Of a DNA stretch of 46,131 bases, positions 1-46,131 are shown one piece after another (position 1 is the stretch's first letter; each line of letters begins with the position of its first letter). Made by a program: the position numbers and the translations under genes. The notes under the pieces were generated by a model, which was not told the DNA's origin, did not search any database, and was given only the letters and a program-made list of their open reading frames with translations. Source of the stretch: Kiloniellales bacterium (GTDB taxonomy: Bacteria > Pseudomonadota > Alphaproteobacteria > Kiloniellales > JAKSBE01); NCBI GenBank assembly GCA_030066685.1, contig JASJBF010000002.1:289847-335977 (forward strand), read 5' to 3'.

Positions 1-530
1 TCGACGATGGGCACCAGGCCGGCCTCCTGGCAGAGCGCCGCGTAGCGCGCCAGGGCGTGGGCGTTCGCGTCTTGGCAGGCCGCGCTGGGCAGGCCGGCGC
101 CGATGCTGTAGGTCGCCCGCCACTTGGCGAAGCGGGCGCCCAGGCCGGCGTACTCGGCGAGCCGGTCGCGCAGGCCGTCCAGCCCTTCGGTGACGGTTTC
201 GCCCGCATGCAGGGCCAGGGGCTTGGCGCCGGAGTCGACCTTGATCCCGGGGATCATGCCGGCGTCGATGATGATCTGAGCCAGGCGCCGGCCGTTGGCC
301 GCCTCTTGGCGGAGCGTCTCGTCGAACAGGATCACGCCACTGATGTGCTCGGCCGCGCCCGCGGTTGTGAAAAGCATGTTGCGGTAGTCGCGGCGGGTCT
401 CGGTGGTCGATTCGACCTGGATGCCGTCGAAGCGCTTCTTGATCGTGCCGGTACTCTCGTCGGCGGCGAGGATTCCCTTGCCGTCCGCCACCAGCGCCTG
501 GGCCGTCTCTGCGAGCTGCGCGATGTCCAT
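1..530 (-). CDS. Class I fructose-bisphosphate aldolase, N-terminal part (runs off left edge)
   Basis: Glycolytic and Calvin-type aldolase that cleaves fructose-1,6-bisphosphate to dihydroxyacetone phosphate and glyceraldehyde-3-phosphate through a lysine Schiff base. The first 176 residues are in the window. They begin MDIAQLAETAQALVADGKG and contain the family motifs GILAADESTGTIKKRF, GVILFDETLRQ and GIKVDSGAKPL. The Schiff-base lysine lies in the missing C-terminal half. The gene starts 44 bases after the transketolase stop on the same strand, so the two are probably co-transcribed. The start is the ATG at 530, with a purine-rich stretch upstream. Family assignment is firm; the end is not visible. 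Confidence 0.93.
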   Translation of the reverse strand, partial: MDIAQLAETAQALVADGKGILAADESTGTIKKRFDGIQVESTTETRRDYRNMLFTTAGAAEHISGVILFDETLRQEAANGRRLAQIIIDAGMIPGIKVDSGAKPLALHAGETVTEGLDGLRDRLAEYAGLGARFAKWRATYSIGAGLPSAACQDANAHALARYAALCQEAGLVPIV

Positions 531-574
531 CCCTGGTTTCCCCTCTTGGTCTTCCGTCCTTCTCTTCCTTGTCC

Positions 575-2593
575 CTAGAGCCAGCTCTTGACCCGCTCCA
601 CCACGGCCTTGGGCGTGATCTGGAAGTGCTGGTAGAGCTCGGGCGCGGGGCCCGAGGCGCCGAAGCCCTCCATGCCGACCACCGTGCCATCCAGGCCGAC
701 CCAGCGGTGCCAGCCGAACCAGCCGGCCGCCTCGATCGCGACCCTCAACAGGCCGGGCCCGAGGACCTCGTCGCGGTAGTGCGCCGGCTGTTCCAGGAAC
801 AGCTCCCAGCAGGGCATGGAGACCACCGCGGCGTAGATGTTCTCTTCGGCCAGCAGCTTGCGGGCCTCCAGGGCGACCTCGACCTCGGAGCCCGAGGCGA
901 TCAGGGTGACCTGCCGCTGTTCGGCCGCCGGGGCCAGGATGTAGGCGCCCCAGGCGCTGTAGTTCTCGGCGAAGGTCTCGGTGCGCAGGGTCGGCAGGCC
1001 CTGGCGCGACAGCGCCAGCACCGATGGCTTGTCCGGCGCGCTCAAGGCCAACTCCCAGGCCTCGGCGGTCTCGATGCTGTCGCAGGGCCGGAAGACCCTG
1101 AGGTTCGGGATCGCCCGCAGCGCGGCCAGATGCTCGACCGGCTGATGGGTCGGGCCGTCCTCGCCGAGGCCGATGGAGTCGTGGGTCATAACGTAGACCA
1201 CCCGCTGCTCCATAAGCGCCGAAAGGCGGATCGAGGGCCGGCAGTAGTCGGTGAAGACCAGGAAGGAGCCGCCGTAGGGGATCAGCCCGCCGTGCAGCGC
1301 CACGCCGTTCATGACCGCGGCCATGCCGTGCTCGCGAATGCCGTAGTGCAGGTAGTTGCCGCTGAAGTCCTCGGCGCTGACCACCTTGTGCGCCCCGGTC
1401 CGGGTGCCGTTGGAGCCGGTCAGGTCGGCCGAGCCGCCGATCAGCTGGGGCAGCTTCTCGACCAGGACCTCCAGGACCTTCTGGGAGGAGACCCGGGTCG
1501 CGACCTTGGGGGCCTCGGCGGCGACGGCCTTCTTGAACCCGGCCAGGTCCGCCTGCCAGCCGGCGGCGAGTTCGCCTTTCACGGCGGCCTCGAAGGCCTG
1601 GGCCTGGGCCGGCTCGAGCGCGGCGAGGCGCCGATCCCAGGCCTCGGCCTCCGCGGCGCCTCTCTTGCCGGCGGCGCGCCAGGTCTCGAGGATCGGGCTC
1701 GGCACCTTGAAGGGCGGGTGGCTCCAGCCGAGCGCCGCGCGGGCGCCAGCGATCTCGTCTTCGCCCAGCGGTGCGCCGTGCGACGAGGCCTTGCCGGCCT
1801 TGCTGGGCGCACCGAAGCCGATGGTCGTGCGGCAGGCGATCAGCGACGGCCGGTCGTCGGCCAGAGCCTGCTCGGTGGCCCGGGCGATGGCCTCGGGGTC
1901 ATGGCCGTCGATCGTCTGGACGTGCCAGCCGTAGGACTGGAAGCGCAGGCCGTGGTCGACCGAATCGGACAGCGAGGTCGGGCCGTCGATCGAGATCCCG
2001 TTGTCGTCGAAGAACACGATCAGGCGACCCAGGCGCAGGTGCCCGGCGAGGGCCGCGGCCTCATGGCTGATGCCTTCCATCAGGTCGCCGTCGCTGGCGA
2101 CGACGTAGGTCCGGTGGTCGACGACGTCGTCGCCGAAGCGGGCGTTCAGCAGGCGCTCGGCCAGCGCCATGCCGACCGCGTTGGCCAGGCCCTGGCCTAG
2201 CGGCCCGGTGGTGGTCTCGATGCCCGGGGCAAGCCCGTACTCCGGGTGCCCGGCGGTGCGGGCGCCGACCTGGCGGAAGTTCTTGATCTCCTCCAGGGTC
2301 ATCTCCGGATAGCCGGTCAGGTGGAGCAGGGCGTAGAGCAGCATCGAGCCGTGCCCGGCCGAGAGCACGAAGCGGTCGCGGTCCGGCCAGTCCGGACGCT
2401 CGGCCTGGAACTTCAGGAAGCGCGAGAACAGCACCGTCGCGACGTCGGCCATGCCCATGGGCATGCCCGGATGGCCGCTGTTCGCCGTCTGCACGGCGTC
2501 CATGGCCAGCGCGCGGATCGCATTCGCCATATCCTTGTGAGTCGCTCCGGGCGCAGCCCCGGAGTCGGAAAGCCCAGACGGCCTAACGTCCAT
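575..2593 (-). CDS. tkt: Transketolase
   Basis: Thiamine-diphosphate enzyme of the non-oxidative pentose phosphate pathway that moves two-carbon ketol units between sugar phosphates. Full length, about 672 residues from the ATG at 2593. Visible motifs are [27 protein letters not shown], the ThDP-binding SDGDLMEG...[33 protein letters not shown] and [15 protein letters not shown]. The start is uncertain. The ATG at 2593 has an AGG seven bases upstream, a GTG at 2635 has a GGGGAG upstream, and the ATG at 2530 gives a protein slightly short for the family (homology begins around [14 protein letters not shown]). It is followed by the aldolase gene. The gap and pgk genes often found nearby in alphaproteobacteria are not between them. 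Confidence 0.95.
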
Positions 2594-2812
2594 TGAATGA
2601 CCTGCCATTTGCTCTGATGCGGCGGGGGCCCGCACCCGTCTCCCCGCGTCCTCGATCCCGAGGCGGCCTTGACCCTGGCCAAGTGGGCATCGGGACCGGT
2701 TCGCCGTCCTCCGGGATCACGCCCGTCTTCGGCGCGCAAGATGCCGCCACGGCACTGGAGCGTCAACCGGCATTATCCTTAAGCCGGGGCAGTTGCACCG
2801 CGCCCGGTTCGG

Positions 2813-2842
2813 TTGACCGGCGACCGTGCCAGCGCCTATCCT
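2813..2842 (+). promoter_or_regulatory. Candidate sigma70-type promoter for the DUF4164-like/zapA/6S region
   Basis: TTGACC at 2813-2818, an 18-base spacer, then TATCCT at 2837-2842. It lies about 50 bases upstream of the ATG at 2891 in the region divergent from tkt. Sequence match only; no experimental support. Confidence 0.45.
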
Positions 2843-2890
2843 GCGCGTCGTTGGGTTGGGGAAAATCTCTGGGATTCGGCAGCAGCGAAG

Positions 2891-3115
2891 ATGTCCCGTC
2901 TGATCGAAGCAGCGCAGCGTCTGAAGTCGGCGACCGACGCCCTGGAGCAGGTCGCGCTCGAGGCTTCGCCCGGCGCGCAGGCCCCGGACCCGCGCCTGGA
3001 CGAGGCGCTGGAGCAGGCCCGGCGCGAGAACCAGGAACTGAGCGAGGCCGCGGACCAGGTTGCGGTGCGTCTGGATCGCGCGATCAAGCGGATCCAAGGC
3101 TTGCTGGAGACCTGA
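2891..3115 (+). CDS. Small coiled-coil protein (DUF4164-like) upstream of zapA
   Basis: 74 residues, almost entirely charged heptad-rich helix (MSRLIEAAQRLKSATDALEQ ... RRENQELSEAADQVAVRL), so a short coiled coil. In alphaproteobacteria a DUF4164-type gene commonly precedes zapA, and the position fits: its TGA (3113-3115) lies one base before the zapA GTG. The start is the ATG at 2891. The frame is open further upstream to 2813, but that part would overlap the promoter and has no coiled-coil character. A role in cell division next to ZapA is inferred from position only. Confidence 0.7.
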   Translation: MSRLIEAAQRLKSATDALEQVALEASPGAQAPDPRLDEALEQARRENQELSEAADQVAVRLDRAIKRIQGLLET

Positions 3116-3116
3116 C

Positions 3117-3467
3117 GTGGCCGAGATCACGCTGACGATCAACAACCGGAACTACGACATCGCCTGCGACGATGGCCACGAGGACCACTTGCGCCGGCTC
3201 GGCGCCTATGTCGACCAGAGGGTGAACGATCTGGCCGCCGCGGTCGGCCAGATCGGCGAGCCGCGCCTTCTGGTCATGGCGAGCCTGCTCATCGCCGACG
3301 AGCTGCACGAGGCCATGAGCAAGCTCGGTTCGGGCCGGAACGGCGACGGCGAGGCCAATGGCGAGGTGATCGCCGCCTTCGAGGAACGCGAAGTCGAGGT
3401 GGCCGAGGCCCTTGAAGCCTGTGCGCAGCGGCTTGAGCGCATTGCCGCGACGCTCGGGACCTCCTAG
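3117..3467 (+). CDS. zapA: Cell division protein ZapA
   Basis: Small cytoplasmic protein that binds and bundles FtsZ at the division ring. 116 residues from a GTG at 3117. It has the ZapA fold order: an N-terminal beta segment (VAEITLTINNRNYDIACDDG), the conserved HLRRLGAYVDQRVNDLAAAV helix, ASLLIADELHEA, then a C-terminal coiled coil (EREVEVAEALEACAQRLERI). Translation is probably coupled to the preceding small gene. The 6S RNA follows directly, a conserved alphaproteobacterial arrangement. The frame is also open upstream to 3060, but that overlaps the previous gene and lacks ZapA similarity. Confidence 0.9.
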   Translation: MAEITLTINNRNYDIACDDGHEDHLRRLGAYVDQRVNDLAAAVGQIGEPRLLVMASLLIADELHEAMSKLGSGRNGDGEANGEVIAAFEEREVEVAEALEACAQRLERIAATLGTS

Positions 3468-3484
3468 ATAGCTTGTTCATCGGC

Positions 3485-3637
3485 GGTGCTGCGGGGTGCG
3501 TCAGGCCTTTCGATCCCTGGGGCCAATACGACCCTCTAGGGAGCTGTCCCTGCCGGAGCCGTGGTTCCGGTATATGGCGCCCACCTGCGTAAGCAGGCCA
3601 CAGAGGATGATATCCGGCCAACGGCCTTTGCGGCACC
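3485..3637 (+). ncRNA. ssrS: 6S RNA
   Basis: 6S RNA mimics an open promoter and sequesters housekeeping RNA polymerase. The 210 bases between zapA and fthC hold no gene but fold as a long imperfect rod. The closing stem pairs GGTGCTGC (3485-3492) with GCGGCACC (3630-3637). The middle is a purine/pyrimidine-rich bulged region (GGGAGCTGTCCCTG), and the tip is a CCTGC-GTAA-GCAGG hairpin. Length (about 153 nt), closing stem, apical hairpin and position just upstream of the 5-formyltetrahydrofolate cyclo-ligase gene all match proteobacterial 6S RNA. Ends are estimated from pairing. Confidence 0.8.
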
Positions 3638-3678
3638 GCTTGTCCCTTTTGCTTTCGAGTCCGATCCGCCTGCAGTCC

Positions 3679-4281
3679 ATGACCAAGACCCTCGAAGCCA
3701 AGGCCGCCCTGCGCAGGTCGTCTCGCCAGATCCGGCGCGCGGCCGCGGAAGAGCGGGAGTCGGCCGCGGCGGAGGTCTGTCGGCGCCTGCTCGATGCGCT
3801 CGTGATCCCGGCGGAGGCGAGGGTGTCGGGCTACTGGCCGCTGCGTGACGAGCTGGACCCGCGTCCGGTCCTCGAGGCCCTGGCCGCGCGGGGCCGGCGG
3901 CTCTGCCTGCCGGTGGTGGTCGAGTCCGGCGCCGCGCTGGTTTTCCGGAGCTGGCGGCCCGACGCCGCCCTGGAGCCGGCGGTTTTCGGCACCCGGGTGC
4001 CCGGCCCGGACTGCCCGTCCGTCGAGCCGGACATCCTGTTGGTGCCGCTGCTCGCTTTCGACCGCCGGGGCCGGCGGCTCGGCTATGGCGGCGGCTTCTA
4101 CGACCGGACCCTGGCCGCTCTGCGCGGGCGCCGTCCGGTGCTCGCGATCGGCCTGGCCTTCGCCGCCCAGGAGGTCGAAGAGGTTCCGGTCGAGGCCGGA
4201 GACGAGGCGCTCGATCGGATCGTGACCGAGCGCGAGGTCATCGCGCCGCGGGACCTCCCAGCCGGGCTGGAGCGGGCATGA
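3679..4281 (+). CDS. fthC: 5-formyltetrahydrofolate cyclo-ligase
   Basis: Converts 5-formyltetrahydrofolate to 5,10-methenyltetrahydrofolate with ATP, recycling one-carbon units. 200 residues from the ATG at 3679. It has an N-terminal basic helix (KAALRRSSRQIRRAAAEE), the SGYWPLRDELDPRP strand region, and the C-terminal signature GYGGGFYDRTLAAL after LVPLLAFDRRGRRLG. The frame is open further upstream, but that sequence is the 6S RNA. The stop overlaps the next start as ATGA. Coupling of 6S RNA with this gene (ygfA in Escherichia coli) is a known arrangement. Confidence 0.92.
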   Translation: MTKTLEAKAALRRSSRQIRRAAAEERESAAAEVCRRLLDALVIPAEARVSGYWPLRDELDPRPVLEALAARGRRLCLPVVVESGAALVFRSWRPDAALEPAVFGTRVPGPDCPSVEPDILLVPLLAFDRRGRRLGYGGGFYDRTLAALRGRRPVLAIGLAFAAQEVEEVPVEAGDEALDRIVTEREVIAPRDLPAGLERA

Positions 4282-5090
4282 GGATTCTCTTCTGCGGCGA
4301 CGTCAACGGCCGCTCGGGACGCGAGGTGGTGGCCGAGCATCTGCCGCGGCTGCGCCGCAAGCTGGACCTGGACTTCGTCATTGCCAACGGCGAGAACGCC
4401 GCTGGCGGCTTCGGCATCACCGAGAAGGTCTGCCAGGAGCTCTTCGCCGCCGGCGTCGACGTGATCACCGGCGGCAACCATTCCTGGGACCAGCGCGAGG
4501 CCCTGCACTTCATCGGCCGGGAGCCGCGCCTGTTGCGGCCGCACAACTACCCGGAAGGCACACCGGGCCGCGGCGCCGGGGTCTTCGCCGCGCCGGGCGG
4601 CAAGAAGGTCCTGGTCCTGAACGTGCTGGGCCGGCTGTTCATGGACCCGCTGGACGACCCCTTCGCCTGCGTCGAGCGGGAGCTCGCCAAGCAGCGCCTG
4701 GGCGCCACGGTGGATGCGGCGGTGCTGGACTTCCACGCCGAGACGACCAGCGAGAAGATGACCATGGGGCACGTGGTCGACGGCCGGGTGTCGCTTTGCG
4801 TCGGCACGCACACCCACGTGCCCACCGCCGACGCCATGATCCTGTCGGGCGGCAGCGCCTACCTCAGCGATGCCGGGATGTGCGGCGACTACAACTCGGT
4901 CATCGGTATGGACAAGGCGGTGCCGATCGCCCGCTTCACCCGCAAGCTGCCGACCGAGCGCCTGGCGCCGGCCAACGGCCCGGGCACGCTCTGCGGGGTC
5001 TTCGTCGAGACTTCGGATTCCAGCGGCCTGGCGAAACGCGTCGAGCCCGTCCGCGCCGGCGGCTTGCTGGCGCCAAGCGAACCGGATTGA
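4278..5090 (+). CDS. YmdB-family metallophosphoesterase
   Basis: 270 residues, the usual size for the TIGR00282/YmdB family of cytoplasmic dinuclear-metal phosphoesterases (cyclic nucleotide phosphodiesterases in studied Gram-positives). Metal-binding motifs are in order: CGDVNGRSGR (6-15), ANGENAAGGFG (36-46), GGNHSWDQ (65-72), DFHAETTSEK and GTHTHVPTAD. It starts inside the fthC stop (ATGA). Its substrate in this organism cannot be read from sequence. It ends only 7 bases from the stop of the oppositely oriented small gene at 5098. Confidence 0.9.
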   Translation: MRILFCGDVNGRSGREVVAEHLPRLRRKLDLDFVIANGENAAGGFGITEKVCQELFAAGVDVITGGNHSWDQREALHFIGREPRLLRPHNYPEGTPGRGAGVFAAPGGKKVLVLNVLGRLFMDPLDDPFACVERELAKQRLGATVDAAVLDFHAETTSEKMTMGHVVDGRVSLCVGTHTHVPTADAMILSGGSAYLSDAGMCGDYNSVIGMDKAVPIARFTRKLPTERLAPANGPGTLCGVFVETSDSSGLAKRVEPVRAGGLLAPSEPD

Positions 5091-5097
5091 GGCCGGA

Positions 5098-5394
5098 TCA
5101 GGCCTGGCGGCAGCCGTCGATGTGGCTCAGGAAACGCTCGACCTCGTCCTGAAGCGTCGCCGTTTGTCGAGAGATCTCCTCGGCCAGGGTCGATAGCGGT
5201 GGGCCATCCCCGATGCCCTGGCCGACGGCCGCTGCGAGGCAGGCCTCCAAGGCGGGCAGGGCGGTCTTCTCCGCAAAGCCTTCGACCAGGCCGGCGGCCC
5301 GCTCCAGGCGCCCTTCGATCTCGGCCTGGGTGACCGGGCCCGCTGCACCCAGGGGGTCAGAGGCGATATCCGGAAGTTCTATCTTCGGCTGCAT
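5098..5394 (-). CDS. Small acidic helical protein of unknown function
   Basis: 98 residues from the ATG at 5394, chosen because GAGGGC lies just upstream (an in-frame start at 5424 lacks this). The protein is mostly predicted helix, acidic, with no membrane segment or signal (MQPKIELPDIASDPLG ... TATLQDEVERFLSHIDGC). I do not recognise a family. It is the only minus-strand gene between fthC and thiD and converges on the phosphoesterase gene with a 7-base gap. The sensible start, Shine-Dalgarno match and codon pattern support a real gene. Confidence 0.6.
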   Translation of the reverse strand: MQPKIELPDIASDPLGAAGPVTQAEIEGRLERAAGLVEGFAEKTALPALEACLAAAVGQGIGDGPPLSTLAEEISRQTATLQDEVERFLSHIDGCRQA

Positions 5395-5581
5395 CTGCCC
5401 TCGCTTGCGCGGCGCCGGGGCCACGCCGACTTGGGGGTGCAGTCTGGCGGTTCGAACTTAAGCCGGGGTAAAGTCTCCAATTTGCGCTGAATCGCCCGGT
5501 ATCGCTGGCTCCGGGCGCCCAAATGTCGCCATATTGGTTGACTATCCCTCGACGAAGTCCGAGGTTGTCCACCACAAAATA

Positions 5582-5590
5582 TGGTAAAAT
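5582..5590 (+). promoter_or_regulatory. Candidate extended -10 promoter of yebC
   Basis: TGG followed by TAAAAT (TG-N-TAAAAT, an extended -10 form) lies in an AT-rich patch of otherwise GC-rich DNA, 37 bases before the yebC ATG. The -35 region is weak (AGGTTG at 17 bases). Inference from motif and position. Confidence 0.4.
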
Positions 5591-5626
5591 TCTCGACTTC
5601 ACCCCGAGATCTAGATTGGGGCGGCG

Positions 5627-6376
5627 ATGGCCGGTCATTCACAGTTCAAGAACATCATGTTTCGCAAGGGCGCGCAGGACAAGAAGCGCGCCAAGCAGTT
5701 CGCCAAGCTGTCGCGCGAGCTGACCGTTGCGGCCAAGACGGGCCTGCCGGACCCGAACATGAACCCGCGCTTGCGCACCGCGATCGCGGCGGCGCGCGCG
5801 GCCAACATGCCCAAGGACAACATCGAGCGGGCGATCAAGAAGGCCAGCGGCGGTGACGACGACACCAACTTCGAGGAAATCCGCTACGAGGGCTACGGGC
5901 CGGGCGGCGTGGCGGTCATCGTCGAGGCCTTGACCGACAACCGGAACCGGACCGCCTCGGAGGTCCGCGCCGCCTTCAGCAAGCACGGCGGCGCCCTGGG
6001 AGAGACCAACAGCGTCGCCTTCATGTTCGAGCGGGTCGGCTCGATCCTCTACGGCGGCGAGACTGCCGATGCCGACAGCATCTTCGAGGCGGCGGCCGAG
6101 GCCGGCGCAGACAATGTCGACTCCAACGCCGAGGGCCATGAGATCGTTTGCGCCCCAGAGGTGTTCTCGGAGGTACGCGATTCGCTCGTCGCGCGATTCG
6201 GCGAGCCGCGGGAAGCCGGCCTGACCTGGAAGCCGCAGACCACCGTGCCGGTCGACGAGGCTCAGGCCGACGGCCTGATCAAGCTTTTGGACACATTGGA
6301 GGACAGCGACGACGTGCAGCGGGTCTCGGCCAACTTCGAAATCGCCGACGAGGTCCTGGCCCGAATGACGGCCTGA
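5627..6376 (+). CDS. yebC: YebC/PmpR family DNA-binding regulatory protein
   Basis: 249 residues, full length for the YebC/TACO1 family (the usual size is about 240-250). The N-terminus [20 protein letters not shown] is the highly conserved opening, followed by the [19 protein letters not shown] helix region and [19 protein letters not shown]. The family was described as transcription regulators (PmpR), and YebC-type proteins have also been linked to translation of difficult peptide motifs. Which role applies here is open. The ruvC gene begins 28 bases downstream, a conserved alphaproteobacterial order. Confidence 0.95.
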
Positions 6377-6404
6377 CCTCGACGGCGGAGGAAGAGGGGA
6401 GAGC

Positions 6405-6932
6405 ATGCGGGTGGTCGGTTTGGACCCCGGGCTTCGGCGCACCGGCTGGGGCGTGATCGAGGCCGAGGGCAATCGCCTGCGCCACGTCGCGCACGGCGTG
6501 ATCGAGGCCGATCCGGTGCAGACCCTGGACCGACGGCTGCGCGAGCTGCACGAGGCCTTGCTGGCGATGATCGCGGCGCAGGCGCCGCAGGAGGCGGCGG
6601 TCGAGGAGACCTTGGTCAACCGCAACCCGGACTCGACCCTGAAGCTGGGCATGGCTCGGGGCGTTGCGCTGTTGACCCCGGCGCTGGCCGGACTGGCGGT
6701 GACCGAGTACCTGCCGCTGGTGGTCAAGAAGTCGATCGTCGGGACCGGCCAGGCGAGCAAGGAGCAGGTCGCCGTCATGGTCCGCCAGCTGCTGCCGGGT
6801 TGCGGCGTACGTACGGCGGATGCCGCCGACGCCCTGGCGGTGGCGATCTGCCACGTCCACCACCGCGCGACGCGGCGGCGCTGGCGCGATCGACCGGTTG
6901 CCGAGACGGCGGCCGTGGAGGAGCCGGCATGA
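6405..6932 (+). CDS. ruvC: Holliday junction resolvase RuvC
   Basis: Endonuclease that cuts four-way junctions at the end of homologous recombination. 175 residues. The catalytic acidic residues are visible as D7 (GLDPGLRRTGWG), E67 (AVEETLVNRNPDS), D139 and D142 (TADAADALAVAICH). The start ATG at 6405 follows GGGGAGAGC. Its stop overlaps the ruvA ATG by four bases. Confidence 0.96.
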   Translation: MRVVGLDPGLRRTGWGVIEAEGNRLRHVAHGVIEADPVQTLDRRLRELHEALLAMIAAQAPQEAAVEETLVNRNPDSTLKLGMARGVALLTPALAGLAVTEYLPLVVKKSIVGTGQASKEQVAVMVRQLLPGCGVRTADAADALAVAICHVHHRATRRRWRDRPVAETAAVEEPA

Positions 6933-7528
6933 TTGGCAAGTTGACCGGCCTGGTCGATTCCACCGACGAGGATCACATGATCCTCGACGTCGGCGGCGTC
7001 GGCTACCTAGTCTTCGCCTCGGCCCGAACCCTCGGCCGGCTGCCGGCCAAGGGCGGCGGCGTCAGCCTGCTGATCGAGACCCACGTCCGCGAAGACCAGA
7101 TCCGGCTCTACGGCTTCATCGACCGGGCCGAGCAGGACTGGTTCTGCCTGCTGCAGACCGTTCAGGGTGTCGGCGCCCGCCACGCCTTGGCGATCCTCTC
7201 GGCCCTGCCGCCCCAGGAGCTCTCCAAGGCCATCGCTGCGCAGGACAAGGCGGCGCTCGCCAGGGCCAACGGGGTCGGCCCGAAGCTGGCCGGCCGGGTC
7301 GCTGCCGAGCTGCGCGAGAAGGTCGACGCCGTCGCCCTCGGCCCGGTGCTGGTGGCGACCGAAGGCGGCGTCGAGACAACCACCGAGGACGCGGTCTCCG
7401 CCCTGGTCAACCTGGGCTACCGGCGCAGCGAGGCCTTCGGTGTCGTGGTCGAAGCCAGCCGCCGCCTGGGCGCCGAGGCCGGGGTCGAGACCCTGATCCG
7501 TGAGGGCCTGAAGGAACTGGCGTCATGA
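6929..7528 (+). CDS. ruvA: Holliday junction branch migration protein RuvA
   Basis: 199 residues. RuvA tetramers clamp the junction and recruit the RuvB motor. It opens [20 protein letters not shown], then GVGYLVFAS (OB-fold domain I), followed by the helix-hairpin-helix region ([16 protein letters not shown] and [16 protein letters not shown]) and a C-terminal RuvB-binding helical domain ([17 protein letters not shown]). The ATG at 6929 overlaps the ruvC stop (ATGA) and the TGA overlaps the ruvB ATG, indicating translational coupling. Confidence 0.96.
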
Positions 7529-8613
7529 CCGATCCCCGCCCCGACGCCCGTCCCGACGCCCGTCTCGTGGGCCCTGAGACCGGCACCGCCGATCAGGCCG
7601 AGGCCAGCCTGCGGCCGCAGCGCTTGGAGGACTTCGTCGGCCAAGCGCGCTTGCGCGAGAACCTGCGGGTCTTCGTGCAGGCCGCCGCCGCCCGCGGCGA
7701 GGCCATGGACCATACCCTGTTCTTCGGCCCGCCGGGGCTCGGCAAGACCACCCTGGCGCAGATCGTCGCGCGCGAACTGGGGGTCGGCTTCCGGGCGACC
7801 TCGGGGCCGGTGATCGCCCGCGCCGGCGACCTAGCCGCGATCCTGACCAACCTCGAGCCGCGCGACGTGCTCTTCATCGACGAGATCCACCGCCTCTCGC
7901 CGGCGGTCGAGGAGATCCTCTACCCGGCGATGGAGGACTTCCAGCTCGACTTGGTGATCGGCGAGGGACCGGCGGCCCGCTCGGTGCGGATCGAGCTGCC
8001 GCCCTTCACACTGGTCGGCGCGACCACCCGCTCCGGACTGCTCACCACGCCGCTGCGCGAGCGCTTCGGTATCCAGCAGCGCCTGGAGTTCTATTCGGCC
8101 GAGGAGCTGGGCGGCATCGTGCGCCGCGGTGCTTCGGTCCTGGGTGCGGAGATCACCGCCGAGGGCGCCGAGGAGATCGCGCGTCGTTCCCGCGGCACGC
8201 CGCGCATCGCCGGCCGGCTGCTGCGCCGGGTCCGCGACTTCGCCGCGGTCGACGGCGAGGCCTGCATCGACGCCGAAGTCGCCGACCGCGGTCTGCGCCG
8301 GCTGGACGTCGACCGCCTGGGCTTCGACGCCATGGACCGACGCTACCTCGGCTGCATCGCCGAGAACTACGGCGGTGGCCCGGTCGGCGTCGACACCCTG
8401 GCCGTCGCCTTGGCCGAGCAGCGCGACGCCTTGGAAGAAGTCATAGAGCCCTTCCTGATCCAGCAGGGCCTGGTGCAGCGCACGCCGAGGGGCCGGGTCC
8501 TGACCGCCTCGGGCTACGGCTACCTCGGCCTGCCTGCCCCCGATCGCGGTCTCGATCAGCTCGACCTCCTGGGCGCCGAGGCCGTCGGCGACGACGGGGA
8601 GGGGCCGGCATGA
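7525..8613 (+). CDS. ruvB: Holliday junction branch migration ATPase RuvB
   Basis: 362 residues, slightly longer than typical because of a loose N-terminus rich in Pro, Asp and Arg ([16 protein letters not shown]). AAA+ motor with Walker [10 protein letters not shown] (68-76), Walker [10 protein letters not shown] (D119, E120), sensor-1 region GATTRSGLL and a winged-helix C-terminus ending in [20 protein letters not shown]. Overlaps ruvA and ybgC by ATGA junctions at both ends. Confidence 0.97.
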
Positions 8614-9059
8614 TCGAGGCCCTGTCCGGACGCTTCGACGGCGTGGAGCATGTCATGCCGCTGCGGGTCTACTACGAGGACACCGACGCGGCGGGCATCG
8701 TCTACTACGCCAACTACCTGAAGTTCGCCGAGCGGGCGCGGACCGAGATGCTCCGCCTGCTCGGCATTCACCAGCGCAGCATGTCCGAGGACTACGGCCT
8801 GGCCTTCGCGGTCCGGGACTGCAGCGTCGACTACCGCCGGCCGGCCCGCCTGGACGATCTGCTCGAGGTGCGCTCGCGCCTGGTCAAGCTGAGCGCCGCG
8901 GCGGCGCGCGCGGTCCAGCGCATCACCCGCGAGGGCGAGCACCTCGCCAGCGTCCGGGCGCGGATCGCCTGCATCCGCCTCGACGGCAAGCCGTCGCCCA
9001 TCCCGCAGCCCCTGCGCCGGGCGCTGCTCCCCTTTTGCTTTCCGGAAGAACGGGTTTAG
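8610..9059 (+). CDS. ybgC: Tol-Pal system-associated acyl-CoA thioesterase YbgC
   Basis: 149-residue hot-dog thioesterase (4HBT). The signature [19 protein letters not shown] (21-39) carries the catalytic Asp region. Its first gene junction overlaps ruvB (ATGA), so the ruv and tol genes may form one long transcript. Association with Tol-Pal is by conserved operon position; a role in phospholipid metabolism is known for the family but not shown here. Confidence 0.95.
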
Positions 9060-9061
9060 CC

Positions 9062-9790
9062 ATGCCAAACGAATCGGTCGATAGCCTCACACTGGGCGGC
9101 TCCGCCGCCAGCGATCTGACGGTCTGGGGGCTGTTTCTCGAAGCCGACATCGTGGTCAAGATCGTCATGATCATCCTGCTGTTCTGTTCGTTCTGGACCT
9201 GGGCGATCATCTTCGAGAAGATCTCGCGGCTGCGCCGGCTGCGCTCCCGCGCCGAGGACTTCGAGGAGTCCTTCTGGTCGGGCGGCTCGCTGGACGATCT
9301 CTACGACCGCCTCGACAGCCGGCCGACCGATCCCATGTCGGCTCTCTTCGTCTCCGCCATGCGCGAGTGGCGCCGCTCGATCGCCAAGGGCCTTGCCGCT
9401 TCGGAGCAAGCCCGCAACGGACTGCAGCAGCGCGTCGAGCGGGTCATGGGAATCACCCTTGGCCGCGAGATGGACCGCCTGGAGCGGCACATGACCTTCC
9501 TGGCCTCGGTCGGCTCGGCGGCGCCCTTCGTCGGCCTCTTCGGCACGGTCTGGGGCATCATGAACGCCTTTACCTCGATCGCCGCCTCCAAGAACACCAG
9601 CCTTGCGGTGGTCGCGCCGGGCATCGCCGAGGCGCTCTTCGCGACCGCCCTCGGCCTGGTCGCGGCGATCCCGGCGGTGATCGCCTTCAACAAGCTGTCC
9701 AACGACCTGGGCCGCTATGCGGCGCGCCTCGAGGCCTTCCAGGTCGAGTTCGGGGCGATCCTGTCCCGCCAGATGGAGGAGGCCCGCTAG
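9062..9790 (+). CDS. tolQ: Tol-Pal system protein TolQ
   Basis: 242-residue inner-membrane stator subunit homologous to ExbB/MotA. Three membrane segments are visible: one near residues 27-50 (VVKIVMIILLFCSFWTWAII), and two in the C-terminal half (TFLASVGSAAPFVGLFGTVWG and ALFATALGLVAAIPAVIAF). The ATG at 9062 sits two bases after the ybgC stop. TolQ and TolR use the proton gradient to energise TolA. Confidence 0.95.
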   Translation: MPNESVDSLTLGGSAASDLTVWGLFLEADIVVKIVMIILLFCSFWTWAIIFEKISRLRRLRSRAEDFEESFWSGGSLDDLYDRLDSRPTDPMSALFVSAMREWRRSIAKGLAASEQARNGLQQRVERVMGITLGREMDRLERHMTFLASVGSAAPFVGLFGTVWGIMNAFTSIAASKNTSLAVVAPGIAEALFATALGLVAAIPAVIAFNKLSNDLGRYAARLEAFQVEFGAILSRQMEEAR

Positions 9791-9791
9791 C

Positions 9792-10259
9792 ATGGCAGGA
9801 CCTATGATCGCCAGTAGCCGCGGCAGCGGGCGGGCAGCCCGCTACCGGCCCATGGCCGAGATCAACGTGACACCCTTCGTCGACGTCATGCTGGTCCTGC
9901 TGATCGTCTTCATGGTGACCGCGCCGCTCTTGACCGTCGGCGTGCCGGTCGATCTGCCGAAGACCCAGGCCAAGACGATCTCGGACCCGGAGGAGCCGCT
10001 GGTCATCAGCGTCGACGCGTCCGGCGAGATCTACCTGCAGGACAGCCAGATCGAGATCGAGAACCTGGTGCCCCGGCTGGTCGCGATCACCGAGAACAAG
10101 CCGGACACGCGAATCTTCGTGCGCGGCGACCAGTCGATTTCCTACGGCCAGATCATGGAGGTCATGGGCACGGTCAACTTCGCCGGCTTCCGAAGGGTCG
10201 CCCTGATCGCCGAGATGCCGGGGACCCGAAAGCCCAAGAAGGGCAAGAAGGACGGCTGA
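9792..10259 (+). CDS. tolR: Tol-Pal system protein TolR
   Basis: 155 residues: a short cytoplasmic N-terminus (YRPMAEINVTPFVDVM), one membrane helix (VMLVLLIVFMVTAPLL) carrying the essential Asp of the FVDVML motif, and a periplasmic ExbD/TolR domain ending in a Lys-rich tail (KPKKGKKDG). The start is the ATG at 9792, one base after the tolQ stop; the upstream continuation of the frame lies inside tolQ. Confidence 0.94.
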   Translation: MAGPMIASSRGSGRAARYRPMAEINVTPFVDVMLVLLIVFMVTAPLLTVGVPVDLPKTQAKTISDPEEPLVISVDASGEIYLQDSQIEIENLVPRLVAITENKPDTRIFVRGDQSISYGQIMEVMGTVNFAGFRRVALIAEMPGTRKPKKGKKDG

Positions 10260-10263
10260 GCCC

Positions 10264-11190
10264 ATGCGCGGTGGCATGATCTCCTCGACCCTGCTGCACC
10301 TGGCGGTGCTGATCGTGATCGCGGTCGGCCTGCCGGACTTCGGCCGGGACCTGGAGGTCGCGCCGCCGATCCCGGTCGAGATCGCGACCATCGACGATCT
10401 GACCCGCCCCAAGCCGAGCAAGACGCAGAAGCCGGAGCCCAAGGTCGCGGAGGTGGAAGAGCCGCAGGAGATCCCCGACGCGCCGCCACCGCCGCCGCGC
10501 CCGGTGGCCGCGCCGCCACCGCCGCCCGAGCCAGCCCCGGAGCCGCAGCAGCAGGCGGCGCTGCCCGACCCGACGCCGCCGGAGCCGACCCCGGAGCCCG
10601 AGCCGGAACCTTTGCCCCTGCCCGAGCCCGAGGCGAAGCCCGAGCCTAAGGAAGAGGTCAAGGAGAAGCCGAAGCCGAAACCGCCGGCGCCCCGACCGAA
10701 CCGCAAGCCGCAGGTGAAGCTGGCCAAAAAGCCCGAGAAGAAGAAGGAAGAGCCGAAGGAGGATCGGCTGGCGTCGATCCTGAACAACGTCGACCAGCTG
10801 AAGAAGGAAATTCCTACGCCCAGCGAGGAGAAGAAGCAGGAGGCGCCGCAGTCCCGACAGCAGGTATCGGCTCTTGATCAGAGAGTGACGATCAGCGAGA
10901 AGGACGCGATCATTCGGCACGTCTCACGTTGCTGGAACGTACCGGCTGGGGCGCGAGATGCGGAGAAGCTGATTGTTGGGCTCCGGGTCTACCTCCATGT
11001 CGATGGCACGGTCCAACGAACCCAGATTGAAGACCTATCGCGTCTTAGAGATCCCTTCTTCAGAGCCGCTGCCGAAGCGGCCGACAGGGCGGTGAGGCGT
11101 TGCAGCCCTCTGCCTACGCCGAATAAGGACTACAGCGCTTGGCGAGTCATGCTTCTCAATTTCGATCCGTCGGAGATGTTGGGACAATGA
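10264..11190 (+). CDS. tolA: Tol-Pal system protein TolA (energy-transducing, Pro/Glu/Lys-rich)
   Basis: 308 residues. An N-terminal membrane helix ([18 protein letters not shown], residues 5-22) is followed by a long low-complexity periplasmic linker (about 45-200) rich in Pro, Glu and Lys, with PPPPPRP and repeated PEP units. The C-terminal domain (about 215-308) is TonB/TolA-like ([19 protein letters not shown] ... [13 protein letters not shown]). Many alphaproteobacterial TolA proteins have a Pro-rich rather than Ala/Lys helical linker. It bridges TolQR to TolB/Pal at the outer membrane. The 3' third is visibly less GC-rich than the rest of the gene. The stop overlaps the tolB start. Confidence 0.92.
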
Positions 11191-12524
11191 AACACTTGGT
11201 ACATCGGAAGATGGCGGTCGCCATCCTCGGCCTCCTCGCTCTTGCGGTCTTCGGTTCGCCCGTGCGGGCCGAGCTGCGGATCGACATCACGCGTGGCATC
11301 GTCGAGCCGATACCGGTGGCGGTGACCGAATTTTACGGAGACGAGGCCGAGCAGGCGCAAATCGGCCGCGATATCGCAGGTGTGATCGCCGCGAACCTCG
11401 AACGCTCCGGCCTGTTTCGGCCTGTCGACAAGCGTGCCTTCATCCAGGACGCCGAGAGCCTGCGTGCCGCACCGCGTTTCGCCGACTGGCGCCTGATCAA
11501 CGCCCAGGCGCTGGTCAACGGCAGCATCCAGCAGCAGGCCGACGGCCGGCTCAACGTCGAGTTCCGGCTCTGGGACGTCTACGCCGAGAAGCAGATGACC
11601 GGCTTTGCCTACTTCACCACGCCGACCAACTGGCGCCGGATCGCCCACATCATCTCCGATGCGATCTACCAGCGCCTGACCGGCGAGGACGGCTACTTCG
11701 ACACCCGGGTCGTCTACATCGCCGAGAGTGGCCCGCAGACCCGGCGCATCAAGCGCCTGGCGATCATGGACCAGGACGGCGAGAACCACCGCTTCCTGAC
11801 CGACGGCGGCTCGCTGGTGCTGACCCCGCGTTTCTCGCCGACCAACCAGGAGATCACTTACGTCTCCTACATCGGCAAGATCCCGCGGGTCTATCTCTTC
11901 AACCTGAACACCGGCCAGCGCGAGGTCCTGGGCGATTTCCCGGGCATGACCTTCGCGCCGCGCTTTTCGCCCGACGGCAACGACGTGATCATGAGCCTGG
12001 CCCGCGACGGCAACTCCGACGTCTACGTCATGGACCTGCGGACCCGCAGCCTGCGGCGCCTGACCAACCATCCCTCGATCGACATCTCGCCGTCCTTCTC
12101 ACCGGACAAGTCGAAGATCATCTTCAACTCCGACCGGGGCGGCAGCCAGCAGCTCTACGTCATGAACGGCGACGGCTCGGGCGTGCGCCGGATCAGCTTC
12201 GGCAAGGGCCGCTATGCGACCCCGGTCTGGTCGCCGCGCGGCGACCTCATCGCCTTCACGCGGATTCATCAGGGCCAGTTCTACGTCGGCGTCATGCGCC
12301 CCGACGGCTCGGGCGAACGCATGCTGGTCAACGACTTCCGGATCGAGGGGCCGACCTGGGCGCCGAACGGGCGCATCCTCGCCTTCTTCCGGCAAGGTCA
12401 ATCCAATGAAAGGGGCCAAGTTTCGACCAAGCTGTACACAATAGACCTCACCGGTTATAACGAACGCGAAATGATCACGCCTATCGATGGCTCCGACCCG
12501 GCGTGGTCTCCGCTCAATCCTTAG
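11187..12524 (+). CDS. tolB: Tol-Pal system beta-propeller protein TolB
   Basis: 445 residues. Signal peptide [20 protein letters not shown]...GSPVRA, then an N-terminal TolB domain (about 30-160) and a six-bladed propeller with repeated SP-type blades ([74 protein letters not shown]). A periplasmic protein that binds Pal and TolA. The ATG at 11187 overlaps the tolA TGA; the frame open from 11139 lies inside tolA. Ends in DPAWSPLNP, the usual TolB C-terminus. Confidence 0.96.
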
Positions 12525-12566
12525 GGGGATGGCGGATCATGCAGATCCGCTTCGGCATCTCCCTAA
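12523..12566 (+). terminator. Two-tier hairpin in the tolB-pal spacer
   Basis: GCGGATC-ATGCA-GATCCGC (12532-12550) is a perfect 7-bp stem. Outer arms AGGGGGAT (12523-12530) and ATCTCCCT (12559-12566) also pair with one mismatch. No U-tract follows, so it may act as a processing or partial attenuation site between tolB and pal rather than a full intrinsic terminator. Confidence 0.5.
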
Positions 12567-12629
12567 TCCCCCCGGCACCGCCGTCCCAAATTCCAATAAA
12601 CGGCAGCCGGATCAAGGAGCAGCCCGTGC

Positions 12630-12659
12630 TTGACAAGGACTCACGTGGTGCGGGACATA
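12630..12659 (+). promoter_or_regulatory. Weak candidate promoter for pal
   Basis: A perfect -35 hexamer TTGACA (12630-12635) lies 67 bases before the pal ATG, but the -10 at 18 bases (GACATA) is poor. Strong separate expression of pal is common, which makes a promoter here plausible. Low confidence. Confidence 0.3.
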
Positions 12660-12702
12660 CACTGCTCATTCGCTTCCCCGGATGGTTCTGAGAGGGTAGA
12701 CA

Positions 12703-13206
12703 ATGCGGTTCAAAGTACTCAGCATGTTTGCAGCCTTGTTGCTTTTGGCTGCCTGCGAAACGCCTAAAGAGGAGACCACGTCCAGCACCACGACGGCGAC
12801 GGAAGCCCCGTCGACGCCGTCGGAGCCGGTCACGCGGGACACGGTTCAGCCGGGATCGCAGGAGGACCTCATCGACAAGGTCGGTGATCGCGTCTTCTTC
12901 GACTTCGACAAGTACGATCTGAAGCCCGAGGGGCGCAGCACGGTCGAGGCCCTGGCGGCTTGGCTGAACTCCTTCCCGGCGGTCACCCTGACCCTCGAGG
13001 GTCACGCCGACGAGCGTGGCACGCGCGAATACAACCTCGCTCTGGGCGAGCGCCGTGCCAATGCCGTCAAGGACTACCTGATCGCCCTCGGCATCAACGC
13101 CGGACGCCTGACCACAATCAGCTACGGTGAAGAGCGGCCGGCGGTTCCGGGTTCCTACGAGGAGGCCTGGGCGCAGAACCGGCGTTCGCAGTTTGTCGTC
13201 AACTGA
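12703..13206 (+). CDS. pal: Peptidoglycan-associated lipoprotein Pal
   Basis: 167 residues. The lipoprotein signal MRFKVLSMFAALLLLAAC has lipobox LAAC with the lipidated Cys at 18. A Thr/Ser-rich linker (20-45) follows, then the OmpA-like peptidoglycan-binding domain (FFDFDKYDLKPEGRSTVEAL, LEGHADERGTREYNLALGER, NRRSQFVVN). It anchors the outer membrane to peptidoglycan and pairs with TolB. Preceded by AGAGGG about 6 bases before the ATG. Confidence 0.96.
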   Translation: MRFKVLSMFAALLLLAACETPKEETTSSTTTATEAPSTPSEPVTRDTVQPGSQEDLIDKVGDRVFFDFDKYDLKPEGRSTVEALAAWLNSFPAVTLTLEGHADERGTREYNLALGERRANAVKDYLIALGINAGRLTTISYGEERPAVPGSYEEAWAQNRRSQFVVN

Positions 13207-13238
13207 TAGGCTGCCGACGACGAAAGCTGACGCTGAGT

Positions 13239-13296
13239 GCCACCCTGCCGGCTCGATCGCCCGTCGATGAGCCGCAGGGTGGCCTCTTGCGTTTTG
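13239..13296 (+). terminator. Strong hairpin terminator after pal
   Basis: GCCACCCTGCCGGCTC (13239-13254) pairs with GAGCCGCAGGGTGGC (13269-13283) through a single bulge, one of the longest stems in the window. It is followed by CTCTTGCGTTTT. This likely ends or reduces the tol-pal transcript 33 bases after the pal stop, before cpoB. Confidence 0.75.
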
Positions 13297-13389
13297 GGGC
13301 CTTGCGTTGCAAGTGCTTGCATCGAGGCGCGGATGCCACAATTTTGCCCACAACCCCGGCTAGATTTGGCACTCCCTTGAAAGGCGACG

Positions 13390-14493
13390 ATGGATCGAAC
13401 AGCGACGATGCCCGAGATGCCTGAGCCCAGATTGCCCCGTCCCCAAGCGATCGGAGCCCGCCTGCGCCCCGCCCTGGCCATGCCCCTGCTGGCTGCGACG
13501 GTGCTCCTGGCGGTCGGCAGTTCCGGTGCCGTGGCGCAAAGCAGCGACCTGCAGAACCTGATCCAGCGGGTCGACCGGCTGCAGCGCGAGATCTCGACCT
13601 TGCAGCGGCAGGTCTATGCCGGGGGCGAGGTTCCGCAGCCGGCGCCGGGTGCCGGCGCGGCGATCGCGCCCGGCGAGGACGTCAAGCCGGTCGTCGCCGC
13701 CCGGCTGCATACCCGCATCAACGAACTCGAGAACCAGCTGCGGAACCTGACCGGACAGATTGAGCAGGCCAACTTTGAGGTCAGCCAGGTGGCGGCGCGC
13801 CTCGACAAGCTTGTCGGCGACGTCGACTTCCGCTTGCGGGAACTGGAAGCCCGCCTGGGCGGCGGCTTCCCGGCGGAAGGCGGCCAGGGCGGCCCGGCCC
13901 TGGGGGCGGCCCCGGCCGGTCAGCCCGGCGGCCTGGCAGCCGCGGACCCGGCAACCCCGCAGGTCCTGGGCGAGGTGCCGCGTGCTCAGGTCGAGGCGCT
14001 GCGTTCGGGCCAGGGCCAGGGCCAAGGACAGCCGACCTCGCTGGCGCCGCAGACCGGGTCGGTCGCGGCGGCAGCGCCGGCGCCGAGCGGCGGCGGCCTG
14101 CCCGGCAGCTCGGTCAAGGCCGACTACGACTACGCCTTCGGCTTGCTGCGCCAGGCCAACTACGTCGAGGCCGAGTCGGCGCTGAAGGACTTCCTGGAGC
14201 AGCACGCCGACGATCCTCTGGCCGGCAACGCCAAGTACTGGCTCGGCGAGACCTACTACGTCCGCGGTGACTTCCGCCAAGCGGCGGTGACCTTCGCCGA
14301 AGGCTTCCAGCGCTACCCGGAGAGCACCAAGGCGGCCGACAACCTGCTCAAGCTCGGCATGTCTCTGGCGCAGCTGAACAAGAAGGACGACTCCTGCGGC
14401 GCCTTCAGCGAGCTGCTCAAGCGCTATCCGGATGCCTCGGGAAGCGTGCTCCAGCGTGCCTCCCTAGAGCGGGAACGCCTGGGCTGCAAGTGA
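13390..14493 (+). CDS. cpoB: Tol-Pal system protein CpoB/YbgF (coiled coil plus TPR)
   Basis: 367 residues, longer than the roughly 260 of Escherichia coli CpoB. A signal peptide lies around residues 31-50 (MPLLAATVLLAVGSSGAVAQ), so the first 30 residues are an unusual n-region and a start at M31 (13480) is possible; the ATG at 13390 has AAGG upstream. Then come a trimerising coiled coil (LQNLIQRVDRLQREISTLQR), a second helical stretch, a Gly/Ala/Gln-rich linker and C-terminal TPR repeats (YAFGLLRQANYVEAESALKD, YWLGETYYVRGDFRQAAVTF). Periplasmic; links Tol function with septal peptidoglycan synthesis in studied bacteria. Confidence 0.92.
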   Translation: MDRTATMPEMPEPRLPRPQAIGARLRPALAMPLLAATVLLAVGSSGAVAQSSDLQNLIQRVDRLQREISTLQRQVYAGGEVPQPAPGAGAAIAPGEDVKPVVAARLHTRINELENQLRNLTGQIEQANFEVSQVAARLDKLVGDVDFRLRELEARLGGGFPAEGGQGGPALGAAPAGQPGGLAAADPATPQVLGEVPRAQVEALRSGQGQGQGQPTSLAPQTGSVAAAAPAPSGGGLPGSSVKADYDYAFGLLRQANYVEAESALKDFLEQHADDPLAGNAKYWLGETYYVRGDFRQAAVTFAEGFQRYPESTKAADNLLKLGMSLAQLNKKDDSCGAFSELLKRYPDASGSVLQRASLERERLGCK

Positions 14494-15836
14494 CCGGCCA
14501 AGACCCCGCTGCCACGGCCGAGACCGGGCCCGTCAGCGCAGCGGAGTTCGCCGATCTCATCGAATCCCTGGGACCCTTTGGCGCGGCACCGCAGCTTGCG
14601 GTGGCGACCTCCGGGGGCAGCGACAGTCTGGCCTTGGCCGTCCTGAGCCACGATTGGGCGGTGGCGCGGGGTGGCGCGGTCCAGGCGGTGACCGTGGATC
14701 ATCGCCTGCGGCCCGGCTCGGCGGCCGAGGCGCTCCGGGTCCGGCGCCTGCTTCGGCCGCTGGGCATCGCACACAGGATCCTGACTTGGCGCGGCCCGGT
14801 TCCGGCCGCCAACCTGCAGGCGGTGGCGCGGGCCGCCCGCTACCACCTTCTTCTGGATCACTGCGCGCGCAGCGGCACCTTACACCTGCTGCTGGCCCAT
14901 CACCGCGACGATCAGGCTGAGACCCTGCTGCTGAGGCTCGGGCGCGGCAGCGGCCTCGACGGACTGGCGGCGATGTCGGCCAAGGTCGCGCTGCCTCAGG
15001 CCGTGGTGCTGCGACCGCTGCTGGCGCTGCCGCGACAGCGCCTGGCGGCGACCCTGCGGGCCCGTGGAATCGACTGGATCCAGGACCCAAGCAACGTCGA
15101 CACCGTCCATGCCCGGGTCCGGCTGCGCCGGCTCCTGCCGGCCCTGGCGGAGGAGGGGCTCAGCGCCGGACGCCTGGCCGCGGCCGCGGGGCACTTGGGG
15201 CGCGCCCGGGCGGCTCTGGAAGGGGCGGTGGCCGCGCTCCTGGCCCGGGCGGCCCGGATCGACCCGGCCGGCTACATCCGCCTGGACCCGCGTCCGCTGT
15301 GTGCCGCCGAGGCGGAGGTCGGGCTGCGCGCCCTGGCACATGCCGTGACGACCGTCGGCGGCCGGCCCTACACGCCGCGCTGGGAGCGGCTCAGCAGCCT
15401 CTTCGCCCGGATCGCCGAGGCCGGATTCCGCGGCGCGACTCTGGGCGGCTGCCGAATTCTACGCCGCGGCGACGTTCTGTTGATCGCTCGCGAGGCCGCG
15501 GCCGTAGAGACTCTTGAAGTGCAGCCCGGCTCCCAGGTGCGCTGGGATGGACGCTTCGAAATATCACTGTCCCGGGGCATCGAGCCTACACCCCTGCGTA
15601 TTGGAGGTCTCGGCAAGGCGGCTTGGGAGGAGCTGGTGGGCGCCCGACCTGAGCTCCGCATGGTGCCTCTGCCGGCACCGGCCCGGGCTGGATTGCCCGC
15701 GATCTTTGACGCTTTAGGGTTAAGAGAGCTACCCCATATGGGTTATAAACGAAAGGGGTCCAAAGGGGTCTTCGTGAGGACATGCAACTTCGCGCCTTCT
15801 GCCGCGCTCACGAGTTCTGGCTTTACTGTTGCTTAG
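14490..15836 (+). CDS. tilS: tRNA(Ile)-lysidine synthase TilS
   Basis: 448 residues from a GTG overlapping the cpoB stop. Makes lysidine at the wobble position of the tRNA(Ile) that reads AUA. The PP-loop SGGSDS is at 41-46, followed by AVTVDHRLRPGSAAEAL, LAHHRDDQAETLLLRLGRGS and IDWIQDPSNVD. A C-terminal domain ends MGYKRKGSKGVFVRTCNFAP and FTVA. The last 150 bases are noticeably poorer in GC than the rest of the gene. Confidence 0.93.
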   Translation: MTGQDPAATAETGPVSAAEFADLIESLGPFGAAPQLAVATSGGSDSLALAVLSHDWAVARGGAVQAVTVDHRLRPGSAAEALRVRRLLRPLGIAHRILTWRGPVPAANLQAVARAARYHLLLDHCARSGTLHLLLAHHRDDQAETLLLRLGRGSGLDGLAAMSAKVALPQAVVLRPLLALPRQRLAATLRARGIDWIQDPSNVDTVHARVRLRRLLPALAEEGLSAGRLAAAAGHLGRARAALEGAVAALLARAARIDPAGYIRLDPRPLCAAEAEVGLRALAHAVTTVGGRPYTPRWERLSSLFARIAEAGFRGATLGGCRILRRGDVLLIAREAAAVETLEVQPGSQVRWDGRFEISLSRGIEPTPLRIGGLGKAAWEELVGARPELRMVPLPAPARAGLPAIFDALGLRELPHMGYKRKGSKGVFVRTCNFAPSAALTSSGFTVA

Positions 15837-15856
15837 AGCCTGTGGGACATTATCTA
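15829..15856 (+). promoter_or_regulatory. Candidate promoter upstream of ftsH
   Basis: TTGCTT (15829-15834), a 16-base spacer and TATCTA (15851-15856) overlap the tilS stop and lie about 90 bases upstream of the ftsH GTG. The leader then contains CTGGGC/GCCCAG arms (15891-15896 and 15916-15921) enclosing a small GCGCA-AAA-TGCGC hairpin, just before the AAGGAAA ribosome binding site. Motif match only. Confidence 0.38.
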
Positions 15857-15942
15857 CTGGCACAGAGGGAGCGAAACGCCGGGCAGTGGACTGGGCGCAA
15901 AATGCGCTCGCCTTAGCCCAGGCGCTTTAAGGAAACGGAACT

Positions 15943-17877
<1,935 letters not shown>

Positions 17878-17906
17878 ACGCCCCTTCGATAGGAATAGAA
17901 GCCTCC

Positions 17907-17932
17907 GCGGCCCCGCTTCCCGGCGGGGCCGC
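17907..17932 (+). terminator. Hairpin terminator after ftsH
   Basis: GCGGCCCCGC (17907-17916) pairs perfectly with GCGGGGCCGC (17923-17932) around a 6-base loop, 30 bases after the ftsH stop. The tract that follows (AGGTCGTTATAA) is only weakly U-rich, so termination may be partial. Confidence 0.65.
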
Positions 17933-17954
17933 AGGTCGTTATAACCCTGCGGTC

Positions 17955-19034
17955 ATGGGCTCGATCTATCTCCGACCCCTGGGCCTCGACGCCGCGGCGT
18001 CGGCCGCGGAAGGTCTGCCGCTCGCCGGCGGACCCTTGCGGTTCGCGGCGGCCGAGGTGGCGTGGCGTTCGGCGCCCGGCCCCGCCGAGCGGGAGAGCCT
18101 GCCCCTCGGCGAAGCCCTGGCCAGGGTCGCTGCCGAGGCCGGCGACGAGGCCGGCGCGAGTCTGCGCGACCGCCTGAGCCGGGCGCGCTCGGCCTTCGCC
18201 GGCCTGGCCCTGGACCGGACCCGGATCATGGGCGTGATCAACGTCACTCCGGACAGCTTCTCCGACGGCGGCGACCGCTTCGATCCCGGCCGGGCCGTCG
18301 CCGACGGGCAGGCGATGCTCGCGGCGGGCGCGGACATCCTCGATGTCGGCGGCGAGTCGACCCGACCCGGTGCGGCACCGGTCGAGCCGGCCGAGGAGCA
18401 AGGCCGGGTCCTGCCGGTGATCCGGGCGCTCGCCGCCGAGGGCGCCGTGGTCTCCATCGACAGTCGCAATGCCGCCACCATGGCCGAGGCCCTGACCGCC
18501 GGCGCGGCCATCGTCAACGACGTCAGCGCCCTGACCGGCGATCCGCGGAGCCTGTCCCTGGTGGCGGAGGCCGGCTGCGGCGTCGTCCTGATGCACATGC
18601 AGGGGGCGCCCCAGACCATGCAGCAGGCGCCGCGCTACGACGACGTGGTCCTGGATGTCTACGATTTCCTGCAGGCCCGTCTCGAGGCCTGCCTCGAAGC
18701 CGGCATTCCGCGCGCTGCCGTGGCCGTCGATCCGGGCATCGGCTTCGGCAAGTCCCTGGCCCACAACCTGGCCCTTCTGGAGTCGCTGGCGATCTTCCAC
18801 GGCCTCGGCTGCCCGATCCTGCTCGGCGTCAGCCGAAAGAGCTTCATCGCCCGGCTTGCCGGTGAGGCGCCGCCCAAGGCGCGGCTGCCCGGTTCCCTGG
18901 CCGCGGCGCTGTCCGGCCTCGCGCGCGGTGTCCAGATCTTGCGCGTGCACGACGTCGCCGAGACGGTGCAGGCGGTCCGGGTCTGGGAGGCGATCCGCGC
19001 CGCGCCGCCCGCCACGGAATCGCCCAAGACTTGA
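17955..19034 (+). CDS. folP: Dihydropteroate synthase
   Basis: 359 residues. Joins para-aminobenzoate to dihydropterin pyrophosphate in folate synthesis. The TIM-barrel signatures start only at residue 91: IMGVINVTPDSFSDGGDRF, then DILDVGGESTRPGAAPV, SIDSRNAATMAEAL, VNDVSALTGD, DPGIGFGKSLAHN and GVSRKSFIARL. The first roughly 85 residues form an Ala-rich extension that typical 270-290-residue enzymes lack. The start is the ATG at 17955; I see no better-supported internal start. Confidence 0.93.
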   Translation: MGSIYLRPLGLDAAASAAEGLPLAGGPLRFAAAEVAWRSAPGPAERESLPLGEALARVAAEAGDEAGASLRDRLSRARSAFAGLALDRTRIMGVINVTPDSFSDGGDRFDPGRAVADGQAMLAAGADILDVGGESTRPGAAPVEPAEEQGRVLPVIRALAAEGAVVSIDSRNAATMAEALTAGAAIVNDVSALTGDPRSLSLVAEAGCGVVLMHMQGAPQTMQQAPRYDDVVLDVYDFLQARLEACLEAGIPRAAVAVDPGIGFGKSLAHNLALLESLAIFHGLGCPILLGVSRKSFIARLAGEAPPKARLPGSLAAALSGLARGVQILRVHDVAETVQAVRVWEAIRAAPPATESPKT

Positions 19035-19058
19035 CCCCTTGGCGCAACAAGAGGATGT
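19031..19058 (+). promoter_or_regulatory. Weak candidate promoter of glmM
   Basis: TTGACC (19031-19036) overlaps the folP stop codon. No convincing -10 follows (GATGTA at 17 bases, TGTAGT at 19). The 81-base folP-glmM gap allows a separate promoter. Confidence 0.25.
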
Positions 19059-19115
19059 AGTCTCAACGGTCCTTCGGCTGAAGCGCGACGCCGGGGTCGA
19101 GCAAACAGAGGTGAA

Positions 19116-20474
19116 ATGGCGAAGACACTCTTCGGAACCGACGGCATCCGCGGCACCGCGAACCAGGAGCCGGTGACCGCCGAGACCGCCCTCGCCGTAG
19201 CGATGGCGGCGGGTGCCCAGTTCACCCGGGGCGCGCACCGCCATCTGGTGGTGATCGGCAAGGACACCCGGCTCTCCGGCTATCTGCTCGAGCCGGCCAT
19301 GACCGCCGGCTTCATCGCCGCCGGCATGGACGTTGTCCTGCTCGGTCCCATGCCGACCCCGGCCGTGGGCTGGCTGACCCATTCGCTGCGCGCCGACCTG
19401 GGGGTCATGATCTCGGCCTCGCACAACGCCTATCCGGACAACGGCATCAAGCTCTTCGGCCCGGACGGCTACAAGCTCTCGGACGAGGTCGAGTCCGAGA
19501 TCGAGGCGCGGATCGCCAAGGGCACCGCCGCCTACCGGGCGCCCAGCGAGCACCTGGGACGGGCCCGGCGCCTCGACGACGCCGCCGGCCGCTACATCGA
19601 GTTCGCCAAGAACACCTTCCCGAAGGAGCGCCGGCTCGACGGCCTCAAGGTCGTGGTCGACTGCGCCAATGGCGCCGCCTACAAGGTGGCACCCACGGTG
19701 CTCTACGAGCTCGGCGCCGAGGTGGTGCCTCTGGGCGTCAATCCCGACGGACTCAACATCAACCGGGACTGCGGCGCGACGGCGCCGAGCTGGCTGCAGA
19801 GCGCGGTGGTCGCCCAGGGCGCCGATCTCGGCATCGCCCTCGACGGCGACGCCGACCGGACGATCCTGGTCGACGAGACCGGCGCGGTGATCGACGGCGA
19901 CCAAGTCATGGGCCTGATCGCTCGCTCCTGGAGCCGGGCCGGGGCGCTGGCCGGCGGCGGCGTGGTCGCGACGGTGATGTCCAACCTCGGCCTGGCCCGC
20001 TTCCTGGAGGGCGCCGGCCTCAAGCTGCACCGGACCCCGGTCGGCGACCGCTACGTGGTCGAGGAGATGCGTGCCCGGGGCTGCAACCTGGGCGGCGAGC
20101 AGTCCGGCCACATCGTGCTCTCCGATCACACGACCACCGGCGACGGACTGATCGCGGCGCTCCAGGTCCTGGCCGTGCTGATCGAGGCGCAGCGGCCGGC
20201 CAGCGAGGTGACGGCGGTCTTCACGCCGCTGCCCCAGCAGCTGAAGAACGTCCGCTTCAATGGCGGCGCGCCCCAGGACGACGCCCGGGTCAAGGCCGCC
20301 ATCGCCGAGGGCGAGAAGGCCCTGGGCGCTGAAGGGCGGCTTCTGATCCGCAAGTCGGGAACGGAGCCGGTGATCCGGATCATGGGCGAGGCCGAGGACG
20401 AGGCCCTGCTGTCCCGGGTGGTCGAGCGGATCGCGGACGCCATCGCCGAGGCTGCCGCGGCACCGGGTGGCTGA
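19116..20474 (+). CDS. glmM: Phosphoglucosamine mutase
   Basis: 452 residues. Interconverts glucosamine-6-phosphate and glucosamine-1-phosphate on the way to UDP-GlcNAc for peptidoglycan and lipopolysaccharide. It has [14 protein letters not shown] at the N-terminus, the active-site phosphoserine S102 in [15 protein letters not shown], the metal loop DGDADR (243-248), and the sugar-phosphate loop [14 protein letters not shown] near the C-terminus. The ATG at 19116 has AGAGG upstream. The thiD gene follows 17 bases later. Confidence 0.97.
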
Positions 20475-20491
20475 GGCGGAGGGGGAGTTCC

Positions 20492-21304
20492 ATGAAGGGA
20501 CGGGTTCTGATCGTCGCCGGTTCCGACTCCGGGGGCGGCGCGGGCATCCAGGCGGACATCAAGACGGTGACCGCCCTGGGCGGCTTCGCCGCCACCGCCG
20601 TGACCGCTCTGACCGCCCAGAACACGACCGGGGTCTACGGGGTGGTCGGAGTCGAGCCGGCCTTCATCCAGCAGCAGATGCGGGTTGTGGTCGAGGACAT
20701 CGGCGCCGACGCGGTCAAGACCGGCATGCTGCATTCCGCTCCCGTGATCGAGGCCGTCGCCGAGGTCCTGGCCGAGCTCGATCCGGCGCTCCCGGTGGTC
20801 GTCGACCCGGTGATGGTCGCGCAGAGCGGCGCCTCCCTCTTGGAGTCCGACGCGGTCTCGGCCGTCAAGGAACGCCTGCTGCCGCGGGCCGGGGTCCTGA
20901 CCCCGAACCTGCCGGAGGCCGCGGCGCTGCTGGGCGGCGCGATCTCCGAAACCCGCGACGGCATGGTCTCGGCGGCCTTGGGTCTCGCCGAACTCGGCCC
21001 CGGTGCCGTCCTGCTCAAGGGCGGCCACATGGCGAGCGACAGCCTGCGCGACGTTCTGGTGCGCCGTGGTGAGGTGCTGGAGGTTTTCGAGGAGCCCCGC
21101 ATCGACACCGAGCACACCCACGGCACCGGCTGCACCTTGGCCTCCGCGATCGCCACCGGCCTGGCGCAGGGGCTCGCGGTGACCGCCGCCGTGCAGAGGG
21201 CACGCCGCTACCTCCGCCTGGCCATTGAGCGCAACCCTGGCCTCGGGCGCGGCCAGGGACCGGTCGACCACGGGGTCACGGTCCGGCCCTTCGACGGCGC
21301 CTAA
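20492..21304 (+). CDS. thiD: Hydroxymethylpyrimidine (phosphate) kinase ThiD
   Basis: 270 residues, ribokinase fold. Phosphorylates 4-amino-5-hydroxymethyl-2-methylpyrimidine and its monophosphate for thiamine synthesis. Motifs: VLIVAGSDSGGGAGIQADIK, TALTAQNTTGVYGV, DPVMVAQSGASLL, LTPNLPEAAALLGG and the anion-hole/catalytic THGTGCTLASAIATG. A GGGGGAG Shine-Dalgarno precedes the ATG. No TPP riboswitch is visible in front of it. Confidence 0.95.
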   Translation: MKGRVLIVAGSDSGGGAGIQADIKTVTALGGFAATAVTALTAQNTTGVYGVVGVEPAFIQQQMRVVVEDIGADAVKTGMLHSAPVIEAVAEVLAELDPALPVVVDPVMVAQSGASLLESDAVSAVKERLLPRAGVLTPNLPEAAALLGGAISETRDGMVSAALGLAELGPGAVLLKGGHMASDSLRDVLVRRGEVLEVFEEPRIDTEHTHGTGCTLASAIATGLAQGLAVTAAVQRARRYLRLAIERNPGLGRGQGPVDHGVTVRPFDGA

Positions 21305-21403
21305 GTCGCGATCGCGCCGGCCCTCGAACGGCCTCCCTCTGGTGACATCCGGCGTTCCGCGAGTCACTATCGGCACCGGCGGACAACCATGGGGAGAAAT
21401 GTC

Positions 21404-22477
21404 ATGCCCATCCCGACGGAGCCGATCGGCAGCGTGCCGCGTCCTGACTACCTTCTGGATGCCTTCAAGAAGCAGGGCGAAGGGAGGCTGGACGCCGACG
21501 GTCTGCACCAGGCCGTCGATCGTGCGGTCGCCGAGACCATTGCCGCCATGGAGGCCACGGGATCGCCGGTCATCACCGACGGTGAGCAGTCCAAGCCCAG
21601 CTTCGCGACCTATCCGATCGACGGATTGGCGACCCTGGCGCCCGACGGCGTCGTGATCCCCTTCGCTGACGGGCACTCGCGTCAGTTGCCGCGGCTGACG
21701 GCGGGCCCCTTCCGCTACATGACCTACTCGGGGACTTTTGTCGCCCAGGCTCGCCGGCATGCGACGAAGCCGATCAAGCAGGCCGTGATCGCGCCCTCGG
21801 CGCTGAGCCTGCTCTATCCGCAGGACGGCATCGATGGCTACCCGCGCGAGGCCTTCATCGACGACCTGATCACGGAATGCGCCGCGGACATCCGCTCTGC
21901 CTTCGACGCCGGAGCGGAGAGCGTGCAGATCGATTTCACGGAAGGTCGCCTGTCCTGCAAGCTGGATCCCTCCCGCGGGCTCCTGCGGGACTTCGTCGCC
22001 CTGAACAACGCCGTGCTGGACCGTTTCGGTGCCGAAGAGCGCCAGCGGATCGGCGTGCACACCTGCCCGGGCGGCGATCACGATTCGACTCACTCCGCCG
22101 ACGTCGACTATGCCGAGCTGCTGCCGGATCTCTTCGGCATCAAGGCCGGCAGGTTCTTCATCCAGATGGCGAGCGAGACGGACCGGCCTCGGGTGCTGGA
22201 CCTGATCGCGCGCGAACGGCGGCCGGACCAGACCGTCTTCATCGGCGTGATCGATCCCATCAACGAGACGGTCGAGAGCGCGGACACCGTTCGTGACCGC
22301 ACCCTCGAGGCGGTCGAGCATCTCGGGCACGAAAAATTCGGCACGACCGACGACTGCGGCTTCTCCCCCTTCGGCGACGACACCTCGACGGCGCGGGAAA
22401 CCGCCTTCGCCAAGATCAGGGCCCGCGTCGAGGGAACACGGCTTGGGGCCGAGAACCTTGGAATGGCCCAAGAATGA
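21404..22477 (+). CDS. MetE C-terminal-like cobalamin-independent methyltransferase
   Basis: 357 residues, matching only the catalytic C-terminal barrel of MetE (full MetE is about 750). The zinc/thiol ligand pattern is present: H219 and C221 in GVHTCPGG, E258 in QMASE, C318 in DDCGFSPFG. The N-terminus IGSVPRPDYLLDA is typical of the UroD/MetE-like superfamily. Short forms act as methionine synthases with other methyl donors or as epoxyalkane:CoM-like enzymes, so the substrate is open. The ATG at 21404 is chosen over 21389 because GGGGAGA lies upstream of it. Confidence 0.8.
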   Translation: MPIPTEPIGSVPRPDYLLDAFKKQGEGRLDADGLHQAVDRAVAETIAAMEATGSPVITDGEQSKPSFATYPIDGLATLAPDGVVIPFADGHSRQLPRLTAGPFRYMTYSGTFVAQARRHATKPIKQAVIAPSALSLLYPQDGIDGYPREAFIDDLITECAADIRSAFDAGAESVQIDFTEGRLSCKLDPSRGLLRDFVALNNAVLDRFGAEERQRIGVHTCPGGDHDSTHSADVDYAELLPDLFGIKAGRFFIQMASETDRPRVLDLIARERRPDQTVFIGVIDPINETVESADTVRDRTLEAVEHLGHEKFGTTDDCGFSPFGDDTSTARETAFAKIRARVEGTRLGAENLGMAQE

Positions 22478-22566
22478 AAGTGTTCAGGGCTTTACAGCGG
22501 CCAGGATGTTGCCATGGCAGACCATCAAGTGCGATCGCGACCGGATAGTCTTACCATCCGCCAGCC

Positions 22567-23154
22567 ATGACGATCCTTGCCATCATCGCCTTCGACGGCT
22601 TCACGGACCTCGACGTCTTCTTGCATTGGGACCTTCTGAACCGCCCGCGCCAGGAGGCGCCGGAGCGATTTGGACAGTGGCGTGTCCGGCTGCTCGGCAC
22701 CGCGGCGCGCCACCGCTCCACGGCCGGCCTGGAGATCGAAATGCAGGGGGCCATCGACGAGGCACGCGAAGCCGACGCCGTGCTGCACGCCAGCGGCCCA
22801 GCGACCCGAAGCCTCGCCCAAGATCGCAACTACCTCGATCGCTTGTCGCTCGATCCGGCGCGCCAACTGGTTGCGTCCCAGTGCTCCGGGGCCCTGGTCC
22901 TTGCGGCCAGCGGCCTGCTCGAGGGCAAGACTGCGACCACCTATCCCACCGCTAGGGCGCAGCTCGAAGGCTACGGCGTCACTTTTCTTGCCGAGCCTTT
23001 CGTCGCCCACGAGCGAATCGCGACTGCGGCGGGCTGTCTGGCCGGCGTCGAGCTCGACCGTTGGCTGCTCAGCAAGCTTGCGGACCCCGAAGTGGCGGCG
23101 GCCTGCATCGCTTCGGCGAGCCCCATCGGCCAAGGGCTCGAGTTGGACGCCTAG
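22567..23154 (+). CDS. DJ-1/PfpI family protein
   Basis: 195 residues. It begins MTILAIIAFDGFTDLDVF, the usual DJ-1/PfpI first strand, and has the nucleophile elbow VASQCSGALVLAASGLL with Cys at 106. The family includes isonitrile hydratases, glyoxalase-III-like enzymes and regulator domains; no HTH domain is attached here. The exact activity cannot be read off. It lies 89 bases after the methyltransferase on the same strand. Confidence 0.82.
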   Translation: MTILAIIAFDGFTDLDVFLHWDLLNRPRQEAPERFGQWRVRLLGTAARHRSTAGLEIEMQGAIDEAREADAVLHASGPATRSLAQDRNYLDRLSLDPARQLVASQCSGALVLAASGLLEGKTATTYPTARAQLEGYGVTFLAEPFVAHERIATAAGCLAGVELDRWLLSKLADPEVAAACIASASPIGQGLELDA

Positions 23155-23231
23155 CCTTCGGCCCCGACAAGACCCATAATCCGCGGCGCCGTTCTTGGCC
23201 CGTCGCTTTCGAGAGAGGTTCGTCAGGCCCC

Positions 23232-23852
23232 ATGTCCGATCGCCACGCAATCACGTCGCTCGAAGCCCTGGAAGCCCTCTACGGGGCGGTGAACGAGAAT
23301 TCCCTGGCCAAGGAGACCGGCACTCTGACGCCGGAATACCGCCGCTGGATCGAGGCGGCACCCTTTTTCGCCATCGCCAGCGCCGGGCCCGGCGGGCTCG
23401 ACTGTTCGCCGCGAGGCGACGCAAAGGGCCAGCTGTTCCGCTGCCTGGACGACAAGACGCTCGCGGTGCCCGATCGGCGCGGCAACAACCGGCTCGATAC
23501 CTTGAGGAACATCCTCGCCGACCCGCGCGTCGCCCTGCTGTTCCTGATCCCGGGAATCAACGAGACGCTGCGCGTCAATGGTCGTGCGACGATCACGACG
23601 GACCCCGAGCTGGTCGAGAGCTTCGCGGTCGGCGACAAGAGGCCGGCGAGCGTCATACTGGTCGAGATCGATTCCGTCTACTTCCAATGCGCCAGGGCCC
23701 TGGCCCGCGCCAAGCTCTGGGATCCGGACCTTCGGATCGATCCCGGCGAGGTCCCGACGGCCGGGCAGATGACCAGGGCCGCCAAGCCCGGCTTCGACGC
23801 GGAAGGTTACGATGCCGGGCTCCCGGCGCGGCAGCGGGCGACGCTCTACTGA
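23232..23852 (+). CDS. PPOX-type FMN-dependent flavoprotein (MSMEG_1061-like)
   Basis: 206 residues with the split-barrel pattern of the pyridoxamine 5'-phosphate oxidase superfamily: FFAIASAGPGGLDCSPRGDA, LAVPDRRGNNRLDTLRNIL, VALLFLIPGINETLRVNGRA. The overall pattern resembles the MSMEG_1061 subfamily rather than PdxH, so a role in vitamin B6 synthesis is unlikely. The ATG at 23232 follows the DJ-1 gene by 77 bases. Physiological substrate unknown. Confidence 0.8.
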   Translation: MSDRHAITSLEALEALYGAVNENSLAKETGTLTPEYRRWIEAAPFFAIASAGPGGLDCSPRGDAKGQLFRCLDDKTLAVPDRRGNNRLDTLRNILADPRVALLFLIPGINETLRVNGRATITTDPELVESFAVGDKRPASVILVEIDSVYFQCARALARAKLWDPDLRIDPGEVPTAGQMTRAAKPGFDAEGYDAGLPARQRATLY

Positions 23853-23970
23853 GCCGGATCGCGGAGGCCCGACGCCAGGCCGCCGCCGCAGCGGGCTCGC
23901 CCGGGTTGAAGGACCGCCTCCAGAATCAGCTAGACATTTCGAGCGCTAAGCTCTGAATTGTCTCCCAGGG

Positions 23971-23987
23971 CAGATCCGCAGGATCTG
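23971..23987. promoter_or_regulatory. Palindrome upstream of pqiA
   Basis: CAGATCC-GCA-GGATCTG is a perfect 7-bp inverted repeat 21 bases before the pqiA ATG, just ahead of its GGAGG ribosome binding site. It could be an operator or a leader hairpin; nothing distinguishes the two. A second short repeat GAGC/GCTC lies at 23941-23953. Confidence 0.4.
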
Positions 23988-24008
23988 TCGTGCGGTGTGG
24001 GGAGGCGG

Positions 24009-25331
24009 ATGACCACGCGACCCGTGGCCTATGCGGACCGGTCGGTCGTGGTCTGCCATGAGTGTGATGCGCTCTACCGAAGGGTGGAGACGGCCGCGCC
24101 GTCCAAGGCCAAGTGCGGGCGCTGCGGCGCCGTCCTCTACCGCAGCAAGCCGGACAGCATCGACCGCTCGCTTTGCCTGCACTTGGCGGCTCTGCTGTTC
24201 CTGGTCCTGTCCAACTCCTTCAACTTCATGACCTTCAAGCTCGAGGGCCGCGAGCAGGTCAACACCCTGATCTCCGGCGTCGTCGAGTTCTATAACCAGG
24301 GCCTCTGGCCGCTCGCCCTGCTCGTGTTGCTGTCGACGATCCTGATTCCGCTGATCAAGGTGCTGAGCACGATCTATGTCCTGGTTGCGGTGCGCTTCGA
24401 CCAGCCGGCGCCGCGGCTCAAGACCGTCTTCCGCTACATCGAGATCATGCATCCCTGGGCGATGATGGAGGTCTACCTCCTCGGGGTGCTGGTCGCGATC
24501 GTCAAGCTGTCGGACATGGCGACCATCGAGTTCGGGACCGCGCTCTATTGCTTCGTCGCCCTGATCGTTCTCTTGGCCGCGGGCGAGGCGGCCCTGGAGC
24601 CCGAGGAGGTCTGGGAGCGCATCGACCGGCGGCGACCCGGGCGCAAAGCGCCGTCGTTGTCGCCGCCGGACCTGGCGGGTACGCGCCCCTTCGGCTGCCA
24701 CACCTGCGGCCTCGTGACCCATCTGAACCGGGCGGCGGAGGCGCGGCATCCGCACTGCGAGCGCTGCGGCACGGCCCTGCACTGGCGGAAGCCCAACGGG
24801 ATGAACCGGGCCTGGGCCCTGGTGATCACCGGCTTCATTCTCTACATCCCGGCGAACGTATATCCGATCATGACCGTGATCTCCTTCGGCAGGGGCGCGC
24901 CGGACACCATCATCAGCGGGGTCATCCACTTGATCGAGGCCGAGATGTGGCCACTCGCCCTGCTGGTGTTCTTCGCCAGCGTGACCGTGCCGGTCATGAA
25001 GCTGGTCGGCATGATCTTCCTCCTGGTTTCCGTGCAGCTCAAATCCAGCTGGCGGCCGAGGGACCGGACCCTGCTGTACCGGATCGTCGAGGCGGTGGGC
25101 CGCTGGTCGATGATCGACATCTTCATGATCTCGATCCTCGCGGCGCTGGTGAAGCTGGGCGCGATTGCCACCATCGAGCCCGGAGTCGGCGCCACCTCCT
25201 TCGCGGCGGTCGTGGTGATCACCATGATCGCGGCGATGTCCTTCGATCCGCGGACGATCTGGGACGCCATGGAAGAGGGCAAGAGAACGAAAGCCATCGA
25301 AGGGAGGGCGGCAGGTGTCACAGCAAGCTGA
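24009..25331 (+). CDS. pqiA: Paraquat-inducible protein A, inner-membrane PqiA
   Basis: 440 residues from the ATG at 24009, which has a perfect GGAGG four bases upstream. Two homologous halves each have a zinc-ribbon (CHECDALY...CGRCGAVLY near 15-40 and CHTCGLV...CERCGTALHW near 235-262) and four membrane helices. In the Pqi system PqiA is the inner-membrane partner of the PqiB MCE tunnel that moves lipids between the two membranes. It overlaps pqiB by 17 bases. Confidence 0.92.
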   Translation: MTTRPVAYADRSVVVCHECDALYRRVETAAPSKAKCGRCGAVLYRSKPDSIDRSLCLHLAALLFLVLSNSFNFMTFKLEGREQVNTLISGVVEFYNQGLWPLALLVLLSTILIPLIKVLSTIYVLVAVRFDQPAPRLKTVFRYIEIMHPWAMMEVYLLGVLVAIVKLSDMATIEFGTALYCFVALIVLLAAGEAALEPEEVWERIDRRRPGRKAPSLSPPDLAGTRPFGCHTCGLVTHLNRAAEARHPHCERCGTALHWRKPNGMNRAWALVITGFILYIPANVYPIMTVISFGRGAPDTIISGVIHLIEAEMWPLALLVFFASVTVPVMKLVGMIFLLVSVQLKSSWRPRDRTLLYRIVEAVGRWSMIDIFMISILAALVKLGAIATIEPGVGATSFAAVVVITMIAAMSFDPRTIWDAMEEGKRTKAIEGRAAGVTAS

Positions 25332-26982
25332 GAACGGGACGGCGCCGGACGCACCCGAGATCGCGATCGAAGAGCGCCGCGGGATTTCCACGGTCTGGCT
25401 GATCCCCGTTGTGGCCGGCGCGATCGCGATCTGGCTCGCCTATACCACGATCTCTGAGCAGGGGCCGGAGATCACGATCTCCTTCAAGACCGCGGCGGGC
25501 CTCGAGCCCGGCAAGACCAAGATCAAGTTCAGGGACGTCGACGTCGGCCTGGTCGAGGAGGTCGACATCACGGACGACCTCTCGGGAATCGTGATCAAGG
25601 CGACCTTGGACAAATCCGCGACGCCGCACCTGAACGACGAGACCCGGTTCTGGGTGGTGCGCCCGCGGCTGGGGGCCGGCGGCGTCTCCGGACTCGGCAC
25701 GCTCGTCTCGGGCGCCTACGTCGAGATCGACCCGGGCGGCGGCAATCCGCGGCGCGACTTCGTCGGTCTCGAGGTGCCGCCGGTCATTACCTCCGACGTG
25801 CCCGGCACCCAGTACCGCCTGAAGTCGGACCGGCTGGGTTCGCTCGGCCCCGGCGACCCGATCACCTTCCGCGGCATCCGCGTCGGTCAGATTCTCGGCT
25901 ACGAGCTGAACGAGGACGCCGGCGGCGTCACTTTCGTAGCCTTCGTTCAGGCGCCGCACGACAGGCTGGTGCGCGACGAAACGCGTTTTTGGAACGCCAG
26001 CGGTTTCCAGATCGAGGTCGGGGCCGAAGGCTTCGAGGTAAAGACCGAAAGCCTCGAGACGCTCCTCGCCGGCGGCATCGTGTTCAGCACCCCCTTGGGC
26101 GCGCTGCGGCAGCAGCCGAGCACTCCCGATACCGAGTTCGTGCTCTACGACAGCGAGGAGAGCGTCGAAGAGGCGGAGATCGTAGAGCGCCTGCCCCTGT
26201 TGTTGAAATTCGACGGCTCGGTGCGCGGCCTCAACCCCGGCGCGCCGGTCGAGCTCAGGGGCCTGCGGATCGGCACGGTGAAGGACGTGCGCCTGGAGTA
26301 CGATACGAGCACCAAGGACTTCAGCGTCCCCGTTGTCATCACGATTGAGCCCTCCCGACTCACGATCGTGGGCGAACAGGAGACCACGGCCTACGGCCCC
26401 CTCGACGAGTTCGTCGAGCGTGGCCTGCGCGCGCAGCTTCGATCCGGCAACCTGCTGACCGGTCAGCTGCTGGTCGCCCTGGATTTCTTCCCCGACGCGC
26501 CGCCGGAGAAGGTGGACTACAGCGACGTCTACCCGGTCCTGCCGACGATCCCCTCGGAGATCGAGCAGCTCACCCGATCGGTCGGCGATGTCCTCGACAA
26601 GGTGTCGAACCTGCAGCTCGAGGAACTGGTCGGCGACCTGCGCGCCACGGTGCAGTCGGCCCAGGAGCTCGTCGCCTCGCCGCAGGTCACCGACGCGGTC
26701 GCCAATCTCAACCGCTCGCTCGCCAGCCTGGAGAGCCTGCTCGGCAAGGTCGACGAGGAGGTCGGCCCGCTGGTGAACAGCCTGCGCAAGACCTCGGCCG
26801 CGGCCGAGGCCACCTTGGTTTCCACCGAAAGCATGGTCAGCGAGAATTCTCAGATTCGCTACGATCTGTCCCAGCTCCTGCAGGAGCTGACCGAGGCGGC
26901 GCGCTCGATCCGGGTGCTGGCGGACTACCTCGAGCAGAATCCGAGCGCGCTCTTGAGCGGCAAAGGGGGGGCCGATCAATGA
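25315..26982 (+). CDS. pqiB: MCE-family intermembrane transport protein PqiB
   Basis: 555 residues from a GTG inside the pqiA end, preceded by GGGAGGG. One N-terminal membrane helix (about 24-42, TVWLIPVVAGAIAIWLAY), then three MCE (MlaD) domains (about 52-145, 165-270 and 290-400), and a long C-terminal helix/coiled coil (about 410-545) that forms the periplasmic needle in Escherichia coli PqiB. The size closely matches the 546-residue homologue. It likely builds a hexameric lipid channel across the periplasm. Confidence 0.92.
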   Translation: MSQQAENGTAPDAPEIAIEERRGISTVWLIPVVAGAIAIWLAYTTISEQGPEITISFKTAAGLEPGKTKIKFRDVDVGLVEEVDITDDLSGIVIKATLDKSATPHLNDETRFWVVRPRLGAGGVSGLGTLVSGAYVEIDPGGGNPRRDFVGLEVPPVITSDVPGTQYRLKSDRLGSLGPGDPITFRGIRVGQILGYELNEDAGGVTFVAFVQAPHDRLVRDETRFWNASGFQIEVGAEGFEVKTESLETLLAGGIVFSTPLGALRQQPSTPDTEFVLYDSEESVEEAEIVERLPLLLKFDGSVRGLNPGAPVELRGLRIGTVKDVRLEYDTSTKDFSVPVVITIEPSRLTIVGEQETTAYGPLDEFVERGLRAQLRSGNLLTGQLLVALDFFPDAPPEKVDYSDVYPVLPTIPSEIEQLTRSVGDVLDKVSNLQLEELVGDLRATVQSAQELVASPQVTDAVANLNRSLASLESLLGKVDEEVGPLVNSLRKTSAAAEATLVSTESMVSENSQIRYDLSQLLQELTEAARSIRVLADYLEQNPSALLSGKGGADQ

Positions 26983-27581
26983 TCCAGACCACAAGCCCGC
27001 GTCACGCCGGTCTCCTGGCCGTGCTGGTGCTGTCCTGCATCCTGGCGGCCTGCGCCGAGAGCCAGCCCTCGCGCTTCTACCTGCTTTCGAGCCTGCCGCC
27101 GGCTGAGGCCGGCGAGTCGGCCAAGCCGCTTTCGGTCGGGGTCGGGCCGATCTCCATGCCGGAGTACCTGAACCGCCCGCAGATCGTGACCCGCGACAGC
27201 TCGACTAAGCTGGCCCTAGCCGAGTTCGACCGCTGGGGCGAGCCCCTGGACGAGCTCTTCAGCCAAGCCATGGCGGCGAACCTCTCCGCGCTGCTCAAGA
27301 CCGAGCGGGTCTATCGGCTGCCCCGCCGCCGCACCGCCAGCCTCGACTACCAGGTCGAGATCGACATCTTTCGCTTCGACGCCGAGGCGACCGGCCTGGT
27401 CCAGCTGACCGCGCGCTGGTCGCTCTACGGCAAGGGCGGCAAGAAGCTCCTCAAGACCGGCACGGCGAATCTGACCGAGCAGGCCGGGCCGACCCCCGAG
27501 GACCTGGCCGAGGGCATGAGCCGCGTGGTCGAGCGCTTCAGCCGCAACATTGCCGGCGAGATCGGTTCGCGGCGCGGTTAG
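26979..27581 (+). CDS. pqiC: PqiC-type outer-membrane lipoprotein
   Basis: 200 residues, overlapping the pqiB stop by four bases. Lipoprotein signal LLAVLVLSCILAACAESQPS with lipobox LAAC, followed by the PqiC/DUF330 domain (RFYLLSSLPPAE, SVGVGPISMPEYLNRPQIVT, EFDRWGEPLDELF). It anchors the tip of PqiB at the outer membrane. Ends 73 bases before the converging aspartoacylase-like gene. Confidence 0.9.
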   Translation: MIQTTSPRHAGLLAVLVLSCILAACAESQPSRFYLLSSLPPAEAGESAKPLSVGVGPISMPEYLNRPQIVTRDSSTKLALAEFDRWGEPLDELFSQAMAANLSALLKTERVYRLPRRRTASLDYQVEIDIFRFDAEATGLVQLTARWSLYGKGGKKLLKTGTANLTEQAGPTPEDLAEGMSRVVERFSRNIAGEIGSRRG

Positions 27582-27654
27582 CGTCTGTATTGCAAGGACA
27601 ATCGATGTTCAATCCCGGGGTGTGGTCGTATGACGGCGATCCGGCTTGGTTCGG

Positions 27655-28743
27655 TTACACGATTGGCGGTTCGTCGGCCAGCTCGGAAGTCAGGCCGCGT
27701 TCGTAGGCGGCTTCTGGCTCAAAGTTGTCTAGGGAGCGCCCGACGATTTGCCCGCCCTCGTACTGGGCGATGTGAAACAGCGCGTCGCCCTCGTGCACCA
27801 GCGGCAAGTTGCTGCGCCCGATGGCAACGCCGCTGACGGAGCTCAGAATCTCGATCTCGTTCTCACCGAAAGGGTCGGCGACGACACCGAGGACTTGGCC
27901 CTCCTTGACCTGACTGCCCAGAGATGTGGTGGCTCGCAGCAAGCCGCTCTGTGGTGCGCGGATCCACCTGCTCGAGCCGATCATCAGCGGCTTCAGCTTC
28001 GCGGTCTTTCTTTTTGAAGCGGAGAGCATCTCCAGGGCGCGCATGACCCGAACGATGCCTTTGACACCCGCCCGGATGCAGGCTTCGTCGAAGCGCAGGG
28101 CCTCGCCGGCCTCGTAGACTATGACGGGCACATTCTGCCGGCTGGCGGCCTCTCGTAGGCTGCCTTCGCGCAATCCGGCGTTGATCAGAAGGGGCACGCC
28201 GAAGGCTTGTGCCAGCCGCTCAGTCTCCGGGTCGTCAAGGTTTGCCCGGATCTGCGGGAAGTTGTCGCGATGAATGGCGCCCGTGTGCAGGTCGATACCA
28301 TGCGTCGACTTGCTCACGATTTCGTCGAGGAACAGTCGTGCGAGACGCGCCGCGAGGGAGCCTCGAAGCGAACCGGGGAAGGATCGGTTGAGGTCTCGCC
28401 GGTCCGGCAGATAGCGGGATTGCGAGACGAACCCCAGAACGTTGACGATCGGAACGGCGATCAAGGTACCGCGCAATCGGCGCAATCCGCTGAGCCTCAG
28501 CAGGCGCCGGATGACCTCGACACCGTTGATTTCATCACCGTGTATCGCCGCGCTGACGAAAAGGCGTGGTCCCTCGGTTCTGCCATGGACGACCTGCACC
28601 GGCATGGTCATCGGCGTGTGCGTCGAAAGCTCGGCGATCGGCAGATCGATCGTGCAGCGCTGACCCGCTCGAACCTCGACGTTACCGAGGGTTATCGGGC
28701 TTCTCTCCTGCCTTGGTCGCTTGCGCGCCGTCTTGGCCACCAT
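27655..28743 (-). CDS. Succinylglutamate desuccinylase/aspartoacylase-family zinc hydrolase
   Basis: 362 residues, M14-type carboxypeptidase fold. Zinc ligands are H68 and E71 (AAIHGDEINGVEVI) and H153 (HGIDLHTGA); the YLPDRRDLNRSFPG loop binds the acidic substrate in relatives. A C-terminal beta-barrel (about 270-345) ends the protein. Relatives remove acyl groups from amino acids (AstE, aspartoacylase) or cleave related amides. It is the last gene of the minus-strand rimK cluster, 62 bases after mgtE. A substrate made by the RimK ligase is an attractive but unproven idea. The start at 28743 is chosen because homology begins there. Confidence 0.85.
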   Translation of the reverse strand: MVAKTARKRPRQERSPITLGNVEVRAGQRCTIDLPIAELSTHTPMTMPVQVVHGRTEGPRLFVSAAIHGDEINGVEVIRRLLRLSGLRRLRGTLIAVPIVNVLGFVSQSRYLPDRRDLNRSFPGSLRGSLAARLARLFLDEIVSKSTHGIDLHTGAIHRDNFPQIRANLDDPETERLAQAFGVPLLINAGLREGSLREAASRQNVPVIVYEAGEALRFDEACIRAGVKGIVRVMRALEMLSASKRKTAKLKPLMIGSSRWIRAPQSGLLRATTSLGSQVKEGQVLGVVADPFGENEIEILSSVSGVAIGRSNLPLVHEGDALFHIAQYEGGQIVGRSLDNFEPEAAYERGLTSELADEPPIV

Positions 28744-28805
28744 AACTTCAACAACTCCGCATTCTTGACCTTGCACGAGCCCGAGACTCAAAGGCGGTAC
28801 CAAGC

Positions 28806-30113
28806 CTACAGCATTCCCATGAGCAAGGTGGCGATGCCAAGGAACGAAAAGAACCCGGCGATGTCGGTGACGGTCGTCAGGATGATCGAGGACGATTGGG
28901 CCGGGTCCTGACCGAGGCGCTTCAACGCGATCGGCACGACAGCACCGGCGAAACCCGCTGAGATCATCGCGAGCACCATCGACATCGCGATCACCAGCAC
29001 CAGCCCGACCGAGCCGCTCCAGATCAGGACGCCGATGCCGCAGGTGACCGAGATGGCCAGGCCGTTGATCAAGCCGACGTTGACTTCCTTGACCATGACG
29101 GCCAGCCAATGGCGCACCGTGATCTCACGGAGCGCAAGGCCGCGCATGGTCACGGCCAGCGCCTGCGCGCCGGCATTGCCGGACTGACCGGCGACGACGG
29201 GCAGGAGCACGGCTAGTGCGGTCACCTGCGCGATGGTGTCCTCGAAGAGGCCGACGACCGCTGCCGCCAGAAAAGCCGTCAGCAAGTTGACCTGCAGCCA
29301 GGGCTGACGCTTGCGCACGGCGAAGGAAACCTTGGAGAGCGCGCGTTCGTCCTTGCTGGCACCCACCATCGTCTGGAGCGCGCCGCTCGCCTCTTCCTCC
29401 AGCGCCTTGACCAAGGTTGCGTAGCGAACCACAGCGACCAGCCGACCATCGAGGTCGACCACGGGGATGTTCGGCAGCCGTGACTTCTCCAGAAGGGCGA
29501 CGACCTCGTCTCTTGGCGCGGTCGCCTGCACGACGACGCTTGCCGGCTCGGAAATCTCGTGCAGGGTCTGGTCGAGATCGGCGATGGCGAGATCGTGGAT
29601 CGCGACTTTGGCCGAGAGACGGTTGTCGTCGTCGATGACGAACACCGAGTGGCGGTCTCGCAGCTTGGACCCCCGCAAGCGCTCCAGCGCCTGAGCGACG
29701 GTCATGCCGGGACGGAAGACCCCCACTCTGCTGTCCATCAAACGGCCCGCGCTGTCGTCGGGGTACTCCATCAGCGCCTGCAGTTCCCGACGAAGGGTTT
29801 CGTCCAGAAGCGCCAGTTGTTGCTGCCGCTCTTCGTCGTCGAACTGGCCCAAGAGCAGCAGTGTGGCGTTCGGGCTCATGTCCTCGAGAACATGCTTTGC
29901 CAGAGGAGCCGGCAGATGACGCAGCAGACTCGCCCCGATGTCGGGCGCCAACCATACGAACAGAGAGGTCACCGCTTCGGCCGACAGCTCGACAAGCGCT
30001 TGCGCAACTTCGGCCGGAGGCATCGCTTCGATCTGCTTGGCTGCATCGAGAGGGAAGTCGTGAAGGTAGCTTTGGTTCAGCAGAGCGACGGCCTTTGCGG
30101 ACTCGCCCGGCAT
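28806..30113 (-). CDS. mgtE: Magnesium transporter MgtE
   Basis: 435 residues. Domain order is MgtE_N superhelix (about 15-120), CBS pair (about 130-250), plug helix, then five membrane helices (about 285-435) with PVVAGQSGNAGAQALAVTMRG, the conserved pore segment, and SAGFAGAVVPIALKRLGQDPA. Cytoplasmic Mg2+ binding to the N and CBS domains closes the channel in studied MgtE. The ATG at 30113 is chosen for its GGGGAG Shine-Dalgarno. The upstream gene stops one base before it. Confidence 0.93.
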   Translation of the reverse strand: MPGESAKAVALLNQSYLHDFPLDAAKQIEAMPPAEVAQALVELSAEAVTSLFVWLAPDIGASLLRHLPAPLAKHVLEDMSPNATLLLLGQFDDEERQQQLALLDETLRRELQALMEYPDDSAGRLMDSRVGVFRPGMTVAQALERLRGSKLRDRHSVFVIDDDNRLSAKVAIHDLAIADLDQTLHEISEPASVVVQATAPRDEVVALLEKSRLPNIPVVDLDGRLVAVVRYATLVKALEEEASGALQTMVGASKDERALSKVSFAVRKRQPWLQVNLLTAFLAAAVVGLFEDTIAQVTALAVLLPVVAGQSGNAGAQALAVTMRGLALREITVRHWLAVMVKEVNVGLINGLAISVTCGIGVLIWSGSVGLVLVIAMSMVLAMISAGFAGAVVPIALKRLGQDPAQSSSIILTTVTDIAGFFSFLGIATLLMGML

Positions 30114-30114
30114 T

Positions 30115-30963
30115 TCAACTCTCCCCATCGCTTGCTAGCCGGCTCAAGCTGGGCGCTGCCGTTGCCGTATGCAGCAACCCGGCGAGTACGACGAGGAAGG
30201 CCTGGACGAGATGCACGACCAGCACATTGATCCGCGGGCCCTCCGCCGGCCCACGCTCGACGAGCAAGCTCTCGCGCAAGCTGTCGAAGTGGAGAACCCC
30301 GACCAGGCGGCGACTGCGATCGGTCACGGGAAGCGACAGGGCACGATCCCAGGCGGGCAGGGACACCACCGCAGCGAGGGAGGCATTGGGAGACACCCGG
30401 GTGAAATTCTTCTGCATCAATTCGCCCAGCAAGGCGTCGTCCTTAGCGCCCAGCAAGCCCTCGACATCGACGACGCCGCGTAGTCTCTTGTCCTCGTCGA
30501 TCACGAACAGAAGAGACCCCAGCCGCGTGCCGCTTCGGCGAATCCGTTCGAGGCAGTCTTTGACTGCGGTGTCCGGCGCAAAGGTCGCCTTTGGTGCGTC
30601 CATCCAAGCGCCGACCGTGCCAACATCATAGGCGAGGTAGCGCCGCAGAGCCGCGGCCTCTCGCCTGGAAAACGCTGCCAGGATTGCATCCTTGGTCGAA
30701 GGCGGCAGTGCCCGCATAAGCACGGAGCGCGCGTGCACCGTCGTCTTGGAAAGCACGGCGGCCGCTTTCTTGGGACTCGCACGTTCGAGGATCGCGACTG
30801 CGCGCGCCGGCTGCATCTGACTGAGCACGGTGGCGGTTCTGATCTCCGGCGCTTCCTCGAGGAAGGCGGCCGCGTCCTCGGGCGGGATCCGCTCCAGCGC
30901 ACGCGCCGCGCCAAGAGGTCGGGCCTCTAGAAACGCAATGCTCAGTTCGGTTGCCCTATTCAT
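30115..30963 (-). CDS. Pore-less MgtE-like protein (MgtE_N plus CBS pair)
   Basis: 282 residues. The first about 115 residues repeat the MgtE_N helical pattern (ARALERIPPEDAAAFLEEAP, ARAVAILERASPKKAAAVLS). A CBS pair follows (about 125-245, MDAPKATFAPDTAVKDCLER, LFVIDEDKRLRGVVDVEGLL). Only one possible hydrophobic helix (INVLVVHLVQAFLVVLAGLLH) stands where MgtE has a five-helix pore. It is directly upstream of a complete mgtE and may form a regulatory heteromer with it; that is inference. It overlaps the MscS-like gene by 8 bases. The sequence is intact, so it is not a recent frameshift of a second mgtE. Confidence 0.8.
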   Translation of the reverse strand: MNRATELSIAFLEARPLGAARALERIPPEDAAAFLEEAPEIRTATVLSQMQPARAVAILERASPKKAAAVLSKTTVHARSVLMRALPPSTKDAILAAFSRREAAALRRYLAYDVGTVGAWMDAPKATFAPDTAVKDCLERIRRSGTRLGSLLFVIDEDKRLRGVVDVEGLLGAKDDALLGELMQKNFTRVSPNASLAAVVSLPAWDRALSLPVTDRSRRLVGVLHFDSLRESLLVERGPAEGPRINVLVVHLVQAFLVVLAGLLHTATAAPSLSRLASDGES

Positions 30964-31795
30964 CGGAGGGCGCTTCCGTTACGAGCGTCGTCGTCTCTTC
31001 GCTGAAGACCTTGGCTGGAATGACAACACGGCCTTTGGTCGTCGCGAGAATGACGGATACCGGCGTCAGCTCGAGGATTTCGCCCTCGACACCACCCATC
31101 CTCGCACGTTGTCCGGGCTGATACTGCTGCTGCAGGTAGTGCGAGCCGATCAGGTTGCCGACGAAGCTGCGCGACCCTAGTGCGAAAGCCAAGGCCAGGC
31201 TGCCCACGACCGCTGCAACCAGGATCGCGATCAACGTGATAAGTAGCGTAACGTCGATGCCGATCTGATTGATGCCCAGAACCAGGGCGGTCACGAAGAT
31301 CGCCGCCTGTACGCTTCCGCCGAAGAGCTCGGCGTGCGGGAAGCCTCCCGAGGCGACGGCGGCGGTGGTCAAGTCGCGGGCCAGCGTGCTGATCAACAGG
31401 CCGACCAGGATGATCAGTCCGCCGGCGAGCAGGGTGGGCAGATAAACTACCACCCGGTCGAGCCAGGCGGAGAAGGCGTCGAGCCCGAGCACCCGGGTCG
31501 CCGCAGTGACGAAGAAGAGGATAATGACCCAAAACGTCACGTTGCCGATCAGCTTGACCCCGGCATTGGAGATACGGAGACGGCGTGCCTGCTCAGCCCC
31601 GAAGCGGCGATCGAAAAGGCCGTTCAGCCAGTTCGCGAACCTGACGCCCAGGGACTGCAGGATGCGCGCGATAAACCAGCCGGCGAATAGGATGACGATC
31701 GCACCGGCCAGAGTCGGCAGAAACTCTACCAACTGCCCGATCAGGCGTGAGGCCGCCGCGCTGGCCTCCTTGAACCAAAGGGACACCTCTTCCAT
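30956..31795 (-). CDS. Short MscS-like mechanosensitive ion channel
   Basis: 279 residues. Membrane segments lie at about 25-45, 85-105, 115-140 and 160-200. The MscS pore-helix/beta-domain signature follows: SLALAFALGSRSFVGNLIGS, GQRARMGGVEGEILELTPVS and RVVIPAKVFSEE. The protein ends soon after the beta domain, so the C-terminal alpha/beta cage of Escherichia coli MscS is absent. The N-terminal part resembles the conserved TM-helix family often fused to MscS. The ATG at 31795 has GGGAG upstream. Position between rimK and the mgtE genes suggests a link to ion or turgor balance. Confidence 0.85.
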   Translation of the reverse strand: MEEVSLWFKEASAAASRLIGQLVEFLPTLAGAIVILFAGWFIARILQSLGVRFANWLNGLFDRRFGAEQARRLRISNAGVKLIGNVTFWVIILFFVTAATRVLGLDAFSAWLDRVVVYLPTLLAGGLIILVGLLISTLARDLTTAAVASGGFPHAELFGGSVQAAIFVTALVLGINQIGIDVTLLITLIAILVAAVVGSLALAFALGSRSFVGNLIGSHYLQQQYQPGQRARMGGVEGEILELTPVSVILATTKGRVVIPAKVFSEETTTLVTEAPSDE

Positions 31796-31888
31796 CGTGT
31801 CTACTCCCATCGCTCCTGGCCGCCTGCGCCGATATCGGCGTTAGCCGGTGCCTCCCCAGGACGGAGGCAACGCAGCGCTGCGCCCGGG

Positions 31889-32794
31889 CTAGCCTCGTCC
31901 GCGGGTCCTGGTCTTGTTTGGCCTGGCGTTCTTCTCAAGGAACTCGATGACCTTGCCGGCAACGTCGATTCCCGTCGCGTTCTCGACGCCTTCGAGTCCC
32001 GGGCTGGAGTTGACCTCCATGACCACCGGTCCGTGGTTCGAGCGCAGCAGGTCGACACCGCAGACGTTGAGCCCCATGGTCGCCGCTGCGCGCACCGCGG
32101 TCGAGCGCTCCTCCGGGGTGATCCTGATCACCTCGGCCGAACCGCCGCGGTGCAGGTTCGAGCGAAAGTCGCCCTCCGCTCCCTTGCGCCTCATGGCCGC
32201 GACGACCTTCTCTCCGACGACGAGACAGCGAATGTCCTCGCTGCTGGCTTCCTTGATGAACTCCTGCACGAGGATGTTCGCCTTGACGCCGCGAAAAGCC
32301 TCGATGATCGATTTGGCGGAGTTGTGCGTCTCTCCGAGGACGACGCCGATTCCCTGAGTGCCTTCCAGCAGCTTGATCACAACCGGCGTGCCGCCGGCGA
32401 TGTCGATCAGGTCTTCAGAGAACTTGGTGGAATGGGCGAAGGCTGTGACCGGCAGGCCTATGCCTTTGCGTGCCAAGAGTTGAAGCGAACGCAGCTTGTC
32501 GCGCGAGCGGCCGATCGCCACCGACTCGTTTAGCGGCCAAACGCCCATCATCTCGAATTGCCGCAGAACGGCGAGCCCGTAAAAGGTGATCGACGCACCG
32601 ATACGTGGAATCACCGCTTCATAGCCGAGCAGCTTCTCGCCCTTGTAGCGGAGCTCCGGACGATGGGAGGTGATGTTCATGTACACGAGCAGGGTGTTGA
32701 TGATATCGATCTCGTGTCCGCGCTGCTCCGCAGCCTCCACCAGCCGCTTGTGCGAATAGAGGTCCGGGTTGCGTGCCAAAAGCGCGATTTTCAT
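31889..32794 (-). CDS. rimK: Ribosomal protein S6--L-glutamate ligase RimK
   Basis: 301 residues, the same length as Escherichia coli RimK and alike from end to end ([105 protein letters not shown]). ATP-grasp enzyme that adds glutamates to the C-terminus of ribosomal protein S6; some homologues make poly-alpha-glutamate. The ATG at 32794 has GGAGAAGAGG upstream and overlaps the protease stop (ATGA), so the two are translationally coupled. Confidence 0.94.
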
Positions 32795-33279
32795 TCCTCT
32801 TCTCCTGTCGGTCTCTTTTGTTTCCTGCGCCGGCCGTGTGAAAGCTTGAAAGAGGTGCCCGAGTCCACGAGCAGGCGCTTGCGCAGTGCTTGTCGACCGA
32901 GCAGCATGCGAAAGCCCATCTCGTCGCGATTGGTCAGGGTTACCTGGATCATCCACACCTGCTCGCCCATTCTGAGCGGCGTTTCGATCACGTAGCGTTG
33001 CTCCCGTCTGCCGTTGGAGCTTGTGACGACTCTCTCGTCGACGATCGGCGCTTCGCAGAGGAGTTCGGGGAGCCGCCGGTGCTGGACCGGATGCACATAG
33101 AACCGGACGAAGCGGCGCCCACCTCGCCTGAAGGGCTTGACCCTGTAGGCGTGCAGCGCCGAGGTCCGGGCGCCGGTGTCCAGCTTTGCCTTGATGCGCT
33201 CGACGCCCAGATCGGGGAGCGCAATCCACTCGCGCCAGCCCACGACGAGTTGCTCGCGTTTCCGACGCCGCGGCTTCAT
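32791..33279 (-). CDS. RimB-type retropepsin-like ATP-dependent zinc protease family protein
   Basis: 162 residues (Zn_protease/RimB family). The aspartic-protease-like motif [13 protein letters not shown] is near 31-43, with [38 protein letters not shown] and a basic tail ([12 protein letters not shown]). In Pseudomonas the rimB product trims glutamates added by RimK; the coupling to rimK here fits that pairing. The start at 33279 is preferred, but a GTG at 33291 is possible. The upstream gene ends at 33292. Confidence 0.85.
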
Positions 33280-33291
33280 GGTCCCGCGCAC

Positions 33292-33618
33292 TCAGGTGAT
33301 TTCGGCCAAGGAGTCTGTCGCGGAGCCTCCGGGTAGAGCCTCGGCGACGCAACTGTCGCTCAGACGTCGGTAGTTGCGGAAGGAACGCTGCGGCAGGATC
33401 ACGAAGAAGGTCTCGAGATCGATCAGCACGAAGCCCAGTTCGAAGAGCTCCTCGCCGATCTTCCGGACCGTCTCGGCGGGGACGCGTCTGCGCTGCGTTA
33501 AGAGCTTGAAGTGCTTCATCGAGATACGGAAGCGACCGCGGTCCTTGCCTCCGAACCTGCGGTCATAGAAACCGGCGAGCCGCTCCGCGACCTGGCGCTC
33601 CGTCAGTCTTTCCGTCAA
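33292..33618 (-). CDS. Small basic protein of unknown function, first gene of the rimK cluster
   Basis: 108 residues from a TTG at 33618 with a perfect GGAGG five bases upstream. Basic N-terminal half ([20 protein letters not shown]), then an alpha/beta segment resembling a small winged-helix-like fold ([37 protein letters not shown]). I do not recognise a named family. It is adjacent to the rimB-like gene and behind the cluster promoter. Pseudomonas has a small rimA gene in the same place, but I see no sequence similarity to support calling it RimA. Confidence 0.65.
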
Positions 33619-33678
33619 GTCAGCCTCCGCCCCAACAGCAAGGCAATCTGTGATGTCGGATTCTAAGTGTGCCAGAAA

Positions 33679-33722
33679 ATCAGATATAGATAAAGAAAAT
33701 TTGTCTATAGATATATTTTTTT
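33679..33722 (-). promoter_or_regulatory. Promoter of the rimK cluster with upstream A-tract
   Basis: Read on the minus strand: an A-tract AAAAAAATATATC (33710-33722) resembling an UP element, TAGACA as -35 (33707-33702, five of six consensus bases), a 17-base spacer, and TCTGAT as -10 (33684-33679). Transcription would start near 33672, about 55 bases before the TTG at 33618. Confidence 0.5.
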
Positions 33723-33772
33723 GAGCTTAATCCAAAACCGTCCCGGGGAGAGGGCAGAACGCTCGGCGCAAG

Positions 33773-33786
33773 CCGGCGATCGCCGG
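33773..33786. repeat. Perfect palindrome CCGGCGATCGCCGG
   Basis: Self-complementary 14-mer between the MocR stop and the rimK-cluster promoter. It contains GCGATCGC. It may be an operator or part of a transcription end for the MocR gene; no U-tract supports a terminator. Confidence 0.45.
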
Positions 33787-33926
33787 ATTCGGGAGGCGCC
33801 TTCGGGCTCCGTCCCGGTCCCTCGGATGTGGCTGATTCGATTGAAGAGGTGCGCGAATGTCCCGCCGCCGCCCTCGCTGAACGGCTCGCAGCTCAGGAGG
33901 GTCGCGTGTCTCGAGCGGCCCTCGAA

Positions 33927-35315
33927 CTAGACCAGGGCCGGGGTGCCGGCGGGGGCCTGATCCAGGATCCGGCTCAGGGTCTCCAGGCCGGCCTTGAGCT
34001 GCGCCCGGCTCGCAGCGGCGTGCAGGCAGAGGCGCACGGCGTGGGGCACGGGCTGCCGGCCGACCGCAAAGACCCGGGCCGAGCCGACCATGACGCCCCG
34101 CCGACGGGCCTCCGCGGCGTAATCCTCGTGGCGCCAGGGCCGCGGCAGGGTCAGCCAGGCGTGGAAGCAGCGGGGGTGGGTGACCAGATGGCCGGCCGGC
34201 AGGATCGCCCGCGCCAGGCTCTGGCGGACCTCGGCCTCCCGGCGCTTGGCGTCCGCGGCCTGCTTGGCCTTGCCGCTGCGGATCAGGCGGGTCGCCAGCT
34301 CGGCCATGAAGCCTGAAGGCATGAGGGTGCTGGCCCTCAGCGCGGTCGCGATCCGGTCGTGGAAGGCCAGGGGCGCGCGCAGAAGGCCGATGCGCAGGCC
34401 CGGCGCCACGCACTTCGACAGGCTGGTGGCGTAGAAGCTGCGCTCCGGGGCCAGGGCGGACAACGGCGTCACCGGCGCATCGAGCAGGAAGCTGTAGATG
34501 TCGTCCTCGATGATCATGACGTCGTGGCGCCGGCAGATCTCGACGATGCGCCGCCGCCGGGCCTCCGGCAGGACCGTGGTCGTCGGGTTCTGCAAGGTCG
34601 GGATGCAGTAGAGCACCCGGGCGCCGCTGGAGCGGATCGCGGCCTCCAGCGAATCCGGCACCAGGCCCTGATCGTCCAGAGCGACCCCGTAGAGCTGGCG
34701 CTCCAAGGCCTCGGCGATCGACTTGATGCCGTAGTAGGTCAGGGCCTCGGTCAGGATCACCTCGCCCGGGCGGGTCAGAGCGACCGCAGCGAGGAACATG
34801 GCGTGCTGGGCGCCGCAGGTCACCACGATCTCCTCCGGCGGTACCTCCAGCCCGGCGCCCTTCAGCCAGTCGGCAGCCGCGGCACGGTGCGATTCCCGAC
34901 CCGGACCCAGCAGGTAGCCGAGGTGGCGGTTCAGCTCGGGATCCCGTGCCATGCCCGCCAGCTCCTCGCCGAAGAGGGCGTGGTCGGACTCCAGCGCCGG
35001 AAAGTTGTAGGACAGGTCGATCAGGCCGTCCTCGTCGCCGAGATCCTGGAAGGTCGGCGGGGCGCTCGGCAGTTGCTCGCGCACGAAGGTGCCGCGGCCG
35101 ACCTCCCCGGCGATCAGACCCCGGCGCTCGGCTTCGGCATAGGCCCGGCTGACGGTGCCGACGGTGACGCCGAGGTGCCAGGCGAGGTCGCGATGGGTCG
35201 GCAGGCGGTCGCCGGGCGCCAGGCGTCCCTTGGAGACGTCCTGGGCCAGGGCCTCGGCGATCGCCAGGTAGCGCGGGCCGCTGAGGTCTTCGAGATTGGG
35301 TCGCCAAGTTGTCAT
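33927..35315 (-). CDS. MocR-type GntR/aminotransferase-like transcription regulator
   Basis: 462 residues. N-terminal winged-helix GntR domain (about 12-80: KGRLAPGDRLPTHRDLAWHL, VTVGTVSRAYAEAERRGLI) fused to a fold-type I aminotransferase domain (about 100-460). The PLP lysine is K301 in ATSLSKCVAPGLRIGLL; also visible are YNFPAL, GYLLGPGRESHRAAAADWL, TCGAQHAMFLA and QNPTTTVLPEARRR. Such proteins sense PLP or amino compounds and usually control a divergent neighbour, here the DUF1127 gene and the EamA/PhzF/GNAT genes behind it. The ATG at 35315 is where homology starts. Confidence 0.92.
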   Translation of the reverse strand: MTTWRPNLEDLSGPRYLAIAEALAQDVSKGRLAPGDRLPTHRDLAWHLGVTVGTVSRAYAEAERRGLIAGEVGRGTFVREQLPSAPPTFQDLGDEDGLIDLSYNFPALESDHALFGEELAGMARDPELNRHLGYLLGPGRESHRAAAADWLKGAGLEVPPEEIVVTCGAQHAMFLAAVALTRPGEVILTEALTYYGIKSIAEALERQLYGVALDDQGLVPDSLEAAIRSSGARVLYCIPTLQNPTTTVLPEARRRRIVEICRRHDVMIIEDDIYSFLLDAPVTPLSALAPERSFYATSLSKCVAPGLRIGLLRAPLAFHDRIATALRASTLMPSGFMAELATRLIRSGKAKQAADAKRREAEVRQSLARAILPAGHLVTHPRCFHAWLTLPRPWRHEDYAAEARRRGVMVGSARVFAVGRQPVPHAVRLCLHAAASRAQLKAGLETLSRILDQAPAGTPALV

Positions 35316-35331
35316 GGGGACAATGTTCCGA

Positions 35332-35360
35332 TTGACCAAACAATATCGGAAATCTAGATA
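35332..35360 (+). promoter_or_regulatory. Sigma70-type promoter of the DUF1127 gene
   Basis: TTGACC (35332-35337), a 17-base spacer and TAGATA (35355-35360), followed by the DUF1127 ATG at 35410. Its -10 overlaps that of the opposing MocR promoter, sharing TCTAGA. Confidence 0.6.
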
Positions 35361-35379
35361 AATGTACCGAGACAATCAA
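35351..35379 (-). promoter_or_regulatory. Sigma70-type promoter of the MocR gene
   Basis: On the minus strand TTGATT (35379-35374), a 17-base spacer and TAGATT (35356-35351); the MocR ATG is at 35315. The region 35316-35409 also has several ACAAT/ATTGT half-sites (for example ACAATG at 35320, ACAATA at 35340 and TACAATCTAG at 35391), possible MocR binding sites. Confidence 0.55.
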
Positions 35380-35409
35380 GGATGAATAGATACAATCTAG
35401 GAGGGTCAG

Positions 35410-35646
35410 ATGACATCCGTCTCGTTTTCGACCCGCCGAGGCGCGTCGCCGAGAGGGATCGCGCCGGAAACCGGGTTCGCGTCCTCCGGCCTGCTCGCCA
35501 GGATCATCGAAGGCCTGCTGCTCTGGCAGGAGCGGGCCGCCCAGCGGCGTGCCTTGGCCGGCCTCGACGATCACCTGCTGAAGGATATGGGCATCACGCG
35601 GGCCGAGGCCGACCGTGAGGCGCGCAAGCCCTTCTGGCGGGCCTGA
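35410..35646 (+). CDS. DUF1127 domain protein
   Basis: 78 residues. The C-terminal half is the small Arg-rich DUF1127 domain (LLLWQERAAQRRALAGLDDH, LLKDMGITRAEADREARKPF) preceded by a Ser/Gly/Arg-rich N-terminus. AGGAGG lies seven bases before the ATG. Small DUF1127 proteins in alphaproteobacteria influence RNA turnover and phosphate or carbon physiology; the role here is unknown. It diverges from the MocR gene, the usual arrangement for a regulated target. Confidence 0.85.
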   Translation: MTSVSFSTRRGASPRGIAPETGFASSGLLARIIEGLLLWQERAAQRRALAGLDDHLLKDMGITRAEADREARKPFWRA

Positions 35647-35662
35647 CGAGGGTGGCGCGGCC

Positions 35663-36598
35663 GTGACCGCCGCCGTTGAGAGGCCAGCGCAGGTGTCGGG
35701 GCGCCTGGTGGGGGCGGTCGCGCTGGTGACCGTCACCCTCTGGGCCGGCACCGTGATCGCGACCAAGCTGGCGGTCGCGGAGATGGAGCCCCTCGCGGTG
35801 GCTTTGTCGCGGGCCTGGCTGGCCGGCCTCCTGGCCTTGCCCCTGGCGGTTCTGACCCTCAGGGAACGGCCGCGCGGCGCCACCGCCTGGCGCGGCCTCG
35901 CGGCCGCGGCCCTGGGCGCCAACGTTCTCTGGCCGATTCTCCTGGCCCTCGGCCTGACCATGACCAGCGGCAGCCATGCCGCACTGATCATGGCCAGCCT
36001 GCCGGTCCTGGCCGGATTGATCGCGGTGCCGGTCGACAGCCGCTGGCCGGGCGGGCGGTGGTGGCTCGGCTGCGCCATCGCCTTCGCCGGCACGCTTTGG
36101 CTTATCTTCCGCCGCGGGACCGAGGGCCAAGCCGAGGCGAGCGTCGTCGGCGATCTACTGGTTTTGCTGGGCTGTGCCGCGGCCGCCTTCGGCTACGTGG
36201 CCGGGGCCCGGGCCGCGTCCAACGTCAATGCCTGGCAGGTCACGCTTTGGGGACTGGTCCTGGCCGGGCTGCTGCTTCTGCCCGGGGCTGCCTTGATCGA
36301 TCTGGCCGAGTTGCCGGACGCCGGCCGCGAGGCCTGGCTCGGCATCGTCTATCTGGCGCTGGTGTCCTCGGTGCTGGGCTATGCGCTCTGGTACTGGGCC
36401 CTGGCCAAGGGCGGGATCGCGCGCATCGGCAGCTTTCAGTTCCTTCAACCCCTCATCAGCCTGGTCCTGGCCGCGATCATCCTGAACGAGAGGCTGGAGC
36501 CGGTCCTGCTCCTGATCGCGGCCGTCATCCTGTCCGGCGTCTGGCTGGCCCAGAGCGGCGGCCGGCGTCAATCCGCCAACCTGGAGACATCGAAATGA
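35663..36598 (+). CDS. EamA/DMT-family transporter
   Basis: 311 residues from a GTG at 35663 (the frame is open back to 35615, overlapping the DUF1127 gene). Ten membrane helices in two five-helix EamA halves, with GAVALVTVTLWAGTVIATKL at the start, TMTSGSHAALIMASLPVLAG, and the second-half ending SFQFLQPLISLVLAAIILNE. Members export amino acids and other small metabolites; the substrate is not predictable. Its stop overlaps the PhzF ATG. Confidence 0.88.
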   Translation: MTAAVERPAQVSGRLVGAVALVTVTLWAGTVIATKLAVAEMEPLAVALSRAWLAGLLALPLAVLTLRERPRGATAWRGLAAAALGANVLWPILLALGLTMTSGSHAALIMASLPVLAGLIAVPVDSRWPGGRWWLGCAIAFAGTLWLIFRRGTEGQAEASVVGDLLVLLGCAAAAFGYVAGARAASNVNAWQVTLWGLVLAGLLLLPGAALIDLAELPDAGREAWLGIVYLALVSSVLGYALWYWALAKGGIARIGSFQFLQPLISLVLAAIILNERLEPVLLLIAAVILSGVWLAQSGGRRQSANLETSK

Positions 36599-37374
36599 CC
36601 TTGCCGATCTACGTCGTCGACGCCTTCGCCGAAGCCCGTTTCGCCGGCAACCCCGCCGCCGTCTGCCCGCTCGAGACCTGGCTGCCGGACGAGGTGATGC
36701 AGGCCATCGCCGCCGAGAACAACCTCTCGGAGACCGCCTTCCTGGTGAAGGCCGACGGGGCCTACGACCTGCGCTGGTTCACGCCGGCCAAGGAGGTCGA
36801 TCTCTGCGGCCACGCGACCCTGGGCAGCGCCTTCGTGATCTCGACCTACCTCGACCCCGAGGCCCGCCGCATGGTCTTCCGGACCCGCAGCGGCGAACTC
36901 GTCGTCACGCGCGACGGGGAGCGGCTGACCATGGACTTCCCGGCCCTGGCGCCGCAGCCGGTCGAGCGGGCGGCGGAGGTGACCGAGGCGCTGGGTTTCG
37001 CGCCTCAGGCCGTCCTGGCGGCGGACAAGCTGATGGCCGTGCTTGAGAGCGAGGCCGAGGTGCTGGCGGCGGCGCCGAACCTGGATCTGGTGGCGGTCTG
37101 GCCGGAGGACGGGCTTATCATTACCGCGCCCGGCGAGACCTGCGACTTCGTCTCCCGCTTCTTCGCGCCCGCCGGCGGCATCCCGGAGGATCCCGTGACC
37201 GGCTCGGCGCACTGCGTCCTCGCGCCCTATTGGGCCGAGCGCCTGGGCAAGACCGAGCTGAGCGCCCGCCAGGTCTCCGCCCGGGGCGGGGCGCTGGATC
37301 TGTCCCTCGCGGGCGATCGGGTGATGATCTCCGGGCGGGTCGTGCCCTACCTGGAAGGCATCATCCATGTCTGA
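36595..37374 (+). CDS. PhzF family isomerase-like protein
   Basis: 259 residues. It begins YVVDAFAEARFAGNPAAVCP and has the catalytic Glu in NLSETAFL (E46), LRWFTPAKEVDLCGHATLGS and the second-half FFAPAGGIPEDPVTGSAHC. PhzF itself isomerises a phenazine precursor, but most relatives outside phenazine clusters have unknown substrates and no phenazine genes are present here. ATGA overlap with the transporter gene. Confidence 0.9.
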   Translation: MTLPIYVVDAFAEARFAGNPAAVCPLETWLPDEVMQAIAAENNLSETAFLVKADGAYDLRWFTPAKEVDLCGHATLGSAFVISTYLDPEARRMVFRTRSGELVVTRDGERLTMDFPALAPQPVERAAEVTEALGFAPQAVLAADKLMAVLESEAEVLAAAPNLDLVAVWPEDGLIITAPGETCDFVSRFFAPAGGIPEDPVTGSAHCVLAPYWAERLGKTELSARQVSARGGALDLSLAGDRVMISGRVVPYLEGIIHV

Positions 37375-37394
37375 CCGGACCCATGTCTGACCGG
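37365..37394 (+). repeat. Tandem 16-base duplication at the phzF/GNAT junction
   Basis: CCATGTCTGACCGG occurs at 37365-37378 and again at 37381-37394, a 16-base period with 14 identical bases. It spans the last codons of the PhzF gene and the first codons of the GNAT gene, leaving a dead-end seven-codon frame starting at the first ATG (37367). The GNAT start is therefore the second copy. Confidence 0.8.
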
Positions 37395-37862
37395 CGCGCG
37401 CGGATCCGTCCGGCCCGGGCGGCGGACCTGGACGAGGTCCGTCGCCTGTTCCGCGCCTACGCGGCCTGGCTGCAAGCCGAGGTCTGCCTGGCCGACTTCG
37501 AGGCCGAACTGGCGTCCCTGCCCGGCGCCTACGCCGAGCCCGCCGGCGGGATCTGGCTTGCCGGCGAGCGGTCCGAGGCGCGCGGCGTGGTCGCGCTGCG
37601 GCCTTTGCCCGAGCCCGGGGCCTGCGAGATGAAGCGGCTCTACGTCGCCCCCGAGGCCCGCGGGCGGGGCCTCGGCGAGGCCCTCCTGCAGGCCTGCATC
37701 GAGGGCGCGCGGGGGCGGCAGTGCAAGCTGCTCTACCTGGAGACCCTGAGCGCCCGCATGCCGGAGGCCGAGCGGCTCTATCGCAGGGCCGGCTTCGTCG
37801 ACAGCGAGCCCTACGACTGCACGCGGCCGCCTGAGGTGCGCTGCCTCGCGCTCCCACTGTAG
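37383..37862 (+). CDS. GNAT family N-acetyltransferase
   Basis: 159 residues. GNAT core from RIRPARAADLDEVRRLFRAY to the acetyl-CoA loop MKRLYVAPEARGRGLGEALL (motif A, R/Q-x-x-G-x-G/A type) and LYRRAGFVDSEPYD at the C-terminus. Substrate unknown. Start at 37383, eight bases after the PhzF stop. Stops four bases before the stop of the converging SLC13 gene. Confidence 0.88.
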   Translation: MSDRRARIRPARAADLDEVRRLFRAYAAWLQAEVCLADFEAELASLPGAYAEPAGGIWLAGERSEARGVVALRPLPEPGACEMKRLYVAPEARGRGLGEALLQACIEGARGRQCKLLYLETLSARMPEAERLYRRAGFVDSEPYDCTRPPEVRCLALPL

Positions 37863-37866
37863 CGGC

Positions 37867-39648
37867 CTACAACGGCCAGACCTGCAGGATCAGGGGCACG
37901 GCGACGGCGACGATCAGGATGTCCAGCGGCAGGCCGAGCCGCCAGTAATCACCGAAGCGGTAGCCGCCGGGCCCCATCACCAGGAGGTTCGACTGGTGGC
38001 CGATGGGGGTGAGGAAGGTCGAGGAGGCGCCGACCGCGACCGCCATCAGGAAGGGATCGATCGAGACCCCGAGGCCCTGGGCGATGGTGATCCCGATCGG
38101 CGCCATCAGCACCGCGGTCGCGGCGTTGTTGATGACGTCCGAGAGCAGCATGGTCAGAACCATGAGCAGGGCGAGCAGGGCCCAGACCGGCAGGTTGTCG
38201 GAGAGCCTGATGATCGGCTCGGCGATCAGCATGGTGCCGCCGGTGGAATCCAGCGCCACGCCGACCGGGATCATGGCGCCGAGCAGGATGATCACCGACC
38301 AGTCGATGCCCTCGTAGAGGTCCTGCAGACTGATCTCGCGCAGCAGGACCAGCGCGGCGACGGCCGCGACGAAGGAGATCTGCAGCGGCAGCAGCCCCAG
38401 GACGGTGAGCAGGATCGCCAGGCCGAAGATGCCGGGCGCCAGGATCGAGGCGGCGGCGGCGCGCTGGGTGGGCAGCTCGCGCTGGGCCAGCGGCAGGCAG
38501 CCCAGGGTCGTCAGCGCGGCCGGGATGCCCTCGCTTTCGCCCTGCAGCAGCAGCACGTCGCCGGCCTGGAAACGGACGCCGCCCAGGCGCTCGGTCAGAG
38601 CCAGGCCTTGCCGGGCCACGCCCAGGAGGTTGAGACCGAAGGCCGTGTGCAGGCGCAGGTGCCGGGCGGTCAGACCTTCCATGCGCGAGCCGGGCGTGAC
38701 CACCGCCTCGACCAGGCCGACCCGTTCGGAACGGAAGGACTCGGCGCCGTACTCGGCGGCGCCGACCAGCTCCAGTGCCGCCTCCTCGACGACCCGCTTC
38801 AGGGTCGCGGCGTCGGTCTCAAGCTCGATCATGTCGCCGGCCTGGAGCCGCAGGTAGCCGGAGGGCGCCAGCATGCGGTCGCCGCGCCGGATCAGGGCCA
38901 GGGCGGCCAGGTTGTTCTGCGCCAGGTTCTCCAGCTCGATCAGGCGGCGGCCAACGTAGGGCGATTCCTCCGGCAGCCTGACCTGGGTCAGGTAGTCCTC
39001 GATGTGGAAGTCGATGCTCGGCTCGACCTTGCCGCTGCGCTCCTTGGGCAGGAGACGCCAACCCAGGAGGGAAATGAAAAGCAGGCCGGTCGCGGCGACC
39101 CCCAGGCCGACCGGGGCGAAGTCGAACATTGTGAACGCGCTGCCGCCGGCCTCCTCGCGGAAGCTGGCGATGATGATGTTGGGCGGGGTGCCGATCAGGG
39201 TGATCAGCCCGCCGAGCAGCGACGCGAAGCTCAAGGGCATCAGCAGGCCGCTGACCGGGCGGCCGCTGGCGTTGGCGCTCATGATCGCGACCGGCAGCAG
39301 CAGCGCCAGGGCGCCGACGTTGTTCATGAAGGCGGAACAGATCGCGGCCAGTCCGGTCAGCGCCAGGACGTGGAGAGTCGGGGTGCCCGTCGTCGGTCGA
39401 AGCAGACGGGCGGCAAGCTCGGTCAAGGTCGACCTTTGCAGCGCCCGGGAAAGGATCAGGACCGCGGCCACCGTCACCACCGCCGGGTGTCCGAAGCCGG
39501 CGAAGGCCCCCTCGGCGGAGACCAGGCCGGTGACGACCGTCGCGAGCAGGGCCATCACGGCCACGACGTCGTAGCGGATGCGGCCCCAGATGAAGAGCCC
39601 CAGGGTGCTCGCCAGGATCAGGAAAATGGCCGTCTGCTCGAAGGTCAT
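37867..39648 (-). CDS. SLC13/CitMHS-type permease with two RCK_C (TrkA-C) domains
   Basis: 593 residues. About five N-terminal helices (MTFEQTAIFLILASTLGLFI, VSGLLMPLSFASLLGGLITL followed by IGTPPNIIIASF), a soluble middle with two TrkA-C modules (about 215-300 and 305-385: PYVGRRLIELENLAQNNLAA, SRMEGLTARHLRLHTAFGLN), then a second membrane bundle with SDVINNAATAVLMAPIG and a second substrate hairpin TFLTPIGHQSNLLVMGPGGY. This is the common YbiR/SLC13-plus-RCK organisation; substrate (sulfate, dicarboxylate or other anion) not predictable. Convergent with the GNAT gene. Confidence 0.9.
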   Translation of the reverse strand: MTFEQTAIFLILASTLGLFIWGRIRYDVVAVMALLATVVTGLVSAEGAFAGFGHPAVVTVAAVLILSRALQRSTLTELAARLLRPTTGTPTLHVLALTGLAAICSAFMNNVGALALLLPVAIMSANASGRPVSGLLMPLSFASLLGGLITLIGTPPNIIIASFREEAGGSAFTMFDFAPVGLGVAATGLLFISLLGWRLLPKERSGKVEPSIDFHIEDYLTQVRLPEESPYVGRRLIELENLAQNNLAALALIRRGDRMLAPSGYLRLQAGDMIELETDAATLKRVVEEAALELVGAAEYGAESFRSERVGLVEAVVTPGSRMEGLTARHLRLHTAFGLNLLGVARQGLALTERLGGVRFQAGDVLLLQGESEGIPAALTTLGCLPLAQRELPTQRAAAASILAPGIFGLAILLTVLGLLPLQISFVAAVAALVLLREISLQDLYEGIDWSVIILLGAMIPVGVALDSTGGTMLIAEPIIRLSDNLPVWALLALLMVLTMLLSDVINNAATAVLMAPIGITIAQGLGVSIDPFLMAVAVGASSTFLTPIGHQSNLLVMGPGGYRFGDYWRLGLPLDILIVAVAVPLILQVWPL

Positions 39649-39750
39649 GGTTCTCTTGCAACCCGGGCGCGAGCACGGCGCCCGCGAATCCCCCGGTTCC
39701 TGACAAGATGGCCCGATTCCGCGGCTCCGGCCAAGGTTGTTTGCATCGCA

Positions 39751-39779
39751 TTGACGCACTGCAACATGATTTCTACACT
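39751..39779 (+). promoter_or_regulatory. Sigma70-type promoter of serC
   Basis: TTGACG (39751-39756), exactly 17 bases, TACACT (39774-39779). Predicted start about 39786, giving a short leader of roughly 40 bases before the serC ATG at 39827. Confidence 0.65.
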
Positions 39780-39785
39780 CGCCGC

Positions 39786-39826
39786 CGTTGCCCCCACGGC
39801 CCTGGTTGAAACCACGGAGAGACCCG
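39786..39826 (+). promoter_or_regulatory. Possible serC leader RNA
   Basis: The short leader contains CCGTTGCCCCCACGG and TGGTTGAAACCA pairing segments running into the GGAGAGACC ribosome binding region. A serC RNA motif has been described upstream of serC in alphaproteobacteria. Place and general shape fit, but I cannot run the covariance model. Confidence 0.4.
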
Positions 39827-40999
39827 ATGTCCCGCCCCGCGCCGCCCGAGCGGCGGCCTGCGAACCCTTGCTTTTCCTCAGGTCCCTGCGCCAAGCGTCC
39901 GGGCTGGAGCCCGGACGCGCTTTCCGAGGCCGTGCTCGGCCGGTCGCATCGCGCCAAGGCCGGCAAGGCGAAGCTTGCCGAGGTCATCGCCCGCTCGCGC
40001 CGGATTCTCGGGCTGCCGGAGGACTGGCTGCTCGGGATCGTGCCGGGCTCCGACACCGGCGCGGTCGAGCTCGCCATGTGGTCGCTCCTGGGCGCCCGGG
40101 GCGTCGACATCCTGGCCTGGGAGAGCTTCGGCGAGACCTGGGCGACGGACGCCGAGACGCAGCTCAAGCTCGATGACCTGCGGATCCTGCGCGCCGGCTA
40201 CGGCGCGCTGCCGGATCTCTCCGCGGTCGACTTCGCCCGCGACGTCGTCTTTACCTGGAACGGTACGACCTCGGGGGTCCGGGTGCCGGACGGCGACTGG
40301 ATCCCGGCCGACCGGCAGGGCCTCATGATCTGCGACGCGACCTCGGCCGCCTTCGCCATGGCGCTGCCCTTCGACAAGCTGGATGTGGTCACCTGGTCCT
40401 GGCAGAAGGTCCTCGGCGGCGAGGCGGCCCACGGCATGCTGGCGCTTTCGCGGCAGGCCGTCGCGCGCCTCGAGAGCCACAGTCCGCCTTGGCCGCTGCC
40501 CAAGCTTTTCCGCCTGACCAAGAAGGGCGCGCTGGACCGGGCGATCTTCGAGGGTGCGACCATCAACACGCCCTCGCTGCTCTGCGTCGAGGACGCGATC
40601 GACGGCCTGCGCTGGGCCGAGGAAATCGGCGGCCTGCCGGCCCTGATCGCCCGCTCCGAAGCAAACTTCGCGGCCGTGTCGCGTTGGGTCGAAGCGACGC
40701 CCTGGGTCGATTTCCTGGCTGCTGACCCGGCCACTCGCTCGACCACCTCGATCTGCCTCAAGGTCGTCGATCCCTGGTTCCTAGGCCTTTCCGGCGAGGC
40801 CCAGCGGGCCGCGACCAAGGCGCTGGCGGCCGAGGTCGAGGCGGCCGGCGCCGGCTACGACATCGGCGCCTACCGCGCCGCGCCGCCGGGGCTGAGGATC
40901 TGGGGCGGGGCGACCGTCGAGACCGCTGACATCGAAGCCCTGCTGCCCTGGCTGGACTGGGCCTTCGGCCTGATCAAGTCCCAACGCGCCGCCGCCTGA
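39827..40999 (+). CDS. serC: Phosphoserine aminotransferase
   Basis: 390 residues, alphaproteobacterial type. Converts 3-phosphohydroxypyruvate to phosphoserine with glutamate. It has [14 protein letters not shown] at the N-terminus, the [16 protein letters not shown] phosphate-binding region, and the PLP lysine K194 in [16 protein letters not shown]. The ATG at 39827 has GGAGAG upstream. Followed by serA after ten bases, so the first two serine-synthesis enzymes are co-transcribed. Confidence 0.94.
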
Positions 41000-41009
41000 G
41001 GATAGCCGA

Positions 41010-42587
41010 ATGCCCAAGGTTCTGATTTCCGACAAGATGAGCCCCCTGGCCGAGGAAATTCTCAAGACCCGCGGAGTCGAGGTCGAGGTGGCGACCGGCC
41101 TGTCCCCCGAAGAGCTGGTCGAGAAGATCAAGGGCTTCGACGGCCTGATCGTGCGCTCGGCGACCAAGGTCACCGACGAGGCGCTGGAGGCGGCGGAACG
41201 GCTCAAGGCCGTCGGCCGGGCCGGCATCGGCGTCGACAACATCGACGTTCAGGGCGCGACCCAGCACGGCATCGTGGTCATGAACACGCCTTCGGGCAAC
41301 GCGATCACCACTGCGGAGCATGCCCTCGCGCTGCTCCTCGGCCTGGCCCGGCAGATTCCGGCGGCAGACCGCTCGACCCAGGCCGGCAAGTGGGAGAAGT
41401 CCCGCTTCATGGGCGTGGAGGTCACCGGCAAAACCCTGGGAATCATCGGCTGCGGCAACATCGGCGCGATCGTCGCCGAGCGGGCCCAGGGCCTGAAGAT
41501 GCGGGTGATCGCCTACGATCCCTTCCTCTCGCCCGACCGCGCCCTTGACCTTGGCGTCGAGAAGGTCGAGCTGGACGACCTTTTGGCCCGCGCCGACTTC
41601 ATCTCCCTGCACGTGCCACGCACCGAGCAGACCGCCGGCATGATCGATGCCGAGGCCCTGAAGAAGACCAAGCGCGGCGTGCGCATCATCAACTGCGCCC
41701 GGGGCGGCCTGGTCGTCGAGGCGGACCTGCGCGCGGCGATCGAGAGCGGTCAGGTCGCCGGCGCCGCCTTCGACGTCTTCTCGGAGGAGCCGGCACGCGA
41801 GAACGTGCTCTTCGGCCTCGACGAGGTGGTCTGCACCCCGCACCTCGGTGCCGCGACCACCGAGGCGCAGGACAAGGTCGCGGTCCAGATCGCCGAGCAG
41901 ATGGCCGACTACCTCCTGACCGGCGCCGTCACCAACGCGCTCAACATGCCTTCGCTCAGCGCCGAGGACGCCGCCCGCCTGGCGCCCTATATGACCCTGG
42001 CTCAGCAGCTCGGCTCCTTCGCCGGGCAGCTCACCCGCACCGGCCTCAAGCAGGTCCGGATCGAGTACGAGGGCCACGTCGCCGAGCTCAACTGCCGGCC
42101 GCTGACCCAGGCCGCGATAACCGGTCTGCTGAGCCCGATCCTGGACTCGGTGAACATGGTCAACGCGCCGGTCCTGGCCCGCGAGCGGGACATCGCGGTC
42201 ACCGAGGTCAAGCACGACCGGGATTCCGACTACCAGACCCTGATCCGCCTGACGGTGACCACCGAACGCGGCCCGCGCTCGGTCGCCGGCAGCCTCTTCG
42301 GCGGCTCCAAGCCCCGGATCGTCGAGGTCAAGGGGATCGCCGTCGAGGCCGAGCTGGGCCCGCACATGCTTTACATCAGCAACGAGGACAAGCCCGGCCT
42401 GATCGGCGGCCTGGGCAGCATCCTGGGCGACGCCAAGGTCAACGTCGCGACCTTCCACCTGGGCCGCGTCGAGCCGGGCGGCGACGCCCTCGCTCTGGTC
42501 CACGTCGACGAGCCCATCGCCGAGGCGGTGCTGGCCCGGATCACGGCGCTGCCGCAGATCAAGCAGGTGGTGCTGCTCCACTTCTAG
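41010..42587 (+). CDS. serA: D-3-phosphoglycerate dehydrogenase
   Basis: 525 residues, the long form. Catalyses the first step of serine synthesis. NAD-binding GIIGCGNIG (144-152), catalytic region NCARGGLVVEADL and TPHLGAATTEAQ with the active-site His, an intervening domain (about 320-450), and a C-terminal ACT domain (HMLYISNEDKPGLIGGLGSI) suggesting serine feedback. Ends 122 bases before hisZ. Confidence 0.96.
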   Translation: MPKVLISDKMSPLAEEILKTRGVEVEVATGLSPEELVEKIKGFDGLIVRSATKVTDEALEAAERLKAVGRAGIGVDNIDVQGATQHGIVVMNTPSGNAITTAEHALALLLGLARQIPAADRSTQAGKWEKSRFMGVEVTGKTLGIIGCGNIGAIVAERAQGLKMRVIAYDPFLSPDRALDLGVEKVELDDLLARADFISLHVPRTEQTAGMIDAEALKKTKRGVRIINCARGGLVVEADLRAAIESGQVAGAAFDVFSEEPARENVLFGLDEVVCTPHLGAATTEAQDKVAVQIAEQMADYLLTGAVTNALNMPSLSAEDAARLAPYMTLAQQLGSFAGQLTRTGLKQVRIEYEGHVAELNCRPLTQAAITGLLSPILDSVNMVNAPVLARERDIAVTEVKHDRDSDYQTLIRLTVTTERGPRSVAGSLFGGSKPRIVEVKGIAVEAELGPHMLYISNEDKPGLIGGLGSILGDAKVNVATFHLGRVEPGGDALALVHVDEPIAEAVLARITALPQIKQVVLLHF

Positions 42588-42709
42588 GCTGGGCGGCGCA
42601 ACGGGGAACGACCGATTGCGGGCGTGGCAGGGCGGCGAGGAGGCTTGACCGCGCCCTTGCCGGCGGCTACGGCTCGCGGCGGGGAAATCCGGGGTTCCGG
42701 AAAAGCGAG

Positions 42710-43864
42710 ATGGACAGCCAGAACGACAAAGCCCTGCTGCCGGCCGGTCTCCAGGACCTGCTGCCGCCCGAGGCCGCCCGCGAGGCGGCAACGGGGGAGG
42801 CGCTGCTCGCCTGTCTGGCGGCCCAGGGCTACGAGCGGGTCAAGCCGCCGCTGATCGAGTTCGAGGAGGCGCTTCTCTCCGGCGCCGGCGCCGCTCTGGC
42901 CAATCAGACCTTCCGGCTGATGGACCCGGTCAGCCAGCGGATGATGGGCCTGCGCGCCGACATCACCACCCAGGTCGCGCGCATTGCCGACAGCCGTCTG
43001 GCCGGCGCGCCCCGGCCGCTGCGGCTCTGCTACGCCGGGCAGGTCCTGCGTATCCGCGGCAGCCAGCTGCGTCCGGAGCGGCAGTTCGGCCAGGCCGGCG
43101 CCGAGCTGATCGGCGTCGACTCCGCCGCCGCCGAGGCCGAGCTGATCCTGCTCGCCTGGGAGGCCCTGACCGCGGTCGGCGCTGCCGGGCTCTCGGTCGA
43201 CCTGACCTTGCCGACCCTGGTTCCGCTGCTGGTCGCCGAGCTGCCGCTGGAGGCGACCGCGCGCCGTGAGTTGCGTCACGCCCTCGACCGTAAGGACGCC
43301 GCCGAGGCCGAACGCCTAACGGGGTCGAAGGGTGCGCCGCTGATCGCCCTGCTGCGCGCGACCGGACCGGCGGCAGCGGCGGTCACTTGGCTCCGCAAGC
43401 TCTCGCTGCCGGCGGCGGCGCGCCACAAGATCGAGCGCCTCGCCGAGGTCGTGGGTTTGCTGAGCGCGGCCGCGCCCGAGCTCACGGTGACGGTCGACCC
43501 GGTCGAGCACCGCGGCTTCGAGTACCAGACCGGATTGAGCTTCGTGGTCTTCGCCCGCGGCGTACGCGGCGAGCTCGGCCGCGGCGGGCGCTACGAGATC
43601 GAGCGCCGAAGCGGCGAAGGCGAGCCTGCCGTGGGCTTCACCCTTTACATGGACACGGTGTTGCGCGCCGCACCGGAGGGCCAAGAGGCGAAGAGGCTGT
43701 TCCTGCCTTCCGGCACGGAACCGGCCCTGGCGCGCAAGCTGCGCCGGGACGGCTGGGTGACCCTGGCCGGCCTCGATCCCACCGCCGACGCGGCGGCGGA
43801 GGCTAAACGTCTGGGCTGCGGCCATATCCTCGTCGAGGGCGTGGCCAGGGCGCTGGAGGAATGA
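42710..43864 (+). CDS. hisZ: ATP phosphoribosyltransferase regulatory subunit HisZ
   Basis: 384 residues. A histidyl-tRNA-synthetase-like protein without tRNA-charging function that partners short HisG in the first step of histidine synthesis. Motifs: [60 protein letters not shown] and [15 protein letters not shown]. The serA-hisZ-purA order is typical of this lineage. hisG is not in the window. Confidence 0.93.
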
Positions 43865-43889
43865 CCCCTTAAGGAACGGGGCAGGGGGA

Positions 43890-45185
43890 ATGATGGCGAA
43901 CGTCGTAGTGGTCGGCGCCCAGTGGGGCGACGAAGGGAAGGGCAAGATCGTCGACTGGCTGTCGGAGCGCGCCGACGTGGTGGTGCGCTTCCAGGGCGGG
44001 CACAACGCCGGTCATACGCTGCAAGTCGAGGGCGTCACCTACAAGCTGTCGCTGCTGCCCTCCGGCGTGGTGCGGCCCGGCAAGCTCTCGGTGATCGGCA
44101 ACGGCGTGGTGATCGATCCCTGGGCGCTGCTAGACGAGATCGAGCGGCTCGGCGGCCAGGGCGTGGCGATCACCCCGGAGAACCTGCAGATCGCCGAGAA
44201 CGCCTCGCTGATCCTGCCGATCCACGGCCAGCTCGACCGGGCGCGCGAGGCGGCGCGGGGCGCCGGCAAGCTGGGCACCACCGGCCGTGGGATCGGCCCG
44301 GCCTACGAGGACAAGGTCGGCCGGCGCGCGGTCCGGGTCTGCGACCTCGGCGACGCCGACCTGCTGGCCCAGCGGGTCGACGCCCTGCTCCTGCACGGCA
44401 ACGCGTTGCTGCGCGGCCTGGGCCAGCCCGAGGTCGACCGGGAAGAGCTGATCGCCCGCCTGCGGGAGCTGGCGCCGAAGATCCTGCCCTTCGCCGGCCG
44501 GGTCTGGGAAAGCCTGCACGCGCTGCGCCGCCAGGGTCGCAAGATCCTTTTCGAGGGCGCGCAGGGCGCCTTGCTCGACGTCGATCATGGGACCTTTCCC
44601 TACGTCACCTCCTCCAACACCATCGCCGGCCAGGCGGCCGCGGGCGCCGGGGTCGGGCCCCAGGCGCTGAACTACGTGCTGGGCATCACCAAGGCCTACA
44701 CCACCCGGGTCGGCGCCGGGCCCTTTCCGAGCGAGCTGCACGACGAGATCGGGACCCTTCTCGGCGAGCGCGGCCACGAGTTCGGCACGGTAACCGGCCG
44801 CCGCCGACGCTGCGGCTGGTTCGATGCGGTCCTGGTGCGCCAGGCGATCCGCCTCGGCGGCATCTCCGGCATCGCGCTCACCAAGCTGGACGTCCTGGAC
44901 GGGCTGGAGACGCTCCAGGTCTGCACCGGTTACCGGATCGGCGGCGAGGCCTTCGACCATCTGCCGGCCAGCCCGAGCCTGCAGGCCGCGGCCGAGCCGG
45001 TCTACGAGACCCTAGAGGGCTGGACGGAGAGCACCCGCGGCGCCCGCTCCTGGGCCGAGCTGCCGGCGACCGCGGTCAAGTACATCCGCCGCATCGAAGA
45101 GCTGATTCAGGCGCCGGTCGCCCTGCTGTCGACCAGCCCGGACCGGCTCGACACCATCCTGGTCCGCGATCCCTTCCTCGGATAA
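43890..45185 (+). CDS. purA: Adenylosuccinate synthetase
   Basis: 431 residues. Makes adenylosuccinate from IMP and aspartate with GTP. P-loop [14 protein letters not shown] (11-24), [42 protein letters not shown] and the GTP-site [15 protein letters not shown]. Two adjacent ATGs (43890 and 43893) follow GGGGG; the second has better spacing. A terminator lies 32 bases after the stop. Confidence 0.96.
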
Positions 45186-45217
45186 TCCCTCGGGGGTAGG
45201 CCTTAACGCTCTGTTTG

Positions 45218-45236
45218 CCCTAGACAGCTAGGGTTT
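45218..45236 (+). terminator. Hairpin terminator after purA
   Basis: CCCTAG-ACAG-CTAGGG (45218-45233) followed by TTT. Short but perfect stem, at the right place to end the serC-purA transcript before the next gene. Confidence 0.55.
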
Positions 45237-45294
45237 CCCTCACTCGGGCGCCGCGGCGCCTGGAGCAGGTCCCAACCAGGAGCTCGGGCCCAGG

Positions 45295-46131
45295 GTGGCG
45301 GAACCAGGAAAAGACGCGATCATCGCCGGGCGCTTCCAGGTCGACCCGGCGCGGCGCCTGCCGCTCTACGACCAGCCCTCCGGCCTGGCCTACCTGGCGA
45401 GCGATCTGAAGACTCCCTCGGAGCCGGTCTTCGCGCTGGTCTGCCGGCCGGAGATGCAGCCGCGCCGCGACGCCATCACCAAGCTTGCGCGCGTCAAGCT
45501 GGCCGGGCTTCTCGCGCCGCGGGCGATCGGCACCCTGCACTGGTCGCCGGACGACGCCGAGCGCGAGATCCTGGTGTTCCCGCAGCTCCAGGGAAAGCGC
45601 CTGGCGGACCGGCCGGACGGCCGCTTCGAGCCCCTCGGCGAGACCCGCCTGAGCCACGAAGTGCTGCCGCCGCTGCTTGCGACCCTCAAGGAGCTCGGCG
45701 CGCTCTACATCGCGCATCGTGCAATCCGCGCCGACAACCTCTTCTTCTGCGGTGCCGAGGGTCGGGACGTGGTCCTCGGGGACTGCGTCAGCGCCTTGCC
45801 GGGCCTGTTCCAGCCGGTGGCCTGCGAGACCATCGAATCCGGTCAAGCGCTGCCAAGCGCGCGCGGCGCCGGCCGCCGCTCCGACGACTTCTATGCCCTC
45901 GGTGCCCTGGTCTTGACCTTGCTTTCCGGCGGGCCGCCGGTGACCGAGCTAGACGACGACGGGCTGATCCTGCGCAAGATCACCCGGGGATCCTACGCCG
46001 CCCTGGTCGGCAGCCGCCGGTTGTCGCCGGCCATGACGGAGCTGCTGCGCGGTCTGCTCTACGACGACCCGAAGGAGCGCTGGGGCCTGAACGAGGTCCA
46101 GCTCTGGCTTGCCGGCCGGCGCATGAGCCCG
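45295..46131 (+). CDS. Degenerate protein-kinase-like protein, N-terminal part (runs off right edge)
   Basis: 279 residues visible, open at the window end, from a GTG at 45295; no ATG is available upstream in frame and a stop closes the frame at 45231. Kinase-like features: the catalytic-loop position reads HRAIRADNLF (141-150) where active kinases have HRD, so the catalytic Asp is Ala while N148 is kept. LGDCVSA (161-167) stands in the DFG place with its Asp. SDDFYALGALVLTLLSGG (196-213) and LLYDDPKERWGL match the C-lobe helices. No Val-Ala-Ile-Lys-type lysine is obvious. Likely an inactive or atypical kinase fold with further domains beyond the edge. Confidence 0.7.
   Translation, partial: MAEPGKDAIIAGRFQVDPARRLPLYDQPSGLAYLASDLKTPSEPVFALVCRPEMQPRRDAITKLARVKLAGLLAPRAIGTLHWSPDDAEREILVFPQLQGKRLADRPDGRFEPLGETRLSHEVLPPLLATLKELGALYIAHRAIRADNLFFCGAEGRDVVLGDCVSALPGLFQPVACETIESGQALPSARGAGRRSDDFYALGALVLTLLSGGPPVTELDDDGLILRKITRGSYAALVGSRRLSPAMTELLRGLLYDDPKERWGLNEVQLWLAGRRMSP

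Follow-up and report, generated by a model that had tools for sequence, protein, structure and literature searches.

Gene Content and Organization of the Locus

The locus described here lies on the minus strand of a 46,131-nucleotide stretch of a Kiloniellales genome (the window) and comprises seven contiguous genes, orf1, rimB, rimK, msc, mgtEs, mgtE, and astE, at positions 27655-33618. The order, the strand, and the presence of all seven are as claimed in an earlier note made from the sequence alone. That note described most junctions as overlapping or within a base; the close packing stands, with 4 of 6 junctions overlapping or at most 12 nt apart, while the wording was slightly too strong (the rimK-msc and mgtE-astE gaps measure 78 and 62 nt). 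The G+C content of the unit is below that of its flanks. No sigma-70 promoter was found in positions 27400-34000, and terminator-like sites in the same interval occurred at chance level only. A Mg2+ riboswitch was absent at the Rfam gathering threshold from the window and five related loci, in which one 6S RNA and three tRNAs were the only Rfam matches.

A Candidate Local Regulator and Its Predicted Operator

The first gene, orf1 (33292..33618, minus strand), begins with TTG and encodes 108 amino acids. It is preceded by a 23-bp inverted repeat, ATAGACAAATTTTCTTTATCTAT (33686..33708, minus strand), a predicted operator located 67 nt from the orf1 start. In the window, orf1 has no NCBIfam match and a single Pfam match below the cut-off (E 0.11). 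A search for its identity by sequence was unsuccessful: 52 members compared with Pfam hit eight families, one member each (best E 0.007), and an S100 assignment from a PDB profile search (E 0.024 and above) was taken as chance. Across these 52 sequences, residues G24, K25, G28, R29, and R84 are invariant. The structure model (pLDDT 91, pTM 0.74) has an order of elements that fits a winged helix, and many of the listed fold matches are winged helices, as judged from their titles, with all Z below 8 and no Foldseek E below 0.001.

Loci related to orf1 number 69, the last two being weak. The repeat scores at least 13/18 in 44 of 69 upstream regions (the window and 68 loci), compared with 0.4 in each shuffled set, the pattern having been derived by eye from loci that were scored afterwards. 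Separate tests covered six further loci, loci lacking orf1, and a genome-wide search. In the 5.96-Mb source genome, the repeat is the sole site at three or fewer mismatches (reversed control, 0), and it precedes none of 14 rim loci without orf1. Many Kiloniellales loci have a weak operator or none, with 3 of 15 reaching 13/18; a locus of the same genus (L033) scores 9. In G037, where the channel genes come first, an operator-like site is found before msc and none before orf1. We infer that orf1 is a local regulator of the unit, which would bind the repeat and respond to a signal. The earlier note had missed both this likely regulator and its predicted operator.

Two other possibilities were rejected. 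A large regulon is not indicated, as the operator pattern was about as frequent as its reversed control in most of the genomes sampled from the order and the class (judged by eye). The other is control of the unit by an EhuR-like gene, which lies 309 nt upstream here; of the 69 loci, only L111 has a near match (88%) adjoining orf1.

The Glutamate Ligase, Protease, and Hydrolase

RimK (31889..32794, minus strand) is annotated as an alpha-L-glutamate ligase and reaches the NCBIfam S6-glutamate ligase model NF007764 with 449.4 bits (cut-off 331). Over residues 1-301, it aligns with 7qyr, a structure belonging to a paper on Pseudomonas RimK (PMC10092738), at 467 bits and about 70% identity by eye. 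RimB (32791..33279, minus strand) is a retropepsin-like protease (PF05618, E 2e-35) with the DTGA motif; the D[TS]GA motif is present in 63/63 homologues. Despite these features, it remains below the NCBIfam RimB equivalog cut-off (136.2 vs. 200).

In Pseudomonas, the poly-alpha-glutamate chemistry of RimB and RimK has been demonstrated, RimB stimulates RimK, and RimK modifies RpsF. According to PMC11957791, RimB cuts chains of about five glutamates. The present locus resembles the Pseudomonas rim operon (rimABK or rimBK) in its full-length RimK match and in the RimB-family retropepsin directly upstream of rimK, here with a 4-nt overlap. It differs in having no rimA phosphodiesterase domain among its seven genes, although rimA occurs in some rim-operon species only, and in adding an AstE-like hydrolase, orf1, an MgtE pair, and an MscS-like channel. 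A further difference concerns the substrate, since Pseudomonas S6 (RpsF) has an extendable C-terminal Glu, whereas S6 here has no such tail signature. The S6 of the source genome ends in SAEGDKQ, none of 38 complete S6 sequences ends in Glu-Glu (G026 and G039, cut by contig ends, are excluded from the sample), and a terminal E occurs in 7 of 22 rimB-bearing and 7 of 16 rimB-less genomes. With the terminal Glu signature absent from the S6 here and a final Glu no more frequent among genomes with rimB than among those lacking it, S6 as the glutamylation target, invoked in the earlier note, is not supported.

The P. aeruginosa rlo operon (RloA, RloB, RloC) likewise combines a retropepsin with an ATP-grasp ligase, and its published traits are a hypo-osmotic phenotype and polyglutamate cleavage. 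In contrast to rlo, no RloB-type transglutaminase-membrane protein domain is found among the seven genes here, the ligase is of the RimK type, and RimB scores at most 78 bits against the RloA models (cut-offs 210-280).

The last gene, astE (27655..28743, minus strand), encodes an AstE-like zinc hydrolase; its start is ATG at 28743, while GTG at 28740 was the start used for most analyses. The family domain PF24827 is clear (E 4e-39; 134.8 against a gathering cut-off of 25), so the assignment to an AstE/aspartoacylase-like hydrolase holds at this level. AstE proper is excluded (17.9 bits, cut-off 305.65), and the NCBIfam aspartoacylase and DoeB equivalogs are not reached either (23.2, cut-off 180; 75.4, cut-off 402.7). 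The protein thus shares the catalytic domain and the zinc-site and DLNR motifs of AstE, aspartoacylase, and DoeB, but lies far under their equivalog cut-offs and belongs to a subfamily often found beside rimK. The motifs HGDE, DLH/DIH, and DRRDLNR occur in 57/57 full-length homologues, and EAGE in 54/57. In the tubulin glutamylation cycle, a TTLL ATP-grasp ligase is opposed by CCP, an M14-type zinc carboxypeptidase. The present pairing of an ATP-grasp ligase with a zinc enzyme may be analogous, in a bacterial setting. The hydrolase could plausibly complete a glutamate cycle; the role of AstE, like the substrate of RimK in this organism, is putative.

The Channel and Transporter Genes

The gene msc (30956..31810, minus strand) encodes a short MscS-superfamily channel recognized by PF05552 only, the beta-domain model PF00924 giving no match up to E 1. 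Its structure model (pLDDT 77.5, pTM 0.43) matches 6vyk with a Foldseek E of 5.8e-8, a probability of 1.00, and a TM-score of 0.26. It resembles the MscS superfamily in its transmembrane helices, beta domain, and top Foldseek matches, and differs in having no visible C-terminal vestibule and in the undetected PF00924 of the window's copy. The next gene, mgtEs (30115..30963, minus strand), encodes a pore-less MgtE with MgtE_N and a CBS pair but no PF01769 pore domain; among the listed matches of the class sample, it is directly followed by a full MgtE in 8/8 genomes. The full Mg2+ channel gene, mgtE (28806..30113, minus strand), matches TIGR00400 at 247.1 (cut-off 232.75). The pore Asp, kept in this copy, is conserved in 34/34 linked rows and 17/17 others. 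Compared with Thermus MgtE, the domain plan and the pore Asp agree, while mgtE here is paired with a pore-less MgtE and is the second of two mgtE places in its genome. The channel and transporter functions of msc and MgtE are predicted ones.

Conservation and Linkage Across Genomes

The unit is real, and its gene linkage is conserved across alphaproteobacteria; restriction of the block to a single genome, which the earlier note named as a refuting outcome, does not apply. The rimB-rimK-astE triad recurs in Pseudomonadota, msc-mgtEs-mgtE forms a second module in Alphaproteobacteria, and the two are joined in several different gene orders (arrangement classes assigned by eye). Strong astE places (above 400 bits) number 82, and at least 48 of them have a same-strand rimB no more than 6 kb away, as counted against 91 rimB rows.

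Within the order, 29 of the 35 rimB-matching genomes were surveyed for MgtE places. In 29/29, the highest-scoring MgtE is located outside the rim cluster, and 11 of 13 further places above 100 bits lie inside it (leaving aside seven that are weaker or partial), which makes the linkage more than chance. In a tree that omits L280, L287, and L288 (no full frame) and contains one genome twice (L037, L120), rim-linked MgtEs form two deep clades, separate from housekeeping copies.

MgtE, CorA, and MscS genes were also counted near and far from the triads. A wider query set gave 70 near vs. 11 far for the orf1 set and 29 vs. 8 for the other loci; because it was partly drawn from the same loci, a second count was made with queries independent of them (E. 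coli MscS, YnaI, YbdG, YbiO, CorA, and ZntB, and a housekeeping MgtE), and the contrast was then lower. With these, 63 orf1-set loci had 49 such genes in 550 kb (up to 3.5 kb away) vs. 11 in 425 kb farther out, and 45 other loci had 23 in 420 kb vs. 8 in 414 kb. The Pfam assignment agreed for 20/20 proteins checked. This enrichment and the MgtE clades support a repeated association between glutamylation genes and functions in turgor and Mg2+ handling. Enrichment is not clear in the orf1-less loci of the order (4 in 113 kb vs. 2 in 111 kb). With some flanks cut, no channel or transporter was found within 3.5 kb in 25/45 phylum-set triads, 26/63 orf1-set triads, and 9/12 orf1-less loci of the order. 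The channel trio occurs without rim genes in the stretches examined of G180, G293, G141, and G255.

In other loci, CorA, which is unrelated to MgtE, and other MscS channels stand beside the triad. A Vibrio europaeus plasmid carries rimK-astE-rimB-MgtE-CorA-MscS-Usp, V. nigripulchritudo has rimK-astE-rimB-MscS close to ectoine synthase, and two Salinivibrio plasmids have MscS and MgtE adjoining rimB-rimK-astE. Linked clusters are also present in Sneathiella litorea (L096) and in Kiloniella laminariae (L120), the latter with a single MgtE.

Hosts and Published Salinity Data

Plasmid records with the hydrolase come from marine or halophilic genera in 19 of 20 cases; seven of these are haloarchaeal, at 31-35% identity. 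We take K05844 to be rimK. In PMC10219603, lower salinity goes with a higher frequency of K05844, of a mechanosensitive channel, and of genes for Mg uptake. In Photobacterium at 1% vs. 3% NaCl, PMC10308900 gives a 52-fold increase for rimK and a 5.4-fold increase for an MgtE; the latter is probably not cluster-linked, because the locus-tag numbers of the two genes are far apart. PMC12239564 reports that polyglutamate-cleaving Rlo proteases are required under hypo-osmotic conditions and that rimB deletion left growth in hypo-osmotic medium unchanged. In the open-licence literature, we found no account combining glutamylation, Mg2+ transporter, and MscS genes, nothing pairing RimK with a succinylglutamate desuccinylase, and nothing joining an S6 modification protein, a magnesium transporter, and a mechanosensitive channel; nor is a RimK-MgtE gene linkage described in the portions of that literature available.

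Proposed Function and Alternatives

What the sequence establishes is the gene content, its repeated linkage, the conservation of motif residues, and the position of the predicted operator. We propose, at about an even level of confidence, that the locus functions as a unit for ion and turgor adaptation under local regulation, in which a glutamate-chain cycle is coupled to Mg2+ and turgor. RimK would polymerize or attach alpha-linked glutamate, and the chains would be dismantled by RimB, as an endopeptidase, and the AstE-like zinc hydrolase. The MgtE pair, controlled by its own CBS domains, would import Mg2+, the short MscS-like channel would relieve turgor, and orf1, bound to the 23-bp repeat, would control the transcript of the whole unit. 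The setting of the cycle is probably a salinity downshift, a reading that the published low-salinity data fit. When outside salt falls, free K-glutamate would have to be lost or hidden: solute could be vented through msc while RimB-stimulated RimK packs glutamate into chains, so that particle number would drop and fixed negative charge would stay. Mg2+ from MgtE would serve as the counter-ion and also keep ribosomes stable; on upshift, RimB and AstE would return the glutamate. The fuller version of this idea, which we consider rather doubtful as a whole, is a reversible osmotic buffer of salt-adapted bacteria, with a poly-alpha-glutamate store formed when outside salt falls, Mg2+ balance through a dedicated MgtE or CorA, venting by a dedicated MscS, release by RimB and a rim-specific AstE-like deglutamylase, and orf1/operator control in the orf1-bearing lineages.

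The same genes may instead form a protein glutamylation switch, in which RimK places a tag on a protein, ribosomal or otherwise, that RimB and AstE remove, and the chain is not an osmolyte store; Mg2+ and turgor genes would be co-expressed because ion changes demand a retuning of translation. The whole-length alignment with an RpsF modifier and the dependence of ribosomes on Mg2+ speak for it, and translation control is the role preferred by the rim authors (PMC11957791); against it stands the S6 result, and we judge this explanation somewhat unlikely. In mammals, RimK-family ligases make N-acyl-glutamyl-type dipeptides, and a small-molecule cycle modelled on NAAG synthase and aspartoacylase would have RimK produce such a dipeptide or a similar compound, the hydrolase cleave its acyl or peptide bond, and the solute exit via the channel. 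The AstE/ASPA/DoeB fold family of the hydrolase agrees with this improbable scheme, but RimK is closest to the S6-type enzyme, and RimB, the cutter of glutamate chains, would be left without a role. Finally, marine bacteria could gather salt-related genes in a single stretch of chromosome or plasmid, where rim, MgtE, and MscS genes would sit independently of one another, without joint function. The low G+C and plasmid copies, which fit horizontal transfer, the trios without rim genes, and the many triads with no channel nearby are in keeping with such a neighbourhood; the overlapping or nearly touching reading frames, the G037 site placed before msc, the two rim-linked MgtE clades, and the replacement of MgtE by CorA elsewhere make it very improbable.

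Returning to the ion- and turgor-adaptation unit, the repeated linkage of rim genes to MscS channels and to Mg2+ transporters from two unrelated families, in largely salt-adapted hosts, points to ions and turgor as its setting. It suggests a role for glutamate-chain modification in the adjustment of cells when salt and turgor change, and the locus supplies a candidate regulator, a candidate operator, and a candidate partner hydrolase for RimK glutamylation.

Genes and proteins of the cluster

All seven minus-strand genes described in the earlier note were recovered by gene calls and domain searches at window positions 27655-33618: orf1, rimB, rimK, msc (a short MscS-like channel), the pore-less mgtEs, a full mgtE, and an AstE-like zinc hydrolase. 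Hereafter, orf1-rimB-rimK-astE is called the core, rimB-rimK-astE the triad, and msc-mgtEs-mgtE the trio. In a curated-model search RimK scores above the S6-ligase cut-off, and its residues 1-301 align (467 bits) with 7qyr, a structure reported in a Pseudomonas RimK paper (PMC10092738). RimB contains PF05618 and the DTGA motif, with a score below the RimB equivalog cut-off; the genome holds one RimK_N and one PF05618 match. The full MgtE retains the pore Asp, the short one consists of N and CBS domains only, and the channel belongs to PF05552, its predicted model matching MscS structures with a modest TM-score. The hydrolase keeps its zinc-site motifs, and by curated cut-offs it is none of AstE, aspartoacylase and DoeB.

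Ribosomal protein S6, put forward as the known RimK substrate, is a poor candidate target here because its tail in this genome is SAEGDKQ, none of 38 complete S6 sequences ends in EE, and 7 of 22 rimB-bearing versus 7 of 16 rimB-less genomes have an S6 with a terminal E. The rim authors point out that RpsF lacks a terminal Glu in some bacteria, and they mention further possible roles (PMC11957791).

The window also carries a 6S RNA gene (3483-3640; Rfam, 81.6 bits) and a MocR-type regulator (33927-35315) that scores 476 bits against EhuR of ectoine utilisation, just under the cut-off of 480. The latter, another osmolyte link, lies 309 nt before orf1 on the same strand; among orf1 loci, a near match adjoining orf1 recurs only in the relative L111.

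Two modules in variable order

Within the order Kiloniellales, rimB matches, some of them weak, were found in 35 of 61 genomes, and the neighbourhoods show the core, with the trio added in part of them. In the class sample, orf1 occurs in 11 of 289 genomes. Scanning an 84,980-species collection for orf1 yielded 69 loci, accompanied by rimK in 63, rimB in 63, astE in 62, mgtE in 31 and the whole trio in 12; rimK is not seen in the other six, which comprise loci at contig ends, L111 and two weak loci, L136 and L137. Where 6.5 kb were available on both sides (32 loci), rimK and rimB were always present, with astE in 31, mgtE in 15 and msc in 7.

As to gene order across alphaproteobacteria, the neighbourhoods show that the genes are kept together and that their order varies between genomes. 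The trio lies inside the core in the window, G034 and G003 (which lacks orf1), downstream of it in G018, G020, G021, G022, G039 and L072, upstream in G037, and divergent from it in four Sneathiella, L131 and G166. A single MgtE diverges from orf1 in 12 of the 31 mgtE-bearing orf1 loci, besides an extra copy in L072; five Roseobacteraceae loci have an mgtE-rimB-rimK-astE run, MgtE first, divergent from orf1, and in L089 MgtE follows the core. The trio also stands free, with no rim genes in the stretch read, in G180, G293, G141 and G255; two modules are therefore being joined. Among the matches listed for the class sample, the full MgtE comes after mgtEs in each of 8 genomes, and msc precedes mgtEs in all 7 readable ones.

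The window's version of the cluster may be acquired, since L033 (G026), from the same genus, carries a distinct rim cluster limited to the core, with a RimB of 44% identity and no operator; no trio was seen around it. The G+C content of the window cluster is lower than that of its flanks. In the near relative L111 (10001-12473; a Kiloniellales MAG), orf1 is cut down to its 42 N-terminal residues, which continue directly into mgtE; rimB, rimK, msc and mgtEs are absent, through deletion or misassembly. At L256 (G141:C7, 8823-9633) the cluster appears decayed: orf1 is present, rimK and astE survive as fragments only, and rimB gives no match; that genome still carries the trio elsewhere (L252). 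L052 (G003), already containing the trio, has an additional MgtE-like gene with a lower score (78 bits) on the opposite strand, approximately 3.5-2.5 kb before rimB.

In each of the 29 rimB-bearing genomes that were searched, the top-scoring MgtE sits away from the rim genes, either at a large distance or on a separate contig. A further 13 MgtE places score above 100 bits; 11 of them are within the rim cluster and two outside (G019:C299, G020:C92). A tree of 51 rows (20 rim-linked single copies, 15 trio copies, one of them not linked, and 16 others) resolves these three kinds as well supported groups, with long branches flagged by the program; thus two MgtE lineages occur beside the triad, and L072 has both. 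A pore-loop Asn is replaced by Cys in all 20 single-copy rows and kept in the remaining 31; by manual count it corresponds to N329 of Thermus MgtE. The ion choice of the single-copy lineage is perhaps altered.

A predicted operator before orf1

A 23-bp inverted repeat, ATAGACAAA-N5-TTTGTCTAT, precedes orf1 as a predicted operator, with matches scored over 18 positions. Across the window and the other 68 loci, 44 of 69 upstream regions score at least 13, against 0.4 per shuffled set, as do four of six loci outside the pattern derivation. The window genome contains one site at up to 3 mismatches, and the reversed control none. A score of 13 is reached by only 3 of the 15 other orf1 loci of the order (several score 11-12), by none of its 14 rim loci without orf1 in the stretch, and by none of five triads from the phylum sample and four free-standing trios. 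In G037, where the trio comes first, an operator-like site is found 271 nt upstream of msc and none upstream of orf1. The orf1 model (pLDDT 91) has its elements in winged-helix order, and all its fold matches have Z < 8. We infer that orf1 reads this site.

Triads and ion genes beyond the class

In a phylum sample of 349 genomes (Pseudomonadota), the hydrolase was found in 84 (E 1e-30 or better) and rimB in 119 (1e-5), and of 82 strong hydrolase places at least 48 are accompanied by a same-strand rimB no more than 6 kb away. Of these 48 triads, 45 were read over a wider range, the window, G166 and G302 not being counted. Within 3.5 kb, MscS occurs in 14 of the 45, CorA in 10, MgtE in 2, and any of the three in 20; a Mg transporter accompanies 37 of 63 orf1-set loci, and one of the three families 3 of 12 orf1-less loci of the order. 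With independent queries, near and far counts were 23 in 420 kb versus 8 in 414 kb for the phylum loci and 49 in 550 kb versus 11 in 425 kb for the orf1 set, a smaller contrast than in the first count; the 12 orf1-less loci show no clear enrichment near the triad (4 in 113 kb versus 2 in 111 kb). Pfam agrees for all 20 proteins checked, of which 17 come from the 45 phylum loci and the other 3 from a Vibrio plasmid. By tblastn only, CorA-like and MscS-like genes lie near the triad in six MgtE-less orf1 loci (L097, L101, L115, L121, L128, L132).

Named examples include a Vibrio europaeus plasmid (rimK-astE-rimB-MgtE-CorA-MscS-Usp), V. nigripulchritudo (rimK-astE-rimB-MscS, in the vicinity of ectoine synthase), two Salinivibrio plasmids, Phaeobacter (a ZntB gene close to the triad) and Acaryochloris (a cation:proton antiporter). 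Against the linkage count Haloferax and Legionella plasmids, in which the hydrolase is present without the triad. In the haloarchaeon Halolamina (L299, 3558-6035), the hydrolase is divergent from a RimK/LysX-family gene whose product is long (~440 aa) and may be a fusion of RimB and RimK.

A proposed salinity-downshift role

Published osmotic and salinity data bear on rimK (K05844). The rim authors argued that the free glutamate pool is depleted, and osmotic balance altered, when poly-alpha-glutamate is made (PMC11957791). The polyglutamate-cleaving Rlo proteases are reported to be required in low osmolarity, an effect stated there to be absent on rimB deletion (PMC12239564). In Photobacterium, rimK is reported as up 52-fold and an MgtE as up 5.4-fold at 1% versus 3% NaCl (PMC10308900). 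K05844 is given as commoner in brackish than in marine genomes; Mg uptake systems are likewise commoner at lower salinity, as is a mechanosensitive channel (PMC10219603). The published data are consistent with a salinity-downshift unit that would handle glutamate chains, Mg2+ and turgor jointly.
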